DNA of 64,000 nucleotides, taken from Acidobacteriota bacterium (GTDB lineage: Bacteria > Acidobacteriota > Terriglobia > Bryobacterales > Bryobacteraceae). The translations under genes and the position numbers were made by a program. The notes under the pieces are model-generated. The model saw only the letters and a program-made list of their open reading frames with translations, searched no databases and was not told the DNA's origin. Where the stretch lies: positions 1 to 64,000 of the forward strand of contig CANIVU010000011.1 in assembly GCA_947470805.1 (NCBI GenBank), written 5' to 3'. Below, piece after piece: positions 1-64,000 of this stretch (positions are counted from its first letter, which is position 1; each line of letters opens with the position of its first letter).

Positions 1-1011
1 GAGCGTTTCGTGTCGCCGGAGGTGCATGGCGATCGGCGGGTGACGTTCCGCGTGCGGGCGCCGAAGGCGTCGGAGGTTCTGTTGCATCTGGGTGGGGCGA
101 AGCCGCAGCCGCTGGCGAAGGATGCGGCTGGCGTTTGGACGTTGACGATTGGCCCGCTCGAGCCGGAGCTTTACTCTTACACGTTCACGGTGGACGGGAT
201 GCGGATTCTGGATCAGGCGAACGCGGCGTTGAAGACCGGGATTAATGGGTTGGACGCGAGTTTGCTAGATGTGCCGGGGCCGGCGGTGCGGCGCGGCGCT
301 CTGCACGTGCGGACGTATTTTTCAAAGGCCGTCAATCGGGAGCGCGGGTTGTATGTGTATGTGCCGCCGCAGTACGACAGCGAGCCGAAGCGTCGGTTCC
401 CGGTGTTGTATTTACGGCACGGGTTTGGGGACACGGAGGCCAATTGGTCCAATGACGGACGGGCTGGCGAGATTCTGGAGAAGCTGGTGGCGGAGAAGAC
501 GGGCGCGCCGGCGATCATCGTGATGACCTACGGCTACACCGATGGCACCTGGGCGGGCGGGAGCAGCCCGGAGGGGATCGACACGCTTGGGCGCGAGTTG
601 TTGACCGATGTGATTCCGTTTGTGGAGTCGCACTACCGGGTGGCGGCGGGGCGTGAGAACCGGGCGATCGCGGGCCTATCGATGGGCGGCGGGCAGGCGT
701 TCACGATTGGGCTAAAGAACCCGGAGAAGTTTGGGTCTGTCGGCGAGTTCAGTTCCGGGCTGTTGAGCGGCGTGGATTTCGATTTCGAGAAACTGCTGCC
801 GGGGGTGTTGGCGAAGGGCGTGAAGTTGCGGGTGCTGTATGTGGGTTGTGGGGATGAAGATCCGCGGATTCCGGGGCATGAGGATTTGTCGGCGCTGTTG
901 AAGAAGCACGGGATCCAGCACGTGTACCAGACGGCCAAGGGCGCGCATGAGTGGAAGGTGTGGCGGACGTTGCTGGCTGATTTTCTGCCGCGGGCGTTTC
1001 CGGTGCAGTAG
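1..1011 (+). CDS. Esterase D/enterochelin-esterase-like hydrolase (5' truncated)
   Basis: Alpha/beta hydrolase of the esterase D family (PF00756 type), predicted secreted, acting on ester bonds of an unknown substrate. The reading frame is open to the left window edge. The GTG at position 10 is probably not the true start, because the paralogue at 6060-7130 has a signal peptide before the matching VSPE segment. An N-terminal E-set/CBM48-like beta-sandwich (first ~90 residues, VTFRVRAPKASEV) precedes the hydrolase domain. The nucleophile elbow GLSMGGG puts the serine near residue 224, GCGDEDP is a likely acid site, and GAHEWKVW near the C-terminus supplies the histidine. It is convergent with, and directly abuts, the next gene. 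The fold and catalytic class are clear; the substrate is not. Confidence 0.85.
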   Translation, partial: ERFVSPEVHGDRRVTFRVRAPKASEVLLHLGGAKPQPLAKDAAGVWTLTIGPLEPELYSYTFTVDGMRILDQANAALKTGINGLDASLLDVPGPAVRRGALHVRTYFSKAVNRERGLYVYVPPQYDSEPKRRFPVLYLRHGFGDTEANWSNDGRAGEILEKLVAEKTGAPAIIVMTYGYTDGTWAGGSSPEGIDTLGRELLTDVIPFVESHYRVAAGRENRAIAGLSMGGGQAFTIGLKNPEKFGSVGEFSSGLLSGVDFDFEKLLPGVLAKGVKLRVLYVGCGDEDPRIPGHEDLSALLKKHGIQHVYQTAKGAHEWKVWRTLLADFLPRAFPVQ

Positions 1012-2202
1012 CTAATCGGCGCCTTGGAGGCGGAGCCACTTGCCTTGGTGGAAGTACAAGGTGACGGAGGCTTTATCGTTGATGGAGTCGTCGATGCCAT
1101 GGTGGGTGATAGGCGGCGGCTGGGGACCGCCGTAGGCGCGGTAGTGGCGCATGATGTACTGGCCGTCGACGGTTGCGATTTCGTGGGAGTAGCCGATCTC
1201 CGTGCCGCCCATTCCCTGGAGGTAGTTTCGATCCTGGCCCGAGTTGACGGCGACGGGATGCAGGTCGCTATTGTTGCGGAAGGCGAGGAGTGTGGTGACG
1301 TGGTTGACTGAACACAACGCAGCCCAACCCGCTTCGCCGGCGGCGAAGAACTCCCCGCGGATGAGGTTGCGAGGGGCGCGGGCGCCGTAGGGTTGGGGGA
1401 TGGTGCAACGGCGCTGGGTGAGGACGCTGGCGATGGTTGGAGGGACGGCGGGGAAGGCGGCGATGGGGAGGTATTTGATGCTCTTTAGAGCTGCGTCGAA
1501 ATCGAGGGCTTGAGCGGGTGTGGCGGGGCGGATGGGAGGGAGGATGGCGTTGCGGTCGAGTTTGGGATTGATGACTTTGGCGCGGAGGAAGTAGCGTTCG
1601 GCGAGTTGGGGATTTTGCGGGTGGAGGCGGTTCGCGGCGTTGCCGAGAATCCAGACGTTTTTCGAGGCATCGAGCGCGGGCTGGGGCTTGCCGGCGAGCA
1701 AGCCTTCGGCGTAGAGATGGGCGAGGGGGCGCAGGGCGAAGGGGTGGTTGGGGTCGGCGGCGACGGTACGTTCCAGGTAGTGCCGGTGGAGTTCGGGATT
1801 CAGCGTTTCGAAGAAGAACGCGGCGTTCCAACAGGTGGTGGCGTTGTTCGGGGCTTGTTGCCAGAGGCGGATGGCGCGCTGCTCGTTGGTGGCGGAGAGG
1901 TCCATTGGCAGTAAGCGGGTGAAGCCGGAATGGAGGAGTTCGGAATCGGGGTGATGTTCAATGAGCCAGAGGACGAGGGGGATGCGCGCGGCGTCCCGGG
2001 TGCGATGGTAGTAGGCGAGGAGCTTAAGGCGGGTCGATTGGTCTTCCGGGTTTTGGGTGAGTTCGAGATTGAGCTTCGGGATATCGGATTTGTTGAGGTC
2101 CTGGCTGGCGCGCAGGGCTTCGCCGTAGGCGGGGCTGAACATGGGCGGCTGTTGGGCTTGCAGTGCGAGAGTTGCCACGAGCACCGCGGGGCCGAGGTTC
2201 AT
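1012..2202 (-). CDS. Secreted TPR-like hypothetical protein
   Basis: A 396-residue protein of unknown function with an N-terminal signal peptide (MNLGPAVLVATLALQAQ). Residues ~35-220 are helical and resemble degenerate tetratricopeptide repeats (LLAYYHRTRDAARIPLVLW, AAFFFETLNPELHRHYLER, FALRPLAHLYAEG). The C-terminal ~150 residues look like a separate beta-rich domain. The stop codon directly follows the stop of the convergent esterase, with no spacer. Eighteen bases separate it from the PH-like gene upstream on the same strand, so the two may be co-transcribed. Similar TPR-like proteins are common and poorly described in Acidobacteriota, and no enzyme motif was seen. Confidence 0.7.
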   Translation of the reverse strand: MNLGPAVLVATLALQAQQPPMFSPAYGEALRASQDLNKSDIPKLNLELTQNPEDQSTRLKLLAYYHRTRDAARIPLVLWLIEHHPDSELLHSGFTRLLPMDLSATNEQRAIRLWQQAPNNATTCWNAAFFFETLNPELHRHYLERTVAADPNHPFALRPLAHLYAEGLLAGKPQPALDASKNVWILGNAANRLHPQNPQLAERYFLRAKVINPKLDRNAILPPIRPATPAQALDFDAALKSIKYLPIAAFPAVPPTIASVLTQRRCTIPQPYGARAPRNLIRGEFFAAGEAGWAALCSVNHVTTLLAFRNNSDLHPVAVNSGQDRNYLQGMGGTEIGYSHEIATVDGQYIMRHYRAYGGPQPPPITHHGIDDSINDKASVTLYFHQGKWLRLQGAD

Positions 2203-2220
2203 GCCGATAGTGTTGCAGAA

Positions 2221-2604
2221 CTAGGCGTTCAGCGCGATTGTCGGTTCCATGCCGCGGCGGGAGAGGTGGGGGGCGCGGCATTGGAGATCGTCGAAGAAGT
2301 CGGTTTGGTTTTGTGGGGCGATGAGTTGCTCGCCGGATTGGTATTCCACCAGAACGCGGTCGAGCGACATGGCGAGGGCGCTGCGGCTGTCGGTCGAGGG
2401 TCTGACGGCCGTTATGGCGGCGTAGGGGATGCGGATGGTTCGCAGGCCGGCGCGGATCATCAATTCGGTCTCGGCGGTTTCGTAGGATTGGGAGAAGAGG
2501 AAGCCGACGGTGACGGGCGGTTTGGGGAAGCTCGCCATCGGCACCAGGGGCGCGAGGAAGACGACGGCGCCGATCCACCAGGTGATTTTTGCTTTGTGGC
2601 GCAT
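2221..2604 (-). CDS. Bacterial PH-domain-like membrane-anchored protein (bPH_4 type)
   Basis: A small 127-residue protein. A hydrophobic N-terminal stretch (residues ~8-25, ITWWIGAVVFLAPLVPMA) acts as signal or membrane anchor. The rest resembles the YyaB-like bacterial PH domain (PF06713): the pattern IPYAAITAVRPS, then SLDRVLVEYQSGEQLIAPQNQ, is the usual strand-turn signature in which a residue pair SLD is followed by a basic/aromatic strand. Its role is unknown; members of this family are usually short membrane-associated proteins without a known ligand. It lies on the same strand as the TPR-like gene 18 bases downstream. A REP-like palindromic region lies just upstream of its start. Confidence 0.65.
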   Translation of the reverse strand: MRHKAKITWWIGAVVFLAPLVPMASFPKPPVTVGFLFSQSYETAETELMIRAGLRTIRIPYAAITAVRPSTDSRSALAMSLDRVLVEYQSGEQLIAPQNQTDFFDDLQCRAPHLSRRGMEPTIALNA

Positions 2605-2617
2605 GGGCTTGCTCCTG

Positions 2618-2691
2618 CCGACCCACCCTGGGTGCCAGGCACCGGGTCGGGTGTTGTCGTGATTTTGCGAGGGCTGGCTCCCCGGAGCCAG
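2618..2691. repeat. REP-like nested palindromes
   Basis: The 105-base gap between the glycosidase-like gene and the PH-like gene carries two inverted repeats. The first has outer arms CCGACCC (2618-2624) and GGGTCGG (2644-2650) around the near-palindrome GGTGCCAGGCACC (2631-2643). The second is CTGGCTCC-CC-GGAGCCAG (2674-2691). Both share the AGGCACC word, which suggests pieces of a dispersed REP-type element. They could equally serve as a transcription terminator for the upstream minus-strand gene. The palindromes are directly visible; the REP assignment is inferred. Confidence 0.5.
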
Positions 2692-2709
2692 GCACCTATC
2701 GCGGTTTTG

Positions 2710-4623
2710 CTATTTGGCCGGGTACCAGCCGCGGTCCCAGGGGAAGGCGAACGTGGGCTTGTTGGCGTAGCGGGTCATTTGGAATTCGAGCTTTGCTCCG
2801 GCGCCGGGTTCGAGGCGGATCGTCGTTACGGGGCCTTTGATTTCCGTTCGCTTGCCGGCGATGGTTACTGATTCGAAACGGTGTTCGCCGTAGCCGCCGG
2901 ATTGGATGACTACTTCTCTTGGTTCGATTTGGTTGGTGTTGACGAGCGTAAGCTTGGCGGTGTCGGCTCCGAGCTTTTCGACCAGGGCTCCGACGTCTTC
3001 GGGGAGGCCGGCGCGGCGTTTGACGGGGTCGAAGTAGCGGAAGCGGCTGTGGAGCGTCCAGATGCGGCCGGTGCTGAAGTAGCCGCCCATGGTGAGGTTC
3101 GTCAGGGCGTTGGTGGTGGCCGGGTTGAGGTCGAGGAGATAATCGGCCAGTCGCGAGTCGGCGCTGGTGTTATCTTCGCGGATCAGCTGCATGCGCTGGC
3201 GGACGCGGGCGAGGTCCGATTGCAGGGCCTTTTCGGGGTAGTCCGGGATTTTGCCTTCGAGGTAGCCGAGCCAGGGCGCGGTGCGGTCCGCTTCGCTGTA
3301 GCCGCCGCGACCGGGGCTGACTTCGAACTTGTCGGCAATCGGCACGCGGGCCAGATCCTTGCGGTCCATGGACCAGAAGTAGATTTCGGCCAAACGGTCC
3401 TGGTACAGGCGGGGAGCCCACTGATACCACTCGGGCTTGCCGTCGTACTTGTAGCCGCGCGGGTCTCCGTACATTTGCGGGAGGAGGGTGCGGCCGTTTT
3501 CCACTTTCTTCTGCGCGTAGATCAGGTCCATCTGTTTGCGGAGGACGTCGACATAGGATTGATCGCCGCTGAGCAGGAGCGCGTTGCCGAAGCCGGGCCA
3601 CGTGCCGTCGGTGAAGTAGTTGCGGTGGGCGATCTTTTCCAGTTCGCCATCGAAGATGGTGAAGTTCCAGCCGTAGGTTCCTTTCCACCACTGGCCTTTG
3701 TGTTCGCCGCCGAGTTTGCCGTCGAGGCCGATCTCGCTTGGGATCATGCCGCCGGTTTCGATGGAGCGTTGCTTCCAGGTGCCCATGTAATCGAGGGCCC
3801 ACTGGCGGTATTTTTCTTCGCCGGTAAGAGCGTAGGCATTGAGGCCGAGGATGGTGGAGGCGAGGTTCAGGAAGTTGTCGCCGGTGCTATCGAGATACTC
3901 GTCGCAGTGGGCGAGCATTTTCTTGTAGTTCGATTCGAGGTCGAGCATTTTGCCGCGGCCGGCGGGGTTGTGGAGGAGGTGGAAGGTGCCGGGGACGGGG
4001 TCGCCGACCCAGTCGTAGGTTGTGGCTTTGTGGAGCATGGGGCCTTTGCTGCCGGTCCACATGCTTTTTAAGATCTTCTTTTGCTTGTCGTAGTTGGGGG
4101 CTTCGGGATCGTCGCCGGTGTACATGTCGGCGAAGCGTTTCATGCGCTGGCGGTAGAGTTCGTTGTTGGGTTCGGAGAGGCCCATCAAGAGGAAGGCGCG
4201 CATGCCTTCGCCGGTGTGGAACCAGTCGGACTGGGTGATGAACTCCTTGCTGTAGGCGCCGTTGGCGGCGATTTTGGTGAGGGTTGTTCGGAGTTCGTTG
4301 TACTGCTTCCAGTGGCCTTCCTGGCCTTTTTTGTAGAGCTCGAGAACGGTGTCGGAGGCGCCGAGGGAGTGGAGGAGGGTCCAGTTCCAGTAGGTCTCGA
4401 TGGCGTCATCGGGGCCGTCGAGCGTGCCCCATCTAGGGGTGTGCAAGAGATAGCCGCGATCATCGATGAACTTCTTAGCGAACTGTTCGACGGCGAGCGA
4501 GTTGTATTTGAGTAAGTCGCGTTCGAGGAGGGCCCAGGCGGGCGGGACCATGGGCGTTTTGATTTGCAGCGTGGGCTGGGAGAAGGCCACGACGGACAGG
4601 AGGAGTGCGTAGAGGGATTTCAT
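2710..4623 (-). CDS. Secreted six-hairpin glycosidase-like protein
   Basis: A 637-residue protein with a signal peptide (MKSLYALLLSVVAFSQP). The body is rich in alternating helices and Trp/Tyr/Asp-containing loops, such as TYWNWTLLHSLGASD, SDWFHTGEGMRAFLLMG, HCDEYLDSTGDNFLNLAST and KGTYGWNFTIFDGE. This pattern is typical of an (alpha/alpha)6 toroid as in six-hairpin glycosidases and polysaccharide lyases. The C-terminal ~130 residues look like a beta-sandwich (EPREVVIQSGGYGEHRF). Catalytic residues cannot be assigned by eye. Proteins of this kind occur in Acidobacteriota and Planctomycetota without a defined function. A role in polysaccharide breakdown is inferred from the fold and the neighbouring hydrolases. 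Confidence 0.6.
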   Translation of the reverse strand: MKSLYALLLSVVAFSQPTLQIKTPMVPPAWALLERDLLKYNSLAVEQFAKKFIDDRGYLLHTPRWGTLDGPDDAIETYWNWTLLHSLGASDTVLELYKKGQEGHWKQYNELRTTLTKIAANGAYSKEFITQSDWFHTGEGMRAFLLMGLSEPNNELYRQRMKRFADMYTGDDPEAPNYDKQKKILKSMWTGSKGPMLHKATTYDWVGDPVPGTFHLLHNPAGRGKMLDLESNYKKMLAHCDEYLDSTGDNFLNLASTILGLNAYALTGEEKYRQWALDYMGTWKQRSIETGGMIPSEIGLDGKLGGEHKGQWWKGTYGWNFTIFDGELEKIAHRNYFTDGTWPGFGNALLLSGDQSYVDVLRKQMDLIYAQKKVENGRTLLPQMYGDPRGYKYDGKPEWYQWAPRLYQDRLAEIYFWSMDRKDLARVPIADKFEVSPGRGGYSEADRTAPWLGYLEGKIPDYPEKALQSDLARVRQRMQLIREDNTSADSRLADYLLDLNPATTNALTNLTMGGYFSTGRIWTLHSRFRYFDPVKRRAGLPEDVGALVEKLGADTAKLTLVNTNQIEPREVVIQSGGYGEHRFESVTIAGKRTEIKGPVTTIRLEPGAGAKLEFQMTRYANKPTFAFPWDRGWYPAK

Positions 4624-4662
4624 GAACGGGGCCAGTATACTCCTGTTCCGACCCCATTTTCC

Positions 4663-6021
4663 TTATCGCCGCACACCAAACGCCCAGACCGCCCCCGCCG
4701 TCCTCACATAGATCCGTCCGCCCGACAACGCAGGTGTGGCATACGTCTCTTCGCCCAGATCATTGACCCCCAAGATCTCCCACTCCCGCCCCGGTCGAAC
4801 CACCACCACTTTTCCCGCCTCCGAAGTCAGATAGAGCTTCCCCTCCGCCAACACCGGCGAGGAAAAGTAGTTGTCCAATGCACCCGTCAGCCGTGCCGTC
4901 TTTGCCGGCGCACGCGTCTCCACATCAATCGCCGAGAGAATTCCTCCATTCGCCACCGAGTACACGAGCCCCTCATACAGCAACGGCGACGATACCCGAC
5001 CGACCGATTTCGTATGGCTCCATCCGCCCGCTGCGCCGCCCAGTCGCGCTCCCGTCAGCGCCGGCCGCCCGACCCATTCCCGCCAAAGTTCCATCCATTC
5101 CGCGCGCTCCACCGTGCCGTCCTTGTTTCCATACATCTGCCCCACACTCTCCACAATTCGCGCATTGTCCCCCGTCCCATACTCATCCGGACTTAACTTC
5201 CCGTCTTTGTCCTTGTCCAGGTTTTTCAACTGCTCATCAAACGACGGCACCTGCTCCACCGAGTAACTTAGGGCAAACGCAATCGTACTGCCCACGGCCG
5301 GACTGGCTACATAGCTCGCGACTGGCAGCGGACCCGACCACATCTGTTTCCCGGTTCCGGCCTCATAACCGGCAATCTTGCCGGGCCCGATGACGGTAAT
5401 TTCGTCCCCGCGCACCACTGGGGTCGAGTAGTTCAACGCAAAGGGCGCCCGTTCCGTTCGCCACTTTTCCTCACCCGTTCGCGAGTCAAACGCGGCCATA
5501 TAGGAAGCGCCAAAGCCGTCCAGGACCATTATCACGAGGCCCCCGGCAAGCACCGGAGACGAGGCCATTCCCCACAAGCTCGAGAACGGGCCCAGCGGCC
5601 GCCTCCACCGTTCCTTCCCCTGGCCGTTGAACGAGATTAGGCCAAAGTCGCCGAAAAACGCATAGACATTCTCTCCGTCGGTGACCGGCGACGACGATGC
5701 CCCCGTGTTCAAAGAGTGCTTCGTCTCCTTCCGCGAGCGTTTCACGGCCCGCTCCCACCGGACCTTTCCCGTTCCCCGGTCGAGGCAGATGACCACTAAC
5801 TGATCCCCTCGCTCCCCTGTAATATACACCGCATCCCGAGTAAGTACGGGCGACGACTTTCCTGCCGGCGCCGTCTGCTTCCAAAGCAAATTCTTCGCAG
5901 GCCCGAACTCCGCCGGATAACCGCCGCCTTCGCCAATCCCCGCGCCGCCAGGACCGCGAAATCGTCCCCATTCTTCCCCGGAAGCCAAGGCTACAAGTGA
6001 TAAAAGGAGGTATACCCGCAT
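4663..6021 (-). CDS. Secreted PQQ-type beta-propeller protein with EF-hand insert
   Basis: A 452-residue protein made of PQQ-like beta-propeller blades (YITGERGDQLVVICLDRGTGKVRWE, AAFDSRTGEEKWR, AGYEAGTGKQMW, SAIDVETRAPAKT). An EF-hand-like insert lies near residues 255-300: DKDKDGKLSPDE, then GNKDGTVERAEW. The start at 6021 is preferred over the longer frame because MRVYLLLSLVALASG is a good signal peptide followed by the mature start EEWGRFRGPGG, and AGG-rich sequence lies nearby. PQQ propellers with this N-terminus are common in Planctomycetota and Acidobacteriota and are often not dehydrogenases. Its strand asymmetry is odd: the plus strand is C-rich here but G-rich on both sides, suggesting recent inversion or acquisition. 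Confidence 0.85.
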   Translation of the reverse strand: MRVYLLLSLVALASGEEWGRFRGPGGAGIGEGGGYPAEFGPAKNLLWKQTAPAGKSSPVLTRDAVYITGERGDQLVVICLDRGTGKVRWERAVKRSRKETKHSLNTGASSSPVTDGENVYAFFGDFGLISFNGQGKERWRRPLGPFSSLWGMASSPVLAGGLVIMVLDGFGASYMAAFDSRTGEEKWRTERAPFALNYSTPVVRGDEITVIGPGKIAGYEAGTGKQMWSGPLPVASYVASPAVGSTIAFALSYSVEQVPSFDEQLKNLDKDKDGKLSPDEYGTGDNARIVESVGQMYGNKDGTVERAEWMELWREWVGRPALTGARLGGAAGGWSHTKSVGRVSSPLLYEGLVYSVANGGILSAIDVETRAPAKTARLTGALDNYFSSPVLAEGKLYLTSEAGKVVVVRPGREWEILGVNDLGEETYATPALSGGRIYVRTAGAVWAFGVRR

Positions 6022-6059
6022 CCAGTCATTGTACGAGTTCCCGAACGTCGAACCGGGGG

Positions 6060-7130
6060 CTAGAACTTGAAGAGTAGAGGGGCGAATTCGGCGAGGTATT
6101 GACGCCACATGGTGTAGGTGTGGGCGCCTTCGGTGGAGCGCCAGGTGTGTTTGATTTGGGCGGCTTCGAGCTTGGTGTGGAGTTCGAGGGAGCGGGAGTA
6201 GATGAAGTCGTCCTTGCCGCAGGCAAACCAGATGAGGGGCGTGTTCTTTTTGAGGGCGTCGAATTTGGTGTTGATGTCGGCGGGGACGGCGGCACTGAAG
6301 GCCCCGATGGCGCTGAATTTATCGAGGTGGTTCATGCCGATAGCGAGCGACTGGCCGCCGCCCATGGAGAGGCCGGCGATGGCGGTTTTGGCCTTCGTCT
6401 TTTCGACGCGGTACTTCGCGTTGACGTGCGGCATGACGTCTTCGAGGATGTACTTTTCGTAGGTTTCGACGTTCTTGGCTTGGATCTCTTTCGGCGAGCC
6501 GAAGGGGACGGCGTGGCCGAAGGGCATGACGACGATCATCGGCACTGCCTTCTTGTCGGCGATTAGGTTGTCCAGAATAAAGTTGGCGTGGCCGGCGAGG
6601 ACCCAGCCGCCGGCGGTGTCGTTGGAGCCGTGGAAGAGGTAGAGGACGGGGTACTTCTTGTTCGACTGCGCGTAGCCGTGCGGGGTGTAGATCCAGAAGG
6701 AACGGGTTTCGCCGTTGAGGACTTTCGATTTCTGGTAATTGATTTCGACGGTGCCGTGGGGGACGTCGCGGGGCTGCCATTCGTTCTGGCCGGTGCCGGG
6801 GACTTCGAGGAGGCTGGCGCTGGTGCGGGCGCGGAGTTTCATGCGCGGGTTGACGGGGTCGGCGATGGTGAGGCCGTCGACGACGAAGTGGTAGATGTAG
6901 ACGCTGGGGGGAAGGGGAGCGGTGGTGAGGGACCAGACGCCGGCGGCGTCTTTGGTCATGGGGAGGGTTTTGCCGACGGGCATCCAATCGCCGTAAAAGA
7001 GGACTTCGCTGGCTTTGGGGGCGGCGACGCGGAAGGTGACGCGGCTATCTTGCGCGATTTCCGGGGAGACAAGATTTTGTTGGGCGTAGAGCGTGGCGCA
7101 CGCGGCCAGGGCGAGGATGAGACGGGTCAT
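6060..7130 (-). CDS. Secreted esterase D-family hydrolase
   Basis: A complete 356-residue paralogue of the truncated esterase at the left edge. It has a signal peptide (MTRLILALAACATLYAQ), an N-terminal E-set/CBM48-like domain (VTFRVAAPKASEVLFYGDW; residues ~25-110) and an esterase D domain. The nucleophile is in AIAGLSMGGGQS, a likely acid residue lies in FACGKDDF, and the histidine is in GAHTYTMWRQYLAEF. LYLFHGSNDTAGGW carries the oxyanion-hole HG. This architecture is that of feruloyl or acetyl-xylan esterase-like enzymes attached to polysaccharide utilisation. Substrate is unknown. It diverges from the VCBS-repeat gene with about 33 bases between start codons, so their promoters overlap. 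Confidence 0.88.
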   Translation of the reverse strand: MTRLILALAACATLYAQQNLVSPEIAQDSRVTFRVAAPKASEVLFYGDWMPVGKTLPMTKDAAGVWSLTTAPLPPSVYIYHFVVDGLTIADPVNPRMKLRARTSASLLEVPGTGQNEWQPRDVPHGTVEINYQKSKVLNGETRSFWIYTPHGYAQSNKKYPVLYLFHGSNDTAGGWVLAGHANFILDNLIADKKAVPMIVVMPFGHAVPFGSPKEIQAKNVETYEKYILEDVMPHVNAKYRVEKTKAKTAIAGLSMGGGQSLAIGMNHLDKFSAIGAFSAAVPADINTKFDALKKNTPLIWFACGKDDFIYSRSLELHTKLEAAQIKHTWRSTEGAHTYTMWRQYLAEFAPLLFKF

Positions 7131-7163
7131 TGGCTTACCATCCTATGCGATTCTTGGTGGGTG

Positions 7164-9191
7164 ATGAGATGGCTTTTTGTTTTGGCGGTGATGGCGGTGG
7201 GGGCCGAGAGCTTTCGGTTCACGGTGGCGGTGCCGGGGCGGGGGCCGGTGGAGGTGCCGGTGGATGGGGCTGTTGTCACGGTTCGGCATCGTGGGGCGGT
7301 GGTGGCTTCGCAGATATCGGAGGGGTTGGAGGCTGGGGTGGCGGGGACGGTGATGTGGTTTGCACGCGGGGCGGGGGAGTACACGGTTACCTACGAGAAG
7401 CGGCCGTATTTGCAGGTTCATCGGGAGCCGGTGGGGTTGGGGGATGCGTTGTTTTATAACCGGGCGGGCGGTTTCGATTCGTTGGGGATCGGGATGAAGA
7501 ACGATCAGGTGTTGGCGGTGGATTGGGATGGGGATGGGCGGACGGATCTATTGCAGCGGAACATTTATTCGGCCACGTTCGGGGAGCCGTGGTGGGGGCT
7601 GTATTTCTGGCGGAATATTGGGACGGAAGAGCGGCCGCGGTTTGAGCGGGCGGTGCGGGTGCGGGCCGGTGGGGAATGGCTGCAGGATTTCTATGCTTCC
7701 TATCAGCTGGTGGATTGGGACGGGGATGGGTTGATGGACGTTTTGTGTGGGGTGGGGGCGGGGAAGGAGCGGGGGCGGTTGAAGGTGTTTCGGAATACGG
7801 GGGCTAGGGATGTTGTTGGGTTGCCGGTGTTGGCGGCGGGCGTGTTTGTGGGGTTGGAGGGCGGGGCGGAGTTGACGTACGGGATGCGGCTGTTGGGGGA
7901 TTGGCTGTATACGCTGAAGGTGCATGTTGCCTACTTTCCGAAGCAGGAGACGTGGTTTGAAATGCTGCGGCACAAGCGGGTTGCCGGCGGGTTTGGGAAG
8001 GGGGAGGCGGTGACGTTGGGCGGGGTGACGCGGTGGGCGGAGTGGCCTTCGGATGTGTTGAATGGTTCGTGGATTGGGGCTACGCGGGGGCCGGGGAATG
8101 GGCCGTTGAAGACTTGCATTGTGCGGTGGGGGCCTTCTGCTGGATGTTTGATTGATGTGACGCCGGAGGGGTTTGCGATTCCGCTGGCGGCGGCGCCGTG
8201 GGCGGGGATTTTTGTGAGCCATCAGGGGAGCTGGCTGCGGTGGTTTGTGGAGAAGGCGGGCGGGTGGGTGGACCAGGGGATGCTGCTGGCGCGGGGGCAG
8301 CCGGTTTCGTCGGGGGGCTATACGGGGTTGGAGGTGGCCGATTGGGATGGGGATGGGGATTTGGATTTAGTGTTGGGGAATGAGACGGGGTTTGTGCATT
8401 GGTTTGAGAACTTGGGGGGCTCGTATGCGGCGGGGCGGCGGTTGGCGTACGCGGGGCGGAGCTTGTTTATCAACGACGAGGATCCGGAGCGGCCGTTTGG
8501 GCAGGCGAAGCCAATGGCGGTGGACTGGGATGGGGACGGAGATTTGGATTTGCTGGTGGGGAATAATTCGAACCGGATTGCTTACTTTGAGAGGGGCCGT
8601 GCGGGGCTGGCGCCGATGGTTCCTTTGCGGCATGACGGGGGGGAGCGGTTCAGTTTTCGGGCGCAGCCGGCGGCGGTGGATTGGAATGGGGATGGGTTGA
8701 TGGATCTGGTGGCGGGGACGTCGGCGGGGGGGGATCGGAACACGGGGCCGGATGTGGGGATTGCGGTGTATTTGCGGTATCGGGGGGCGGATGGGGCGTT
8801 GCGGTTGGGGGCGCCTTCGGTTTTGAAGTTGGTTAGTGGCGAAGAGATACGGACGCCGATTCCGTATCATCACGGGTTCACGGCGGTGGATTGGGATGGG
8901 GATGGGGATCTTGATCTGTTCTGTTCGGAAAAGTCGCATGTGGTGTTGTATCGGAACGAGGGCGGGCGGTTTCGGCGGGAGCCGGTGCTGTTTTACGGAG
9001 CGCCGTTGTCGGTGAGTCATCACGAGACGAGCGTGCGGGCGGTGGATTGGGATGGGGATGGGAAGTTGGATTTATTGTTGGGCGGGGAGAGCGGGCGGGT
9101 CTACTATTTTCACCGGTCGACGTTGGAGGCGCGGGAGCGACCGAAGTTTATTATTGGGCCGGTGGAGAGATTGGCGGAGGTTTCGCGCTAG
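7164..9191 (+). CDS. Secreted VCBS/FG-GAP repeat protein (seven DxDGDG repeats)
   Basis: A 675-residue secreted protein. The ATG at 7164 is chosen because it is followed by a signal peptide (MRWLFVLAVMAVGAESF); the frame upstream is only antisense to the esterase. Seven VCBS/FG-GAP units carry calcium-binding loops of the form VDWDGDGxxDLL, and one has VDWNGDGLMDLV. They are spread along the whole length with about 70-100 residues between them, fitting an integrin-like beta-propeller. No catalytic domain was seen, so it may be a surface or scaffolding protein. The loops are repeated almost unchanged at DNA level (tgggatggggatgg), a possible source of recombination. Confidence 0.85.
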   Translation: MRWLFVLAVMAVGAESFRFTVAVPGRGPVEVPVDGAVVTVRHRGAVVASQISEGLEAGVAGTVMWFARGAGEYTVTYEKRPYLQVHREPVGLGDALFYNRAGGFDSLGIGMKNDQVLAVDWDGDGRTDLLQRNIYSATFGEPWWGLYFWRNIGTEERPRFERAVRVRAGGEWLQDFYASYQLVDWDGDGLMDVLCGVGAGKERGRLKVFRNTGARDVVGLPVLAAGVFVGLEGGAELTYGMRLLGDWLYTLKVHVAYFPKQETWFEMLRHKRVAGGFGKGEAVTLGGVTRWAEWPSDVLNGSWIGATRGPGNGPLKTCIVRWGPSAGCLIDVTPEGFAIPLAAAPWAGIFVSHQGSWLRWFVEKAGGWVDQGMLLARGQPVSSGGYTGLEVADWDGDGDLDLVLGNETGFVHWFENLGGSYAAGRRLAYAGRSLFINDEDPERPFGQAKPMAVDWDGDGDLDLLVGNNSNRIAYFERGRAGLAPMVPLRHDGGERFSFRAQPAAVDWNGDGLMDLVAGTSAGGDRNTGPDVGIAVYLRYRGADGALRLGAPSVLKLVSGEEIRTPIPYHHGFTAVDWDGDGDLDLFCSEKSHVVLYRNEGGRFRREPVLFYGAPLSVSHHETSVRAVDWDGDGKLDLLLGGESGRVYYFHRSTLEARERPKFIIGPVERLAEVSR

Positions 9192-9200
9192 TAGGGGTAG

Positions 9201-9476
9201 ATGAATCGAACTGCGACCGTTATTGCCGGGATCTACTTTGTGATTACCGCGGGAATTGCGGTACGAACGGCTCTGGATCCGTCGCCGGGGTTTGGGGCGT
9301 TGAAGCATATGTTCACGTTTTTGGCGACGTCGCCGGTGTCGGTGCCGCTTTCGATTTTGGGGCATGAGCCGGACTTTGCGTCGAACTGGGTGGCGGCGGC
9401 GGTGGTGTTGGCGGCGACGGCGGTGGTGTATGGGGTGGTGGTTTTGGTGGCGTGGGTGGCGGGGCGGATATGGTGA
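9201..9476 (+). CDS. Small membrane protein, first of four paralogues
   Basis: A 91-residue integral membrane protein with about three hydrophobic segments: TVIAGIYFVITAGIAV, a short PVSVPLSILG segment, and VAAAVVLAATAVVYGVVVLVAWVAG. It shares with the next three genes a conserved middle motif, roughly F-x-T-x-PVS-x-PLS-(I/M)-x-G-x-EP, and a C-terminal helix with VYGVV. It resembles small actinobacterial membrane proteins of the SCO4225 type, but this is only an impression. It is the most divergent member and lies ten bases after the VCBS gene, so it is probably in that transcript. Confidence 0.65.
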   Translation: MNRTATVIAGIYFVITAGIAVRTALDPSPGFGALKHMFTFLATSPVSVPLSILGHEPDFASNWVAAAVVLAATAVVYGVVVLVAWVAGRIW

Positions 9477-9754
9477 TGTCGCGGGCGGGGTTGTGGGCGG
9501 CGGGGACGTATTTGGTGCTGGCGGGATCGGTGGCGATGTGGGAAGGGACGCGGGTCTATTCGGGCGGGTTTATTTCGATCCCTGAGTTTCGGAACATTGG
9601 GTCGCTTGTGATGACTCTGCCGGTTGGGCTGCCGTTGGCGTTGGTGGGTGTTAAGCCGGATTTGGGGAATCCGTATGTTTGTGGGTTGCTGATTTTGTTG
9701 ACAGCGGCCATTGTGTATCTGGTGGTGGCTCGGCTTGCAGGAAGGATCTCGTGA
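9476..9754 (+). CDS. Small membrane protein, second of four paralogues
   Basis: A 92-residue membrane protein. The start at 9476 is the ATG inside TGATG, overlapping the stop of the previous paralogue by one base, so translation is probably coupled. An earlier in-frame ATG at 9470 and GTG at 9473 are possible. It begins MSRAGLWAAGTYLVLAGSVA and contains the family motif MTLPVGLPLALVGVKPDLGNP followed by VCGLLILLTAAIVYLVV. The motif is the most altered of the four (PVGLPL in place of PVSxPL). Function is unknown. The identical MSRAGLW start in the next gene points to recent duplication. Confidence 0.65.
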   Translation: MSRAGLWAAGTYLVLAGSVAMWEGTRVYSGGFISIPEFRNIGSLVMTLPVGLPLALVGVKPDLGNPYVCGLLILLTAAIVYLVVARLAGRIS

Positions 9755-10026
9755 TGTCTAGAGCGGGGTTGTGGGTGGCGGGAGTTTATGTTTTGGCGGC
9801 GAGTTGGATTTCGATTTTGGATGCGCGGGATTCGGCAAAGGGCGGGATATTGACGATGATTGGCGCATTCTTCGTGACGTTTCCGGTGTCGGCGCCGTTA
9901 TCGATGGTGGGGATGGAGCCGAAGTTGGAGAGCCCGTTCGTTTGCGGATTGATGATCTTGCTGACGGCGGGAGTGGTGTATGGCGTGGTGGCTGGGATTG
10001 GGTGGGTTTGGGGGAGGATTTGGTGA
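9754..10026 (+). CDS. Small membrane protein, third of four paralogues
   Basis: A 90-residue membrane protein that starts at the ATG of a TGATG junction with the second paralogue. It begins MSRAGLWVAGVYVLAAS and continues with WISILDARDSAKGG, the family motif FFVTFPVSAPLSMVGMEP, and LMILLTAGVVYGVVAG. About two to three membrane-spanning segments are predicted. It is most similar to the fourth member, with which it shares the DARxSA(T/K)GG loop. The loop between the first two helices carries charged residues and differs between copies, whereas the PVSxPLS segment is kept. Confidence 0.65.
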   Translation: MSRAGLWVAGVYVLAASWISILDARDSAKGGILTMIGAFFVTFPVSAPLSMVGMEPKLESPFVCGLMILLTAGVVYGVVAGIGWVWGRIW

Positions 10027-10289
10027 TGTCTCGGATTGGACTGTGGGTGGCGGGGGTTTACTTGGTTGGGGCTATTTGGGTTGTGGTTGTGGACGCGCGG
10101 GAGTCGGCCACGGGTGGGTGGATTTCGTTGAAGAATATGGGGGCGTTTTTGGTGACGTTTCCGGTTTCGGGGCCGTTGTCGATGATTGGGTTGGAGCCGG
10201 CGTTGGGGAATCCGGTGATTTGCGGGTTGATGATTTTGTTGACGGCTGGGTTGATTTACGGGGTTTGTAGGTTGGTGGCGGGGCGTTGA
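10026..10289 (+). CDS. Small membrane protein, fourth of four paralogues
   Basis: An 87-residue membrane protein, again started by the ATG of a TGATG overlap. It begins MSRIGLWVAGVYLVGAIWVVVVDARESATGG, with the motif FLVTFPVSGPLSMIGLEPALGNP and a last helix LMILLTAGLIYGVCRLVAGR. It closes the tandem array. About 160 bases of non-coding DNA follow before the convergent ankyrin gene, with no clear terminator visible. The retained reading frames and coupled junctions across all four genes argue that all are expressed and selected. The role is unknown. Confidence 0.65.
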   Translation: MSRIGLWVAGVYLVGAIWVVVVDARESATGGWISLKNMGAFLVTFPVSGPLSMIGLEPALGNPVICGLMILLTAGLIYGVCRLVAGR

Positions 10290-10448
10290 AGGGCTTGGAC
10301 TGGTTGTTCTGTTCCCGATGGCCAGTCAGGGCGAGACGATTGAAGAGGCGCGGGCGGGTGTCGGTTTTGGGGGACACACGGCCTACGGTCGCCGCGCTCC
10401 TTCCGGCACGAATGTCCCCGGAGGGGTGTCGTGCTGCGAGGGACCTGT

Positions 10449-11741
10449 TTACTTCTGAGCGGCTTTGCGCTTGGCGTTGTCTTCGGCGGTGATCTTGCGG
10501 AGGAGTTCGATGGTCGGTTTGGGGGCTTCGAATTCGGCCTCTTCGACGGGGGTGCGGCCGAAGCGGTCGCGTACGGTGAGATCCGCGCCGTGGTCGTAGA
10601 GGTACTGGATGATTTCGAGGGCTCCGAACCTTGTGGCGGTATGGATGGGGTTGATGCCGAAGCCGGCGGTGCGCTTTTCGTTGACGTCGGAGCCGAGTTC
10701 GACCATGAACTTCACGGCTTCCAGTTTGCGGCTGCCGGTGGCGAGGAGGAGGCCACCGGCGCCATCGGGGGTTTTGGCTTTCGGGTCGGCGCCGAGCTTG
10801 ATGAGCTCCTTCATCATTTCCAGGTTGCCGGCTTCGGCTGCCGTTAAGAAGGGCGTCATGCCGGCGCTGGAGCGGAAGGGGCTGGCCGGGACGCCTTTGG
10901 GTTGTTCGGTGCGGGCGTGGAGGTCGGCGCCTTTGGCGACGAGGTTGCGGACGAGATCGAGCTTGCCCTGGCGGACGGCTTCGTGGAGCGGTGTGCCGCC
11001 GTTGCGGTCGCGGCCGTTAACTTCGGCACCTTTGTCGAGGAGGAGGGTGACCAGGGGGGCGTAGCCGCGGGAGAGGGCGATTTGGAAGGCCGTGCTGCCG
11101 TCGGGGGCTTTGTAGAGCGGGTTGGCTTTGGCGGCGATGAGGGCCTGCATGGCGGCGAGGTCGCCGCGCTGGGCGGCGAACAGGACTGGCGTGAAGCCGT
11201 GCTTGGACACCGCGTTGACGTTGGCACCGCTGGCGATGAGCTGTTTGGCAACGGCGGTGCGGCCGTCGGCGATGGCCCACATGAGGGCGGATTGGTTGGT
11301 ACGGTTTTCGGCTACGTCGGCTTTGGCGCCGTTGGTGATTAAGAGTTTGACGAGTTCGGTGTTGCCGGATTCGACGGCGGCCATGAGGGGCGTTTCGCCG
11401 TTCCATTTGGTGGCGTTGGGGTTGGCCTTGGCGTCGAGGAGCATCTTCGCGATGGGCAGGTTGCCGTTGGTGCAGGAGAGGGAGAGAGGGGTTTCGCCGT
11501 TTTCGTCGGCGGCGTTGGGATTGGCGCCGGCGCGGAGGAGGGCGGCGACGATTTCGGCGTCGTCACGGCCGGCGGCCCAGAGGAGGGGGGTGGTGCCGTC
11601 GGGGCGTTTGGCGTTGGCGTCGGCACCGGATTTCAGCAGGGCTAAAACCTGCTTTTGGTCGTGCTTTTGGACGGCGTCGAGGAGACGGATTTCAGCGGCG
11701 GAAAGGGTGCTTGCAACGAGGAGAAAAAGCGCCAAACGCAT
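10449..11741 (-). CDS. Secreted ankyrin-repeat protein
   Basis: A 430-residue protein consisting almost wholly of about eleven ankyrin repeats after a signal peptide. The start at 11741 (MRLALFLLVASTLSAAE) is preferred to the upstream in-frame codon at 11771 because it opens a standard signal peptide and has an AAGG ribosome-binding sequence just before it. Typical repeat units are GTTPLLWAAGRDDAEIVAALLRAGANPN and GGTPLHEAVRQGKLDLVRNLVAKGAD. A short non-repeat tail (KITAEDNAKRKAAQK) ends the protein. Ankyrin proteins mediate protein-protein contacts; an exported location suggests an envelope role, partner unknown. Confidence 0.88.
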   Translation of the reverse strand: MRLALFLLVASTLSAAEIRLLDAVQKHDQKQVLALLKSGADANAKRPDGTTPLLWAAGRDDAEIVAALLRAGANPNAADENGETPLSLSCTNGNLPIAKMLLDAKANPNATKWNGETPLMAAVESGNTELVKLLITNGAKADVAENRTNQSALMWAIADGRTAVAKQLIASGANVNAVSKHGFTPVLFAAQRGDLAAMQALIAAKANPLYKAPDGSTAFQIALSRGYAPLVTLLLDKGAEVNGRDRNGGTPLHEAVRQGKLDLVRNLVAKGADLHARTEQPKGVPASPFRSSAGMTPFLTAAEAGNLEMMKELIKLGADPKAKTPDGAGGLLLATGSRKLEAVKFMVELGSDVNEKRTAGFGINPIHTATRFGALEIIQYLYDHGADLTVRDRFGRTPVEEAEFEAPKPTIELLRKITAEDNAKRKAAQK

Positions 11742-11886
11742 ATCCTTGAATGATATAGTGTCCAAAGGCAACGGGGAATCAATTTTTTGAGGAACCCGCG
11801 CACACCGGACTCGCTCCGGCCCGGCAGGATGGGCGAGTTCTCGCCCGTTGGTGCCGTGCCTGCGCGGCCTGTGCGCTTTTTCACCA

Positions 11887-14169
11887 ATGATTCAAAAAAC
11901 AGTTTGGTTGGCAGTGGCTTTTGCTGGCTTGTATGGCCAGCCGGCACAGGTTTTGTTGAGCACGTATTGCCAGGGTTGCCATAGCGAAACGAACCGCTCG
12001 GGCGGCGTGTCTGTGCAGGGCTTGAAGGCTGACGCTGTGGGCGAGGCGGGGATGACGTGGGAGAAGATCCTGCGGAAAGTCCGGACGGGCGAGATGCCGC
12101 CGCAGGGATTGCCGAAGCCGAAGGACGCCGATCGGGCGCAGTTCGTGGGCTGGCTGGAAGGCGAGTTGGACCGGCTGGCACTGGTGAAGCGGAATCCGGG
12201 GACGCCGCTGGTGCACCGGTTGAACCGCGTGGAATACTCCAACGCCATTCGCGATTTGCTGGGGCTGCGGGTGAATGACCATGCGGCGAGTTTGCCGAGC
12301 GATGACGCCGGGTATGGGTTCGACAACATTGGCAGCGTGCTGACTGTGTCGCCGCTGTTGATGGAGAAGTACATGTCGACGGCGCGGCGGGTGAGCCGGC
12401 TGGCGGTGGGGACGGTGAAAGTGAGCGCGGCGATTGAACGGTTTAACCCAGGGAAGGGACCTGCGCTCGATGCTTCCGATGATTTGCCGTTGAACCTGCG
12501 TGGCGGACTGTTATTGAACTACCACTTCCCGGTGGACGCGGAGTACTCGTTCCTGATTCGGGTGAGAGGGAATCCGCCTGCGAATGCGCCGGCGCCCAAG
12601 CTGGACATACGGATTGACGGGCAGCGGGTGAAGCTGCACGATGTGGTGATTGATTCGAACGAAGAGGCGCAAATTACGCGGAACGTGGAACTGCGGCTGC
12701 CGATTAAGGCGGGGCCGCACGCGATTGGCGCGGCGTTCTTAACGGAGACTTTGAAGGCGGAGACGGGCGTGGTTTCACGGGGGCGCGGTGGCGCGCCGCC
12801 GCCCAATTTTACTGGCAATTCGGTGGAGTATCTGCAGATTGGCGGGCCGTTCAACACGACCGGGCCGGGCGAGACGGAGAGCCGGAAACGAATTTTTGTG
12901 TGCCGTCCGAAGGCGGGCGAGGCCGAGACGCCGTGCGCGCGGCGGATCATGACCGGGTTGGCGCGGCGGGCGTATCGACGGCCGGTGACGGCGGCCGATG
13001 TCACGCCGTTGATGAACCTATTCGCGATTGGGCGGAAGGACGGCGGGTCGTTCGATCACGGGATTGAGACGGCGGTGCGCGGGATGTTGATGTCGCCGAA
13101 TTTCCTGTTCCGGACGGAGCGGGATTCGATCCAGTTGGCGCCGGGGACGTCGCACCGGGTGACGGATTTGGAGTTGGCGTCGCGGCTGTCGTTCTTCCTT
13201 TGGAGCAGTATTCCGGACGAGGAATTGTTGAAGCTGGCCGAGCAGGGGCAGTTGCGGGCTGGGATGGCAACGCAGGTTCGGCGGATGCTGGCCGATGACC
13301 GGGCGAAGTCGCTGGTGGAGAATTTTGCGGGGCAGTGGTTGCAGTTGCGGAACATTCCCAGCTGGCGGCCGGATCCGGAAAAGTTTCCGCAGTTTGATGA
13401 ATCGTTGCGGGCGGCGATGAAGGCCGAGACGGAGCAGTTTTTTGAGTACATCGTGCGCGAAGACCGGAGCGTGTTGGACTTCATCAACGCCGATTACTCC
13501 TTCGTGAACGAGCGGCTGGCGCGGCACTACGGGATTCCGGGCGTGAAGGGAACGTACTTCCGGAAGGTATCGTTGAACCCGGCCGAGCGGGGCGGGGTGA
13601 TTACGCACGCGGGCGTGTTGATGGTGTCGAGCTATCCGACGCGGACGTCGCCGGTGTTGCGGGGCAAGTGGGTGTTGGAAAACATTCTGGCCACGCCGCC
13701 GCCGCCGCCACCGCCGAATGTGCCGGATTTGAAGGCATCGGCGGCGAATTCGGCGAAGGATTTGCGGGCGGCGTTGGAACAGCACAGGGCGAACCCGGCG
13801 TGTGCGTCGTGCCATTCGCGGCTGGACGCGATGGGTTTTTCGTTGGAGAATTTTGACGCCGTGGGCAAGTTCCGGGCGGTGGAGGATGGCGTGAAAGTTG
13901 ATGCCTCCGGATCGATGCCGGGCGGTATCAACTTCGTAGGACCCGCGGGGCTGCGCGATATGTTGATGAGCCGGAAAGAGTACTTTTTGGAGTGCATTTC
14001 CGAGAAGATGTTGACGTATGCGCTGGGCCGCGGCCTGGAGCATTATGACCTTCCGGTTGTGCGCCAGATCCGGCGCGACACCACGGCCAAGGAGTTCCGG
14101 TTTTCGGAACTGGTTTTGGCGGTGGTCAATAGCGTACCATTCCAGATGAGGAGAACCCCCGACCGATGA
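11887..14169 (+). CDS. DUF1592-family protein with N-terminal cytochrome-c-like CxxCH
   Basis: A 760-residue exported protein with the domain order seen in Planctomycetota and Solibacteres: a PSCyt1-like haem segment (YCQGCHSE, residues ~33-40), then DUF1587, DUF1595, DUF1592, DUF1588 and DUF1585. Recognisable pieces are LVHRLNRVEYSNAIRDLLGL, ARRAYRRPVT, HAGVLMVSSYPTRTSPVLRGKW and the second CxxCH in CASCHSRLDAMGFSLENFDAVG. The start at 11887 gives MIQKTVWLAVAFAGLYGQP as signal peptide; the frame extends to 11848 but without a better start. It overlaps the DUF1552 gene by four bases. The pair is a conserved module, possibly for extracellular redox chemistry, with unknown substrate. Confidence 0.9.
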   Translation: MIQKTVWLAVAFAGLYGQPAQVLLSTYCQGCHSETNRSGGVSVQGLKADAVGEAGMTWEKILRKVRTGEMPPQGLPKPKDADRAQFVGWLEGELDRLALVKRNPGTPLVHRLNRVEYSNAIRDLLGLRVNDHAASLPSDDAGYGFDNIGSVLTVSPLLMEKYMSTARRVSRLAVGTVKVSAAIERFNPGKGPALDASDDLPLNLRGGLLLNYHFPVDAEYSFLIRVRGNPPANAPAPKLDIRIDGQRVKLHDVVIDSNEEAQITRNVELRLPIKAGPHAIGAAFLTETLKAETGVVSRGRGGAPPPNFTGNSVEYLQIGGPFNTTGPGETESRKRIFVCRPKAGEAETPCARRIMTGLARRAYRRPVTAADVTPLMNLFAIGRKDGGSFDHGIETAVRGMLMSPNFLFRTERDSIQLAPGTSHRVTDLELASRLSFFLWSSIPDEELLKLAEQGQLRAGMATQVRRMLADDRAKSLVENFAGQWLQLRNIPSWRPDPEKFPQFDESLRAAMKAETEQFFEYIVREDRSVLDFINADYSFVNERLARHYGIPGVKGTYFRKVSLNPAERGGVITHAGVLMVSSYPTRTSPVLRGKWVLENILATPPPPPPPNVPDLKASAANSAKDLRAALEQHRANPACASCHSRLDAMGFSLENFDAVGKFRAVEDGVKVDASGSMPGGINFVGPAGLRDMLMSRKEYFLECISEKMLTYALGRGLEHYDLPVVRQIRRDTTAKEFRFSELVLAVVNSVPFQMRRTPDR

Positions 14170-15521
14170 TTATCACCGGAAAACACCTTTCGCGGCGCAC
14201 GCTGTTGCGCGGCTTCGGGACCGCTGTAGCGCTGCCGTTTTTGGATTCGATGTCGCCGGCGATGGCGGCTCCGGCGCGGATGGGGAAGGCCCCGGTGCGG
14301 ATGGCGTTTTTGTACGTTCCGAACGGGATTATCATGCCGCAGTGGACGCCGAAGACGGTGGGCACGGGGTATGAGTTGACGAAGACGCTGGCGCCGTTGG
14401 CGGCGCATCGCGAGAAGATGCTGGTGTTGAGCGGGTTGGACCAGTACAACGGGCAGGCGCTGGGCGATGGCGCGGGCGACCATGCGCGGGCCGGGGCGAG
14501 CTGGCTGACGGGCGTGCATCCGAAGAAGACGCAGGGCGCCGATATTCACGCCGGCGTGTCGGCCGATCAGATTGCGGCGAAAGAGATTGGGAAGGCGACG
14601 ACGCTGCCATCGCTGGAGTTGGGCCTGGAAGACGGGCGGTTGGTGGGCGGTTGCGATTCCGGGTATTCGTGCGCGTACAGCAACACGGTTTCCTGGGCTT
14701 CGCCGACGACGCCGATGCCGTTGGAGATGAATCCGCGGGCCGTGTTTGAACGGTTGTTCGGTGATGGCGAGACGACGGACCCGGCGGCGCGGGCGTTGCA
14801 GGCGCGGCAGGACCGGAGCATTCTGGACTTCGTGCGGGCGGACGCGGCGCGTTTGGGGACTGGCTTGGGCGCGGGCGATAAGCGCAAGTTGAGCGAGTAT
14901 CTCGATGCTGTTCGCGAGATTGAAGTGCGGATTCAGAAGATTGAGAAGCAGGATCCGAACGCGGTGGTGCTGCCGACGCTGGACCGGCCGGCGGGGATAC
15001 CGCCCACTTTTGAAGAGCACATCAACCTGATGTTCGACCTGATGACGATTGCGTTCCAGGCGGATTTGACCCGCGTGATTACGTTGATGATTGGCCGCGA
15101 GGGCGGGAACCGGACGTATCGGAATATTGGCGTGCCGGATGCGCACCACGGGTTGTCGCACCACTTCAACGACGCGGCGAAGATTGCGCGGCTGCAGAAG
15201 ATTGACGAGCACCATGTGACGCAGTTGGCGCTGTTCCTTTCGAAGCTGCAGGCGACGAAGGATGGGGACGGGACGCTGCTGGACAACTCGATGATTATGT
15301 ACGGCAGTTCGCTGAGCGACGGCAACCGGCATGAGCACGTGGACCTGCCTTGCGTGCTGGCGGGCGGCGGCGGCGGACGTTTCAAGGGCGGCCGGCATAT
15401 TCAGTACAAGAAGGGGACGCCGATGACGAATCTGTTCCTTTCGATGCTGGATACGGCGGGCGTGCGGCCGGAGAAGATTGGCGACAGCACGGGCAAAGTT
15501 GAACATCTGAGCGAGATCTAA
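14166..15521 (+). CDS. DUF1552 family Tat-exported protein
   Basis: A 451-residue protein that starts in the ATGA overlap with the DUF1592 gene. The N-terminus is a Tat-type signal (HLSRRTLLRGFGTAVALPF). The body fits DUF1552: FLYVPNGIIMPQWTP, LSGLDQYNGQALGDGAGDHARAGASWLTG, GYSCAYSNTVSWASPTTPMP and the C-terminal MIMYGSSLSDGNRHEHVDLP. The last motif and the overall order recall the sulfatase/alkaline-phosphatase-like DUF1501 superfamily, though catalytic residues cannot be assigned. Twin-arginine export means it is folded, possibly with a cofactor, before leaving the cytoplasm. The obligate pairing suggests a complex with the upstream haem protein. Confidence 0.9.
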   Translation: MIITGKHLSRRTLLRGFGTAVALPFLDSMSPAMAAPARMGKAPVRMAFLYVPNGIIMPQWTPKTVGTGYELTKTLAPLAAHREKMLVLSGLDQYNGQALGDGAGDHARAGASWLTGVHPKKTQGADIHAGVSADQIAAKEIGKATTLPSLELGLEDGRLVGGCDSGYSCAYSNTVSWASPTTPMPLEMNPRAVFERLFGDGETTDPAARALQARQDRSILDFVRADAARLGTGLGAGDKRKLSEYLDAVREIEVRIQKIEKQDPNAVVLPTLDRPAGIPPTFEEHINLMFDLMTIAFQADLTRVITLMIGREGGNRTYRNIGVPDAHHGLSHHFNDAAKIARLQKIDEHHVTQLALFLSKLQATKDGDGTLLDNSMIMYGSSLSDGNRHEHVDLPCVLAGGGGGRFKGGRHIQYKKGTPMTNLFLSMLDTAGVRPEKIGDSTGKVEHLSEI

Positions 15522-15526
15522 CATAC

Positions 15527-16783
15527 ATGCGGATTTGGTCGTTTTTCCTGGTTTCCTTGATTTGTTTTGGACAGAGCCGGGAGGAGCGAATCGCTCGCGC
15601 GGCCGATGCTTTGCAGGACGCTTTGGTGAAGGCGCGGCGTGATTTTCATCAGCACCCGGAGCTGTCGAACCGCGAGGAGCGGACGGCGAAGGTGGTGGCG
15701 GAGAAGTTGCGCGCGCTGGGGCTGACCGATGTGAAGACTGGCGTGGGGAAGCATGGCGTGACCGCGCTGTTGAAGGGTGGGAAGCCGGGGCCGGTGGTGG
15801 CGTGGCGCGCGGATATGGATGCGCTGCCGGTGTTCAGTTCGTCGACGAAGCCTTGGAAGTCCGTCAATGGCGGGGTGCACCACGCTTGCGGGCACGATGC
15901 GCATATTGCGATTGGGCTGGCGGTGGCGGAGCTATTGGCCGGTATGCGGGCGGATTTGCCGGGGACGGTGAAGTTCATTTTCCAGCCGGCGGAGGAGGGC
16001 GCGCCTCGTGGGGAAGAGGGCGGGGCGGCGCTGATGATTAAAGAGGGCGCGTTAGAGAATCCGCGGCCCGCGGCGATCTTCGGGTTGCATGTTTGGAGCC
16101 TGGCGCCGACGGGGACGGTGAACTATTCGTCGGGGCCGGCGATGGCTTCGGCGGATTCGTTCCGGGCGGTGATCAAGGGCAAACAGGTGCATGCTTCGAC
16201 GCCGCATTTGGGGATTGACGCGATCACGGTGGCGGCGCAGTGCGTGACGGCGCTGCAGACGATTCGGAGCCGGCGGATTGATCCGAACGAGAGCATGGTG
16301 TTGAGCATCGGGTCGATCCACGGGGGGAACCGGAGCAATATCATTACCGGCGAAGTGACGATGGAGGGGACGATTCGCACGTTCAACGAGAACACTCGGG
16401 AGAGCGTGCGGGGGATGATGCGGAAGACTTTGGCCGGGTGCACTTCGGCGGGTGACGCGACGTTTACTTTGGATTTTGATGGGACGGCGTATCCGGTGAC
16501 GGTGAATGATCCGGCGTTGACGGCGGAGAGCTTGCCGCAGATGCGGCGGGTGCTGGGGGAGGCCAATATCCGGGCCTCGGCGCCGGTGACGGGGGCGGAG
16601 GATTTCTCGTATTTCCAGAAGATCATTCCGGGTTTCTTTTGGTTTTTAGGGGTGCGGAATGAGGCGCAGGGGATTACGGGGGCGCATCATACGCCGGAGT
16701 TTGATTTAGACGAGGCGGCGTTGGTGCCGGGGGTGAAGTTAGCGGCGAATCAGTTGGTGGATTATTTGGAGCGGCACCGCTAG
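15527..16783 (+). CDS. Secreted M20D amidohydrolase (hippurate/IAA-amino-acid hydrolase type)
   Basis: A 418-residue zinc-dependent amidohydrolase of peptidase family M20D, cleaving N-acyl or aromatic acyl amino-acid conjugates. It has a signal peptide (MRIWSFFLVSLICFGQS), unlike the usual cytoplasmic members. Catalytic and metal motifs are present: WRADMDALPV, HHACGHDAHIAIG, the acidic pair in FQPAEEGAP, a histidine in GLHVWS, and the C-terminal HHTPEFDLDE. Residues ~190-310 form the lid/dimerisation domain. It follows the DUF1552 gene by five bases and overlaps the convergent oligogalacturonate-lyase-like gene by four bases (CTAG). Confidence 0.9.
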   Translation: MRIWSFFLVSLICFGQSREERIARAADALQDALVKARRDFHQHPELSNREERTAKVVAEKLRALGLTDVKTGVGKHGVTALLKGGKPGPVVAWRADMDALPVFSSSTKPWKSVNGGVHHACGHDAHIAIGLAVAELLAGMRADLPGTVKFIFQPAEEGAPRGEEGGAALMIKEGALENPRPAAIFGLHVWSLAPTGTVNYSSGPAMASADSFRAVIKGKQVHASTPHLGIDAITVAAQCVTALQTIRSRRIDPNESMVLSIGSIHGGNRSNIITGEVTMEGTIRTFNENTRESVRGMMRKTLAGCTSAGDATFTLDFDGTAYPVTVNDPALTAESLPQMRRVLGEANIRASAPVTGAEDFSYFQKIIPGFFWFLGVRNEAQGITGAHHTPEFDLDEAALVPGVKLAANQLVDYLERHR

Positions 16784-17997
16784 GGCTTGGCGACTTCGAC
16801 GGCGAAGACGTAGGTGTCGCCGAACATGTTGCTGCGGAAGACGACCCATTTCTGGTCGGGCGTGAAGCTGACGTTGGGTTCGAGGCGGTATTGGTGTTTG
16901 GCCATGTTGACGAGCTTTTCCGCCCTTAAAACGCCGGTTTGGATGAACTTTGGATCCTTCAGGCCCTGGTCGTTGCGGTCTTCGGGACGGAAGAGGTAGA
17001 TCCACTGACCGTTCTTGGCTTTGGCCACCTGGCCGGGATCTCCGCCGTCGCCGCAGAGGAGCTTGCCGTCCTTGGACACGTTGAAGTGGATGGACCATTC
17101 GTCGCGCTGCAAGTGGTACCAGGTGCGGGCGCCGCTGGCGATGTTGTAACGGGCTAGCCAGAAGTCTTCGCCGCGCGGGGTTTGGAGGTCGTACCAGATA
17201 TCGGCGCCGGTGGTGCTCCAGAATTCGTGGCCGAAGATCTCCATGGCCATGGTTCGGGTGTGGATTTTGGTGAGCTGGGTGCCGTCGGTGCGGATGGACC
17301 AGATGCGGTCGACTTTGTGCCAGGGACCTTCGTGGCAGAACATGAGGAGGGCGGGGTCGGTGGGGGAGAAGAGGAGGTGATTGAGCCAGTCGTTGGCTTT
17401 GTGGATGATCTTGATTTCGGCGGTGTCGATGCGCATGGTGAACATGGCCATGGGGAGGCGGGAGGCCCAGCGCTCTTCCATCATTTGGCCTTTGTTTTTT
17501 GGCTGGTCGAGGGGGTGGCCCTGGGACTGGTTGTTGTTGGGGGCGTAGGGAGCTTGCTGCGCGTTTTCGATGTAGGTGCCGGCGAGGAGGGTTTCGTCTG
17601 CGTTGACGGTGGCGATGGAGCCGCGCGGGGGGAGGTCGCCGATTTTCTTCGTTTCGTTGGTGGCGGTGTTGGTCCAGTAGAGGGCGCCGTCGCGGCTGTA
17701 GTAGACGCGGGGCGTTTTGCGGCCGGCGTCGATTAAGCGGACGCGGCCTTGGACGACCTGGCGGGACTCGCGCTTCTCGAGATCGAGTACGGAGATGCCG
17801 TTGGGAGTGGTGTAGACCAGAGACTTGCCGTCGGCGGTGTAGCCGTTCTGGTTGAAGTAGAGGCTGGCGGAGCCGGGTTCGTCGGTGAGGCGGACGATGC
17901 GGTGGCCGGTGTCGGGATCGGTCCAGGATTTGGGGACTGGCTGGGCGATGGTGACTGTGGCGAGGAGGAGCGCGCTCAAAAGCAGAGTGGGTTTCAT
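16780..17997 (-). CDS. Oligogalacturonate lyase-like seven-bladed propeller (PL22 type)
   Basis: A 405-residue secreted protein (signal peptide MKPTLLLSALLLATVTIAQP) resembling oligogalacturonate lyase of polysaccharide lyase family 22, which breaks unsaturated pectin fragments. Supporting pieces are the N-terminal WTDPDTGHRIVRLTDEPGSASLYFNQN, the internal repeated propeller strands, and the HEFWS motif (MAMEIFGHEFWSTTG) that contains metal-binding histidine in the family, plus FCHEGPW. Known PL22 enzymes are mostly cytoplasmic, so export is notable. It overlaps the M20 gene convergently and begins one base from the stop of the next minus-strand gene, suggesting an operon with it. Confidence 0.82.
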   Translation of the reverse strand: MKPTLLLSALLLATVTIAQPVPKSWTDPDTGHRIVRLTDEPGSASLYFNQNGYTADGKSLVYTTPNGISVLDLEKRESRQVVQGRVRLIDAGRKTPRVYYSRDGALYWTNTATNETKKIGDLPPRGSIATVNADETLLAGTYIENAQQAPYAPNNNQSQGHPLDQPKNKGQMMEERWASRLPMAMFTMRIDTAEIKIIHKANDWLNHLLFSPTDPALLMFCHEGPWHKVDRIWSIRTDGTQLTKIHTRTMAMEIFGHEFWSTTGADIWYDLQTPRGEDFWLARYNIASGARTWYHLQRDEWSIHFNVSKDGKLLCGDGGDPGQVAKAKNGQWIYLFRPEDRNDQGLKDPKFIQTGVLRAEKLVNMAKHQYRLEPNVSFTPDQKWVVFRSNMFGDTYVFAVEVAKP

Positions 17998-17998
17998 A

Positions 17999-19993
17999 CT
18001 AGTTGGGAAGACGCCAGAATTCGTCGAAGATGGTGGCCCAGGCGGGTTCGGGCGTTTCGGTGTCGCCGATTTTCAGGATGGCGATGTCGCCGAGTTTGGG
18101 CATGGAGTAGTCGCTGTGATACTCGCGTTCGTCGATTGTCAGGCCGGAGTTCAAGACCACGTATTTGCGCGGGTTGGCGGGGTTGGGATAGATGAGCGCG
18201 GGGAGGTGGGTGGCGGATGGGTAGGTATTGGGGCCGGCGGTGATTTTTTCGCGGGTCCACTGTATGGGGAGTTTGCTCAGGAGTTTGGCGATTTGGGCGT
18301 TGCTCGATGGGTCGCCGAAGAGGATGAGGTTGTAGTTGGCCAGGTCGTCCTTGGTGACGTCCCTGTCGTCTTTCACGCGCGGGTGAGCGCGGTAGTAGCG
18401 GGCGTAGACGCGGTCGAAGCGAGCGAGGATTTTTTGGGCTTGTTCGTTGGCGGCCTTGTTCCATGGGGTGCCGGTGGGGCGGACTAAGAGGAATGGGCCG
18501 AGGAAGGCGTCGTCGATGGGGCCTTGGAGGGCGTGGGTCTTGTGGTTGGGGGGCAGGGTGCCGAGGCGCCAGGCGTTGTTGAGCTTGGCGAAGTGGAGTT
18601 CGGGAGTGGGGCGGATTTTCACGGTTTGGCCGTCGATCGTCAGTTCTTTGGCGGCGCCCATTTCGCGGAGGGTGAAGTGGGTGAGGTTCTTTGTGTTGAC
18701 GGTGACGTGGGCGCGGATGGCATCGCGACGGGCGAAGAGTTCGGAGCGCTCGTAGTGTTTTTCGAGCGCGTCGACGGTGACCCAGTGGGCGGTGTTGTAG
18801 CGGGTGGTGAAGGTCACGAATTTCACCTCGTCGGGGGAGACGAGGCCGCGGTCGCCGTGCTCTTTCAGGAAGGCGTCGACTTGGGTGCGGACGAGGGGGC
18901 TGATGCTGTGGCCGGTGTTTTCGGAGATGAGGAAGATGGACGGCGTGCCCTTGGCTTTGAGGTTGTTGGGGGTGCCTTCGGACGGATATCCTTCGCGGGC
19001 GAGTTGGGCGCGGACGCGGAGGGAGGATTCGAGTTGGCCGCGGTTCGGTACGCCGGGTTCGGGCGGGAGGCCGGAGGCGCCGGAATCGCTATCGCCATCG
19101 TGGGCGGCGATGGGAATGTTGAACGCGTTCAAAGACCAGTCGAGGATGTTTTCCCAGATGCGGAGGGGACGTTTCTGGTAGTCGGGGAAACCGTCGAGAT
19201 AGGCGCGGCGGGGGTAGGTGCCGGCGCCGATTTCAGCGGCGGCGAAGAAGCTGGGGTATTGGAGGGCGATGTGCCAGGCGCCGGCGCCGCCGAGGGAGAA
19301 GCCGCGGAGGATGATGCGGTTCTTGTCGATCTTGAAGCGGCGGCTGACATCGGCGATGGCTTCGAAGACGTCGACTTCGCCGGCCCAGTGGTTGGCGTTG
19401 TTCCAGCGGCCGTAGCAATCGAGGACGATTTGGCCGTTGTCGGCGGCGGCGTAGGTGAGGCCCTTGTTGGGTTTGGGGAACGTCGCAAGGAAGGTGGATT
19501 CGGTGAGGACCTGGTTGCGGCCGTGGAGCCAGACGTAGAGACGGGCGGGTTTGGCGGGGTCGTAGTTGGGCGGGAGGGTGAGGCCGTAGGGCTGGACGGA
19601 GCCATCGAGGGCGGAGCGGTAGGCGAGGATCTTGCGGCCTTCGGGGGCGGCCCAGGGGGCCTGGCCCTGGGTGAGTTGGCGGGCACGGGCGAGGCCTTCG
19701 TCGAGGACGGTCATCGATTGATCGATACCGGCCTGGGTGAAGAATGTTTGCGGGAACTCGAGGAGGAAGTGGCCGGCTTTGGAGTAGACTTCGACGTCGG
19801 TGAGGTGGTCGGGATTGGGCTTTTTGGCGGCGACGGATTGGAGAAGTTTGTCGAGTTCATCGACCTTGTTTTTGAGGGCGTTGAGCTCTTCGGTTTTCGG
19901 CACGATGGTTGGCGGGGCGGCCTGTTTCTTCTGGGCCGCGGGTTGTGCCAGGAGGACGGGAAGTACTAGGTAAACAAGGGCTAAGGTGCGCAT
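17999..19993 (-). CDS. Large secreted alpha/beta-hydrolase (peptidase/esterase-like)
   Basis: A 664-residue exported protein (signal MRTLALVYLVLPVLLAQP). A short coiled coil follows (ELNALKNKVDELDKLLQSVA). The central alpha/beta-hydrolase domain has LPPNYDPAKPARLYVWLHGRNQ and the nucleophile elbow RGFSLGGAGAWHIAL, a GFSLGG serine near residue 250. A histidine in SENTGHSISP is the probable catalytic base. The C-terminal third (ELTIDGQTVKIRPTPELHFAKL and LILFGDPSSNAQIAKLLSKLP) matches a module often fused to Planctomycete/Solibacter peptidase-like hydrolases. Substrate is unknown. It sits just upstream of the lyase-like gene in the same transcript, consistent with a joint role in polysaccharide breakdown. 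Confidence 0.8.
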   Translation of the reverse strand: MRTLALVYLVLPVLLAQPAAQKKQAAPPTIVPKTEELNALKNKVDELDKLLQSVAAKKPNPDHLTDVEVYSKAGHFLLEFPQTFFTQAGIDQSMTVLDEGLARARQLTQGQAPWAAPEGRKILAYRSALDGSVQPYGLTLPPNYDPAKPARLYVWLHGRNQVLTESTFLATFPKPNKGLTYAAADNGQIVLDCYGRWNNANHWAGEVDVFEAIADVSRRFKIDKNRIILRGFSLGGAGAWHIALQYPSFFAAAEIGAGTYPRRAYLDGFPDYQKRPLRIWENILDWSLNAFNIPIAAHDGDSDSGASGLPPEPGVPNRGQLESSLRVRAQLAREGYPSEGTPNNLKAKGTPSIFLISENTGHSISPLVRTQVDAFLKEHGDRGLVSPDEVKFVTFTTRYNTAHWVTVDALEKHYERSELFARRDAIRAHVTVNTKNLTHFTLREMGAAKELTIDGQTVKIRPTPELHFAKLNNAWRLGTLPPNHKTHALQGPIDDAFLGPFLLVRPTGTPWNKAANEQAQKILARFDRVYARYYRAHPRVKDDRDVTKDDLANYNLILFGDPSSNAQIAKLLSKLPIQWTREKITAGPNTYPSATHLPALIYPNPANPRKYVVLNSGLTIDEREYHSDYSMPKLGDIAILKIGDTETPEPAWATIFDEFWRLPN

Positions 19994-20346
19994 TGATTTC
20001 GCTATTATTTCATCTTGACAGCCCTGAAAAACGGGAGCACACTGCAGTCAGAAGAAGTGGAGATGCAGTAGGAAAAAGATCCTCCCGGGAGGATCGGAAG
20101 TAAGACCCGAAGCAGGAGGTGCTTATCGCATTGACCACCCTTAGTGAGCCTTGGAAAAACGGGGCGGCAGATCGTAGTTCTCGCTAGTACATCTTCGGAC
20201 GTCTATTCAGCGCACAATCTTTGCGCCAGCCTATACAGAGGCAGAGAATGACGGCAACGTAGACGGAAGTCGAGACGCAATGCGATTCAGCCGCCCCGTT
20301 AATAATTTGCGCTCCGTTATCAATTTGGTGGTGTTACGATGCCATC
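19994..20346. other. 353-base divergent intergenic region rich in inverted repeats
   Basis: No coding region is supported here. The left part has a hairpin ACTGCA/TGCAGT (around 20040-20070) and the perfect palindrome GATCCTCCC-GGGAGGATC (20078-20095). AGCAC near 20035 and GTGCT near 20120 could close a three-way junction around both hairpins. The right part is the candidate RNA annotated separately. TTGACA at 20015 resembles a -35 box, but no good -10 follows at normal spacing. The region also holds the promoters of the two divergent genes on either side. Confidence 0.5.
20158..20300 (+). ncRNA. Candidate structured RNA or leader element
   Basis: A 143-base segment can fold into one long irregular rod. 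The closing stem AACGGGGCGGC (20158-20168) pairs perfectly with GCCGCCCCGTT (20290-20300). It continues with GATCG/CGATT, TCTCG/CGAGA, CTTC/GAAG and CGTCTA/TAGACG, separated by asymmetric loops, and ends in small hairpins GCGCA/TGCGC and GCCT/AGGC. The strand is unknown because the fold works on both; plus is chosen because it would be the leader of the PLP-enzyme gene. The shape is compatible with a 6S-like RNA or a cis-regulatory leader. No T-run follows, so it is not a simple terminator. Pairing is visible; function is inferred. Confidence 0.35.
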
Positions 20347-21513
20347 ATGTTTAACCGGCGATGGTTCTTTTCGGCTCTTTCGGCGATGGGCGTGGCGGGG
20401 GCGAAGCCTCGCGGGGTGTACGGGGATTTGGGGCTGCGGCCAATCCTGAATTTCATGGGACCGGTGACGACGGTGGGCGCGTCGAAAATGTGGCCGGAGA
20501 TCCAGGCGGTGATGGCGGAAGCGGCCAAGGATTTCGCGGTGTTGGAAGAGGTGAAGGACGCCGTTGGGGAACGGCTGGCGAAGCTATGCGGGACGGAGGC
20601 GGCGCTGGTTACGTCGGGCACGTGCGGGGCGATTTCGTTGGGGACGTATGCGTGTTTGACGGGGACCGATACGGCGAAGGTGCAGCGGCTGCCGGACCTG
20701 ACGGGGATGAAAACGGAAGTGGTGATTCAGAAGCCGCACCGGAACGGGTACGACCATTCGGTGCGCAGTGCGGGCGTGAAGATTGTGGACGTGGATTCGC
20801 GGGATTCGCTGGTGAACGCGCTGGGTCCGCAGACGGCTATGATTTATTATTTGGGCGGGACGCGCGGCGATTGGGCGTGGGAGACGCCGGTGCCGTTAGC
20901 GGAATGCGTGGCGATTGCGAAGAAGGCGGGGGTGCCGGTGTTGATTGACGCGGCGAATCTGCTGCCGTCGTGGGATAACATTCCGCGGGTGGCGGCGACG
21001 GGCGTGGACCTGATTGCGTTCAGCGGCGGGAAACATATTCGCGGGCCGCAGAGCACGGGGGTGTTGGCGGGGCGGAAGGATTTGCTGCGGGCGGCGTGGC
21101 TGAATTCGAGTCCGCATTCGGATTCGAACGGGCGGGCGATGAAGGTGAACAAGGAGGAGATGATCGGGCTGTTGGCGGCGATGGAGAAGTACGCCAAGTT
21201 GGACTTTGCGGCGATGGACCGGGAGTATGCGCGGCAGGCGGATTGGGTGATGGGGGAGTTGAAGAAATCGGGTTTGACGGTGGAGAAGGCGCGGTTTGAA
21301 CGGGGGCGGAAGGTGCACCGGGTGATTGCGAATTGGGATGAGGGTGGGCGCGGGTTGACGTCGGCTGCGGTGGTGAAGAAGTTGATGGACGGGGAGCCGC
21401 GGATTGCGGCGTTGAGCGGGCCGGAGGGGAAGGGAATTGAGCTGACGTTTATGATGAACGAGCCGGGGGAGGAGAAGATTGTGGCTCGGCGGATGCGGGA
21501 GATTTTCGGGTAA
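20347..21513 (+). CDS. SelA-like PLP-dependent enzyme with N-terminal signal
   Basis: A 388-residue fold-type I PLP enzyme of the SelA-like/aminotransferase class V group. Motifs are a phosphate-binding GTCGAISLGTYACLTG, an aspartate in VPVLIDAANLLPSWDN, and the Schiff-base lysine in FSGGKHIRGPQSTG near residue 229. Relatives include D-glucosaminate-6-phosphate ammonia lyase and uncharacterised proteins related to selenocysteine synthase. The unusual feature is the N-terminus MFNRRWFFSALSAMGVAGA, a twin-arginine-like signal, which would export a PLP enzyme. It overlaps antisense with the tail of the peroxiredoxin pseudogene. The reaction is not known. Confidence 0.8.
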   Translation: MFNRRWFFSALSAMGVAGAKPRGVYGDLGLRPILNFMGPVTTVGASKMWPEIQAVMAEAAKDFAVLEEVKDAVGERLAKLCGTEAALVTSGTCGAISLGTYACLTGTDTAKVQRLPDLTGMKTEVVIQKPHRNGYDHSVRSAGVKIVDVDSRDSLVNALGPQTAMIYYLGGTRGDWAWETPVPLAECVAIAKKAGVPVLIDAANLLPSWDNIPRVAATGVDLIAFSGGKHIRGPQSTGVLAGRKDLLRAAWLNSSPHSDSNGRAMKVNKEEMIGLLAAMEKYAKLDFAAMDREYARQADWVMGELKKSGLTVEKARFERGRKVHRVIANWDEGGRGLTSAAVVKKLMDGEPRIAALSGPEGKGIELTFMMNEPGEEKIVARRMREIFG

Positions 21514-21925
21514 GGGGACCGCGCCGGAGTGGGGGCGGTCCCGGAGGGCGTTGGTGCTTGCCGGCGAGACGGCTGCAGGCGGTGGCGGCGCCGGTGATAT
21601 CGACGGCGGCTTTGCCTTCTTCGATGAACTGGATTTTGCCGGCTTTGTCGACGACGAAGGTGGCGCGGTTGGCAACGCCCGAGGGCATCAGGATGCCGTA
21701 GGCTTTGGAGACGTTGCGATCGCGGAAATCGCTGAGCATGGGGAAGGTGGCGTTGGTCTGTTCGGCGAACACTTTCTGGGAGGGGGAGTTGTCGGTGGAG
21801 ACGCCGAAGACCTGCGTGTCGGCCCCTTCAAACTTGGCGATGCTGGCGCCGTAGGCCTTCATTTCATTGGTGCAACCGCCGGTGAACGCGGCCGGGTACG
21901 ACGTTCATCTTCCGATAGCTTCAGA
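21449..21925 (-). pseudogene. Decayed peroxiredoxin (AhpC/TSA family)
   Basis: The stretch 21557-21862 encodes a recognisable peroxiredoxin C-terminal part (FGVSTDNSPSQKVFAEQ, FPMLSDF, FVVDKAGKIQFIEEG). Reading upstream in frame gives YPAAFTGGCTNEM, the active-site cysteine loop (about 21865-21900). The preceding strand is broken: SYRKMNVV lies in a different frame (about 21897-21920) with a TGA just before it, so roughly ten bases coding the expected 'xLAF' residues appear deleted. At the 3' end the normal stop after SRLAGK is lost, and the frame runs ~35 residues into the antisense of the PLP-enzyme gene. The ATG at 21862 lies after the catalytic cysteine, so no active product is expected. 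Confidence 0.75.
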
Positions 21926-22035
21926 GCCTCTCTTCAGTGGTGGTGGGGCCGGTTCGTGCGGGCTGCTGCGCCTGGGTGAAGAGGGCGCCTTCCGCTGAGA
22001 TCAGTGTGATGGGTGAGCAGCGTTTTATCGTGTGG

Positions 22036-22590
22036 CTATGGGTTGACCAGCTTGCCTTCGCCGCTGATGGTGATTTCGACTTTGTCATCCACCTTGAGCA
22101 GGAAGGTGCTGGGACTTTTCATGCCCCAGGCGACGTAGAGGATGGTAAAGGTGGCGGTGAATTTGGCGGAGTCCGGGGCGGCTTCGACTTTGGCGGGGAT
22201 GGTGATTTCGTGGGTTGTGCCGTGGATTTTGAAGGAGCCGTGGAGCTGGACGGTAGACGTGCCGGAGGGGGCGAGCTTGCCTTCAACGCGGTCCGGGGTG
22301 AACGAGATGACGGGGAACTTGGCGCTTTCTAGGACGTTCTTGTGCATACGGCCGTCGCGGGAGCCGTTGCCGCTTTCGCCGCTGGGGGCGTCGACGAGGA
22401 GTTCACCGGAGGCTTTGCCGCCGGCGGGGTCGAAGCGGATTGCGCCGGACTTGAACTTGAACGTGCCGTGGACGGTGTGGAGGGTGCCGCCGAGGGTCCA
22501 GTGGACCTCGGTTTTGGCGGGGTCGAGCGAGAGCTGTTTTTCCTGGGCAGTGAGGCCGAGGGAGAGAAGTGCGAGAAGGAGAGTGCGCAT
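22036..22590 (-). CDS. YceI family lipid-binding-like secreted protein
   Basis: A 184-residue protein with a signal peptide (MRTLLLALLSLGLTAQE) and a YceI-type lipocalin-like barrel: DPAKTEVHWTLGGTLHTVHGTF at the start, KFPVISFTPDRVEGKL in the middle and HGTTHEITIPAKVEA, VAWGMKSPSTFLLKVDDKVEITISGEG at the end. Known YceI proteins bind polyisoprenoid chains or fatty acids. It lies 13 bases after the stop of the FAD oxidoreductase of the type III PKS cluster on the same strand, so it may carry or protect a lipid-like product or precursor; this link is inferred. Confidence 0.88.
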   Translation of the reverse strand: MRTLLLALLSLGLTAQEKQLSLDPAKTEVHWTLGGTLHTVHGTFKFKSGAIRFDPAGGKASGELLVDAPSGESGNGSRDGRMHKNVLESAKFPVISFTPDRVEGKLAPSGTSTVQLHGSFKIHGTTHEITIPAKVEAAPDSAKFTATFTILYVAWGMKSPSTFLLKVDDKVEITISGEGKLVNP

Positions 22591-22603
22591 AGTTTCCTTA
22601 TGT

Positions 22604-23707
22604 TTAGCCGATTAGCATTTGCCAGCCCAGGGTGACTGTGGACATGGCGAGGGCGAGCGGGGGGATGGCGCCGACGTGGGCGGCGAGCATGTCGGCGAAG
22701 ATGCCGGGTCGGGCCGACATGGCGCGGATGGCGCGTTGGCGGAGGGCGGCGCGGCCGTCGAGCATGAGCATCAATTCGGCCATAACGGCGGGGCGGCGGG
22801 CGACGCGGCGGTGATGGGCCTGGTAGTTGGCGAGGGCCCCGGTGGCCAAGGCGGCGGCGAGCGCGACCGATTGTTGGAAGGCCAGACAGAGGCCGTCGCC
22901 GGTGATGGCGTCGACGGAACCGGAGGCATCGCCGACGAGCGCGATGTTGCCGCGATAGATGCGGCGCAGGCGGCGGGAGGCGGAGACGGCGCCGCGTTCG
23001 ATGGAGCTGGGCTGGGCGCTTTTCAGGCGGGCCATGACGGCGGGGAAATCCGGCAGAGCGGTATCGAGGCGCATGTGCGGATCCTTCGAGATGAGGGCGA
23101 CGCAGACTTCGTCCTGGGCGACGGGGGTGACGTAGATTTGCGCGTTGCGGCCCCAGTAGATCTCCATGAACTCACTCCATGGGCGGACGCGGTAGTGGCG
23201 GCGAAAGCCGTAGCGGGTTCGGCGTTGGAAGAAGTGATTGAGGCCTGCCCACTGGCGGACGAGCGAGTGGCTGCCATCGGCGCCGACGATCCAGCGGGCG
23301 GCGATCTTGCTGCCGGCGAGGTGGACGGTGTTGCCGGCGATGCCGGTGACGGGGGTGTTCCAGAGGAGTTTGGCGCCGGCGGATTCGGCGTGTTGTTCCA
23401 TGACGGAGTGGAGCAGGGTGCGGCGCATGCCGATGCCGGCGCCGGAGGGGAAATCGGCGCAGACGGTGGTATCGAGATCGGCAAAGCGGATGCCGCGGAA
23501 GGGGAATGACGGGGCGGAGGAGAGGTCGATGCCCAGTTCGGCGAGGGCGGCGCGGCCATCGGGCATGAGTCCTTCGCCGCAGGCTTTATCGATGGGTGGG
23601 CGGGCGCCGTCGGCCACGATGACGGACAGGCCTCGGCGGCGGGCGGCGACGGCGGTGGCGAGGCCGGCGGGGCCGCCGCCGATGATGAGGACGTCTGTGT
23701 CTACCAT
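22604..23707 (-). CDS. FAD-dependent oxidoreductase (geranylgeranyl-reductase/monooxygenase-like)
   Basis: A 367-residue flavoprotein. The start at 23707 gives MVDTDVLIIGGGPAGLATAVAARRRG, a clean Rossmann dinucleotide motif, and overlaps the PKS stop by seven bases; the longer upstream frame is only antisense/overlap of the PKS gene. KACGEGLMPDGR follows, characteristic of the geranylgeranyl reductase-like subgroup. ALVGDASGSVDAITGDGL is the second FAD-binding motif. A hydrophobic C-terminus (LALAMSTVTLGWQMLIG) may attach to membrane. Oxidoreductases of this kind often sit beside bacterial type III PKS genes, where they probably hydroxylate or oxidise the aromatic product. Confidence 0.87.
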   Translation of the reverse strand: MVDTDVLIIGGGPAGLATAVAARRRGLSVIVADGARPPIDKACGEGLMPDGRAALAELGIDLSSAPSFPFRGIRFADLDTTVCADFPSGAGIGMRRTLLHSVMEQHAESAGAKLLWNTPVTGIAGNTVHLAGSKIAARWIVGADGSHSLVRQWAGLNHFFQRRTRYGFRRHYRVRPWSEFMEIYWGRNAQIYVTPVAQDEVCVALISKDPHMRLDTALPDFPAVMARLKSAQPSSIERGAVSASRRLRRIYRGNIALVGDASGSVDAITGDGLCLAFQQSVALAAALATGALANYQAHHRRVARRPAVMAELMLMLDGRAALRQRAIRAMSARPGIFADMLAAHVGAIPPLALAMSTVTLGWQMLIG

Positions 23708-24753
23708 CGCAACAGCACCAATTCCGAGCAGAAGCCGGGACCCATGGCGGCGAGGACGCTGAGCGTGCCCGGGGTGGGGCGGCGGTGTTCCATCACCTCT
23801 TCTAACACGCAGAGGACAGAGGCCGAGGAGAGGTTGCCCTGTTTGCGGAGGCAGTCCCAGGAGACCTGCAATTCGCCGTTTCGCAGGCCGAGCGAGGCTT
23901 CGGTGGCTTCCAGCACTGCCGGGCCGCCGGTGTGCAGAATCCAACTACCGACTTCGGCACGGGAGAGGTGCATGTCGGCGAGGAAGGCGTCGAGTTCGAC
24001 GGCCAGATGCTTGCGCACCATCTCCGGCACTTCGCGGGTGAGTACGATCTGAAAGCCTTTTTCGGAGACGTCCCAGCCCATGACGTGTTCGGTATTGGGG
24101 AAGAACACGGAGCGGGTGGCGAGGATCTTTGGGCCCTGGGCAGGGGGGCAATCGGCACCGGCGACGATGACGGCAGCGGCACCATCGCCGAAGAGGCCGG
24201 AGGAGATGATGTTGGCGACGGAGAGGTCGTCGCGTTGGAGGGTGAGCGAACAGGTTTCGACGGAGACGAGGGCGGCGTACTGTTTCGGATAGGCCTTGAC
24301 GTAATCGGCGGCGCGGGCGATGCCAGCGGCCCCGGCGACGCAGCCGAGGCCGAAGATTGGCATGCGGCGGATGCGCGGGGAGAGGCTCATGCGGTTGATG
24401 AGGCGGGCGTCAATGGACGGGCTGGCGACGCCGGAGATGGAGACGAAGAAGAGGGCGCCGAGTTCGGCGGGATCGACGTTGGCGCGGGTGGCGGCGGTAG
24501 TTAGCGCCTGCTGGCCGAGGTCGACGGCGACATCGATCCAAACGTCGTTGGCTTCGCCCCAGGTGTTCAGGTCCAGGTACTTTTCCATGGGCATGGCCAG
24601 GTGGCGGCCATCGACGCCGACGCCGCGGTGGAAGTGCGTCAGCACGCGCGGGTTTTCGAGCTTGTCGCCCCAGTAGGACTGGAAGGCGGCGAGGAGGGTT
24701 TCCTGCGGGTAATAGAGGGGCGGGAAGGCGCTGGCGGCGCTGGCAATTTGCAT
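23701..24753 (-). CDS. Type III polyketide synthase (chalcone/stilbene synthase-like)
   Basis: A 350-residue homodimeric-type ketosynthase that extends an acyl-CoA starter with malonyl-CoA units. The catalytic triad is visible: Cys in FGLGCVAGAAGIARA (about residue 150), His in WILHTGGPAVLEA (about 290) and Asn in CLRKQGNLSSASVL (about 320). GLFGDGAAAVIV and MGPGFCSELVLL are further family landmarks. It overlaps the FAD oxidoreductase by seven bases and lies six bases after the preceding gene, so it belongs to a four- to five-gene operon. Products of related bacterial enzymes are alkylresorcinols, pyrones or phloroglucinols; starter and chain length cannot be read from the sequence. Confidence 0.93.
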   Translation of the reverse strand: MQIASAASAFPPLYYPQETLLAAFQSYWGDKLENPRVLTHFHRGVGVDGRHLAMPMEKYLDLNTWGEANDVWIDVAVDLGQQALTTAATRANVDPAELGALFFVSISGVASPSIDARLINRMSLSPRIRRMPIFGLGCVAGAAGIARAADYVKAYPKQYAALVSVETCSLTLQRDDLSVANIISSGLFGDGAAAVIVAGADCPPAQGPKILATRSVFFPNTEHVMGWDVSEKGFQIVLTREVPEMVRKHLAVELDAFLADMHLSRAEVGSWILHTGGPAVLEATEASLGLRNGELQVSWDCLRKQGNLSSASVLCVLEEVMEHRRPTPGTLSVLAAMGPGFCSELVLLRW

Positions 24754-24759
24754 GATGGG

Positions 24760-25551
24760 TTATCGCAGGCGGCTGCGCTCCTGGGCGTAGAGGCGGTTCT
24801 GGGGGAACTCGGCGATGAGCCAATCGAGGAGGGCTTTGGCGCGGGGCGTGTCGTTATCGCGGAGGGCGGCGACGGCCTGGAGGAGCTTGGCGAAGGGGAG
24901 GAGGTAGCGGCCCTTTTCGGCGGCGTTGGCGAGTTGGCGGAGGCCTTCGTCCTTGTCGGTGCGGGCGCCGGTTAAGCGCAGGACCCAGCGGACGGGCATG
25001 GGCTTTTGGCTGAGCATGTAGTTTTCGGTGCCGACGGCGACATAGGCGTCGTAACAGGCGGGGCTCTGTTGCAAAAGTTGTTCGGCACGGAGGCGGCCGG
25101 CCTTCATTTCGCGGAGGGAATCGAGGTAGTTCTTTTCGACGAGGCCGAGGTAATCGGCATGGAGGCCGCGGCGGAGCACGTCGGCGAAGAGCGCGTCGGG
25201 GTCCTTGGGATTGGCGAGGAGCGCTTTTGTGATGAGCTGTTCGCTACGGGAGAGGGCGGCGAGGAACTGCAGTTTCACGGCTGGGTCGGGGCTGGGTTTT
25301 TTGCCTTGGAAGAAGCCGGTGTCGTCGGTGAAGAACTCGGCTTGGAGGATGCGGAGGCGGTCGAATTCGGCGAAGAGGTAGGCGGCGGCGTCGGCGACGG
25401 GGCCGAGGGGATCGGCGGGGTGGGAGCGTTGCCAATCGGCGAAGGTGACGTGGGCCTGGGCGAACTGCAGGTTGTACATCTGGCGGAAGCCGTGGTCGAC
25501 GAGCGTGGGCGCGGAGGTGAGGCCGCAGGCGAGGAGGAGGGAAAAGAGCAT
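24760..25551 (-). CDS. Small TPR-like secreted protein in the type III PKS cluster
   Basis: A 263-residue helical protein of unknown function. The N-terminus MLFSLLLACGLTSAP is a short hydrophobic leader with a lipobox-like LLAC, although the cysteine at position 9 is unusually early. The rest reads as tetratricopeptide-like helices (FRQMYNLQFAQAHVTFADWQRSHP, SEQLITKALLANPKDPDALFADVLRRG, GLRQLANAAEKGRYLLPFAKLLQAVAALRD). An in-frame stop lies two codons before the ATG, so no longer form is possible. It is placed between the aminotransferase and the PKS with 6-base spacers, so it is probably coupled to their expression. Confidence 0.65.
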   Translation of the reverse strand: MLFSLLLACGLTSAPTLVDHGFRQMYNLQFAQAHVTFADWQRSHPADPLGPVADAAAYLFAEFDRLRILQAEFFTDDTGFFQGKKPSPDPAVKLQFLAALSRSEQLITKALLANPKDPDALFADVLRRGLHADYLGLVEKNYLDSLREMKAGRLRAEQLLQQSPACYDAYVAVGTENYMLSQKPMPVRWVLRLTGARTDKDEGLRQLANAAEKGRYLLPFAKLLQAVAALRDNDTPRAKALLDWLIAEFPQNRLYAQERSRLR

Positions 25552-25557
25552 TGGCGG

Positions 25558-26916
25558 CTAGATGTTGACGGCGCGGCGGGCGAGACCGAGGGCTTCGGTC
25601 CAGAAGCCGGAGTCGTGGTGGGCGCGGTGGACGACGTCGGTGAGGGCGGCCACGAATTTGTCGAGATGGGCGGTGGTGGCCAGCAGCGGCGGGGCGGCTT
25701 TGAGGACCAGGAAATTGTTGCCGCACATCTGGGTGAGGATGTCGTGATCCCGGAAGAGGCGCATGACCAGGACCTGGCCGAACATGCCGGGGTGGATGGC
25801 GCGGAAGGCTTCGAAGGGGAGGCGGAGCTTCAGGGAACTTGGCGCGACGAATTCGATGCCGCTGAGGAGGCCGGCGCCGCGGACCTCATTGATCATTTCG
25901 AAACCGGAGAGCGCGTGGGTGAGTTCGCGGCGGAGGTAGATGCCGGATTCGGTGGCGCGGGGGCCGAGGCTTTCCTTTTCGAGGACATCGAGCGTGGCGA
26001 GGCCGACGCGCATGGAGAGGCTGTTTTCGCTGAAGGTGGAGGTGTGGACGATGGAGCGTTTGAGGGAGGTGTAGACGGAGTTGTAGATGGCATCGGGCAT
26101 GAGCACGGCGCCGACAGGGATGAGGCCGCCGCTCAAGGCTTTGGCGAGGACGATCATGTCGGGTGCGAGGCCATGTTGCTGGCCGGCGAGGAAGGTGCCG
26201 GTGCGGTACATGCCGGTTTGGACTTCGTCGGAGACGAGCAGGGTGCCGTACTTTTTGCAAAGCTTGTGGGCGGCTGCGAGGTAGCCGGGGGCGGGGATCT
26301 GGATGCCGGCTTCGGCCTGGATGGGTTCGATGAAGAGGGCCGCGTACTTCTTCGTTTTGAGCTGGGTTTCGAGGGCTTCGAGGTTGTTGAAGGGGACGGC
26401 GGTGGTATCGGGCAGCATGGGGCCGAAGCCGTCGCGCCGGAAGTTGTCGCCCATCATCGACAGCGCGCCGCAGGTGAGGCCGTGGAAGGCGCCGTCGTAA
26501 TAGAGCAGTCCGGTGCGGCCGGTGTGGGCGCGGGCAAACTTGATGGCGGCTTCGACGCCTTCGCTGCCGGAACTGCAGAAGAAGGCTTTGGCCATGTTCG
26601 CGCCGGCGAGTGTGCAGAGGCGTCGGGAGAGTTCGCCGGCCAGTTCGGGCACGTGGCTTTGGAGCATGGCGGGGCCGCGGCGATCGAGTTCGTCGCGGAC
26701 GGCCTGGATGATTTCCGGATGGTTGTGCCCGGCGTTGTGGACGCAGTAGCCGGAGAGGAAATCGAGAATGACACGGCCGTCGGCGGTTTGCAGCTCAATC
26801 CCTTCGCATCTCTTGTACTGGACATTCAACTGGAGAATGTTCAGTAGCTTGACCCACTGGGGGTTCACGCGATCTTCGTAGACGGCGTCGGATTGAGAAA
26901 CAGCGGGCGAGGACAT
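25558..26916 (-). CDS. Class III PLP-dependent aminotransferase
   Basis: A 452-residue class III (acetylornithine/ornithine type) aminotransferase. The pyridoxal-phosphate signature is GTLLVSDEVQTGMYRTGTF followed by APDMIVLAKALSGGLIPVGAV, with the Schiff-base lysine in LAKALSGG near residue 275. FFCSSGSEGVEAAIKFARAHTG is the cofactor phosphate site, and IEPIQAEAGI is the family's glutamate motif. It is the first gene of the minus-strand type III PKS operon, seven bases upstream of the TPR-like gene. It may aminate a polyketide aldehyde or ketone, or supply a precursor; this is inference from context. Confidence 0.88.
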   Translation of the reverse strand: MSSPAVSQSDAVYEDRVNPQWVKLLNILQLNVQYKRCEGIELQTADGRVILDFLSGYCVHNAGHNHPEIIQAVRDELDRRGPAMLQSHVPELAGELSRRLCTLAGANMAKAFFCSSGSEGVEAAIKFARAHTGRTGLLYYDGAFHGLTCGALSMMGDNFRRDGFGPMLPDTTAVPFNNLEALETQLKTKKYAALFIEPIQAEAGIQIPAPGYLAAAHKLCKKYGTLLVSDEVQTGMYRTGTFLAGQQHGLAPDMIVLAKALSGGLIPVGAVLMPDAIYNSVYTSLKRSIVHTSTFSENSLSMRVGLATLDVLEKESLGPRATESGIYLRRELTHALSGFEMINEVRGAGLLSGIEFVAPSSLKLRLPFEAFRAIHPGMFGQVLVMRLFRDHDILTQMCGNNFLVLKAAPPLLATTAHLDKFVAALTDVVHRAHHDSGFWTEALGLARRAVNI

Positions 26917-26983
26917 GAGTTTGCCGGTCGTAATTACGGACGCCCTCTATCCCTGCGGCGTTACGTTTTTATTGGCGGACGTT

Positions 26984-29578
26984 TTACTGTCTAACGGCGA
27001 CGGTGGTGCCGGTGGGGCTATCGACGTTGTTGATGCGGATGACGATGGGCACGGCGGCGCCGATGGGGGCGGTGGCCGGTACGCGGGCGTTAATCTGGAT
27101 GAGGCCCTGGATCAAGCCGGGCGCGGCGCCGGAGTAGACGACGGGGGCGTCGATGTTGTTGATGCGAACCGTGACGCGGCCGGCGGGGTACTGCGGGAGA
27201 GGGGTTCCGGCGAGCTTGCCGGTTTGGCCGGGGGGCGTGGTTTGGCCGCCGCCGGTGGCGAAGATCTGGATGATGCTATTTCGCTGGGCAGCGTTGGCGG
27301 CGGTGTTGAGCGAGTTGTCCTGATTGAGAACCGCGCCGAGGCCGGTGCCGGTGGCGCTTTGGGTGAAGATGGCCGGGGCGGTGGGGGCGACGGCGACTTC
27401 AACTTCGTCCGATTGCGCGCCCTGGTATTCGACCTTGAGCTTGGCGGTGGTCTTGCCCTGGAGTTCGTAGGGGACGATGGCGGAGATCTGTTTTTCGGTG
27501 GTGTAGATCATGGGCGAGGGCTGGCCATCGAAGAGGACGCGGGTGTTGGCGAGTGAGTCGGTGATGCCCGTGCGGTCGGTGGTGAGTTCGAGGGTTTTGA
27601 TTTCCGCCGGGCCCATGAGGGTGCCGTAGATGGTGACGATTTCACCGGGGGCGACGGGGCCAACTTTAAAGCTGGCGGCGTTGAGAATGCCGTTGGCGAC
27701 GATGGCGGGTTTGGCGGTGGATTGGACCACTGTGAACGATACGTCGTTGGTGAGTTTGATGGAGCCGGTGCGTTCGGCGCCGGTGAAGTTGGGGGTGGTG
27801 GTGAAGTCGACGGCGCCGGAGCCGTTGATGGAGGAGAAGCCGGAGATGGTGATCCAGAGATCTGTGGTGGAGGGGGTCCACTGGCAGCCGAGGGAGCCGT
27901 TGACGGTGAAGCGGCCGTTGGCGTTGCCGCCGGCGACGGTGGCGCGTTGGGGGGCGATGGAGAGCGTGCAGCCGCCGCCGGACTGGCTGACGTTGAATGT
28001 CAGGTTGCCGATGCGGATGGTGCCGGTGCGGGTGGTGGCGGAGGGGTTGGCGGGGATGGAGTAATCGACCTGGCCGTTGCCGGTGCCGCTGGCTCCGGCG
28101 GTGATGGTGATCCAGGGGACGGAGGACTGGGCGGTCCACTGGCAGGTGGAGGTGATGGCGATGGTGCCTTGGAAGGCGTTGGAGGGGATGTTGGTGTTGG
28201 ACGTGGGGGCGATGGAGAGTTCGCAGGCGGCGCCGGGCTGGGTGACGGTGAAGATGCGGTTGCCGACGGTGATGAGGCCGGTGCGGGTGCCGGGGGTGGT
28301 GTTGGGGGCGGCCGTGAAGCTGAGGGTGGCGTTGGCGTTGCCGCTGGCGCCGGAGACGATGGTGATCCAGGGGACGTTTGCGGCGGCGGTCCAGTTGCAG
28401 CCGGTGGTGGAGGAGATTTCAAAGCTGCCGCCGCCGCCGGAGGAGGGGACTTCGACGGCGCTGGAGGAGATTTCCAGAGAGCAGCCGGCGGCGTCCTGGG
28501 TGACCAGGAAGGCGGTGCCGCCGATGGTGATGGAGCCGGTGCGCTGGGTGGGCGTGGGGTTGGGATCGGCCCGGAAGCTGAGGGTGGCTGTGCCGGTGCC
28601 GGAGGCGGCGCTGGTGATGGTGAGCCAGGGAGCGGTGGTAGCGGCGGCCCACTGGCAGCTCGTCGTGATGGTGAAGGAGCCGGTGCCGCCGAGTGCGGTG
28701 ACGTTTTGGGTGGTGGGGGCGAGGGAGAAGGTGCAGGCGCCGCCTTCCTGTTGCACGGAGAAAGTGGCGTCGCCAACGGTGATGCGGCCGGTGCGGGGGC
28801 TGGCGGTGGTGTTGGCGGCGGCGGTCCAGGAGAGGGTGCCGTTGCCGGTGCCGGAGGAGCCGACGGGGATGGTGAGCCAGGAGGAATCGCTGATGGCGCT
28901 GCGGGCGCAGCTGGAGACATTGGCGGTGATGGTGACGGAGCCGGATTCGGCGGAGGCGCGGATCTGCTGGAAGCTGGGGGCGAGGGTGAAGCTGCAGGCG
29001 GGGTTCTGGTTGATGGTGAGGGTGTCGTTACCGACGTTGATGGTGGCGCTGCGGGCGTCTTTGGTGGTGTTGGGGGCGACGCGGTAGGAGAAGCTGCCGT
29101 TGCCGGTGGTGGCGCCGCCGGTGATGGTGATCCAGGAGGCGGAGGTGGTGGGGGTCCACGAACATTCCGAAGTGGTGGTGACGTTGGCGGTGCCGGTGCC
29201 GCCATCGGCGGTGATGGTGGCCGAGGCGGGGGAGATGTTGTAGGTACAGGCGATACCGGACTGGGTGACCGAGAACGTGGCGAGGCCGCCGTTGACGGTG
29301 ATGGTGCCGATGCGCTGGTTCGGGGAGGCGTTGGCCTGGACAGAGTAGCCGACGGTGGAGGGGTTGGCGGTGCCGCCGCCGAAGCTGATTGTGATCCAGG
29401 GAACGTTGCTGGTGGCGGATTTGGCGCAGTTGGACGGGGTGCCCGTGATGGTGAATGTGCCGTTACTGGCGGTGGCGTTGGCGAAGGCGCCGGTGTTGTT
29501 GAGGGTGACCGAGGTACAGGTCTGGGCCTGGAGGCCGATTGCAAAGAACAGCGCCGCGAGCGCGACCCGTAAAGTCAT
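26984..29578 (-). CDS. Secreted protein with seven BACON domains and Solibacter C-terminal domain
   Basis: An 864-residue secreted protein. After the signal peptide (MTLRVALAALFFAIGLQAQ), seven consecutive ~85-residue BACON-type repeats follow. Each has a C-x-W or equivalent core, a PWITI/SWLTI motif, and a terminal ITV-x-F-V-Q strand. The C-terminal ~210 residues form the TIGR03437-type domain (NAASFKVGPVAPGEIVTIYGTLMGP, ISAIVPYELQGKTTAKLKVEYQG, GAVLNQDNSLNTAANAAQRNSIIQIFATGGGQT). BACON domains are thought to bind carbohydrate or mucin-like polymers; a surface role is likely. The repeats are very similar at DNA level. Confidence 0.9.
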   Translation of the reverse strand: MTLRVALAALFFAIGLQAQTCTSVTLNNTGAFANATASNGTFTITGTPSNCAKSATSNVPWITISFGGGTANPSTVGYSVQANASPNQRIGTITVNGGLATFSVTQSGIACTYNISPASATITADGGTGTANVTTTSECSWTPTTSASWITITGGATTGNGSFSYRVAPNTTKDARSATINVGNDTLTINQNPACSFTLAPSFQQIRASAESGSVTITANVSSCARSAISDSSWLTIPVGSSGTGNGTLSWTAAANTTASPRTGRITVGDATFSVQQEGGACTFSLAPTTQNVTALGGTGSFTITTSCQWAAATTAPWLTITSAASGTGTATLSFRADPNPTPTQRTGSITIGGTAFLVTQDAAGCSLEISSSAVEVPSSGGGGSFEISSTTGCNWTAAANVPWITIVSGASGNANATLSFTAAPNTTPGTRTGLITVGNRIFTVTQPGAACELSIAPTSNTNIPSNAFQGTIAITSTCQWTAQSSVPWITITAGASGTGNGQVDYSIPANPSATTRTGTIRIGNLTFNVSQSGGGCTLSIAPQRATVAGGNANGRFTVNGSLGCQWTPSTTDLWITISGFSSINGSGAVDFTTTPNFTGAERTGSIKLTNDVSFTVVQSTAKPAIVANGILNAASFKVGPVAPGEIVTIYGTLMGPAEIKTLELTTDRTGITDSLANTRVLFDGQPSPMIYTTEKQISAIVPYELQGKTTAKLKVEYQGAQSDEVEVAVAPTAPAIFTQSATGTGLGAVLNQDNSLNTAANAAQRNSIIQIFATGGGQTTPPGQTGKLAGTPLPQYPAGRVTVRINNIDAPVVYSGAAPGLIQGLIQINARVPATAPIGAAVPIVIRINNVDSPTGTTVAVRQ

Positions 29579-29605
29579 AACCGATGATAAACCCCGAAAC
29601 TGAGA

Positions 29606-30616
29606 TCAAGTTGCTGCCGGACGGTCCACTTTTCCAGCGAATCGGCGATAGAGGAACACCGCGTAGGCGCAGGAGAGGAGAAAAGCCGGAATCCACCATA
29701 CTAGCCCGATTTGGAGGCCGTATTGGGACGCGGCACCGTTATGGATGGTTAATCCGGGGTTTCCGATGCCGGGAAGGATGCTGGGGAAGACGCTGAAGAC
29801 GACGCTGAGCAACATGCCCAAGAGGAAGGCGCAGGAGCCGAGGAACTTGTGGGAGCCGCGGGAGGCGGTGAGGCCGAAGATGGCGAGGATGGGGAAGGCG
29901 ACGCCGATGGGGTAGCGACCGAAGTTATCGAACAGGCCGGGGCGGACGTACTGGCTGACCAACGTGACGATGGGGGTGAGAACGGTGAGGGCGATCCAGA
30001 GGTGTTTGGCGGCTTCGAGGGCTCTGTTTTCAATGGGTTTGTGGGTGCGATAGGCGACCCAGAGGGCGCCGTGGTGGAGCAGGGCGACGGTGGCGAGGAG
30101 GGCGACCAGCACCGTGTACCAATCGAGAATGCCGGGGTTGGGGCCCGGGGTGAAGGTGGTCCAGAGGGGGAGGAAGAATTCGCCATTCGAGTCGAGCGGG
30201 ACGCCGCGGATGACGTTGCCGAGGGCGGCTCCGAAGAAGATGCAGAGGAGGGCGGAAGAGCCGGAAAAGATGACATCCCAGAAGGGGTTCCAGAGGGCGT
30301 TGTGGAGCAGGTGGCGGGATTCGATGGCGATGCCGCGGAGGATCAGCAGCCATAAAACCACCATTAATGGGAGATAGAGGCCCGAAAACGCGGCAGAAAA
30401 CGGAGAAGGAAAGGCGAAGAAAAAGGTGCCGCCCCCGGCGAGGAGCCAGACCTCGTTGCCATCCCAGAAGGGGCCGATGGAGGCGAGGATCTGTTCGCGT
30501 TCTTCGTCGGTTTTTGCGAGTAAAAGGTGGAGGGCGCCGGCGCCGAGATCGAAGCCGTCGAGCAAGACATAGATAGCTAGGGATAAGGCGATGAGCCAGA
30601 ACCAGAGGGCTTCCAT
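29606..30616 (-). CDS. cydB: Cytochrome bd ubiquinol oxidase subunit II
   Basis: A 336-residue multi-spanning membrane protein, subunit II of the bd quinol:O2 oxidoreductase. The N-terminus MEALWFWLIALSLAIYVLLDGFDLGAGALHLLL and the motif IGPFWDGNEVWLLAGGGTFFFAFP are diagnostic of CydB, as are ILRGIAIESRH and the length. It starts directly after the cydA stop (TAAATG), so the pair is translated together. It is the last gene of the six-gene efflux/oxidase operon. A small CydX-type subunit was not seen after it; the next gene downstream is the BACON protein, 27 bases away on the same strand. Confidence 0.95.
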   Translation of the reverse strand: MEALWFWLIALSLAIYVLLDGFDLGAGALHLLLAKTDEEREQILASIGPFWDGNEVWLLAGGGTFFFAFPSPFSAAFSGLYLPLMVVLWLLILRGIAIESRHLLHNALWNPFWDVIFSGSSALLCIFFGAALGNVIRGVPLDSNGEFFLPLWTTFTPGPNPGILDWYTVLVALLATVALLHHGALWVAYRTHKPIENRALEAAKHLWIALTVLTPIVTLVSQYVRPGLFDNFGRYPIGVAFPILAIFGLTASRGSHKFLGSCAFLLGMLLSVVFSVFPSILPGIGNPGLTIHNGAASQYGLQIGLVWWIPAFLLSCAYAVFLYRRFAGKVDRPAAT

Positions 30617-31933
30617 TTATTCGGGACCTTTGGCGAGTTCGCGTTGGATGAGGAAGAGGAAGAGCATGCTGAGCAGGGCGTAGAGGCCGAGGAAGCCCAG
30701 GAGGGTGAAGAGGGTGTTGCCGGCGGAGACGCGGGTGGAGTAGCCGTCGGCGGTACGGAGGAGGCCGTAGACGAGCCAGGGCTGGCGGCCGAGCTCGGCG
30801 GTCATCCAGCCGAAGGTAGTGGCGATGTAGGGGAGGGGGAAGGCGAGGAGGAGGGCCCAGAGGAGGGGTTTGTTGGTGTCGAGCCTTTTCAGGCGGAGGG
30901 CCAGGAAGGACAGGAGGGAGAGGGCGATCATGACCGTGCCGAGGCCGACCATGATGTGGAAGGAGTAGAAGAGGAGGCCGATGTTATCGGGCCATTGATC
31001 GCGGGGGACGTCGTTGAGGCCTTTGACTTCGGCGTTCCAGCGGCCGTAGGAGATGAAGCTCAAGACTTTGGGGAGGGTGATGGGATTATCGATGCGCTGG
31101 TTTTCGACGTCGGGTTGGCCGATCACGTTCAGACTGGCGCCGGATTTTGTATCGAAGTGGCCCTCCATAGCGGCGAGGGCGACGGGCTGATACTGGGCGA
31201 CCATTTTGCCCTGGATATCGCCAGTAGGGAAGGCGACCATTAGCGACGAGAGGGCGAAGGCGGGGACGCCGATGGTGAGGAAGAGGCGGCCGTATTCGGT
31301 GTGTTTGTTGGAGAGCAGGTAGAAAGCGCCGACGGCGCACATGACGGCGGAGGCGGTGACGACGGAGGCGGTCATGTTGTGGGCGTATTGGACGAAGGTC
31401 CAGGGATTCAACAGGAGCGCCGAGAGGGAGTCGAGGATGATTTCGCCGTTGGGGCCGATGCGGTGGCCGACGGGGTGCTGCATCCAGGAGTCGGTGGCGA
31501 TGATGAAGAAGCCGCTCAACCAGGAGCCGAGGAATACGGCGAGGGAGGCGAACCAATGGATACGGGGGCCGACCTTTTCGCGACCGTAGAGGAGGATACC
31601 GAGGAAGGAGGATTCGAGGAAAAACGAGTACATTCCTTCCATGGCGAGGAGTTGGCCGATGACGCCGCCGGTGGCTTTGGAGAAGCGGGACCAGTTGGTG
31701 CCGAACTGGAATTCCATGGGGATGCCGGTGACGACGCCCATGGCGAAGTTGATGCCGAAGATTTTCGTCCAGAAGCGGGCGGCGTTTTCGTAGAGCGGGT
31801 TGCCGGTGCGCAGTGCGAGCGTCTTCAAGATGAAGATGAGCAGAGCGAGGCCCATCGTCAACTGGGGGAAGAGGTAGTGGTAAGTGATCGTGAACGCGAA
31901 GTGGAGTCTATGCAGCCCGAGGGCGGAATCCAT
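30617..31933 (-). CDS. cydA: Cytochrome bd ubiquinol oxidase subunit I (short Q-loop type)
   Basis: A 438-residue haem-bearing subunit of cytochrome bd. The start at 31933 is chosen: [22 protein letters not shown] is the expected N-terminus carrying a haem-ligand histidine, and the ATG overlaps the DUF2892 stop as TAATG. Other landmarks are ATDSWMQHPVG (histidine), FGINFAMGVVTGIPMEFQFGTNW and the quinol-site region GWMTAELGRQPWLVYG. The length lacks the long Q-loop extension of E. coli CydA (522 residues), so this is the short-Q-loop or CIO-like class. Such oxidases have high O2 affinity and tolerate sulfide, NO and cyanide. Confidence 0.95.
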   Translation of the reverse strand: MDSALGLHRLHFAFTITYHYLFPQLTMGLALLIFILKTLALRTGNPLYENAARFWTKIFGINFAMGVVTGIPMEFQFGTNWSRFSKATGGVIGQLLAMEGMYSFFLESSFLGILLYGREKVGPRIHWFASLAVFLGSWLSGFFIIATDSWMQHPVGHRIGPNGEIILDSLSALLLNPWTFVQYAHNMTASVVTASAVMCAVGAFYLLSNKHTEYGRLFLTIGVPAFALSSLMVAFPTGDIQGKMVAQYQPVALAAMEGHFDTKSGASLNVIGQPDVENQRIDNPITLPKVLSFISYGRWNAEVKGLNDVPRDQWPDNIGLLFYSFHIMVGLGTVMIALSLLSFLALRLKRLDTNKPLLWALLLAFPLPYIATTFGWMTAELGRQPWLVYGLLRTADGYSTRVSAGNTLFTLLGFLGLYALLSMLFLFLIQRELAKGPE

Positions 31934-32121
31934 TAGCCTTGTAATCCCATCTTCCTCAATATTGTCATCATCGGGCACCAATTGGTGAACGCCGATTGAA
32001 ACAGGTTGAGGCCAACGAAGGCGGTGAAGAGGTACCAGTTGGGATTGACGAAGTATCCGAGGGCCACACTGGCCATGACGACGACACCAGCGACGAGGCG
32101 GAGGGCGCGATCTACGTTCAT
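31933..32121 (-). CDS. DUF2892 (YgaP-like) inner membrane protein
   Basis: A 62-residue protein of two hydrophobic helices in a short loop: [39 protein letters not shown] and then [18 protein letters not shown]. The pattern NxDR-x8-G and the FTNWCP tail is the YgaP transmembrane/DUF2892 signature. The rhodanese domain of E. coli YgaP is missing, so only the membrane part is present. It lies between the RND pump gene (4-base ATGA overlap) and cydA (1-base overlap). A link to sulfur or reactive sulfur species is suggested by the family but is not shown here. Confidence 0.85.
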
Positions 32122-35100
32122 TGTTTTAAATCTCCTGAGCGATTGGCGATGAAGTACAGGATGGGGACGGTGACCCGGGACAGCATGAGCGAGGCGATTT
32201 CGCCGGCCATGAGCGAGATGGCGAGGCCTTGGAAAATGGGGTCGAACAAGATGACCAGGCTGCCGGCGACTACGGCTGCCGCCGTTAGCATCATGGGGCG
32301 GAATCGGACGGCGCCGGCGTCGATGACGGCCAAGTCGAGCGGCATGCCCTCTTTGCGGCGGAGCTCGATGAAATCGACCAGGATGATGGAGTTACGGACG
32401 ACGATACCGGCGCCGGCGATGAAGCCGATCATCGAGGTGGCGGTGAAGAAGGCGTTGAGCGCGCCGTGGGCGGGGAGGATGCCGACGAGCGAGAAGGGGA
32501 TGGCGGCCATGATCAGCAGGGGTGTGAGGAAGCTTTCAAACCAGCCGACGACGAGGATGTAGATGAGGATGAGCACGGCGCCGAAGGCGATCCCGAGATC
32601 GTGGAAGACCTCTTTGGTGATGAACCATTCGCCGTCCCATTTGACGGTGTAGGCACCGGCGATCTTGTCGACTTTGTCGGAGAGGTCGAAGATGACGTAG
32701 ACGGGGCTTTCTACGACGCCGGCGACGTCGGCGGTGACGTAGGTGACCGGTTGGAGGTTCTTGCGGTAGATGGTTTTGTCGGCGATGCCTTCCTCGACCG
32801 TGACGAATTCGGAGAGGGCGACGCCGTTGACGCGGAGGGAGAGGAACGTTTCGGGGCGAGAGCGGAGAGCGCGGTCGAGCCGGACTTGGATGGGGATGTC
32901 CTCTTTGGCGTTGTCGTCATGGAGGAGGCCGACGGAGTGGCCGGCGGCGGCGAGTTCGAGGGTGCGGGCGAGCATTTCGGCGGTGATGCCGTTGGCGGCC
33001 GCTTTCGATTCATCGAGCTTGTAGCGGCGGCGGGGTTGATCGTCTTCGCCGTACCAATCGATGTCGACGACGCCGTTGGTCTTTTCGAGGACGCTCATGA
33101 TCTCCTTCGCTACTCGGTCGCGGCCCTTGGCGTCGGGCCCATAGACTTCGGCGACGAGGGTTTGGAGGACGGGCGGGCCGGGGGGGACTTCGGCGACCTG
33201 AATGCGGGCGTTGAAGTGCTTGGCGATGGGCAGGAGGCGTTGGCGCATTTGGCGGGCGATGGCGTGGGAGTCGCTCTTGCGGTCGTGTTTGTTTTTGAGG
33301 TTGACCTGGATGTCGGCCATGTTGGGGGCCGAACGCAGGAAGTAGTGGCGGACGAGGCCGTTGAAGTTATAGGGGCTGGCGGTGCCGGAGTACGTCTGGA
33401 CGTCGGTAACTTCGGGCTGGTCGAGGGTGGCGTCGGCTAATGCACGGGCGGCGCGCGCGGTCTCTTCGAGCGGGGTGCCTTCGGGCATGTTGATGATGAC
33501 CTGGAACTCGCTCTTGTTGTCGAAGGGCAGCATCTTTACTTGAACGAACTTGATGTAGATGAGGCCGCAGGCGGCCAGCAGCATGAAGGCGACGGCGCCG
33601 AGGAAGGACCAGCGGAAGAAGGGTTGATGGATGAGCTTGTCCATCCACTTCCGGTACAGGATGGTGAGTTTGTCTTCGTGGCCGTCGTGGTGGCCGGAGT
33701 TATCGTGCTTGAGTAAGCGGACGGTGGCCCAGGGAGTTACTAAGAACGCGACTAATAGGGAGAAGACCATGGCGGCGGTGGCGCCAATGGGGATTGGGCG
33801 CATGTAGGGACCCATGAGGCCGCCGACGAAGGCCATGGGGAGGATGGCGGCGATGACGGTGAGGGTAGCGAGGATGGTGGGGTTGCCGACTTCGTCGACG
33901 GCTTCGATGGCGATGTCGGTGAGCGATCGGCCGTCGTTGGACGCCATACGGGCGTGGCGGACGACGTTTTCGACGATGACGATGGCGTCGTCGACGAGGA
34001 TGCCGATGGAGAAGATGAGGGCGAATAATGTGATGCGGTTCAGCGTGTAGCCGTAGAGGTAGAAGACGGTGAGGGTGAGGGCGAGGGTGACCGGGATGGC
34101 GACGAAGACGATGCCGGATTCGCGGACGCCGAGGGTGAGGCCGATTAAGAGCGTGACCGAGAAGATGGCGATGGCCATGTGGAAGAGGAGCTCGTTCGAC
34201 TTTTCCGAGGCCGTTTCGCCGTAGTGTCGGGTGATGGCGATTTCGACGCCTGCCGGGAGGGTGTCCTTCTTTACGGCTTGCACACGTTCGAGAACGTCGC
34301 TGGCAACCGCGATGGCGTTGGTGCTTTTGCGTTTGGCGACCGATATCGTGACCGCCGATTGGAACTGGCGGTTGGGCGTGGAGTATTGGACGATTTGCGT
34401 GGGTTCGGCGGCTTCGTCGGTGACCTGGGCGACCTCTTCGAGATGCACGTTATTGGCGATGACGCGGCGTTTCGCTTCGGCGGCGGTGCGGAAGAGGCGG
34501 CCGGCTTCGAGCTTGATTTCGCGGCGATTTTCAGTGGTCTGGCCGGCGGGAAGGAGTTGGTTGGCCTGGCCCAGGGCGCGCTCCACTTGGAGGGGGCTGA
34601 GGTTGCGGGCGGCGAGTTTGGCCGGGTCGAGCGTGACGCGAAGTTCGCGGCGGCGGCCGCCGAGGATTTTGACTTCGCTGACGTCGGGCGTTTGGGAGAT
34701 GGTGTCCTGGAGCTGGGCGGCGATGCGGCGGAGGGTGGCGTCGTCGTACTTGCTGGAGTGAAGGGTCAGGGCCAGGATGGGCACGTCGTCGATGGCGCGG
34801 GGCTTGACGATGGGCGGCGTGGCGCCGGGGGGGATGCGGTCGAAGTTGGCTTGCAGCTTCTGGTTGAGATTGACGATGGAGCGTTCGTAATCCTCGCCCA
34901 CTTTGAAGCGGACGATCAGCATGGAGCCACCGGGCTGGGAGGTGGAGTAGATGTATTCGACGCCGGGGATCTCCCAGAGGAGCTTTTCCATGGGGCCGGT
35001 GACGCGCTGTTCGACTTCGGCGGGGGTGGCGCCGGGCATGCCGACGAAGACGTCGACCATGGGGACGATGATTTGGGGTTCCTCTTCGCGTGGGAGCTTC

Positions 35101-35216
35101 CAGACGGCGAAGGCACCGGCGGCGAGGGAGGCGGCGATGAAGAGGGGCGTGAGCTTGGAGTGGATCCAGGCGGCGGCGAGGCGGCCGGCGATGCCCAGCG
35201 GTTTGGGGGAGCTCAT
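32118..35216 (-). CDS. RND efflux transporter permease
   Basis: A 1032-residue inner-membrane proton-driven exporter of the AcrB/HAE-type RND superfamily. It has 12 predicted membrane helices, two large periplasmic loops and the proton-relay aspartates in helix 4 ([20 protein letters not shown]). The periplasmic segment [28 protein letters not shown] is typical. The last helices include [18 protein letters not shown]. It overlaps the adaptor gene by four bases and DUF2892 by four bases. Together with the adaptor and the TolC-type channel it forms a complete tripartite pump. The substrate is not evident; no metal-binding Met/His pattern typical of CusA was noticed. Confidence 0.94.
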
Positions 35217-36346
35217 TGCGCCACCTCGATGAGGGAGCCGTCGTTCAGAGCTGGCGGTGGGGCGAGAATGAGACGTTCTTTGCCATCGAGCCCGCTGACG
35301 ATTTCAACACGGCCGTCGCGCGTGTCGCCGATGGTTACCATGACGGCGCGGGCGCGGTTGTTCGCGGCGATGAAGAGGGTTTGCAGTTGGCCGTTCGCGC
35401 GGATGGCGGTGGCGGGGACTGTGATGGCGTCGCGCTCTTCGCCGTGGAGGCGGATGCGGCCGGACATGCCGGTGCGGAGGCCGGGAATCGGCAGGTTGAT
35501 GCGAACGGTGGCGGTTCGGGTTTGGGCGTTGAGGGACGGCAGAATTTCGCTGATGGGGAGTTCGCGGGTCGAGTCGAGTTCGACGGTCACGCGCTGGCCG
35601 GGCTTGAGGCCTTTGAGCAGCGACTCTTCGACGGGTACTTCGAGGCGGTAATCGCCGGCGCGTTCGAGGATGACGACGGGCATGCCGGGGCTGGCGAAGG
35701 TGCCGGGTTCGGCTTTACGTTCAAGGACGACGCCGGCGAAGGGAGCGGTGACGGTGGCGTAGGTTTCCTGGAGGCGGGCGCGGCTGACGGCTTCGTCGGC
35801 CTGGCGGATGCGTTCGCGGGTTTGGAACTTGCGGGCCTCGGCCATTTTGATTTGGGATTCGGCGAGGCGGAGGCGGGCCTGGGCTTCGTCGAACTCCTGT
35901 TCGGTGATGGATTTAGACGCCTTCAGTTCCTGCATGCGGCGGAACGTTACGCGGGCGAGTTCTGTTTGGGCGGTGGCGGAGGCGATGGCGGCGTCGGCCT
36001 CAGGGAGGGCGGCGCGGGCTTCGTCGCGGCCAGCTTCGGCTTGTTTGATGGCGGCGTCGGCATCGCGGGCGTCGACGATGGCGATGACCTGGCCGGCCTG
36101 GACCGAGTCGCCTTCTCGGACGCGGATTTCGCGGATGTGGCCGGGGAGGCGGGCACTGACGGCGCCGGTGGTGCGGGCGGTGACGGTGCCGGAGAGGATG
36201 CGTTCGCTGGGGAGGCGCCGGGTTTCGACGGCGGCTGTGGAGACGCGGATGGCGGGCGCCTCCTTCTCCTTTTCGCGGGCGGCTTCGGGCTTGGGCCCGC
36301 AGGCAGTGATTACTAGCAGGGCGGGGAGGTATTTAGCGAAGGACAT
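35213..36346 (-). CDS. RND periplasmic adaptor lipoprotein
   Basis: A 377-residue membrane-fusion protein. The N-terminus ends in a lipobox ([11 protein letters not shown]), so it is probably lipidated in the inner membrane. Barrel/lipoyl halves are visible: [27 protein letters not shown], then a long alpha-helical hairpin (residues ~110-200, [35 protein letters not shown]) and [26 protein letters not shown]. The C-terminal part has [21 protein letters not shown]. It links the RND pump to the TolC channel. The 4-base overlap with the pump gene and 14-base overlap with the tolC-like gene show one transcript. Confidence 0.93.
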
Positions 36347-37643
36347 TGGAGTCTCCAGTGAGGTTGCCGGCGGCGGCTTCGCGTTCGATGCGGGCGATGC
36401 GTTGATCGTGCAGAGCGGCTAGGCGGCGGGTTTCGGCTTCAAGCAGGGCGGCTTCGGCGCGGAGGACTTCGGTGACGTTGGCGAGTCCGGCGCCGTAGCG
36501 ATTTCTTAGGATTCGGATTGCTTCTTTGGCCTGGGCGATTGTCGCCTGGGTGACGGCTTCGCGGGCGGCGGCGCCTTTGATGGCCGAGTCGGCCTGGCGA
36601 ATTTGCAGCTCGACGGCGCTGGTGAGGGCTCGGGTTTCGGACGCGGCGGAGGCGGCGGAGTGGCCGGCTTCGGCGCGCATCTGGCGGGCGAGCCCGCCAT
36701 CGAAGAGATTCCATTTGAAGGTTCCCATGGCGACCCAGTTGACGCCGCCTTTGTTGACGAAGTTCTGGCGGTCGGCTTCGAGCATGAATCGGAGGCCGAT
36801 CTCGGGGCGAAGCATGGCGGCGGCTTGTTCGCCTTTGGATTTTGCCAGATCCTCTTGCAGGGCGGCCATTTTGACTTCGGGGCGATTGGCGGCGGTGGCG
36901 GCGGTTTCGGTGATGGGGGCGGTGAGGGGTGTTGTCAGGGAATAGACGGTATCGAGCGGTTGGCCGAGGGATTGGTTGAGGGCGGCGCGGGCGACCTCAG
37001 CTTGTTGGCGGCGGCGAATGATCTCTTCCTTGGCGGTGGCGATGTGGACTTCGACAGCCAGAACGTCGGCATCGGTAGCCATTTGAGCGTTGCGGAGGGC
37101 GATGGCGCGGTCGCGGGTGGCTTCGATCGATTTGAGTGCCTGTTCGGCGGCGGTGGCGGCGGCTTCGGCAAGTTGGATGCCGTAGTAGACGCGGGCGGTT
37201 TGGGTGAGGATGTCGAGCTCGCGGCGGCGGCTTTCGGCGGCGGAGAGCTTGATGCCGGTTTCGGCTTCGCGGCGGCGGGCGTTGGTGCGGCCGAAGTCAT
37301 AGACGGTTTGTTCGGCGGCGAGCTGGGATTGGAAGTTCTGGAGGGGATCGGGCCGGACGAGGGCGGGGACGGCGAAGTTGGCGGCGGAGAACTGGCGTTG
37401 GGTGAGGAGGGAGCTGAAGACGTAGACGGGGTTGTTGCCGCCCTGGGCGCTTTCCTGCCATTGGACGCGAGGGCGGCGGGCGGTTTCGACTTGAAGGACG
37501 CGGGTGGCGGCGGCTTTTTCGAGGTGCCGGGAGGCGGCGAGGGAGGGGTTGTCGGCGAGGGCGAGTTTGGCGGCGTCTAATAGGGATAAGTCGGCGGCCG
37601 CCAGTGGCAAGGTTAACAACGCCGCTAGTAGATGTTTCTGCAT
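36333..37643 (-). CDS. TolC-family outer-membrane channel
   Basis: A 436-residue outer-membrane efflux protein with the two-fold repeated OEP helices. The start at 37643 is preferred because MQKHLLAALLTLPLAAADLSLL is a signal peptide; the extra 29 codons upstream run through the operator region and have no ribosome site. Pieces such as FQSQLAAEQTVYDFGRTNARRREAE and VNWVAMGTFKWNLFDGG followed by LRNRYGAGLANVTEVLRAEA are OEP hallmarks. It is the first gene of the operon tolC-adaptor-RND-DUF2892-cydA-cydB, and its stop overlaps the adaptor start by 14 bases. Confidence 0.92.
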   Translation of the reverse strand: MQKHLLAALLTLPLAAADLSLLDAAKLALADNPSLAASRHLEKAAATRVLQVETARRPRVQWQESAQGGNNPVYVFSSLLTQRQFSAANFAVPALVRPDPLQNFQSQLAAEQTVYDFGRTNARRREAETGIKLSAAESRRRELDILTQTARVYYGIQLAEAAATAAEQALKSIEATRDRAIALRNAQMATDADVLAVEVHIATAKEEIIRRRQQAEVARAALNQSLGQPLDTVYSLTTPLTAPITETAATAANRPEVKMAALQEDLAKSKGEQAAAMLRPEIGLRFMLEADRQNFVNKGGVNWVAMGTFKWNLFDGGLARQMRAEAGHSAASAASETRALTSAVELQIRQADSAIKGAAAREAVTQATIAQAKEAIRILRNRYGAGLANVTEVLRAEAALLEAETRRLAALHDQRIARIEREAAAGNLTGDSNVLR

Positions 37644-37675
37644 TCCACTGGCGAAGATACAGTTTGCGTAAATTT

Positions 37676-37691
37676 GGTGACAGGTGTCACC
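37676..37691. promoter_or_regulatory. Perfect palindrome in divergent promoter region (operator candidate)
   Basis: GGTGACA-GG-TGTCACC is a perfect inverted repeat with 7-base arms and a 2-base centre. It lies between the divergent tolC start (37643) and the OsmC start (37720), 33 bases upstream of the former and 29 upstream of the latter. This placement fits a single operator for a dimeric repressor or activator controlling both directions. The half-site GTGACA/TGTCAC resembles sites of TetR-like or CRP/FNR-like regulators, but no regulator gene lies alongside. The palindrome is visible; the regulator is unknown. Confidence 0.6.
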
Positions 37692-37719
37692 GATTCTTTT
37701 GCGATTCATCTGAAAGGGT

Positions 37720-38127
37720 ATGGAAGTCAATATTCACTTTCTCAACGGAACGAAGTATGAGGTGGACGCGCGGGGTCATAAGGTGATCTGCGATCAGCCT
37801 GTGGAGGGCGGCGGAGAGGACGCGGGAATGACGCCGCCGGAGTTTCTGCTGGCGTCCCTGGGGACTTGCGCGATGTACTATGCGGCGAACTATCTGAAGC
37901 TGCATCAGGTGGCGGCCGACGGGATGACGGTCCACGTGGAGGCAGATAAGGCGACGGGGCCGGCGCGGTTGTCGGCGTTTCGGATCGTGATTGATATGCC
38001 GGACGGCGTGTCTGAAAAAGACTTGGAAGGGGCGCGGCGGAGCGCCGAGAAGTGCCTGGTGAAGAACACGTTGCTGATGGCGCCGGAGGTGGAGTTGACC
38101 GTAAGGAGTGCAGTAGCCGTAGCATAG
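37720..38127 (+). CDS. OsmC-family peroxiredoxin-like protein
   Basis: A 135-residue member of the OsmC/Ohr family of thiol-dependent peroxide reductases. The two reactive cysteines are in LASLGTCAMYYAANYL (about residue 50) and AEKCLVKNTLL (about 108). The sequence starts MEVNIHFLNGTKYEVDARGH, with AAAGGG upstream of the ATG. It diverges from the efflux/bd operon across the palindrome at 37676. It is followed after four bases by the ECF sigma factor gene, so both may share a transcript. The partner thiol or the peroxide substrate cannot be determined. Confidence 0.88.
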   Translation: MEVNIHFLNGTKYEVDARGHKVICDQPVEGGGEDAGMTPPEFLLASLGTCAMYYAANYLKLHQVAADGMTVHVEADKATGPARLSAFRIVIDMPDGVSEKDLEGARRSAEKCLVKNTLLMAPEVELTVRSAVAVA

Positions 38128-38131
38128 AGGG

Positions 38132-38674
38132 GTGGATGCCCCCGAAATCGAATTAGCGCGCAAGCTCCTGGCGGGCGATCAGACGGCAATGCAGCCGTTT
38201 GTGGAGAGCTTTCAGCGCAAGGTTTTTAACTATACCTGGCTGATGTGCGGGCAACGGGAAGACGCCGAGGAAGTGGCGCAGGATACGTTGCTGAAGGTGT
38301 TTGAGAACTGGGATCAGCTGCGGAATCCGGAGCAGGTGAAGCCGTGGGTTTTCCAGATTGCGCGGAACTGCTGCCTGATGAAGCGGCGGAAGAGTGTGTT
38401 CGCGCCGGTGGCGGAAATGTCCGTGGACGACGTCGCATTGGAATCCCACGACGAGGCGGCCGATGACCGGGTGATCCGGCAGGAGTTGAACGCCGATCTG
38501 GAGCGGGCGTTGCGGGCGATTCCGGAGACATATCGGTCGGTGGTGTTGTTGCGAGATGCCGAGGATTTATCGACGGCGGAGACCGCGACGCTGTTGGAGA
38601 TTAGCGAGGCCAACGTGAAGCAGCGGTTGCACCGGGGGCGGGCGATGCTACGGAAGTTGCTGGTGGGGGCGTAG
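38132..38674 (+). CDS. ECF-type RNA polymerase sigma factor
   Basis: A 180-residue extracytoplasmic-function sigma factor with a GTG start. Region 2 lies in DAEEVAQDTLLKVFENWDQLRNPEQVKPWVFQIARN (about residues 45-85). Region 4 is the helix-turn-helix LSTAETATLLEISEANVKQRLHRGRAMLRKLL at the C-terminus. No anti-sigma gene follows directly; the next gene is an exported CxxCH protein. Close spacing to the OsmC gene suggests peroxide- or envelope-linked control, but the target promoters are not visible. Confidence 0.9.
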   Translation: MDAPEIELARKLLAGDQTAMQPFVESFQRKVFNYTWLMCGQREDAEEVAQDTLLKVFENWDQLRNPEQVKPWVFQIARNCCLMKRRKSVFAPVAEMSVDDVALESHDEAADDRVIRQELNADLERALRAIPETYRSVVLLRDAEDLSTAETATLLEISEANVKQRLHRGRAMLRKLLVGA

Positions 38675-38696
38675 GCGCTTGCTGTAGGCTTTTGGG

Positions 38697-39389
38697 GTGA
38701 CGAAACTGTTCGGTGTATTTCTGGCGGTGGCGGCGTTTGGGCAGGAGATGCCGGTGGAGCGGCAGACGGTGCTGGTGCGGACGTACTGCGTTGCCTGTCA
38801 CCGGGATGCGCAGAAGAATGGCGGATTGTCGTTGGAGAAGCTTGACGCCGGGCACGCCGACCCGGGCGTGGCGGCGATGGTGGTGAGCAAGATGAAGACG
38901 GGGGCGTTTGGGGCGGAGGGATTGAAGGGGCCGGTGCGGGAGGCGGAGGCGGCGGTGATTACGGCGTTGTCGGCAGCGGCGCGAGGGGCGGAGGAGTGGC
39001 AGGTGCGCGAGGCGGGGGCGGTGGTGACGGCGGGGATTGTGCGGACTTCGGGGCAATCGGATTTGTACCGGCTGACGCTCGTTTGTGATGAGCGGACGCA
39101 GCACGGAGAGGTGCAGGTATCGTGGGCGCCGAACGTGCCTGCGCCGAGCCAGGTGATGACGGTGGCGGTGGACGAGGGGGAGGCGGAGCGGTATTCGTTG
39201 AACGTGGTGGAACCGTATGCGAACGGGATGAAGGGCGAGTCCGGGCCGGGTGCGATGGTGGTGCGGGCGCGTCTGCCGGAGCGGACGCTGATGGTGCGGA
39301 ATGTATTGGGCAGCGAGACGGTGGTGTTTCCGTTCGCGGGGTTGGCGGCGGAAGCGCGGGCGCGGTTGGCTGTTTGTTTTGGACGTTAG
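38697..39389 (+). CDS. Small exported protein with a cytochrome-c-like CxxCH motif
   Basis: A 230-residue protein with a signal peptide (GTG start, MTKLFGVFLAVAAFGQE). The motif YCVACHRDAQKNGGLSLEKLDAG (residues ~30-52) matches the Planctomycete cytochrome-c-like N-terminal segment also found at the front of the DUF1592 protein near 11.9 kb. The remainder is a beta-rich domain (LYRLTLVCDERTQHGEVQVSWAPNVPAP and MVVRARLPERTLMVRNVLGSETVVFPF) with no family recognised. It follows the sigma-factor gene by 22 bases and overlaps the convergent TerC gene by four bases. It might be a sensor or electron carrier. Confidence 0.65.
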   Translation: MTKLFGVFLAVAAFGQEMPVERQTVLVRTYCVACHRDAQKNGGLSLEKLDAGHADPGVAAMVVSKMKTGAFGAEGLKGPVREAEAAVITALSAAARGAEEWQVREAGAVVTAGIVRTSGQSDLYRLTLVCDERTQHGEVQVSWAPNVPAPSQVMTVAVDEGEAERYSLNVVEPYANGMKGESGPGAMVVRARLPERTLMVRNVLGSETVVFPFAGLAAEARARLAVCFGR

Positions 39390-40417
39390 GCGGCGGGCTG
39401 TTCGTCGGGCTTCTTCGGGAAGACGAGCGAGAGCACGATGGAGGCGCCGATTACACCCAGGATGATGCCGAGCGAGAGCAGGATGGGGAAGTGGCCGTGG
39501 AAGTGGCTGTTGAGCCACGCCATTTTCAGGCCGACGAAGATTAGCACCACCGAGAGGCCGTACTTCAGCAGGTGAAAGAGATGGACGGCACCGGCTAGCA
39601 GGAAAAACAGGCTGCGCAGGCCGAGGATGGCGAAGATGTTCGATGTGAAGACGATGAGGGGTTCCTGCGTCACGCCGAAGATGGCGGGAACCGAATCGAC
39701 GGCGAAGAGGATGTCGGTCATTTCGAGGAACACGAGGCAGAGCAGCAGCGGCGTGCCGTAGCGTTTGCCGTTTTCGATGTGGAAGAAGTGGGCACCGTGG
39801 AGCGTGTTGGTGATGGGGACGATGCGTTTTATCAGGCGGAGGAGTTTGTTGTGTTCCGGGTCGATGGCTTCGTCGCTCGAGAACATCATTTTCAGGCCGG
39901 TGACGATGAGGATGCCGCCGAAGACGAGGATCATCCACTGGAAATGCAGCAGCGCCGAGCCGAGGGCGATGAAAATGGCGCGGAAGGCGAGGGCGCCGAT
40001 AATGCCGAAGAACAGCACGCGGTGCTGGTACTGCTGCGGGATGCCGAAGAAGCCGAAGACGACGACGAAGACGAACATGTTGTCGACGGAGAGCGATTCT
40101 TCGAGGACGTAGCCGGTGAGGAATTCGAGCGCTACCTGTTTGGCTTCAGCGGCGGTGTTGAAGCCGGGGATGGCCATGAGGCGTGGGTCCTGCGGGAAGG
40201 CCCAAAGGCAGTATTGGTAGAGGCCGAAGCAGAAGGCGAGGGCCATGAGGGCCCAGACGAAGGTCCAGGTTCCGGCTTCGGTGAAGGTGACGGTGTGGGC
40301 CTTGCGATGGAAGAGGCCGAGGTCGAGGACGAGGAGGAGCAGCACCGCCGCGGTGAAGGCTAGATAGAACCACCAGTAATCGGCAAAGGGGAAGAGGGCG
40401 ACGTCGGTCACCGTCAT
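39386..40417 (-). CDS. TerC/Alx-family integral membrane protein
   Basis: A 343-residue, roughly nine-helix membrane protein of the TerC/Alx family, implicated in manganese export and membrane-protein metallation. Conserved acid-containing helices are present: YVLEESLSVDNMFVFVVVFGFF and LVFLEMTDILFAVDSVPAIFGVT. It begins MTVTDVALFPFADYWWFYLAF and overlaps the HtpX gene by four bases (ATGA), so the two are coupled. A yybP-ykoY-like manganese riboswitch, known upstream of alx in other bacteria, was not recognised here. Confidence 0.92.
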   Translation of the reverse strand: MTVTDVALFPFADYWWFYLAFTAAVLLLLVLDLGLFHRKAHTVTFTEAGTWTFVWALMALAFCFGLYQYCLWAFPQDPRLMAIPGFNTAAEAKQVALEFLTGYVLEESLSVDNMFVFVVVFGFFGIPQQYQHRVLFFGIIGALAFRAIFIALGSALLHFQWMILVFGGILIVTGLKMMFSSDEAIDPEHNKLLRLIKRIVPITNTLHGAHFFHIENGKRYGTPLLLCLVFLEMTDILFAVDSVPAIFGVTQEPLIVFTSNIFAILGLRSLFFLLAGAVHLFHLLKYGLSVVLIFVGLKMAWLNSHFHGHFPILLSLGIILGVIGASIVLSLVFPKKPDEQPAA

Positions 40418-41265
40418 GCGTGGCCCCGCATCCGCTCCAGGCGGGCGACGCGTTCGGCCGTCGGGGGATGGGTGCTGAAGAGGTTGGCCATGCCACCGGA
40501 GAAGGGGTTGGAGATGTACATATGAGCGGTGGCGGGGGAGCCGGACTCCATCGGGATGCGGTGGCTCCAGGCTTCAATTTTGCGCAGGGCGCTGGCGAGG
40601 GCTTCGGGTTTGCCGGAGTATTTGGCGGCGGCCTCGTCGGCCAGGAATTCGCGGGAGCGGGAAATGGCCATCTGAATGAGCATAGCCGCGAAGGGGGCGA
40701 CGATGGCGCCGACGAGCATGGCGGCGGGATGGCCACCTTCTTCGTCATCGTGCGAGCGGCCGCCGCCGAGCATGGCGCCCCACATGGCCATATTACCGAG
40801 GGAGGAGAGCGCGCCGGCGATGGTAGCCGAGACGGTCATGATGAGCGTGTCGCGGTGGGCGATGTGGCCGAGTTCGTGGGCGATGACGCCTTCGACTTCG
40901 TCCATGGTGAGGACGCGGAGGATGCCTTCGGTCATGGCGACGGCGCCTTTGGCGGGGCTGCGGCCGGTGGCGAAGGCGTTGGGTGAATCGTCGGGGATGA
41001 TGTAGACCTTGGGCATGGGGATCTGGGCGCGCTGGGCGAGGCGCTGGACCATGGAGAAGATCTCGGGCGAATCGTTGGGGCCGATCTCCTGGGCGTTGTG
41101 CATGCGGAGGACGATGGTGTCGGAGAACCAGTACGACCCGACATTCATGACGACGGCGAAGGTGAGGGCGAGCAGCAATCCGGAGCGGCCGCCCATGGCT
41201 TGGCCAGCGACGAGCAGAAGGCTGGTGAGCGCGGCAAGTAGTAGATAGGTTTTCATGCGGTTCAT
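40414..41265 (-). CDS. htpX: M48 membrane zinc metalloprotease HtpX-like
   Basis: A 283-residue membrane protease with the zinc motif VIAHELGHIAHRDTLIM (HExxH, near residue 140), further metal-site helices (FLADEAAAKYSGKPEALASALRKIE) and hydrophobic N-terminal helices (TYLLLAALTSLLLVAGQAMGG, GLLLALTFAVVMNVGSYW). PNAFATGRSP is the characteristic segment before the active site. HtpX degrades misfolded membrane proteins. AAGGAG lies just upstream of the start. A long hairpin ends 24 bases before the start codon. The 4-base overlap with the TerC gene suggests joint control during envelope or metal stress. Confidence 0.92.
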   Translation of the reverse strand: MNRMKTYLLLAALTSLLLVAGQAMGGRSGLLLALTFAVVMNVGSYWFSDTIVLRMHNAQEIGPNDSPEIFSMVQRLAQRAQIPMPKVYIIPDDSPNAFATGRSPAKGAVAMTEGILRVLTMDEVEGVIAHELGHIAHRDTLIMTVSATIAGALSSLGNMAMWGAMLGGGRSHDDEEGGHPAAMLVGAIVAPFAAMLIQMAISRSREFLADEAAAKYSGKPEALASALRKIEAWSHRIPMESGSPATAHMYISNPFSGGMANLFSTHPPTAERVARLERMRGHA

Positions 41266-41289
41266 CGGTTTTTGTCTCCTTACGTGCGA

Positions 41290-41350
41290 AAGACCTTTTG
41301 CGTCAGGGGTTCGCTTCCGGGGAAGGAGAACGCCTGGCGCAAAAGGTCTT
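41290..41350 (-). promoter_or_regulatory. 61-base hairpin in the htpX-terC leader
   Basis: AAGACCTTTTGCGTCAG and CTGGCGCAAAAGGTCTT form 17-base arms that are perfect apart from one G-T pair. They are extended inside by GTTC/GAAC and CTTC/GAAG to a CGGG loop. The hairpin ends about ten bases from the AAGGAG of htpX on the minus strand, so it is in the likely 5' leader. It lacks a T-run, so a simple terminator is doubtful. It could be a thermosensor-like element, a processing site or a palindromic repeat unit. Confidence 0.55.
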
Positions 41351-41547
41351 GATCCGTGAACTGAATGTCACGCCGTGGCCCGGGTTTGCCTTGGTCTTCC
41401 GCGAAGAGGGCGTACCGTATTGACGGGCCAGCGGATGGGTGATCTACTCCCCTTTTGCTGTTCTCTAATAGGATGCACGAAGGGGGGCTTTGGTTGCAAT
41501 ATGATGGGCTGAGCGCATGGATCGCGCGTTGAAGGAACAGGCTACCT

Positions 41548-44500
41548 ATGAAACTTTGGATTTGCTCGCTTCTGGCCGCTGTCGTGGGATTCGGACAGAC
41601 CATTAATACGGTGGTGGGGACGGGGTACGTGTTCGATGGGGATGGGCGGCCGGCGGCGCAGGCTCCGTTGGGACTTACCATTTCGATGGCGATCCATCCG
41701 TTGACGAACGAGCCCTATTTCACCGATACGGACAACCATATGGTGATGCGCGTCCGCGCCGATGGTGTTTTGTTTGTGGTGGCGGGCAACGGGCGGCCGG
41801 GGTTCTCGGGCGACGGCGGGCCGGCGAAGGAAGCGTCGTTGAACACGCCGCGGCAGATGGCGTTTGACCGGCAGGGGAATCTGTTTATCGCCGATGAGGT
41901 GAACCAGCGGGTGCGGCGCGTGGGGGCCGATGGGGTGATCACAACCGTGGCGGGCAATGGTGTGCGCGGGCGGGCGGCGGAGGGCGCGGTTGCGGTGCAG
42001 GCGCCGCTGGATTATCCGCACGGGGTGGCGGTGGATTCCCGTGGGAATTTGTATATCACCGACCACTTCAACAACCAGTTGCGACGCGTGGATACGAACG
42101 GGCGGACGACCGTGTTTGCCGGTACGGGGACGAATGGGTTTAGCGGGGATGGCGGGCAGGCGACAGCCGCGAATTTAGGGACGCCTTTCGACGTGGTTTG
42201 CGACCGGGCGGATAACGTCTATTTCGTGGACGCGGCGGGGATCCGGATCCGGCGTGTGCGCACGAATGGCGTGATTGAAACGGTGGCGGGGAATGGGTCG
42301 ATTCAGTATTCGGGAGATGGCGGGAGTGCGATTCAGGCGGGGTTGGGCGGGATTGGCTCGTTGGGCGTGGATGCGCAGGGGAACCTGTATATCGGAAGCG
42401 TGACTTCACATCACATCCGGCGCGTGACGGCGAGCGATGGGCGGATTGCGGTGTATGCGGCGAATGGGTCGGCCGGGTTCAGTGGGGATAACGGGCCGGC
42501 GTTGCAGGCGCAGGTGTTTTCGCCGGAAGGGTTGGGCGTGGATGCGTCGGGGAACTTGTATATTGCCGACCGGAATAACCGCCGTGTGCGGCGGGTGACG
42601 GCGGCGGGGACGATTTCGACGATTGCGGGGAACGGGTTTAACCGGTCGTTCGTGGAGTTCGGACCGGTGCGGACGGCGAACCTGCTGCAGCCCTACGCGA
42701 TGGCCGTTGACGGGCAGGGCAGCCTGTATATCGCGGATACTTTCAACGCGCGGATCCGGAAGGTGACGACGGATGGGCGGATCAGCACGATTGCCGGGAA
42801 TGGGACGCCGGGGTATGCCGGCGATGGCGGGGCGGCGCTGCAGGCGCGGATCGACAGGCCGTTGGGGATCACGGTGGACAAGGCCGGGAACGTGTATTTC
42901 ACGCAGCCGGGGAATGGGGAGAATGTTGTTCGGAAGATTACGCCGGATGGGCGGATTTCATTGTTCGCGGGGTCGTTGAAGGCGGGCGGGGTGGTGGATA
43001 ACGTGCCGGCGCTGGAGGCGACGTTCTTTGGCGTAATTCCGATTGCTGTGGAGGAGAGCGGGTCCATTCTGGTGGGCGATGCGCTGAATCATACGATCCG
43101 GCGGATTGGAACGGATGGGCGCGTGCGGACGGTGATTGGGACGGGGAAGGCCGGGTTTTCGCCGGATGGGTCGCGGGCGGTGGGAGCGTCGATCAGCTAT
43201 CCGGGATGTGTGGTGCCGGACCGGTTGGGGAACATCTATTTTTGCGATTCGGATAATTTGCGGATTCGGAAAATTGATACGGCGGGGATTTTGACGACCG
43301 TTGTGGGGAGCGGCGGGAACGGGTTTCGAGGCGATGGCGGACCGGCGCGGGATGCGGCGATCAGCCAGCGGACGTCGCCGGTGTTGGGGGCGGATGGGTC
43401 CATTTATTTTGCGGATACTTTGAACAATCGAGTGCGGAAGGTGGATCCGTTTGGCGTGATTACGACGATTGCCGGGACGGGCGCGGCGGGGTATTCCGGG
43501 GACGGTGGATTGCCAACGGCGGCGCAGATGTTCCAGCCGCAGGCGGTGGTGTTGGATGCCAACGGGCGATTGCTGATCGCCGATACGCAGAACGACCGGA
43601 TTCGCGCGATTCTGGCCGAGGCGCCGGTGTTTGCGTTGGACAAGAGCACGGTGACGTTCCGGGTGTTGCAGGAGCGGGATGGGTCGTTGACGATTCCGCA
43701 GCAGGAGTTGAGCGTGGGGCTGCAGACTTCGCTGGATGGCGTGCCGTATGAGTCGACACTTACGGCGCTGATTCCGGGCGGCGATGAACTGTTGCGGCGA
43801 GTTGCGCGGTTGACGCCAGCGGCGGGCGTGATGCCGGCGCAGGTGAAGATTACGGCGGTGGCAAATGACCTGCCATTGGGAGCTTCATTCACGGGGACCG
43901 TGGCGGTGGCGCGATTGACGCTGCGGGCACCGAATGCGAACCCGCCGGAGCGGACGGTGACGATTCAGTTGGACGTGGCGCCGGCGCCGGAGCCGGAGTT
44001 GCGCGTGGGTTCGTCGGGGTTGCAGTTTGCCAGCGTGGCGGGCGGCGCGGCGCAGGCCGGACGGTTGCTGGTGCGGAATACGGGCGGCGGGAAGATTGCG
44101 TTTACCGTGGCCTCTTCGGTGCCGTGGCTGGTGCCGCAAACGGCGGCGGGAGTGGTGGCGGGGAATGACCCGGAGTTGGTGGAAGTTGCCGTGGCGACGG
44201 CGGGATTGGCGCCGGGCACCTATAGCGGCGCGGTGACGGTGAAGGGCGACAACGGGCAGGCGGCGACGTTGCCGGCGTCGCTCGCCGTTTCGGACCGGAA
44301 CTCGGCGATATTGTTGACGCCATCGGCGTTGAGTTTTGTCGCGATTCAGGGCGGCGGGAATCCGGCGGCGCAGGGCGTCTCGGTCGTGAATTCGGGGACT
44401 GGGGCGATGAGTTGGACGGTTGCGTCGCGAACCTTGGCGGGCGGGAATTGGTTGACGATTCCGAGCGATTCCGCTTCGGGCACGAGCACCGGTGGGCAGA

Positions 44501-46092
44501 AGGCGCCGGAGATCCCGTTCAGCGTGGATGCTTCGCGATTGGCGCCGGGGGACTATTCGGCGCTGGCGACGGTGTCGTCACCAAACTCGGCGAACCGGCA
44601 GCAGTTGGCCACGGTGTCGTTGCGCGTGTTGCCGCCCAATAGTGATGCGGTGCCGGAGGTGTCGCCGACCGGTGTGGTGTTCACGGCGGTGACCGGGGAC
44701 GAGCCCGGGTCGGCCACGTTGACGCTGACGGTGAATGGCGGCGCGCCGATTGAGTACGCCTCGGTGCGGGCCACGCTGGATGGTGTGAACTGGTTTGAAG
44801 CCGTGCCTTCGACGGGTACGCTGTCGCCCTCGCAGCCGGCGCGGATTCGATTGTTCCCGGCGCTGGCGAAGCTGCCGGTGGGAATCCGGCAGGGTGCGGT
44901 GACGATCGTATTTAATGACCGGGCGCGGACGGTGCGGACGGTTTCGATCCTGAGTATCGTGGCGCCGCAGGGTTCGGCCGGGGCCGGGAAGGCGGGCGAG
45001 CGCGAAACGTCGTCGTGCGGATCGAACGATCTGTTTGCCGAGATTACTTCGTTGCAGAAGCCGCGATTCTCGGTGCGGCCGGGCGAGACGGTGCGGGTGC
45101 GGTCGAAGATCGTCGATGGCTGCGGGCGGCCGCATGTGCCGGAGTCGGCCGGGACGGCGAGTGCGAATCTGACCGTACTGAATACCCAGGCGGTGATCAA
45201 GATGACGCACGTGGCCAATGGGGAGTGGGAGGGCGCCTACACGCCGCCGGCAAACCAGACGGGCGATATTTCTGTGCGCGTGGTGGCGGCGTTTACGCAA
45301 GGGACGAAGCTGCAACTGGGTGTGAGTGAGACGGCGACCGGATCGGTACAGGTGGCGACGGCGCCGCGGAGTCCGCAGGTGGCGGCCGGGGCGATTGTGA
45401 ACGGTGCGAGCTTCGTGGCGCAGCCGTTGGTGGCGCCGGGGCAGCTGATTTCGATCTACGGCACGGATCTGGCTGACCAGGCGCTGGCGGCGAGTTCGGT
45501 GCCGTTGTCGACCACGCTGGCCGGGACGGAGGTGCTGCTGGGTGGCGAGTCGCTGCCGCTGTTGTTTGTGAGCAGCGGGCAGATCAACGCGCAAGTTCCG
45601 TTCGGACTGGCGTTGAATTCCGAGCAGCAGATTGTCGTTCGGAAGCAGCAGGCGTTGGGTACGCCGGAGCGGATTGTTGTCGGCAACGCACAGCCGGGAA
45701 TCTTCTCCAAGAACAATAATGGCGCGGGGCAGGGCGTGGTGCTGGCGGTGCGTGCCGGCGGGGCGCAGACGTATGCCGAGCCGGGTGCGCCGGCCAGGCG
45801 CGGCGACACGATTGTGATTTATTGCAGCGGGCTGGGGCCGACAAATCCGGCGGTAACGGCGGGTGTGGCGGCGCCGTTGTCGCCGTTGTCACGCGTGGTG
45901 AGCCCGGTGCGGGTGATCATTGGCGGGGCGGAAGCGGTGGTGCAGTTTGCCGGACTGACGCCGGGTTCGGCGGGATTGTACCAGGTGAACGCTGTGATTC
46001 CGCAGGACGCGCCGTTGGGCGATCAGGTGCCGATTGTGTTGAACGTTGGCGGATTAGACAGTCCGGCGGTGACGATGGCGGTGCAGCAGTAA
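41548..46092 (+). CDS. Giant secreted NHL-repeat protein with Solibacter C-terminal domain
   Basis: A 1514-residue exported protein (signal MKLWICSLLAAVVGFGQT). Residues ~20-700 hold about a dozen NHL-type propeller blades with the pattern GLGVDASGNLYIADRNNRRVRRVT followed by TIAGNG-x-FSGDGGPA. Residues ~780-1080 contain BACON/Ig-like beta-sandwich units (VPWLVPQTAAGVVAG, MSWTVASRTLAGGNWLTI). The C-terminal ~240 residues are a TIGR03437-type domain (NGASFVAQPLVAPGQLISIYGTDLAD, GQINAQVPFGLALNSEQQIVV, GDTIVIYCSGLGPTNPA). It probably forms a surface adhesion or polymer-binding scaffold. Confidence 0.9.
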   Translation: MKLWICSLLAAVVGFGQTINTVVGTGYVFDGDGRPAAQAPLGLTISMAIHPLTNEPYFTDTDNHMVMRVRADGVLFVVAGNGRPGFSGDGGPAKEASLNTPRQMAFDRQGNLFIADEVNQRVRRVGADGVITTVAGNGVRGRAAEGAVAVQAPLDYPHGVAVDSRGNLYITDHFNNQLRRVDTNGRTTVFAGTGTNGFSGDGGQATAANLGTPFDVVCDRADNVYFVDAAGIRIRRVRTNGVIETVAGNGSIQYSGDGGSAIQAGLGGIGSLGVDAQGNLYIGSVTSHHIRRVTASDGRIAVYAANGSAGFSGDNGPALQAQVFSPEGLGVDASGNLYIADRNNRRVRRVTAAGTISTIAGNGFNRSFVEFGPVRTANLLQPYAMAVDGQGSLYIADTFNARIRKVTTDGRISTIAGNGTPGYAGDGGAALQARIDRPLGITVDKAGNVYFTQPGNGENVVRKITPDGRISLFAGSLKAGGVVDNVPALEATFFGVIPIAVEESGSILVGDALNHTIRRIGTDGRVRTVIGTGKAGFSPDGSRAVGASISYPGCVVPDRLGNIYFCDSDNLRIRKIDTAGILTTVVGSGGNGFRGDGGPARDAAISQRTSPVLGADGSIYFADTLNNRVRKVDPFGVITTIAGTGAAGYSGDGGLPTAAQMFQPQAVVLDANGRLLIADTQNDRIRAILAEAPVFALDKSTVTFRVLQERDGSLTIPQQELSVGLQTSLDGVPYESTLTALIPGGDELLRRVARLTPAAGVMPAQVKITAVANDLPLGASFTGTVAVARLTLRAPNANPPERTVTIQLDVAPAPEPELRVGSSGLQFASVAGGAAQAGRLLVRNTGGGKIAFTVASSVPWLVPQTAAGVVAGNDPELVEVAVATAGLAPGTYSGAVTVKGDNGQAATLPASLAVSDRNSAILLTPSALSFVAIQGGGNPAAQGVSVVNSGTGAMSWTVASRTLAGGNWLTIPSDSASGTSTGGQKAPEIPFSVDASRLAPGDYSALATVSSPNSANRQQLATVSLRVLPPNSDAVPEVSPTGVVFTAVTGDEPGSATLTLTVNGGAPIEYASVRATLDGVNWFEAVPSTGTLSPSQPARIRLFPALAKLPVGIRQGAVTIVFNDRARTVRTVSILSIVAPQGSAGAGKAGERETSSCGSNDLFAEITSLQKPRFSVRPGETVRVRSKIVDGCGRPHVPESAGTASANLTVLNTQAVIKMTHVANGEWEGAYTPPANQTGDISVRVVAAFTQGTKLQLGVSETATGSVQVATAPRSPQVAAGAIVNGASFVAQPLVAPGQLISIYGTDLADQALAASSVPLSTTLAGTEVLLGGESLPLLFVSSGQINAQVPFGLALNSEQQIVVRKQQALGTPERIVVGNAQPGIFSKNNNGAGQGVVLAVRAGGAQTYAEPGAPARRGDTIVIYCSGLGPTNPAVTAGVAAPLSPLSRVVSPVRVIIGGAEAVVQFAGLTPGSAGLYQVNAVIPQDAPLGDQVPIVLNVGGLDSPAVTMAVQQ

Positions 46093-46140
46093 ACAATTTT
46101 TAGCACCGTAGCACGGCGTTGTATCATCAAATCACTCATT

Positions 46141-46944
46141 ATGGTGAGCGCCGCCGTAGTATTGGATTTGGAAGCAGAGAAGGCAAAGGTCGAAGATGCA
46201 CTTCGCGAGGTGCTGCGGGGGGGCCATTGCTTGGGTGCGTCTGGTGTCGCGGGCGCGATGGAGTACTCCGTTTTGGGTGGCGGGCAACGGCTGAGGCCGC
46301 TGTTGGCGCTGCGGGTAGGGAAGGTGCTTGGCGTCGAGCGCGACTTGGTGATGCGTGGGGCGGTGGCGGTTGAGCTGCTGCACTGCGCGTCGTTAATCGT
46401 GGACGATTTGCCGTGTATGGACGACGAAGCGTTCCGGCGCGGACGGCCCACGGTGCACCGGGAGTTTGGCGAATCGACGGCGGTACTGGCGGCGTTCAGC
46501 CTGGTGGCGTTGGCGGCGAGGCAGACCGTGGAGGGTATTGGAGATCCGTATGTACTGGAGCAGATGGTGGCGTTTCAGCTGAAGGTGCTGCAGGTATTAG
46601 ATTGCAACAACCTGGTGGGCGGGCAGGCGATGGACCTGGCGGGCGGCGGCTCTTCGCGGCAGTTGGCGGAGAAGAAGACGGCTCCGTTGTTTGCATTGGC
46701 GGCGCGAGCCGGGGTGATCGGCGTTGGCGTCGATCCGGTGGAACGGCAGGCCGCGCTGCGGTTCGGGCATGAGTTCGGCGTGGCATATCAGCTGATGGAT
46801 GATCTGGCGGATGGTGAGTTGCGGCTGCGGGCACCGTTTGAGACGCAGATGGAACGGACGCGCGGGATACTGGATGTTTTTGGGTACCGTGGCGCAGGGT
46901 TGAAGGAGATGTTAGATAACCTCTATGGCAAATCGCTCGCGTAA
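46141..46944 (+). CDS. crtE: Geranylgeranyl diphosphate synthase
   Basis: A 267-residue trans-polyprenyl synthase that makes the C20 precursor of carotenoids. The first aspartate-rich motif is LIVDDLPCMDDEAFRRGRPTVH (near residue 90); the second is AYQLMDDLADG (near residue 220). The size and the DDx4D form of the first motif fit type II/III bacterial GGPP synthases. It is the first gene of the carotenoid operon. The desaturase start overlaps its 3' end by 20 bases, indicating coupled translation. About 48 bases separate it from the NHL protein upstream, too short to hide another gene. Confidence 0.9.
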   Translation: MVSAAVVLDLEAEKAKVEDALREVLRGGHCLGASGVAGAMEYSVLGGGQRLRPLLALRVGKVLGVERDLVMRGAVAVELLHCASLIVDDLPCMDDEAFRRGRPTVHREFGESTAVLAAFSLVALAARQTVEGIGDPYVLEQMVAFQLKVLQVLDCNNLVGGQAMDLAGGGSSRQLAEKKTAPLFALAARAGVIGVGVDPVERQAALRFGHEFGVAYQLMDDLADGELRLRAPFETQMERTRGILDVFGYRGAGLKEMLDNLYGKSLA

Positions 46945-48415
46945 GGTTGCCGTTATTGGCAGTGGATTTGGCGGGCTGGGTACTGCCGTGCGATTGGCGT
47001 CGCGGGGATACGATGTGGAGCTGTTAGAGGCGCGCGACATGCTGGGCGGGCGCGCGTATGTCTACCGGCAGGACGGGTTCACTTTTGACGCGGGTCCGAC
47101 CGTTATTACGGCGCCGTTCATGTTGGATGAGCTGTTTGCCGGGGCTGGGAAGAAGACCTCGGACTATGTGAAGATTGTGCCGGTAGATCCTTTCTACCGG
47201 ATTGAATTCTCGGATGGCCGCCACTTCGAATATAACGGTGATGAGCGGGAGACTGAGCGGAAAGTGGCTGCGTTTTCGCCGGGCGATGTGGATGGCTACA
47301 AGGCCATGATCCTGGCGGCGAAGGACATTTTCCAGAAGGGCTTCGTCGAACTGAGCGACGTGCCGTTTCTGAAGTTTATGGATATGGTGAAGATTGCGCC
47401 GGAGCTGGTGCGGTTGCAATCCCACAAGACGGTTTTTCAGTTCGTGAAGAGCTATGTGAAAGACCCGATGCTGCAGCGGGTGTTCAGTTTTCATCCGTTG
47501 TTGGTGGGCGGGAACCCGTTTCAGACGACGTCCATTTACGCGTTGATTCACCATTTGGAACGGCAGTGGGGCGTGCACTACGCGATGGGTGGGACGGGCG
47601 CGGTGGTGGATGGCTTGGGTCGATTGTTCCGTGAGTTGGGCGGCAAAGTTCGGTTGAGCACACCGGTGAAGCGGATCCTGACAGAGGGTGGACGGGCGGT
47701 GGGCGTGGAGACGGAGGCGGGCGAGACGATTGCTGCCGACGCGGTGGTGTCGAATGCCGATGTGGCGAATACCTATCGCAAGATGGTGCCGGCTGCGGAC
47801 CGCCGCCGTTGGACCGATTCGAAGCTCGACAGCATGCGGTACAGTATGGGGCTGTTTGTTATCTATTTCGGCACGAAGGGGTCGTATTCCGATATCAAGC
47901 ACCATACGATTCTGCTGGGCGAACGGTACGAGGCGTTGCTGACCGACATCTTCCAGAAGAAGATTTTGGGCGAGGATTTTTCGATCTATCTGCACCGTCC
48001 GACGGCTACCGATCCTTCGATGGCGCCCGAGGGCCACGACTGTTTTTATGCGTTGGTTCCGGTGCCGAATCAGTTGAGCGGGATCGATTGGACTACCGAG
48101 GCGAAGCCGTTCCGAGATCGCGTGATGGCTTACATGGAGAAGCATTACCTGCCCGGGTTGCAGTCGCGGTTGGTGACGGAACGGTTGTTCACGCCGCTGG
48201 ATTTCGAGACGACGTTGAACACGTATCGCGGCTCCGGGTTTTCGTTTGAGCCCATCTTTACGCAGTCGGCGTGGTTCCGGCCGCACAACGAGAGCGAGGA
48301 CGTGAAGGGGCTGTACTTCGTCGGCGCGGGCACACATCCGGGCGCGGGCGTGCCGGGCGTGCTGTCATCGGCTAAGATCGTGGAAAAGCTGGTATGCGAC
48401 CGGTTGCCCGTATAG
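46925..48415 (+). CDS. crtI: Phytoene desaturase (CrtI type)
   Basis: A 496-residue FAD-dependent desaturase converting phytoene to coloured polyenes. The N-terminal dinucleotide motif is VAVIGSGFGGLGTAVRLASRGYDVELLEARDMLGGRAY; the C-terminal signature is YFVGAGTHPGAGVPGVLSSAKIV. The middle DAGPTVITAPFMLDELF is family-typical. It overlaps the GGPP synthase by 20 bases and the phytoene synthase by 22 bases. The number of desaturation steps, and thus lycopene or neurosporene as product, cannot be read here. No lycopene cyclase gene was recognised in the window. Confidence 0.93.
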   Translation: MANRSRKVAVIGSGFGGLGTAVRLASRGYDVELLEARDMLGGRAYVYRQDGFTFDAGPTVITAPFMLDELFAGAGKKTSDYVKIVPVDPFYRIEFSDGRHFEYNGDERETERKVAAFSPGDVDGYKAMILAAKDIFQKGFVELSDVPFLKFMDMVKIAPELVRLQSHKTVFQFVKSYVKDPMLQRVFSFHPLLVGGNPFQTTSIYALIHHLERQWGVHYAMGGTGAVVDGLGRLFRELGGKVRLSTPVKRILTEGGRAVGVETEAGETIAADAVVSNADVANTYRKMVPAADRRRWTDSKLDSMRYSMGLFVIYFGTKGSYSDIKHHTILLGERYEALLTDIFQKKILGEDFSIYLHRPTATDPSMAPEGHDCFYALVPVPNQLSGIDWTTEAKPFRDRVMAYMEKHYLPGLQSRLVTERLFTPLDFETTLNTYRGSGFSFEPIFTQSAWFRPHNESEDVKGLYFVGAGTHPGAGVPGVLSSAKIVEKLVCDRLPV

Positions 48416-49281
48416 ACGCCGAATGGAACCGCCACGCGGCGGAGGCGACGGCGCGCGGGTCGAAGAGCTTCTATTTCGCGACGCGGTTTTTTCCTCCGGA
48501 GTTGGCCGCCTCGGCGTATGCCGTTTACTGGTTCTGCCGGACGACCGATGACATTGTGGATGAGAATCCCGATATAACGGCGGCGCGGCTGGAGTTGGAT
48601 GAGTGGCGGGACGGGTTGAAACGAGCACTGGCTGGGAGCACGGATTGTCCGGTGATTCTTCGACATTTTGCGTGGGCCTGTGAGCGGCATGCGATTCCGG
48701 CTGAGTATGCGTTCGAGTTGATTGAAGGCATGCGGATGGATCTGGAGGGCGTGCGGTATCGGAACTTCGATGAATTGCGCGTGTTCTGTTATCGCGTGGC
48801 GAGCACGGTGGGGCTGATGATGTCGCACGTGATTGGTTTTGAAGGTGACGCGTTGCCGTATGCCGAGGACCTTGGGGTGGCGATGCAATTGACCAATATT
48901 CTGCGCGACGTGGGCGAGGATCTGGGGCGCGGACGAATCTATTTGCCGGCGGAGGAGATTGCGCAGTTTGGGTACTCCGAGACGGAGTTGCGACGGGCCG
49001 AGCGGACGCCGGAGTTTGTGCAATTGATGCGGTTTCAGGCGGAGCGGGCGAGGTTCTACTACGGGAAGTCGATGCCGGGGATTGCGATGTTGCGGCCCGA
49101 GGGGCGGTTCGCTGTGGAGATCGCGGCTCGCGTGTATAGCGGAATCCTGACGCGGATTGAAGAGATGGATTACGACGTTTTCGCGCAGCGGGCCGTGGTG
49201 CCGGCGTGGCGGAAATACGGGATTACGGCGCGGGCACTGGCGCGGCCTGCGTTGGGAAGGCTGAAGTTTTGGGGGAGTTGA
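48394..49281 (+). CDS. crtB: Phytoene/squalene synthase
   Basis: A 295-residue head-to-head prenyl synthase that condenses two GGPP to phytoene. Aspartate motifs are WFCRTTDDIVDENPD (about residue 45) and LTNILRDVGEDLGRGRIYLP (about 170). The start codon overlaps the desaturase 3' end by 22 bases. The following molybdoenzyme probably begins in the TTGA overlap at the stop codon. The downstream glycosyltransferase and acyltransferase indicate that the carotenoid end product is decorated. A squalene-synthase-like activity is less likely given the crtE/crtI neighbours. Confidence 0.93.
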   Translation: MRPVARIDAEWNRHAAEATARGSKSFYFATRFFPPELAASAYAVYWFCRTTDDIVDENPDITAARLELDEWRDGLKRALAGSTDCPVILRHFAWACERHAIPAEYAFELIEGMRMDLEGVRYRNFDELRVFCYRVASTVGLMMSHVIGFEGDALPYAEDLGVAMQLTNILRDVGEDLGRGRIYLPAEEIAQFGYSETELRRAERTPEFVQLMRFQAERARFYYGKSMPGIAMLRPEGRFAVEIAARVYSGILTRIEEMDYDVFAQRAVVPAWRKYGITARALARPALGRLKFWGS

Positions 49282-50687
49282 TTCGGCGGGCGATTGAGCG
49301 CGGATCGTTGGCGACGGCCTTTGGGTTGGCGGTGCACTATGTGGCGTTCTACTTGTTCGGCGTGCCGTTGTGGACGGAGGTGATCGGCGAGTGGATCATG
49401 GCGCGGACGCCGAATACGTATTCGGTGTGGCTGCTGGCGCAGATGGGAGCTTGGGCGAAGCCGTTCGCGTTGACGGGCGGGCTGGCGGCGTTGGGATTTG
49501 TGATGTCACTGGCGGCTTGTTTCTCGGGGTGGCGGGCGTCGATGATCGCTTTTGGCGGCGCTGTGGCGTATGGATTTGTGTTTGGATATCCGGTGGGTTG
49601 GGAGACCTTTACGTTTTGGTTCCCGGCGTGGACGATGTTGGAGTGGTTGGAACGGAAGGCCGTGGCTCCGGTGGGTGGGCGGCGATTGGCGTTGCAGGCG
49701 TTGATGGGCGGGGCGACGGTGGCGGTGGCGGGCGAGAGCTTCTTGCGGGATGAACGATTGGCGCGGGGAGCGGTGAAACCGGTGCGCTTGTGGTCGTTCT
49801 CGTTGCCGGAAGAGCGGTTTGGCGTGGGCTGGGTGCGTAAGGCGGTGACGCAGATTGGCCAGCACTACACGATGTCGAAGAACAGCGTGGACCCAGCCAT
49901 CGATCCGGCTTCCTGGACGTTGCGCGTCACCGTGGACGGGGCGCAGATTGCATCGTTGCGCTACACGCAGTTGCTGCAGGTGCCTCGGCAGCAGCGCTAC
50001 GTGACGTTGCGCTGCGTATCGAACACGTTGAAGAGCGACCTGATGGGGACGGCGGAGTGGAGCGGGTTTCTGTTGAGCCAGATCGTGGACCGGGCGAAGA
50101 TTCCGGATCAGGTTCGCGAAGTGGCGTTTATTGGCGTCGACGGGCACGGCGATTCGCTCCCGGTTGAGTATGCCTTTAGCGATGAGGTGATGCTGGCCGT
50201 TGGCATGAATGGGGAGACCCTGAACCGCGCGCATGGCTTCCCGGTGCGGTTGTTGTGTCCGCGTTATTACGGGTTCAAGAACGTGAAGTGGATGGGCGAA
50301 ATTGCCTTCGTTACGAAGCCGTATTTCGGAACGTGGCCGAAGATGGGGTACACGAAAGAGCCGCTGGTGAAGGTGGCGTCGTTTATCGACAAGGCCCGGC
50401 GGGAGGGGAACAAGGTGACGGTTGGCGGTGTGTCCTATGCGGGGAGCCGGGGGATCAAGGCGGTCGAAGTCCGATTGGACGGCGGTCCGTGGTTGCCGGC
50501 GGAGATGGAGAATCCGTTGTCACTCTATAGCTGGACACGCTGGATGATTGAGTTGGACGCGCCCGCCGGCGCTGCGCTGGTAGAGGCGCGGGCGCAGGAT
50601 GGCAACGGGGCGTGGCAGTTGGACGTGGAGACGCCGTTGTTCCCTAGCGGCGTTGGCGGTCCAACCGTGCGTAAATTAAGTATCTAA
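49278..50687 (+). CDS. Membrane-anchored sulfite-oxidase-like molybdoenzyme
   Basis: A 470-residue protein. The start is uncertain; TTG at 49278, overlapping the phytoene synthase stop (TTGA), is the most likely because no ATG or GTG with a ribosome site lies near. About four hydrophobic helices occupy the first ~150 residues (AFGLAVHYVAFYLFGVPLWTEV, KPFALTGGLAALGFVMSLAAC, TFTFWFPAWTMLEW). The rest is a sulfite-oxidase-like molybdopterin domain with the metal-ligand cysteine in VTLRCVSNTLKSDLMG (about residue 250) and the dimerisation half with MGEIAFVTKPYFGTWPKMGY. Its place inside a carotenoid operon is unusual and suggests a redox step on the pigment or in the membrane. Confidence 0.82.
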   Translation: MIRRAIERGSLATAFGLAVHYVAFYLFGVPLWTEVIGEWIMARTPNTYSVWLLAQMGAWAKPFALTGGLAALGFVMSLAACFSGWRASMIAFGGAVAYGFVFGYPVGWETFTFWFPAWTMLEWLERKAVAPVGGRRLALQALMGGATVAVAGESFLRDERLARGAVKPVRLWSFSLPEERFGVGWVRKAVTQIGQHYTMSKNSVDPAIDPASWTLRVTVDGAQIASLRYTQLLQVPRQQRYVTLRCVSNTLKSDLMGTAEWSGFLLSQIVDRAKIPDQVREVAFIGVDGHGDSLPVEYAFSDEVMLAVGMNGETLNRAHGFPVRLLCPRYYGFKNVKWMGEIAFVTKPYFGTWPKMGYTKEPLVKVASFIDKARREGNKVTVGGVSYAGSRGIKAVEVRLDGGPWLPAEMENPLSLYSWTRWMIELDAPAGAALVEARAQDGNGAWQLDVETPLFPSGVGGPTVRKLSI

Positions 50688-50692
50688 GCTCT

Positions 50693-51757
50693 ATGCCCGT
50701 TCTCACTATCGCCATCGCCCTCGCCCTTGGAATGGTTGTCTATTTGCGCAAGGCTCGTTTCCATTACGAGCGGCTGCCGAAGATTCCCTATGTGGCCGCG
50801 GCGCCGTTGCCGGAGGTCGCCGTCATTGTCCCTGCGCGGAATGAAGAGGCCAATATTGGCAAGCTGCTGGCATCATTTCCGCCGGACTTGGTGACAGTCG
50901 TTGATGACCACTCTGAAGACCGTACGGCGGAGATTGCGCGGGAGTGCGATGTGCGCGTCATCACGGCGCCTGTGCTGGCCGATGGGAAGATGGGCAAGCC
51001 CAATGCGTGCATGGCCGGGGCGGAGGCGACGGAGTCGGAATGGCTGCTGTTCGTCGATGCCGATACGCATTACGCTCGCGTGTTTTTGCCGTCGCTAGTG
51101 CAGTATGCCGTGGAACAGGACCTGGACATGGTGAGCGTATTCCTGCAACAGGAGACCGTCACCCTGGCGGAGAAGATTCTGTTGCCCTATGCGTTTGCGC
51201 TGTATTTCACCGGTGTCAACAGCGCGCGCGTGAACGGCCGCGCGCCGAGCGAGTGGCTGGCCAATGGGCAGTGCCTGTTGATCACCCGGGCGGCGTATTT
51301 GAAAATGGGCGGGCATGCGGCGGTGGATGCATCGGTGATTGAAGACGTGGCGCTCGCGAAGTTGGCCGCGTCGAAGGGCCTGCGCACGCGGGTGACGAGA
51401 GCGGAGCACATGGGCGCCGTGCGCATGTACGATTCGTTCGGCGCCATTCTGCGAGGGTTCGAAAAGAACTCGTTCCGCTTCTTGCGCGAGAACCTTTTCA
51501 CCGGTGTGCAGGTGGTGGTCGCATCGATTTTGCTGACGTCGTGGCTGCCGGTGCTGGCGCTTTTGATCTGGCAAGGGTACACGAGGCAGGCGGTGTTGTT
51601 CGCGTTGTTGCCGACAGTTGTCCTGTTCCCTTGGTACCGAAGCGCGGCGGCGCTGCTGGCTCCGGTGGCGATCTATCTATTCCAGTTCGTGGCCCTGAAT
51701 TCGATGTTCAAAACGCTGACCAGGCAGAAGTCCGTGTGGAAGGGCCGCGAGGTTTGA
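50693..51757 (+). CDS. Family 2 glycosyltransferase (carotenoid glucosyltransferase-like)
   Basis: A 354-residue membrane-associated GT2. The nucleotide-sugar fold starts with VAVIVPARNEEANIGKLLAS, followed by VVDDHSEDRTAEIA, WLLFVDADTHY (DxD) and SVIEDVALAKLA (ED). Hydrophobic segments at both ends (VLTIAIALALGMVVYLR and the 250-340 region) anchor it. The architecture matches CrtQ-type enzymes that glucosylate carotenoid carboxylates, and HpnB-type transferases. It follows the molybdoenzyme by five bases and is followed by an acyltransferase whose TTG start overlaps its stop. It probably adds a sugar to the carotenoid. Confidence 0.85.
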   Translation: MPVLTIAIALALGMVVYLRKARFHYERLPKIPYVAAAPLPEVAVIVPARNEEANIGKLLASFPPDLVTVVDDHSEDRTAEIARECDVRVITAPVLADGKMGKPNACMAGAEATESEWLLFVDADTHYARVFLPSLVQYAVEQDLDMVSVFLQQETVTLAEKILLPYAFALYFTGVNSARVNGRAPSEWLANGQCLLITRAAYLKMGGHAAVDASVIEDVALAKLAASKGLRTRVTRAEHMGAVRMYDSFGAILRGFEKNSFRFLRENLFTGVQVVVASILLTSWLPVLALLIWQGYTRQAVLFALLPTVVLFPWYRSAAALLAPVAIYLFQFVALNSMFKTLTRQKSVWKGREV

Positions 51758-52455
51758 AGCAGTACCCGGTGGCGTGGGGACCGGTGTTTGCGCTGACACC
51801 GCACATCGGCCAGCGCACTCGCTATTCGTTGCGGCGGTTTACTGAGGATTCTGTAAAAGTCCTTGCGCCCGCGCCGGAAGTAAGTGGATTGGAGTTGTTG
51901 CCGGAGTCGCCGAAGTTCGTATTGGCCGCCAATCATTATCAGCGAAAGGGCCTGTGGATTCTGCATCCGTGCAGTGTGATCACGGTGGCCCTACAGCGTC
52001 ACTATGGATTGGAAGATCCTCCGGTTCGCTGGGTGGTAACGGCGAACTGGCCGCCGTGGAAGTTGGGGCCGTTGACGATTCCATCGCCCGGCGACTGGCT
52101 GCTCCCCCGCGTGGCGCACGCGCTGCACTGCTATCCGGTGAGCTTCGCCGGCACCGATCCGGCGCTGACGGCGCGCAGCTATCGGGCGTTGTTGAAAGAC
52201 CTCGATCGGCCGCTCGGTTTGTTCCCAGAAGGGGTCGCCGGCACCGCATTTCACGAGGCCGATCCGCTCCCAGGCGTTGAGCGCCTCCTGCTTCTATTGG
52301 CCAAGAAGAACTGGCCCGTCGTCCCCTGCCATATCTCAGAAAACGAAAACCGGCTGGCCGTCCAATTTCGGGAGACGATCCAGCCGGCCGAGTTGTTGCG
52401 CGCCGGGGAATCCGCGGCGCGCCTGGTGATGCAGCGAATTAGAACGTCAGCGTGA
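51754..52455 (+). CDS. Lyso-lipid/carotenoid acyltransferase (PlsC-like)
   Basis: A 233-residue protein. The probable start is TTG at 51754, overlapping the TGA of the glycosyltransferase gene; the longer frame (to 51541) only overlaps that gene. Motifs resemble the glycerol-phosphate acyltransferase family: [14 protein letters not shown] (NH motif, although the fourth-residue aspartate is not present) and [13 protein letters not shown] (PEG motif). A paired GT2 and acyltransferase recalls staphyloxanthin-type CrtQ/CrtO decoration, in which a glucosyl carotenoid is esterified with a fatty acid. The 3' end overlaps the convergent superoxide dismutase gene by 17 bases. Confidence 0.72.
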
Positions 52456-53074
52456 AGAGGCCATTGTAGATGGCTTCGGCTTGGTTCCAGTTGACCACGC
52501 TCCAGAAGGCGTCCACATAATTGGGGCGCAGGTTCTGATACTTGAGGTAATAGGCGTGTTCCCACACATCCAGCCCGATGATGGCGGTCTTGCCTTCCAT
52601 GAGCGGGGTGTCCTGATTGGCGGTCGAGCAGATCTCGATCGTGCCGTCAGCCTTCTTAGCGAGCCACGCCCAACCGGAGCCGAAGCGGCCGATCGCGGCG
52701 GCTTTGAACTGCGCCTTGAAGTTATCGAAGCTGCCGAAGGTGGCATCGATCGCCGCGGCCAACTGGCCGATCGGCGCGCCGCCGCCGCCCGCGTTTTCCG
52801 GCGCCATAATCTGCCAGAACAGCGAGTGGTTCAGATGGCCACCGCCATTGTTGCGCACGGCGCCTTTCTTGGCGTCCGGCACGATGGCCAGGTTGTTGGC
52901 CAGCAGCTCTTCAAGGGTCTTGCCCTCAAGCGCCGCATCGCCAGCAACCGCGTTGTTCAGGTTGGTGACATAGGCGTTGTGGTGCTTGGTCCGGTGGATG
53001 ACCATCGTCGCTTCGTCGATATAGGGTTCCAACGCGTTGTCCGCGTAGGGCAGGGCAGGAAGTGTAAATGCCAT
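52439..53074 (-). CDS. sodA: Manganese-type superoxide dismutase
   Basis: A 211-residue cytoplasmic dismutase. The start at 53074 ([20 protein letters not shown]) is chosen: AAGGAG lies just upstream, while the 52 codons before it are not conserved. Metal ligands are in [24 protein letters not shown] and [15 protein letters not shown]. The combination [10 protein letters not shown] with TANQDTPLM points to the Mn-specific class rather than Fe, though cambialistic use cannot be excluded. It lies between the carotenoid operon and gatA; its 3' end overlaps the acyltransferase by 17 bases. Confidence 0.93.
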
Positions 53075-53109
53075 ATCTGTATTCTCCTTCGAACTCGTTA
53101 GATGCGCGA

Positions 53110-54552
53110 TCAGGCCGAAAAGCCGCCGCTCATTTCGTATTGATGGGCAATTCGGAACATGAGATCTTCCGAAAAATGTTTGGTTAGAATCTGCATGCCG
53201 ACGGGCAGGCCTTCGGCCGTTGTGCCGCAAGGAACGTTCATGCAGGGGATACCGGCCAGACTGCCGGTGATGGTGTAGATATCGCTCAAATACATCTGCA
53301 GCGGGTCGTTCACCTTCTCGCCAAGCTTGAAGGCGGGGAAGGGGGACACCGGCGTGATGAGCGCGTCGACTTTCTCAAACGCCTGCGCAAAATCGCGCGT
53401 GATCAGCGAACGAACGCGTTGCGCTTTGATGTAATAGGCGTCGTAGTACCCGTGGCTCAGCACGTATGCGCCCAGCATGATACGCCGCTTGGCCTCCGCG
53501 CCGAAGCCTTCGCCGCGGGAGTTCTTGTACATGTCGATCAGCGTCTCGGCCTTGGCCGAACGCGTCGTGAACCGCACGCCGTCGAACCGCGAAAGATTGG
53601 CGCTCACCTCGGCCGTACAGATGATGTAGTAAGCCTCGATCGCGTATTCCGTATGGGGCAGGGAAACGTCGACGATCTCGCAACCCTGCTTCTTCAACAC
53701 CTCGATGCCGGCCTGGATGCGATCACCCGTCTCATTCGCCAACCCAGCGAAGTACTCTTTTGGAAGTCCGATTTTCAGGCCCTGCAACGGCTGCTGCATC
53801 GCCGCGGCGTAGTCCTGCACCTCATGCAACGCGCTTGTCGCATCGCGTGAATCGCGCCCGGCGATCGCCGTCAGCAACGTCGCCGAATCGGCCACTGTGC
53901 GTGAGAACGGTCCGATATGATCGAGCGATGACGCGAAGGCCACCAGCCCATACCGCGACACGCGCCCATACGTCGGCGTCACGCCCACGCAGCCGCAGAA
54001 CGAGGCAGGCTGACGGATCGACCCGCCCGTATCCGAACCCAGCGAAACCACCGCCGTGCCCTGCGCCACCACCGCCGCTGAACCACCGCTCGACCCGCCC
54101 GGCACACGGTCCAACGCCACCGGATTCCGTACCGGCCCGTAGGCGGAATTCTCGTTCGAAGACCCCATCGCGAACTCGTCGCAATTGGCTTTGCCGATCA
54201 TCACCCCGCCGGCCGCTTCCAGCCGCTCAATCGCTGTCGCGTCGTACGGCGGAATGTAATGTTCCAACAGCTTCGACCCGCAAGTGGTCCGCACGCCGCG
54301 CGTCGAGATGACATCCTTCACGCCCACCGGCACACCGGCCAGCACGCCCGGATCCTCGCCCGCGGCGAGCTTGGCATCGACGGCCCGCGCCGCCGCCAGC
54401 GCGCGCTCGTCGCTGAAGGTCAAATAGGCATTGGTCTTCGGGTTCTCAGCCTTGGCAAACGCGAGTGCTTCCTGCGCCAGTTCCACCGCGCTGAATGTCC
54501 GGTCCGTCAACCCTTTGCGAACCGAGGAAATTGTAAGAGACGGGATGTTCAT
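53110..54552 (-). CDS. gatA: Asp-tRNA(Asn)/Glu-tRNA(Gln) amidotransferase subunit A
   Basis: A 480-residue amidase-signature protein that releases ammonia for the transamidation of Glu-tRNA(Gln). The Ser-cisSer-Lys triad is visible: lysine in VGVKDVIST (about residue 75), the [31 protein letters not shown] block with both serines (about 150-175). [20 protein letters not shown] is the GatA signature. The ATG at 54552 is chosen; it follows the gatC stop by one base. An upstream TTG (54564) would overlap gatC. gatB was not found in the window, so it lies elsewhere in the genome. Confidence 0.95.
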
Positions 54553-54553
54553 A

Positions 54554-54853
54554 CTAACGCTCAATCACTCGCGGCACTTTGTAATAGCCCTGGCCCGACA
54601 CCAGCGCATTCGCCAACGCCTCGGCGTTGGTCAAACACGGCCGCGGTTCGTCCTCGCGCAGCGTGGCGGTCTCTTCGGCCGCGAACAACACCTGCGCCAT
54701 CGGCTCCACGCCATCGGTGTTCAGCTCGTTGAGCTTGTCGATGTGCGTCAGAATATCGCTCAAATCGTGGGCGTATTGATGAATCTCGGCTTCAGTCAAA
54801 GTCAGATTCGCCAGGCCGGCCACATACCGTACCTGCTCTTCGGTTAGCTTCAC
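54554..54853 (-). CDS. gatC: Asp-tRNA(Asn)/Glu-tRNA(Gln) amidotransferase subunit C
   Basis: A 99-residue stabilising subunit of the GatCAB complex. It begins MKLTEEQVRYVAGLANLTLTEAEI and contains the family pattern ILTHIDKLNELNTDGVEPMAQV followed by LREDEPRPCLTNAEALANA. It overlaps the DUF721 gene by four bases upstream and is followed by gatA after one base, so dciA-gatC-gatA read as one transcript. Confidence 0.95.
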   Translation of the reverse strand: MKLTEEQVRYVAGLANLTLTEAEIHQYAHDLSDILTHIDKLNELNTDGVEPMAQVLFAAEETATLREDEPRPCLTNAEALANALVSGQGYYKVPRVIER

Positions 54854-55275
54854 GCGGAAATCCTCATGCGTTTGGCCTCCACGCGTTCACTCTCCGCGCG
54901 CGAGGCAAGATATAAATGCCGGAAAATCGGATCGGTAATGCCGTCGGCCCGGTCGTCGGCGCTGTCAAATGCCAGTGAGATCTTCGGAGCCCGCCGCGGT
55001 GTGCCGATGCGAAACTCCACCGACTCAATCAACCCCGGCCCGGCCATCCCCTGCAACTTCACCAGAATCTGGCTGGTCATGGTCGACAGCTGCTTCTGCC
55101 ACATGGCGTCTTCCACGTCCACCACCATCCGGCGCCCATACAGCTTCACCGGTCCGGTCCGCTGCGCCAGTCGCCTGCCCACCGCCACCGGCCACATGGC
55201 CTCGGCAAACTCCTCGGGCGCGAGTCTGGCGTTTTGCAACTTGATCTTCGATAGAAGTCTGGCGGCGCGTTGCAT
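54850..55275 (-). CDS. DciA-like DUF721 protein
   Basis: A 141-residue protein whose core (MWPVAVGRRLAQRTGPVKLYGRRMVVDVEDAMWQKQLSTMTSQILVKLQ) matches DUF721. Members include DciA, the ancestral loader of the replicative helicase in bacteria without DnaC/DnaI. The basic N-terminal part (ARLLSKIKLQN) is normal for the family. It lies 30 bases downstream of the RNase P RNA gene on the same strand and overlaps gatC by four bases. The role in replication is from the family, not shown here. Confidence 0.85.
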   Translation of the reverse strand: MQRAARLLSKIKLQNARLAPEEFAEAMWPVAVGRRLAQRTGPVKLYGRRMVVDVEDAMWQKQLSTMTSQILVKLQGMAGPGLIESVEFRIGTPRRAPKISLAFDSADDRADGITDPIFRHLYLASRAESERVEAKRMRISA

Positions 55276-55305
55276 GGCAGGGAAGTCGAATCCTCGATTT
55301 TAGCA

Positions 55306-55687
55306 CTGGCGGAACTGTAAGCCGGTTTCTGTGTCTTTCCGAAGAAAGATGGCAATCATTCCTCTGGGCGAGTCATTACTGACAAGCTCTAGCAACCTAC
55401 CCGGGTGTCGATCAGGACGAGCCGCCCCTCCACCCCTATTTGGTCTTGCTCCGCGTGGGGTTTGCCTTGCTGCCCGCATTACTGCTGACACGGTGCGCTC
55501 TTACCGCACCTTTTCACCCTTACCTCCAGGCCGAAACCCAGCGGCGGTATATTCTCTGTGGCACTTTCCGTGAAACCCGTTTTGAACGAGCCCCCCCGGC
55601 CGTTAGCCGGCACACTGCTCTACGGAGACCGGACTTTCCTCCAGCAAATCCCTTGCGAGACCCACCAGCGATTGCCCGTTCCGCCAG
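55306..55687 (-). ncRNA. rnpB: RNase P RNA (class A)
   Basis: This 382-base minus-strand RNA matches bacterial RNase P RNA, the catalytic part of the tRNA 5'-processing enzyme. Its ends pair perfectly (CTGGCGGAAC at the 5' end, 55678-55687, with GTTCCGCCAG at 55306-55315), forming stem P1. Core sequences are visible in order: GAGGAAAGTCCGG, AGCAGTGTGCCGGCTAACGGCCGG, ACAGAGAATATACCGCCG, GGTAAGGGTGAAAAGGTGCGGTAAGAGCGCACCG, the GGCAAACCCC tract, AGACCAAATAGGGG and the terminal ACAGAAACCGGCTTA. Several short open frames here are not genes. A possible -10 (TATTGT) lies just upstream on the minus strand. Confidence 0.95.
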
Positions 55688-55705
55688 TACAATATCCAGT
55701 ATCCC

Positions 55706-58138
55706 ATGCGTTGGCTCATTTGTATTCTCGCTCTGCCATTATTTGCGGCCGACCCTCTTCCCGAAGACCGCGGCGCCGCCGGCCTTTGGCGCTCCCTCCT
55801 CCAACTCCAAACCACCGCCCGCGTCCTCCACATCGCCGCCCACCCCGATGACGAAGACGGCCCCACCATCACCTGGCTCACCCGCGGCCGCGGTGCCGAA
55901 GTGACGATGCTCTCCCTCACCCGCGGCGAATCCGGCGCCAACCTCGTCACCGGCGATTTCTTCGACCGCCTCGGCGCCCTCCGCACCGTCGAGTTCCTCC
56001 GCGCCGCCCAATACTACGGCGCCAGCGTCATGTTCACCCGTGCCGTCGATTACGGCTACTCCAAAAACGTCGCCGAAACCTTCCGCCAATGGGACCGCGC
56101 CGCCGTGCTGAAAGACGTTGTCCGCGTCATCCGCATCACCAAACCGCACATCATCCTCTCTCGCTGGTCCGGTACGCCGCGCGACGGCCACGGTAACCAC
56201 GAAGCCGCCGGCATCCTGGCCCAGGAAGCCTTCACCCTCGCGGCCGATCCCAACTACATCACCGAGGATCTCCCCCCGTGGCGCACCGAAAAACTCTACA
56301 TCGGCAACCGCAACCCGCTCGACGAATCCACCGTGAAAGTGGAGCACGGAACCGTCGACCCGCTCCTCGGCCGCAGCTACTCCCAATTCGCCCGCGAAGG
56401 TCTGCGCTGGCAACGCAGCCAGGGCGCCGGCGCCGCCACCGCCCGTCCCGGCGCCAGCAGTTCCCTCTATCGCCGAATTGGCGCTACCGCCAAAGAAACC
56501 AGCTTCTTCGACAACCTCGATACCTCGCTCGCCAAATATCCCGACCTCGCCAAACACATCGACGCCGCCGTAAAATCCTTCCGCATCGACAATCTGCAAG
56601 CCTCCGCGCCCCACCTCGCCGCAGCGCTCAAAACCGCCAAATCGCTCAACGAAAAAGACCCCGTCATCGCCCGGAAAATCCGCCAGCTGAACACCGCCCT
56701 CGCCCTCGCCAACAAACTCCAAGTGGAAGCCCGTGTCGATCCCAAAGTTGCCATCACCGGCCCTTTCTCCGCCTTCCGCCCCGCCGAAACGTTCTCCGTC
56801 GCCACTCCCGGCCAAACGTTCAACGTCACCGTGAAACTCCACGGCGCCGAAGCGCAAAAAGTGGAGTTCCTCGGCGCCCTCGAAACGAAGCAACTCGAGC
56901 CCACCCGATTCCAAGTCACCGTCCCCGCCAACGCCCCCAAAACGCAAGCCCACTGGCGTCGCGACAACGTTCGCGAAACCGCCTACAAAATCGAAAACGC
57001 CCCCTTCCACCAGCCCAACGCCGCCGCGCCTCTACTAGCCCGTATCACTTACAAGGACGGCGAAATCGAAACGCCAGTCCTCGTCAGCCCGCTCGACACG
57101 CTCGGCGTCGAAAAGCTGAAACCGCTCGCCGTCGGCCCGCCGATCGCCATCAAATTCGCCACCGAAGCCGGCATCCTCCCGCTCTCCCAAAACACCTACG
57201 AACTGCAGACCACCGTAACGACAAACGTCGACGCCCGCGCCACCGGGACCGTCAAACTCACCCTCCCTCCCGGCTGGCGCAGCGAACCGGCCGAACACAA
57301 ATTCAGCTTCGAAAAGGAGCGTGAAGAAGCGGTCCTGAAGTTCCGCCTAACCGCACCCGCCGCCCGCTCCGCCGGCGAAGCGAAGATCGAAGCCATCGCC
57401 ACCTACAACGGCCAGAACTACACCGAGAGCTACGACGAAATCTCGCAGCCCGGCTACGATTCGGTCTATCTCTCCACGCCCGCCCGCCACGCCGTCCGCT
57501 CCATCGACGTCAAGGTGAAGCCCGGTCTCAAAGTCGGCTACGTCACCGGCACCGGCGACGATGTCCCCGAAGGCCTGCGCCAATTGGGCGTCCCCACGGA
57601 TTTGCTCGACACCGCCAAACTCGCCTCCGCCAATCTCAACCAGTTCACGACGATCATCCTCGGCATCCGCGCCTACGCCGTCCGCGCCGACGTGCGCACC
57701 TACAATCAGCGCCTGCTCGATTTCGTCGCCAACGGCGGCACCCTCATCGTCCAATACAACACCCCCGAGTTCGACAGAAACTACGGGCCATTCCCGTACT
57801 CCATGGGCCGCAACCCCGAAGAGGTCAGCGAAGAAGATTCCCCCGTAGCCATCCTCGAACCGCAGGACGCCGTCTTCAACGCCCCCAACAAAATCACCGC
57901 CACAGATTTCGAAAGCTGGGTGGAACAACGCGGCTCTAAATTCCTAATCACCTGGGACCCGCGCTACAAAGCAGTCCTCGAAACCCACGACACCGGCCAA
58001 CCCCCACAAAAAGGCGGCTGGCTCGTCGCCCGCCACGGCAAGGGGCTCTATATCTACTGTGCGTACGCATGGTACCGGCAACTCCCATACGCCGTCCCCG
58101 GTGGCGTCCGGTTATTCGCGAATCTCATCAGTCAGTAA
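55706..58138 (+). CDS. Secreted composite PIG-L deacetylase-like protein
   Basis: An 810-residue exported protein (signal MRWLICILALPLFAAD). Residues ~30-300 are a PIG-L/LmbE-type zinc deacetylase: LHIAAHPDDEDGPTITWL carries the AHPDD motif, and TPRDGHGNHEAAGILAQEAF gives the second metal histidine. The middle (~480-590) resembles NEW3/NPCBM-associated Ig-like domains (LPPGWRSEPAEHKFSFEKERE). The C-terminal ~200 residues (LKVGYVTGTGDDVPEGLRQLGVPTDLL, NQRLLDFVANGGTLIVQYNTPEFDR) resemble a glutamine-amidotransferase/ThuA-like fold. It removes acetyl groups from an N-acetyl sugar-like substrate, probably a polysaccharide fragment. Its start is 18 bases from the 5' end of rnpB. Confidence 0.87.
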   Translation: MRWLICILALPLFAADPLPEDRGAAGLWRSLLQLQTTARVLHIAAHPDDEDGPTITWLTRGRGAEVTMLSLTRGESGANLVTGDFFDRLGALRTVEFLRAAQYYGASVMFTRAVDYGYSKNVAETFRQWDRAAVLKDVVRVIRITKPHIILSRWSGTPRDGHGNHEAAGILAQEAFTLAADPNYITEDLPPWRTEKLYIGNRNPLDESTVKVEHGTVDPLLGRSYSQFAREGLRWQRSQGAGAATARPGASSSLYRRIGATAKETSFFDNLDTSLAKYPDLAKHIDAAVKSFRIDNLQASAPHLAAALKTAKSLNEKDPVIARKIRQLNTALALANKLQVEARVDPKVAITGPFSAFRPAETFSVATPGQTFNVTVKLHGAEAQKVEFLGALETKQLEPTRFQVTVPANAPKTQAHWRRDNVRETAYKIENAPFHQPNAAAPLLARITYKDGEIETPVLVSPLDTLGVEKLKPLAVGPPIAIKFATEAGILPLSQNTYELQTTVTTNVDARATGTVKLTLPPGWRSEPAEHKFSFEKEREEAVLKFRLTAPAARSAGEAKIEAIATYNGQNYTESYDEISQPGYDSVYLSTPARHAVRSIDVKVKPGLKVGYVTGTGDDVPEGLRQLGVPTDLLDTAKLASANLNQFTTIILGIRAYAVRADVRTYNQRLLDFVANGGTLIVQYNTPEFDRNYGPFPYSMGRNPEEVSEEDSPVAILEPQDAVFNAPNKITATDFESWVEQRGSKFLITWDPRYKAVLETHDTGQPPQKGGWLVARHGKGLYIYCAYAWYRQLPYAVPGGVRLFANLISQ

Positions 58139-58619
58139 CGCGACGCGCCGTTCCTAACTCTTTCATCAACCGTTCCGCAATCCGCTCCGGTAACTCCTGC
58201 CGTTGGCCATGCGAACTTCCCGATGACCCGAAGTAAGCGGCGGTGGCCTGAATCGTCTTGCGCCAGATCACCCTCCCGCTCTTGGTTTCCGTCATCGTGA
58301 ATTCGAACCGCGCGCTGGCGCGGCCCGCACCCAGCCCAACCACGGCCCGCACCGCCGCATTGCCCGGTTTGAACTTGACTAGCCGGGCGTCAATCTCCAC
58401 CCCGTCGAACCCCGCTGTCCTCTCCGTCAAAACCGAATCAAACTGCCCCTTCCCCCGCCGGTGTTCTCTCAGAAACGCAACAACGGTAGTCCGCATGGCA
58501 TCCAGAAACCCCGGCGTAACCTGCACCTCGGCCGTAAACGGCGCCACCACCGCCTCCCGCCGCTGCGCCACTTGCCCGCTCACTGCGACGGCCAACAAGG
58601 CCAATAGAATCATCCGCAT
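58128..58619 (-). CDS. DUF4410-like exported protein
   Basis: A 163-residue protein. The start at 58619 (MRMILLALLAVAVSGQVA) is chosen for its signal peptide; the frame is open far upstream only as antisense of the ATP-grasp gene. The body matches the DUF4410 pattern: VAPFTAEVQVTPGFLDAM, FDSVLTERTAGFDGVEIDARLVKFKPGNAAVRAVVGLGAGRASARFEFTMTETKSGRVIW. The glycine-rich VVGLGAGRA segment is typical. The 3' end overlaps the convergent deacetylase by 11 bases. DUF4410 proteins are often lipoproteins of unknown role. Confidence 0.8.
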   Translation of the reverse strand: MRMILLALLAVAVSGQVAQRREAVVAPFTAEVQVTPGFLDAMRTTVVAFLREHRRGKGQFDSVLTERTAGFDGVEIDARLVKFKPGNAAVRAVVGLGAGRASARFEFTMTETKSGRVIWRKTIQATAAYFGSSGSSHGQRQELPERIAERLMKELGTARRVTD

Positions 58620-58709
58620 TCTTGCAACGTACCATCCTCCAATAGCCCCCATCAATATCTTCAATTTGACACTTTGCCACCCCCGTCGATACCGTAGGTC
58701 TTTCCCCCA

Positions 58710-60155
58710 ATGGCGTTCCCGGCCCCTTTCCAAAACTACGCGCTCGGCGATGCCTACGACGAAATGTTCGCCGCCCCCGCAGCCCCGCGCGAACAGTTCC
58801 AGGCCCTCTACGACCGCTTGCAGGAACTCCCCCTCGCCGAACTCCGTCGACGCAAACACACCGCCGATCAGGCCTTCCTCAATCAGGGCATCACCTTCAC
58901 CCTCTCCGGTCGAGACGAAGGGATGGAGCGCATCATCCCCCACGATCTGCTCCCCCGCATCATCACCGGCGCCGAATGGGCCGTCATCGAAACCGGCCTC
59001 ACCCAGCGCATCCAGGCGCTCAACGAATTCCTCCGCGACATCTACACCGACGGCCACATCCTCAACGACAAAGTCGTCCCCCGCGACATCATCTTCAGTT
59101 GCAAACATTTCCGCCGCGAAATGCGCGGTGTCCAGGTCCCCAAGGATATCTACGTCACCGTCGTCGGCACCGATCTCATCCGCACCCCCGCCGGCGAATT
59201 CGTGGTCCTCGAAGACAACCTCCGCGTTCCCAGCGGCGTCAGCTACATGCTCACCAGCCGCCAGGTTATGAAGCGCGCCTTCCCCGAACTCTTCCAAACC
59301 TGCGACGTCCGCCCCATCGATCACTACGGCCAGGCCCTGCTGGCCACCCTTCGCGAACAGGCACCGGATAATCGTTCCGATCCCACCGTCGTCCTCCTCT
59401 CCCCCGGCGTCTACAATTCGGCCTATTTCGAACACTCCTATCTCGCCCGCCAAATGGGCGTCCAACTCGTCGAAGGCCGCGATCTCGTCGTTCACGACAA
59501 CATCGTCCACATGCGCACCACCGGCGGCCTCCGCCGCGTCGACGTCATCTACCGCCGCATCGACGACGACTTCATCGACCCTCTCTCCTTCCGCCCCGAT
59601 TCCATCCTCGGCGTGCCCGGCCTCTTCAACGCCTACCGCACCGGCAACGTCACCCTCGCCAACGCCATCGGCAGCGGCGTCGCCGACGACAAGGCCCTCT
59701 ACGCCTACGTCCCGCAAATCATCCGCTACTACACCGGCCGCGACCCCATTCTCAACCAGGTCGAAACCTTTCTCTGCTCCAAGCCCAAACAACTCCAGCA
59801 CGTCATGGAAAACATCGGCAGCCTGGTCGTCAAAGCGGTGGGCGAATCTGGCGGCTACGGCATGTTGATCGGGCCCCACTCGAGCAAAGCGGAGCGCGAA
59901 GACTTCCTTGCCCGCATCCAGGCCGAACCGCGCAACTACATCGCCCAACCCACCATCAGCATTTCAACCGCGCCCTGCTTCATCGGCGGTAGCGGCGTCG
60001 AACCGCGCCACGTCGACCTCCGCCCCTACATTTTGCACGGCGAAAAAACTACCATCGTCCCTGGCGGCCTCACCCGCGTCGCCCTTCGCAAAGGCTCGCT
60101 CGTCGTCAACTCCTCCCAAGGCGGCGGCAGCAAGGACACCTGGGTCCTGAACTAG
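58710..60155 (+). CDS. Circularly permuted ATP-grasp protein
   Basis: A 481-residue member of the CP_ATPgrasp family, predicted to form a peptide or amide bond with ATP. Typical segments are [91 protein letters not shown] and [27 protein letters not shown]. It forms a three-gene set with the alpha-E and transglutaminase-like genes downstream; this set is conserved across bacteria and is thought to make or modify a peptide-like compound. It begins about 90 bases after the divergent DUF4410 start. Confidence 0.93.
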
Positions 60156-60170
60156 GAATCGGAATCAACC

Positions 60171-61118
60171 ATGGACATGCTCTCCCGCGTTGCCGACAGT
60201 TTGTATTGGATGAGCCGCTATCTGGAGCGTGCCGAACACATCGCCCGCGTCCTCGAAGTCTATCTCTCCGAACAACTCGAAGAGTATACCGGCGACGACA
60301 ACAATCGCTGGCGCACCGTCGTCGAAAGCATTGGCCTCCAGGCGCCCGACGATCTGGTGGAAGAAGACGTCGGCCACTGGATGGCCTTCGATCTCTCGAA
60401 TCAGTCCTCCATCGTCGCCTGCATCATGAGTGCTCGCGACAACGCCCGCCAGGTCCGCGAACAAATCAGCTCGGAAATGTGGGAACATCTCAATCGCCTC
60501 TTCCACCGCGTCCGCGCCGCCAGCACAACCGAAGATTGGTCGGCCGATCAGCACGAATTCCTCACCGAAGTGAAGGAAGGCGCGCACCTCTTCCAAGGCA
60601 TCACCGATTCCACCATGAACCACGGCGAAGGCTGGCATTTCATTCAATTAGGCCGCTTCATGGAGCGAGCCGTCTCCGTCTCCGAACTGATTAAGGTACA
60701 CTTTCGCGAACACATTCCCGCCGACGACGAAGAGCATCACGAAGGCGGCGATCTCCTCAAATCCTGCACCGCCTTCGAAGCCTATTGCAAGGTGTACACG
60801 GCGGATTTCAAACCCCTCCGCATCTCCGAATTCCTGCTGCTCAATCGGGAGTTCCCCCACTCCATCTGCTTCGCCATCGATCAGGTGGAGGTCTCTCTCA
60901 AGGCGCTCCCGCAATCGGCCGACCGCCGCGTCGGAGACCGCGCCCTTCGCCTCGTCGGCAAACTGAAGGCCATGCTGTCCTTCAGCCAAATCGACGAAAT
61001 CATGGCCATCGGCCTCCCCGTGTTTCTGGCGGAAATCGACCGCCAGTGCAATCAAATTCACATTGCACTCCACCAGATCTACATCGAGTACCCCGTAGAA
61101 ACAGCCATTCAATTCTGA
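60171..61118 (+). CDS. Alpha-E domain protein
   Basis: A 315-residue all-helical protein of the alpha-E (DUF403) family. It starts MLSRVADSLYWMSRYLERAEHIARVLEVYL, the diagnostic N-terminus. Later segments MNHGEGWHFIQLGRFMERAVSVSELI and ALPQSADRRVGDRALRLVGKLKAML agree. It follows the ATP-grasp gene by 15 bases; its TGA overlaps the transglutaminase ATG (TGATG). The protein is assumed to act with the ATP-grasp partner; no catalytic residues are known for the family. Confidence 0.93.
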   Translation: MDMLSRVADSLYWMSRYLERAEHIARVLEVYLSEQLEEYTGDDNNRWRTVVESIGLQAPDDLVEEDVGHWMAFDLSNQSSIVACIMSARDNARQVREQISSEMWEHLNRLFHRVRAASTTEDWSADQHEFLTEVKEGAHLFQGITDSTMNHGEGWHFIQLGRFMERAVSVSELIKVHFREHIPADDEEHHEGGDLLKSCTAFEAYCKVYTADFKPLRISEFLLLNREFPHSICFAIDQVEVSLKALPQSADRRVGDRALRLVGKLKAMLSFSQIDEIMAIGLPVFLAEIDRQCNQIHIALHQIYIEYPVETAIQF

Positions 61119-62083
61119 TGTTCTTTTCCATCCGTCACGTCACCCGGTTCCAATACAGCGCGCCCGTCAGCGAAAGCAATATGGAGGTGCGCATGCGCCC
61201 CCGTAGCGACGGCAACCAGCGTTGCATCAGGTTCGATCTGCAGGTTAACCCGCGCTCGAAACCCAATAGTTATAAGGATCACAACGCCAATACCGTGCAT
61301 TACTTCGACGTGCCGGCCCAGCACGCCAAGCTCACACTTGTGGCGTCCTCGGTCACCGAAGTCGACGAACCAGAGGTGTTGCCCGCCGCGCTCCCCATGT
61401 CCGCCTGGGACGAAGTGGATGAAGTGAACGAAGGCGCCGAACACTGGGAAATGCAGAACCCCAGCCTCTTCGCCAAGCCCACGCCGCTCCTGCTCGCGCT
61501 GGCAAAGGAGCTGAACGTCGACCGTCGCGAAGACCCGCTCACCATCCTCCGCCAACTCAATGGAGATCTTTTCAAAGCCATCGAGTACAGTCAAAAAGCC
61601 ACCCGCGTCGATTCGCCCATCGATGACGCCATCCGCTCCCGCAAAGGCGTATGTCAGGACTACTCGCACGTCATGATCGCCCTCGTGCGCAACCTCGGCA
61701 TCCCGTGCCGGTACGTCAGCGGCTATCTCTATCCCAAAACAAAACTCGAAGAGCGCAGCGCCCTCGGCGCCACCCACGCCTGGCTGGAGGCCTATCTCCA
61801 CAACCACGGCTGGATCGGCTTCGACCCGACGAACAACGAGCTCTGCGGCGTCCGTCACATCCGCACCGCCGTCGGCACAGATTACGCCGACGTCCCTCCC
61901 ACCCGCGGCGTCTTCAAAGGCCGCGCCTCCAGCCAGTTAAGCGTTGCAGTGCGCATCCACCCCACCGATTCTCCGACCGATGAAGAAGACGATTTCATCT
62001 CCGTCGCCGCCGCGACCAACGATATTCAGGAAGTCGAAATCCCCACCTGGGACGCGCTCCAACAGCAGCAACAGCAGCAGTAG
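61118..62083 (+). CDS. Transglutaminase-like cysteine protease
   Basis: A 321-residue protein. The start at 61118 is the ATG of TGATG with the alpha-E gene, giving MFFSIRHVTRFQYSAPVSESNMEVRMRP, a bacterial transglutaminase N-domain. The catalytic cysteine lies in SRKGVCQDYSHVMIALVRNLG (near residue 175), the histidine in GATHAWLEAYL and the aspartate in WIGFDPTNN. Such domains act as proteases or amidases. The C-terminus ends in seven glutamines (CAACAGCAGCAACAGCAGCAG codons), unusual for the family and a replication-slippage-prone tract. Confidence 0.93.
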   Translation: MFFSIRHVTRFQYSAPVSESNMEVRMRPRSDGNQRCIRFDLQVNPRSKPNSYKDHNANTVHYFDVPAQHAKLTLVASSVTEVDEPEVLPAALPMSAWDEVDEVNEGAEHWEMQNPSLFAKPTPLLLALAKELNVDRREDPLTILRQLNGDLFKAIEYSQKATRVDSPIDDAIRSRKGVCQDYSHVMIALVRNLGIPCRYVSGYLYPKTKLEERSALGATHAWLEAYLHNHGWIGFDPTNNELCGVRHIRTAVGTDYADVPPTRGVFKGRASSQLSVAVRIHPTDSPTDEEDDFISVAAATNDIQEVEIPTWDALQQQQQQQ

Positions 62084-62148
62084 TCGTTCCGCCTGGCGGC
62101 GTCTGGAGTTTAGCATCTGCTTGACTGGCAGCGCGCGCAACGGGAAAC

Positions 62149-62382
62149 GCCCAACTGATCGGTAATATCACCCGTTGGTATGGGCTGGTAATCCGAAATG
62201 ATTTCGCAACCTTCATCGAATTGAGAACCATGTTTCCGTCAGTCGATTTGGTTGGCGAGCGATTCGTGTTCAACTTAGGTTCGTATCGGCTTATCTGTGG
62301 CGTGTCCCTCATTCGACGGAGCTTTTATTTCAAGGCACCACTAACTCAGGCAGAATAAGATAGGGGAGGTTGGAAGCTATGA
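62149..62382 (+). pseudogene. Decayed HigB-type toxin (RelE-like) gene
   Basis: Frame 62149-62382 reads a degraded HigB toxin: WYGLVIRNDFATFIELRTMFPSVDLVGERFVFNLG then SYRLI, and at the end LTQAE-stop-DRGGWKL-stop. Intact HigB proteins end in a stretch like LTHAEYDxGGW; here the tyrosine is replaced by TAA at 62356-62358. The reading frame resumes after it and ends with TGA at 62380-62382, overlapping the antitoxin ATG (ATGA) as in functional higBA pairs. The N-terminal third is not recognisable. The toxin is therefore probably inactive. Confidence 0.75.
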
Positions 62383-62771
62383 TTGTGGAAACGGAGTATG
62401 TCGAACTCTTGGTAGCCCATCGGCCAGCCAAACCCAGAAATCGTGCGGATTTGGCCGAAATGACGGCGCTCTTGGAGAGCCTCGCGGCCAACGAAACTCC
62501 CCAATCGCCCGCCGTCGAACGGTTCATCGAAACGCTGACCGCTCTCGTTATGCAATATGAGGAAGAGATAGAGCCGTCGCCCACGGTAGCGCCCGCCGAA
62601 CTCCTCCAATAACTGATGGAAGAACACAACCTACGCCAAGCCGATCTGGTGCCCATCTTCGGCAGCAAGTCTTACGTCAGCCAGGTCCTCTCCGGCCACC
62701 GCCCCATCAGCCGCGCAGCCGCCGCCAAACTCGCCATCCATTTCCGCGTCGCCCCCCACACCTTTCTGTAA
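62379..62771 (+). pseudogene. HigA-type antitoxin split by an in-frame stop
   Basis: The first part (62379-62612, 77 residues, MIVETEYVELLVAHRPAKPRNRADL) matches the HigA N-terminal region, and the second (62616-62771, 51 residues, MEEHNLRQADLVPIFGSKSYVSQVLSGHRPISRAAAAKLAIHF) is the XRE-type helix-turn-helix. They are in the same frame, separated only by TAA at 62610-62612, where relatives have a residue between LLQ and LMEEH. GGGGAGG precedes the first ATG; the second ATG could restart translation. The DNA-binding half might still be made alone, so loss of function is likely but not certain. Confidence 0.8.
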
Positions 62772-63140
62772 CCTGCCGCCACCGCAGCGTCTCCCAATAG
62801 CCCCCCCTAAACCGGTACCGGCGACCCAACTCCGCTCGCGGAATCACCAATCGTCCCCGCTCACCGTTACCTCCGCCGGCGTCTGGCGCAAAAAGGCAAT
62901 AAATTGTCCCCCTTTCCCCGTCGGAACCACGCCCGCGATCGATGGCACCACAAACTTCGGGCGTAATGCGGGCCACCACGTCCGTACCGCTCGCCAAACG
63001 CCGCGCCCCCACGCGCATAACCCCGCCAGCAACCAATAGAATTAATGGTCCAACCTCTACTCCCTTGCAACCCCGAAACGTATGACCTGCCCCGCCGCCC
63101 CCCGCCGTGCAGTATAGTCTCTAGCATCGGTTCCCATTCC
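62772..63140. other. 369-base non-coding gap
   Basis: No convincing coding region or RNA is seen. A minus-strand open frame (62707-63036) has no family resemblance and low-complexity composition. The short AATAAATTGTCCCCCTTTCCCC stretch near 62907-62928 resembles a fragment of a common dispersed repeat type. The promoter of the amidohydrolase is presumably in the last part. Confidence 0.5.
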
Positions 63141-64000
63141 ATGACTCGCCGAGACCTCTTGGCCGCCGCCGCGGCCACCACGACCATGAGCGCCGCACCC
63201 AACTACCGCATCCTCGATCCCCACGTCCACGTCTACAAAAAGGACCCCCGCTTCCCTTACTGGAAGGGCAACCCCTCCCACCCCCAGGACGACAAGTCCC
63301 CCGAAATGCTGATCGAACTGATGAAGGCCAACGGCGTCGCCAAAACCGTCATCATCCAGGTTCGCCACTACATGTTCGACAACTCGTTTCTGCTCCACAC
63401 CTTGAAACAGTACCCCCAATATTTCCAGGGCGTCTGTCGCGTCAATCCCGAAAACCCCGACGCGCCCGAACACTTGGCCGAACTCACCCAGGCCGGCTGC
63501 CGTGGTGTCCGTCTGAGCCCCGCCGCCAACGCCAGCGGCGATTGGATCAACGGCCCGCTCATGAAGCCCCTCTTCAAACGCTGCGACGAGTTGAAGGTGC
63601 CCATGACGCTCCTCGCTCCCATCTCCCGCATGCCCGAAATCGGCAAGCTCATCGACCAGTTTCCCGATCTCACCGTCGTCATCGATCACATGGCCGACAC
63701 GCCCGTCGACCAGCCCGCCGAGCTCGAAAAACTGATCGCCCTGAAGCGCCACCCCAAAGTGTTCGTCAAGGTTTCCCACACTTGGGCCCTGTCGAAACAA
63801 GCCTTCCCCTGGACCGACTCCCAGGCCCACGTCAAACGCCTCCACCAGGCCTTCGGCCCGCAACGCCTCATGTGGGCGACGGATTGGCCGGTGTGTCTCC
63901 CCCACGCCACCTACGCCCAAACACTCGCCGTCGTTCGTGATGAAATGAAGTTTCTGAACGAAGAAGACAAGATGTGGATGCTGTCGAAAACAATTGAGCG
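63141..64000 (+). CDS. TIM-barrel amidohydrolase (3' truncated by window end)
   Basis: The frame starts with ATG at 63141 and stays open to the window edge, giving 286 visible residues. The N-terminus MTRRDLLAAAAATTTMSAAP is a Tat-like signal. The fold is the amidohydrolase 2 (PF04909/COG3618) type: ILDPHVHVYKKDPRFPYW carries the HxH metal motif, TVVIDHMADTP the second histidine region and RLMWATDWPV the terminal aspartate. Members are lactonases, decarboxylases or sugar-lactone hydrolases. The role here is open. Confidence 0.88.
   Translation, partial: MTRRDLLAAAAATTTMSAAPNYRILDPHVHVYKKDPRFPYWKGNPSHPQDDKSPEMLIELMKANGVAKTVIIQVRHYMFDNSFLLHTLKQYPQYFQGVCRVNPENPDAPEHLAELTQAGCRGVRLSPAANASGDWINGPLMKPLFKRCDELKVPMTLLAPISRMPEIGKLIDQFPDLTVVIDHMADTPVDQPAELEKLIALKRHPKVFVKVSHTWALSKQAFPWTDSQAHVKRLHQAFGPQRLMWATDWPVCLPHATYAQTLAVVRDEMKFLNEEDKMWMLSKTIE

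What the first reader, a model, noticed from the sequence alone, without database searches (positions are those of the whole stretch)
46141..52455. Carotenoid operon containing a membrane molybdoenzyme plus sugar and acyl transferases
crtE-crtI-crtB are followed in the same transcript by a sulfite-oxidase-like molybdopterin domain on a four-helix membrane anchor, a GT2 and a PlsC-like acyltransferase. The GT2/acyltransferase pair implies an acylated glycosyl carotenoid, but a molybdoenzyme between crtB and the glycosyltransferase is not a standard pigment gene. It may introduce an oxygen function used for glycosylation, or protect the pigment membrane. No cyclase or classical hydroxylase is present.
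Basis: partly seen in the sequence, partly recalled or inferred. Interest (0 to 1): 0.7.

Follow-up and report, generated by a model that had tools for sequence, protein, structure and literature searches.

The report
Molybdoenzyme locked into carotenoid pigment operon
In one family of soil and water bacteria the genes of one kind of carotenoid pigment operon come with a gene for a molybdenum enzyme of unknown target, which may add the oxygen needed to finish the pigment in place of the usual enzyme; this remains to be tested in the laboratory.

Summary
A six-gene operon, crtE-crtI-crtB-molybdoenzyme-GT2-acyltransferase, lies at 46141-52455 (Bryobacteraceae, Acidobacteriota). Of 257 genomes searched in the order, 48 carry an orthologue above 190 bits; in 45 it follows crtB directly, two sit at contig breaks, one is broken. 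All 20 genomes with this CrtI among 121 have it. In two genomes whose locus lost crtI and crtB the molybdoenzyme gene is damaged. Relatives with another carotenoid cluster carry the known hydratase CruF instead (10 of 10, against one partial match in 20). The window genome and five other type-A genomes match neither CruF nor CrtC families; one, G476, also lacks P450 and FA_hydroxylase matches. The Mo-ligand cysteine and a twin-arginine motif are invariant. Best reading: a dedicated tailoring enzyme that introduces the oxygen function that GT2 and/or the acyltransferase modify, perhaps by water-derived allylic hydroxylation. That chemistry is inferred. Against it: one genus keeps the enzyme without GT2; substrate, electron acceptor, carotenoid chain length and pigment are unknown.

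The parts
46141..46944 (+). crtE, short-chain polyprenyl diphosphate synthase (product length not settled)
   Evidence: PF00348 119.9 bits; NCBIfam FPP synthase 143.7 and CrtE 121.4 bits, both below cut-offs 275 and 460
46925..48415 (+). crtI, phytoene desaturase family
   Evidence: TIGR02734 629.9 bits, cut-off 238.1
48394..49281 (+). crtB, squalene/phytoene synthase family
   Evidence: PF00494 273.8 bits; HpnD 236.8 and cyanobacterial CrtB 223.6 bits, both below cut-offs
49278..50687 (+). Membrane-anchored sulfite-oxidase-family molybdoenzyme; TTG start overlaps the crtB stop
   Evidence: PF00174 130.2 bits, cut-off 24; orthologues in 48 of 257 genomes of the order
49308..49655 (+). N-terminal hydrophobic membrane region of the molybdoenzyme (residues ~11-126; number of helices uncertain)
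   Evidence: hydropathy, low-confidence model
49680..49685 (+). Codons of R135-R136, probable internal Tat signal
   Evidence: invariant in 34 of 34 aligned rows, 29 of them distinct sequences
50013..50015 (+). Codon of Cys246, predicted molybdenum ligand
   Evidence: invariant in 34 of 34 rows; aligned with the Cys of own-genome paralogue L001
50349..50351 (+). Codon of Tyr358, equivalent of the SorA active-site tyrosine
   Evidence: Y in 30, F in 4 of 34 rows; aligned to the SorA residue that is Y in 2ca3 and F in 2c9x
50693..51757 (+). GT2 glycosyltransferase, HpnB/CruG-like
   Evidence: PF00535 58.7 bits; HpnB 131.5 and CruG 104.3 bits, both below cut-offs
51754..52455 (+). PlsC-like acyltransferase
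   Evidence: PF01553 below cut-off; model matches PlsC and PatA folds; found in 24 of 121 family genomes, 22 of which carry the molybdoenzyme

Best explanation
The operon makes a carotenoid that is oxygenated and then glycosylated and/or acylated. The molybdoenzyme is a dedicated tailoring enzyme of this pathway: anchored in the membrane and probably exported by Tat, it acts on an end of the desaturated carotenoid (lycopene-type, if the pathway is C40) and introduces the oxygen function that GT2 and/or the acyltransferase then modify, in the place that CruF holds in the other carotenoid cluster of the same bacterial family. The likeliest chemistry is a water-dependent oxidation with electrons passed to the respiratory chain, for example allylic hydroxylation of a terminal methyl group of the psi end. 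Shown: gene order, linkage, alternation with CruF, conservation of the Mo site, damage when crt genes go. Inferred: one transcript, substrate, reaction, electron acceptor, periplasmic location.
For: Directly behind crtB in 45 of 48 genomes with an orthologue; the other three are two contig breaks and one deletion. All 20 genomes with this CrtI type among 121 carry it. In G509 and G618 crtI and crtB are gone from the locus, a piece of the start of crtE runs into a shortened molybdoenzyme gene, and that gene is damaged in both (frame broken; in G509 Arg stands at the Mo-ligand Cys). CruF family: 10 of 10 type-B and 1 of 20 type-A genomes, the one being a partial match behind the operon. G000, G399, G472, G436 and G476, with full operons, and G438, cut by a contig end, match neither PF04240 nor PF07143; G476 also matches neither PF00067 nor PF04116. 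Crt-linked Mo domains form one clade, 14 of 14, support 1.0, stem 0.93. Five residues after the Mo Cys, where paralogue L001 has Arg, it has Leu or Ile. The acyltransferase is nearly confined to genomes with the molybdoenzyme, 22 of 24. Chemical precedent in another Mo family: water-dependent hydroxylation of a terminal allylic methyl of an isoprenoid side chain (PMC11061730, passages).
Against: To my knowledge (recalled) no sulfite-oxidase-family enzyme hydroxylates carbon. The Mo domain is predicted on the other side of the membrane from cytosolic sugar and acyl donors. Genus g264 keeps the enzyme without GT2. Tyr358 is Phe in 4 of 34 rows. The window genome has one P450 and three FA_hydroxylase-family matches that could hydroxylate a carotenoid. 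PF07143 proteins occur in 16 of 23 genomes with the molybdoenzyme against 47 of 98 without, so they are if anything commoner with it. No electron-transfer partner is encoded in the operon. C40 against C30 is open: FPP synthase and HpnD models score slightly above CrtE and CrtB models. CrtW/CrtR, CrtA and other oxygenase families were not searched.
Confidence: 0.46

Rival explanations
1. The enzyme is a repair or protection factor: like MsrP it reduces oxidised sulfur groups, or oxidised carotenoids and lipids, at the outer face of the membrane, and is kept in the operon because pigment and repair serve the same photo-oxidative stress.
For: Sulfite-oxidase family, predicted periplasmic location; MsrP belongs to this family (PMC9370002, passages). 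A Fe/Mn superoxide dismutase gene lies next to the operon in the window.
Against: MsrP model score 51 against cut-off 207; no MsrQ-like gene among the six operon genes; no orthologue in the ten type-B genomes, which would need protection as much; damaged where crtI and crtB were lost; the superoxide dismutase neighbour was found in only 4 of 42 loci searched, two contigs each held twice.
Confidence: 0.2
2. The oxygen is introduced by another, unlinked enzyme, and the molybdoenzyme does a later redox step on the pigment, such as oxidising a hydroxyl to an aldehyde, ketone or acid, or acts on a precursor.
For: One P450 and three FA_hydroxylase-family matches in the window genome; PF07143 proteins in 16 of 23 genomes with the molybdoenzyme. 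A Mo hydroxylase of another family oxidises the alcohol that it makes to the aldehyde (PMC11061730, passages). The enzyme persists without GT2.
Against: G476, with a full operon, has no match to PF00067, PF04116, PF04240 or PF07143; other oxygenase families were not searched.
Confidence: 0.22
3. It is a sulfite dehydrogenase that happens to sit in the operon.
For: Nearest solved structures by sequence are SorA and vertebrate sulfite oxidase.
Against: SorA, SorT and SoxC models 99.7, 71 and 93.2 bits against cut-offs 600, 570 and 420; Leu or Ile at the Arg position five after the Cys; no cytochrome gene in the operon; tied to crt genes.
Confidence: 0.05

Closest known systems
Carotenoid acyl-glycoside pathways with CruF, CruC and CruD (Chloroflexus, Salinibacter, Thermomicrobium)
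   Same: crtB and crtI with end-group oxygenation, glycosyltransferase and acyltransferase; genes named in PMC4155588 and PMC2615216 (passages)
   Different: No CruF here; a molybdoenzyme stands in that slot. GT2 and acyltransferase reach no curated family cut-off beyond the broad GT2 models
SorA/SorT sulfite dehydrogenases and MsrP (sulfite oxidase family)
   Same: PF00174 domain, Mo-ligand Cys, mostly the active-site Tyr
   Different: Membrane region plus internal twin-arginine motif, Leu/Ile at the Arg position, scores far below the equivalog cut-offs, own long-stemmed clade
Steroid C26 dehydrogenases of Sterolibacterium
   Same: Parallel of chemistry only: water-dependent hydroxylation of an allylic terminal methyl of an isoprenoid chain (PMC11061730, passages)
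   [quoted passage not shown] no homology claimed
Type-B carotenoid cluster of other genomes of the same family
   Same: crtB, crtI and crtE in one cluster, GT2 in 9 of 10 genomes
   Different: Has a second CrtI/CrtD-like desaturase and CruF, and in the example scanned (G435) an alpha/beta hydrolase; no molybdoenzyme and no acyltransferase match in the 11 loci

Membership tests
Sulfite oxidase family (PF00174) | Domain score above the curated cut-off | tested here: met
   130.2 bits, cut-off 24
Sulfite oxidase family (PF00174) | Mo-ligand cysteine | tested here: met
   C246 in 34 of 34 rows
Sulfite dehydrogenase (SorA/SorT/SoxC) | NCBIfam equivalog cut-offs | tested here: not met
   99.7/600, 71/570, 93.2/420 bits
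Sulfite dehydrogenase (SorA/SorT/SoxC) | Substrate-binding arginine five residues after the Cys (role recalled, from no call) | tested here: not met
   Leu in 28, Ile in 6 of 34 rows; Arg in paralogue L001
MsrP methionine sulfoxide reductase | NCBIfam equivalog cut-off | tested here: not met
   51 bits, cut-off 207
MsrP methionine sulfoxide reductase | MsrQ haem partner in the same operon (recalled) | tested here: not met
   none among the six operon genes; the rest of the genome was not searched for it
Carotenoid 1,2-hydratase CruF or CrtC | PF04240 or PF07143 | tested here: not met
   the protein matches only PF00174 at E 0.001; no match in genome G000
Carotenoid glycosyltransferase CruG | NCBIfam CruG cut-off | tested here: not met
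   104.3 bits, cut-off 600
Carotenoid glycosyltransferase CruC and acyltransferase CruD | Orthology to the Chlorobium enzymes | not tested
   no CruC or CruD model appeared among the hits and no reference sequence was at hand
PlsC-like acyltransferases | Pfam PF01553 cut-off | tested here: not met
   17.1 bits, cut-off 23
PlsC-like acyltransferases | Shared fold | tested here: met
   5kym E 1.3e-5, probability 1.00, but TM-score only 0.45 and model pLDDT 72
Phytoene desaturase CrtI | TIGR02734 cut-off | tested here: met
   629.9 bits, cut-off 238.1
Geranylgeranyl diphosphate synthase CrtE and phytoene synthase CrtB (C40 pathway) | NCBIfam equivalog cut-offs | tested here: inconclusive
   CrtE 121.4 against 460 and CrtB 223.6 against 550; FPP synthase 143.7 and HpnD 236.8, also below their cut-offs
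Mo-dependent carotenoid hydroxylase (proposed) | Activity on a carotenoid | not testable with these tools
   needs expression and LC-MS

The most novel reading that the evidence does not exclude
A sulfite-oxidase-family molybdoenzyme has been recruited as a new, non-homologous class of carotenoid oxygenating enzyme: it inserts water-derived oxygen into the psi end of an acyclic carotenoid (allylic hydroxylation) without molecular oxygen, in place of the hydratase CruF in Bryobacteraceae. As far as I know it would be the first C-H hydroxylation in this Mo family and the first molybdenum step in carotenoid synthesis.
Probability: 0.27. Interest if true: 0.9.

Novelty: new variant of a known kind. 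Interest (0 to 1): 0.68.

Why it matters
Some bacteria make carotenoid acyl glycosides although no gene for an oxygenation step is recognised: in Rhodothermus marinus no CrtC or CruF homologue was found (PMC5822342, passages), and in Thermomicrobium roseum the genes for 2,2' hydroxylation are unidentified (PMC2615216, passages). A molybdoenzyme fixed in a crt operon is a concrete candidate of a new kind for that step, at least in Bryobacteraceae, and can be tested in laboratory E. coli. If it hydroxylates carbon, it extends the chemistry of a Mo enzyme family known mainly for sulfite, sulfoxide and nitrate.

Tried and rejected
Structure of the molybdoenzyme: AlphaFold2 on 15 orthologues gave pLDDT 59 and pTM 0.48; not used for a fold search or for claims about the pocket.

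Thermus plasmid hit H20, followed because Thermus plasmids carry crtB: the gene lies beside a sigma/anti-sigma pair and urea-uptake and urease genes, and in that record crtB is some 170-200 kb away. I did not cross the 626 records with a molybdoenzyme match against the 231 with a crtB match.

Neighbours of the nearest non-crt relatives: five loci mapped, ten proteins of four of them scanned. Two loci share CHAD-domain and Mg-chelatase-type AAA genes; no hint of a substrate.

PF07143 (CrtC) as the missing hydratase: in 63 of 121 family genomes; 16 of 23 with the molybdoenzyme, 5 of 10 type-B, 42 of the other 88. At most a weak link to the operon; none in the window genome.

CrtI relatives elsewhere in the phylum: in the 396-genome sample 13 genomes have one at 51-55% identity; none of the 13 loci (5 to 18 kb) has a molybdoenzyme or acyltransferase match.

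Acyltransferase outside genomes with the molybdoenzyme: G506 and G440 only. Both matches lie at or near contig ends, in G506 beside a GT2 piece, so they may be cut operons.

In-frame stop reported for the G436 orthologue: the frame read from the locus has none inside.

Literature: the listings showed no paper that joins a molybdoenzyme to a carotenoid operon. The library holds open-licence papers only; one search matched 7,095 papers and listed 10. Papers in which I saw passages: PMC4155588, PMC8502411, PMC5462960, PMC11061730, PMC9370002, PMC2889829, PMC2615216, PMC5822342; all others only as listings.
Full report
WHAT IS THERE. Six genes lie on the + strand at 46141-52455: crtE, crtI, crtB, a PF00174 molybdoenzyme, a GT2 and a small acyltransferase. 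They overlap by 20, 22 and 4 bases, then comes a gap of 5 and an overlap of 4, so one transcript is likely (not measured). crtB ends in TTGA with the TTG start of the molybdoenzyme (49278), and GT2 ends in TTGA with the TTG start of the acyltransferase (51754). The window is the start of contig C11 of an 8.7-Mb genome with nine PF00174 matches, this being one. The family is named from the titles of related records: Bryobacterales, Bryobacteraceae and other Acidobacteria.

LINKAGE. In the 121-genome family sample 23 genomes have an orthologue above 190 bits; the next other genome drops to 105 bits. A CrtI of the same type (68-100% identity; two of them cut by contig ends) occurs in 20 genomes, and all 20 have the molybdoenzyme (Fisher p 5e-20, which treats related genomes as independent). 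The search of the order (257 genomes) gives 48 genomes above 190 bits, all of this family; the 20 genomes of the two other families have none (best 104 bits). Neighbourhoods: crtB lies directly upstream in 45 of 48. Of the other three, G438 starts at a contig end, G413 is split over two contigs with crtI on the contig of its N-terminal part, and G509 has a deletion. GT2 lies directly downstream in 43 of 48; the five without it are all of genus g264. The acyltransferase follows in 43 of 48; the exceptions are three genomes of g279 (in the two that were searched it sits elsewhere), G509, and G570, whose contig ends inside GT2. Below 190 bits, G600 has the operon cut by a contig end, and G618 is treated below. 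In the 396-genome phylum sample the best hit outside the family is 37% identical over the Mo domain, and none of the 29 non-own loci fetched there has a crt match within the 1.5 kb held. CrtI relatives at 51-55% in 13 phylum genomes have no molybdoenzyme in their loci.

DECAY TOGETHER. In G509 (L172) and G618 (L242) crtI and crtB are missing from the locus, and a piece of the start of crtE (weak in G509, E 0.03; E 1e-8 in G618) lies directly before a shortened molybdoenzyme. In both the remaining molybdoenzyme is damaged: the frame is broken, and in G509 Arg stands at the Mo-ligand Cys. Two cases are few, but both suggest an enzyme without use once the carotenoid genes are gone.

ALTERNATION WITH CruF. 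Ten genomes of the family sample have a different cluster, type B. I picked them as the genomes with two CrtI matches above 150 bits and none of the type-A kind; the matches are 26-32% identical. Three genomes with single matches of 115-136 bits (G482, G418, G511) and weaker ones were not counted. In the compact example G435 the cluster reads crtB, crtI, alpha/beta hydrolase, crtE, GT2, a CrtD-like desaturase, CruF. All ten have a PF04240 (CruF) match; of the 20 type-A genomes one has, G462, and that is partial (profile positions 98-199 of 209; only residues 129-203 of a 275-residue CruF aligned) about 0.55 kb behind the type-A operon. Fisher p 3.7e-7, not corrected for kinship. Four further genomes have PF04240 without either cluster (G398, G456, G461, G495). 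Genus g253 holds both types: G584 type A and G492 type B, each on one contig. The 11 type-B loci have no molybdoenzyme or acyltransferase match; GT2 is present in nine of the ten genomes.

WHAT ELSE COULD SUPPLY THE OXYGEN. The window genome matches neither PF04240 nor PF07143; the same holds for G399, G472, G436, G476 and G438. PF07143 occurs in 16 of 23 genomes with the molybdoenzyme and 47 of 98 without. Seven type-A genomes were searched for P450 and FA_hydroxylase: the window genome has one and three matches, G476 none of either. So G476 carries a full operon (L185) and matches none of four oxygenating families. CrtW/CrtR, CrtA and further CrtI-like oxidases were not searched.

THE ENZYME. 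Cys246 and R135-R136 are invariant in 34 of 34 aligned rows, 29 of them distinct sequences; Tyr358 is Y in 30 and F in 4. The profile aligns Tyr358 with the SorA tyrosine that is Y in 2ca3 and F in 2c9x. Five residues after the Cys, where own-genome paralogue L001 has Arg, the crt clade has Leu (28) or Ile (6); that this Arg binds sulfite in known enzymes is recalled. The twin arginine reads RRxFL or RRxLL in several orthologues and is followed by a hydrophobic stretch, which suggests Tat export of the Mo domain behind the membrane helices; this is inference. The one membrane-region histidine looked at, H20, is H in 25 of 34 rows, so nothing points to a bound haem. In a tree of 50 Mo domains the 14 crt-linked ones form one clade (support 1.0, stem 0.93) among related oxidoreductases, several with an N-terminal hydrophobic region. 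dN/dS against two relatives is 0.066 and 0.187, under purifying selection but at the upper end of the six genes (0.02-0.19). Pairwise distances of five operon genes correlate at 0.87-0.99, as expected if the operon is inherited as one.

PARTNERS AND CHAIN LENGTH. GT2 is nearest to HpnB and CruG models, below both cut-offs. The acyltransferase has no curated family; its model (pLDDT 72) matches PlsC and the mycobacterial acyltransferase PatA at TM-scores below 0.5. C40 or C30 is not settled: CrtE and CrtB models score slightly below FPP synthase and HpnD models, all under their cut-offs. That the residue five before the first aspartate motif of crtE is Ala, as in known geranylgeranyl synthases, favours C40, but this rule is recalled.

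MECHANISM. Published carotenoid acyl-glycoside pathways name a hydratase, a glycosyltransferase and an acyltransferase (PMC4155588, PMC2615216; for C30, PMC8502411; passages only). Here the molybdoenzyme occupies the hydratase slot. Mo enzymes of another family hydroxylate a terminal allylic methyl of an isoprenoid chain with water (PMC11061730), and the psi end of lycopene has the same grouping. I therefore rank water-dependent oxygenation of the carotenoid end first. The g264 operons without GT2 suggest that the acyltransferase can act on the new oxygen function directly, or that an unrelated transferase took over. A later redox step and protective repair are the main rivals.

VERDICT. Real, strongly conserved, found in this family alone among the genomes searched (396 of the phylum, 257 of the order, and the named-genome scan), and not described in the papers listed to me. 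The new part is the component, so I file it as a new variant of a known kind; if the chemistry is as proposed it would be more. On checking I lowered the best explanation from 0.48 to 0.46 and raised the later-step rival from 0.20 to 0.22, because PF07143 turned out to be somewhat commoner with the operon than without.

Noticed in passing
52439-53230 (-), 53110-54564 (-), 54554-54853 (-): Fe/Mn superoxide dismutase, an amidase-family gene (probably gatA) and gatC face the operon; superoxide dismutase and amidase are shared only by L068/L244 and L069/L245, each pair one contig, among 42 loci searched.
   Followed up: partly
41548-46092 (+): A 1514-aa NHL-repeat protein with a BACON-like domain ends 48 bases before crtE on the same strand; only the nearest relatives share it.
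   Followed up: partly
L128:2635-3579: Type-B carotenoid clusters contain an alpha/beta hydrolase of unknown role between crtI and crtE (scanned in G435; homologues in six of the other type-B loci).
   Followed up: no
L133:12425-12979 (G462): A CruF-like partial reading frame lies about 0.55 kb behind a type-A operon.
   Followed up: partly
L238/L239 (G579) and L240/L241 (G569): Two copies of the operon in one assembly: duplication or mixed strains.
   Followed up: no
L175, L176: Nearest non-crt relatives of the enzyme lie near CHAD-domain and Mg-chelatase-type AAA genes in two genomes.
   Followed up: no
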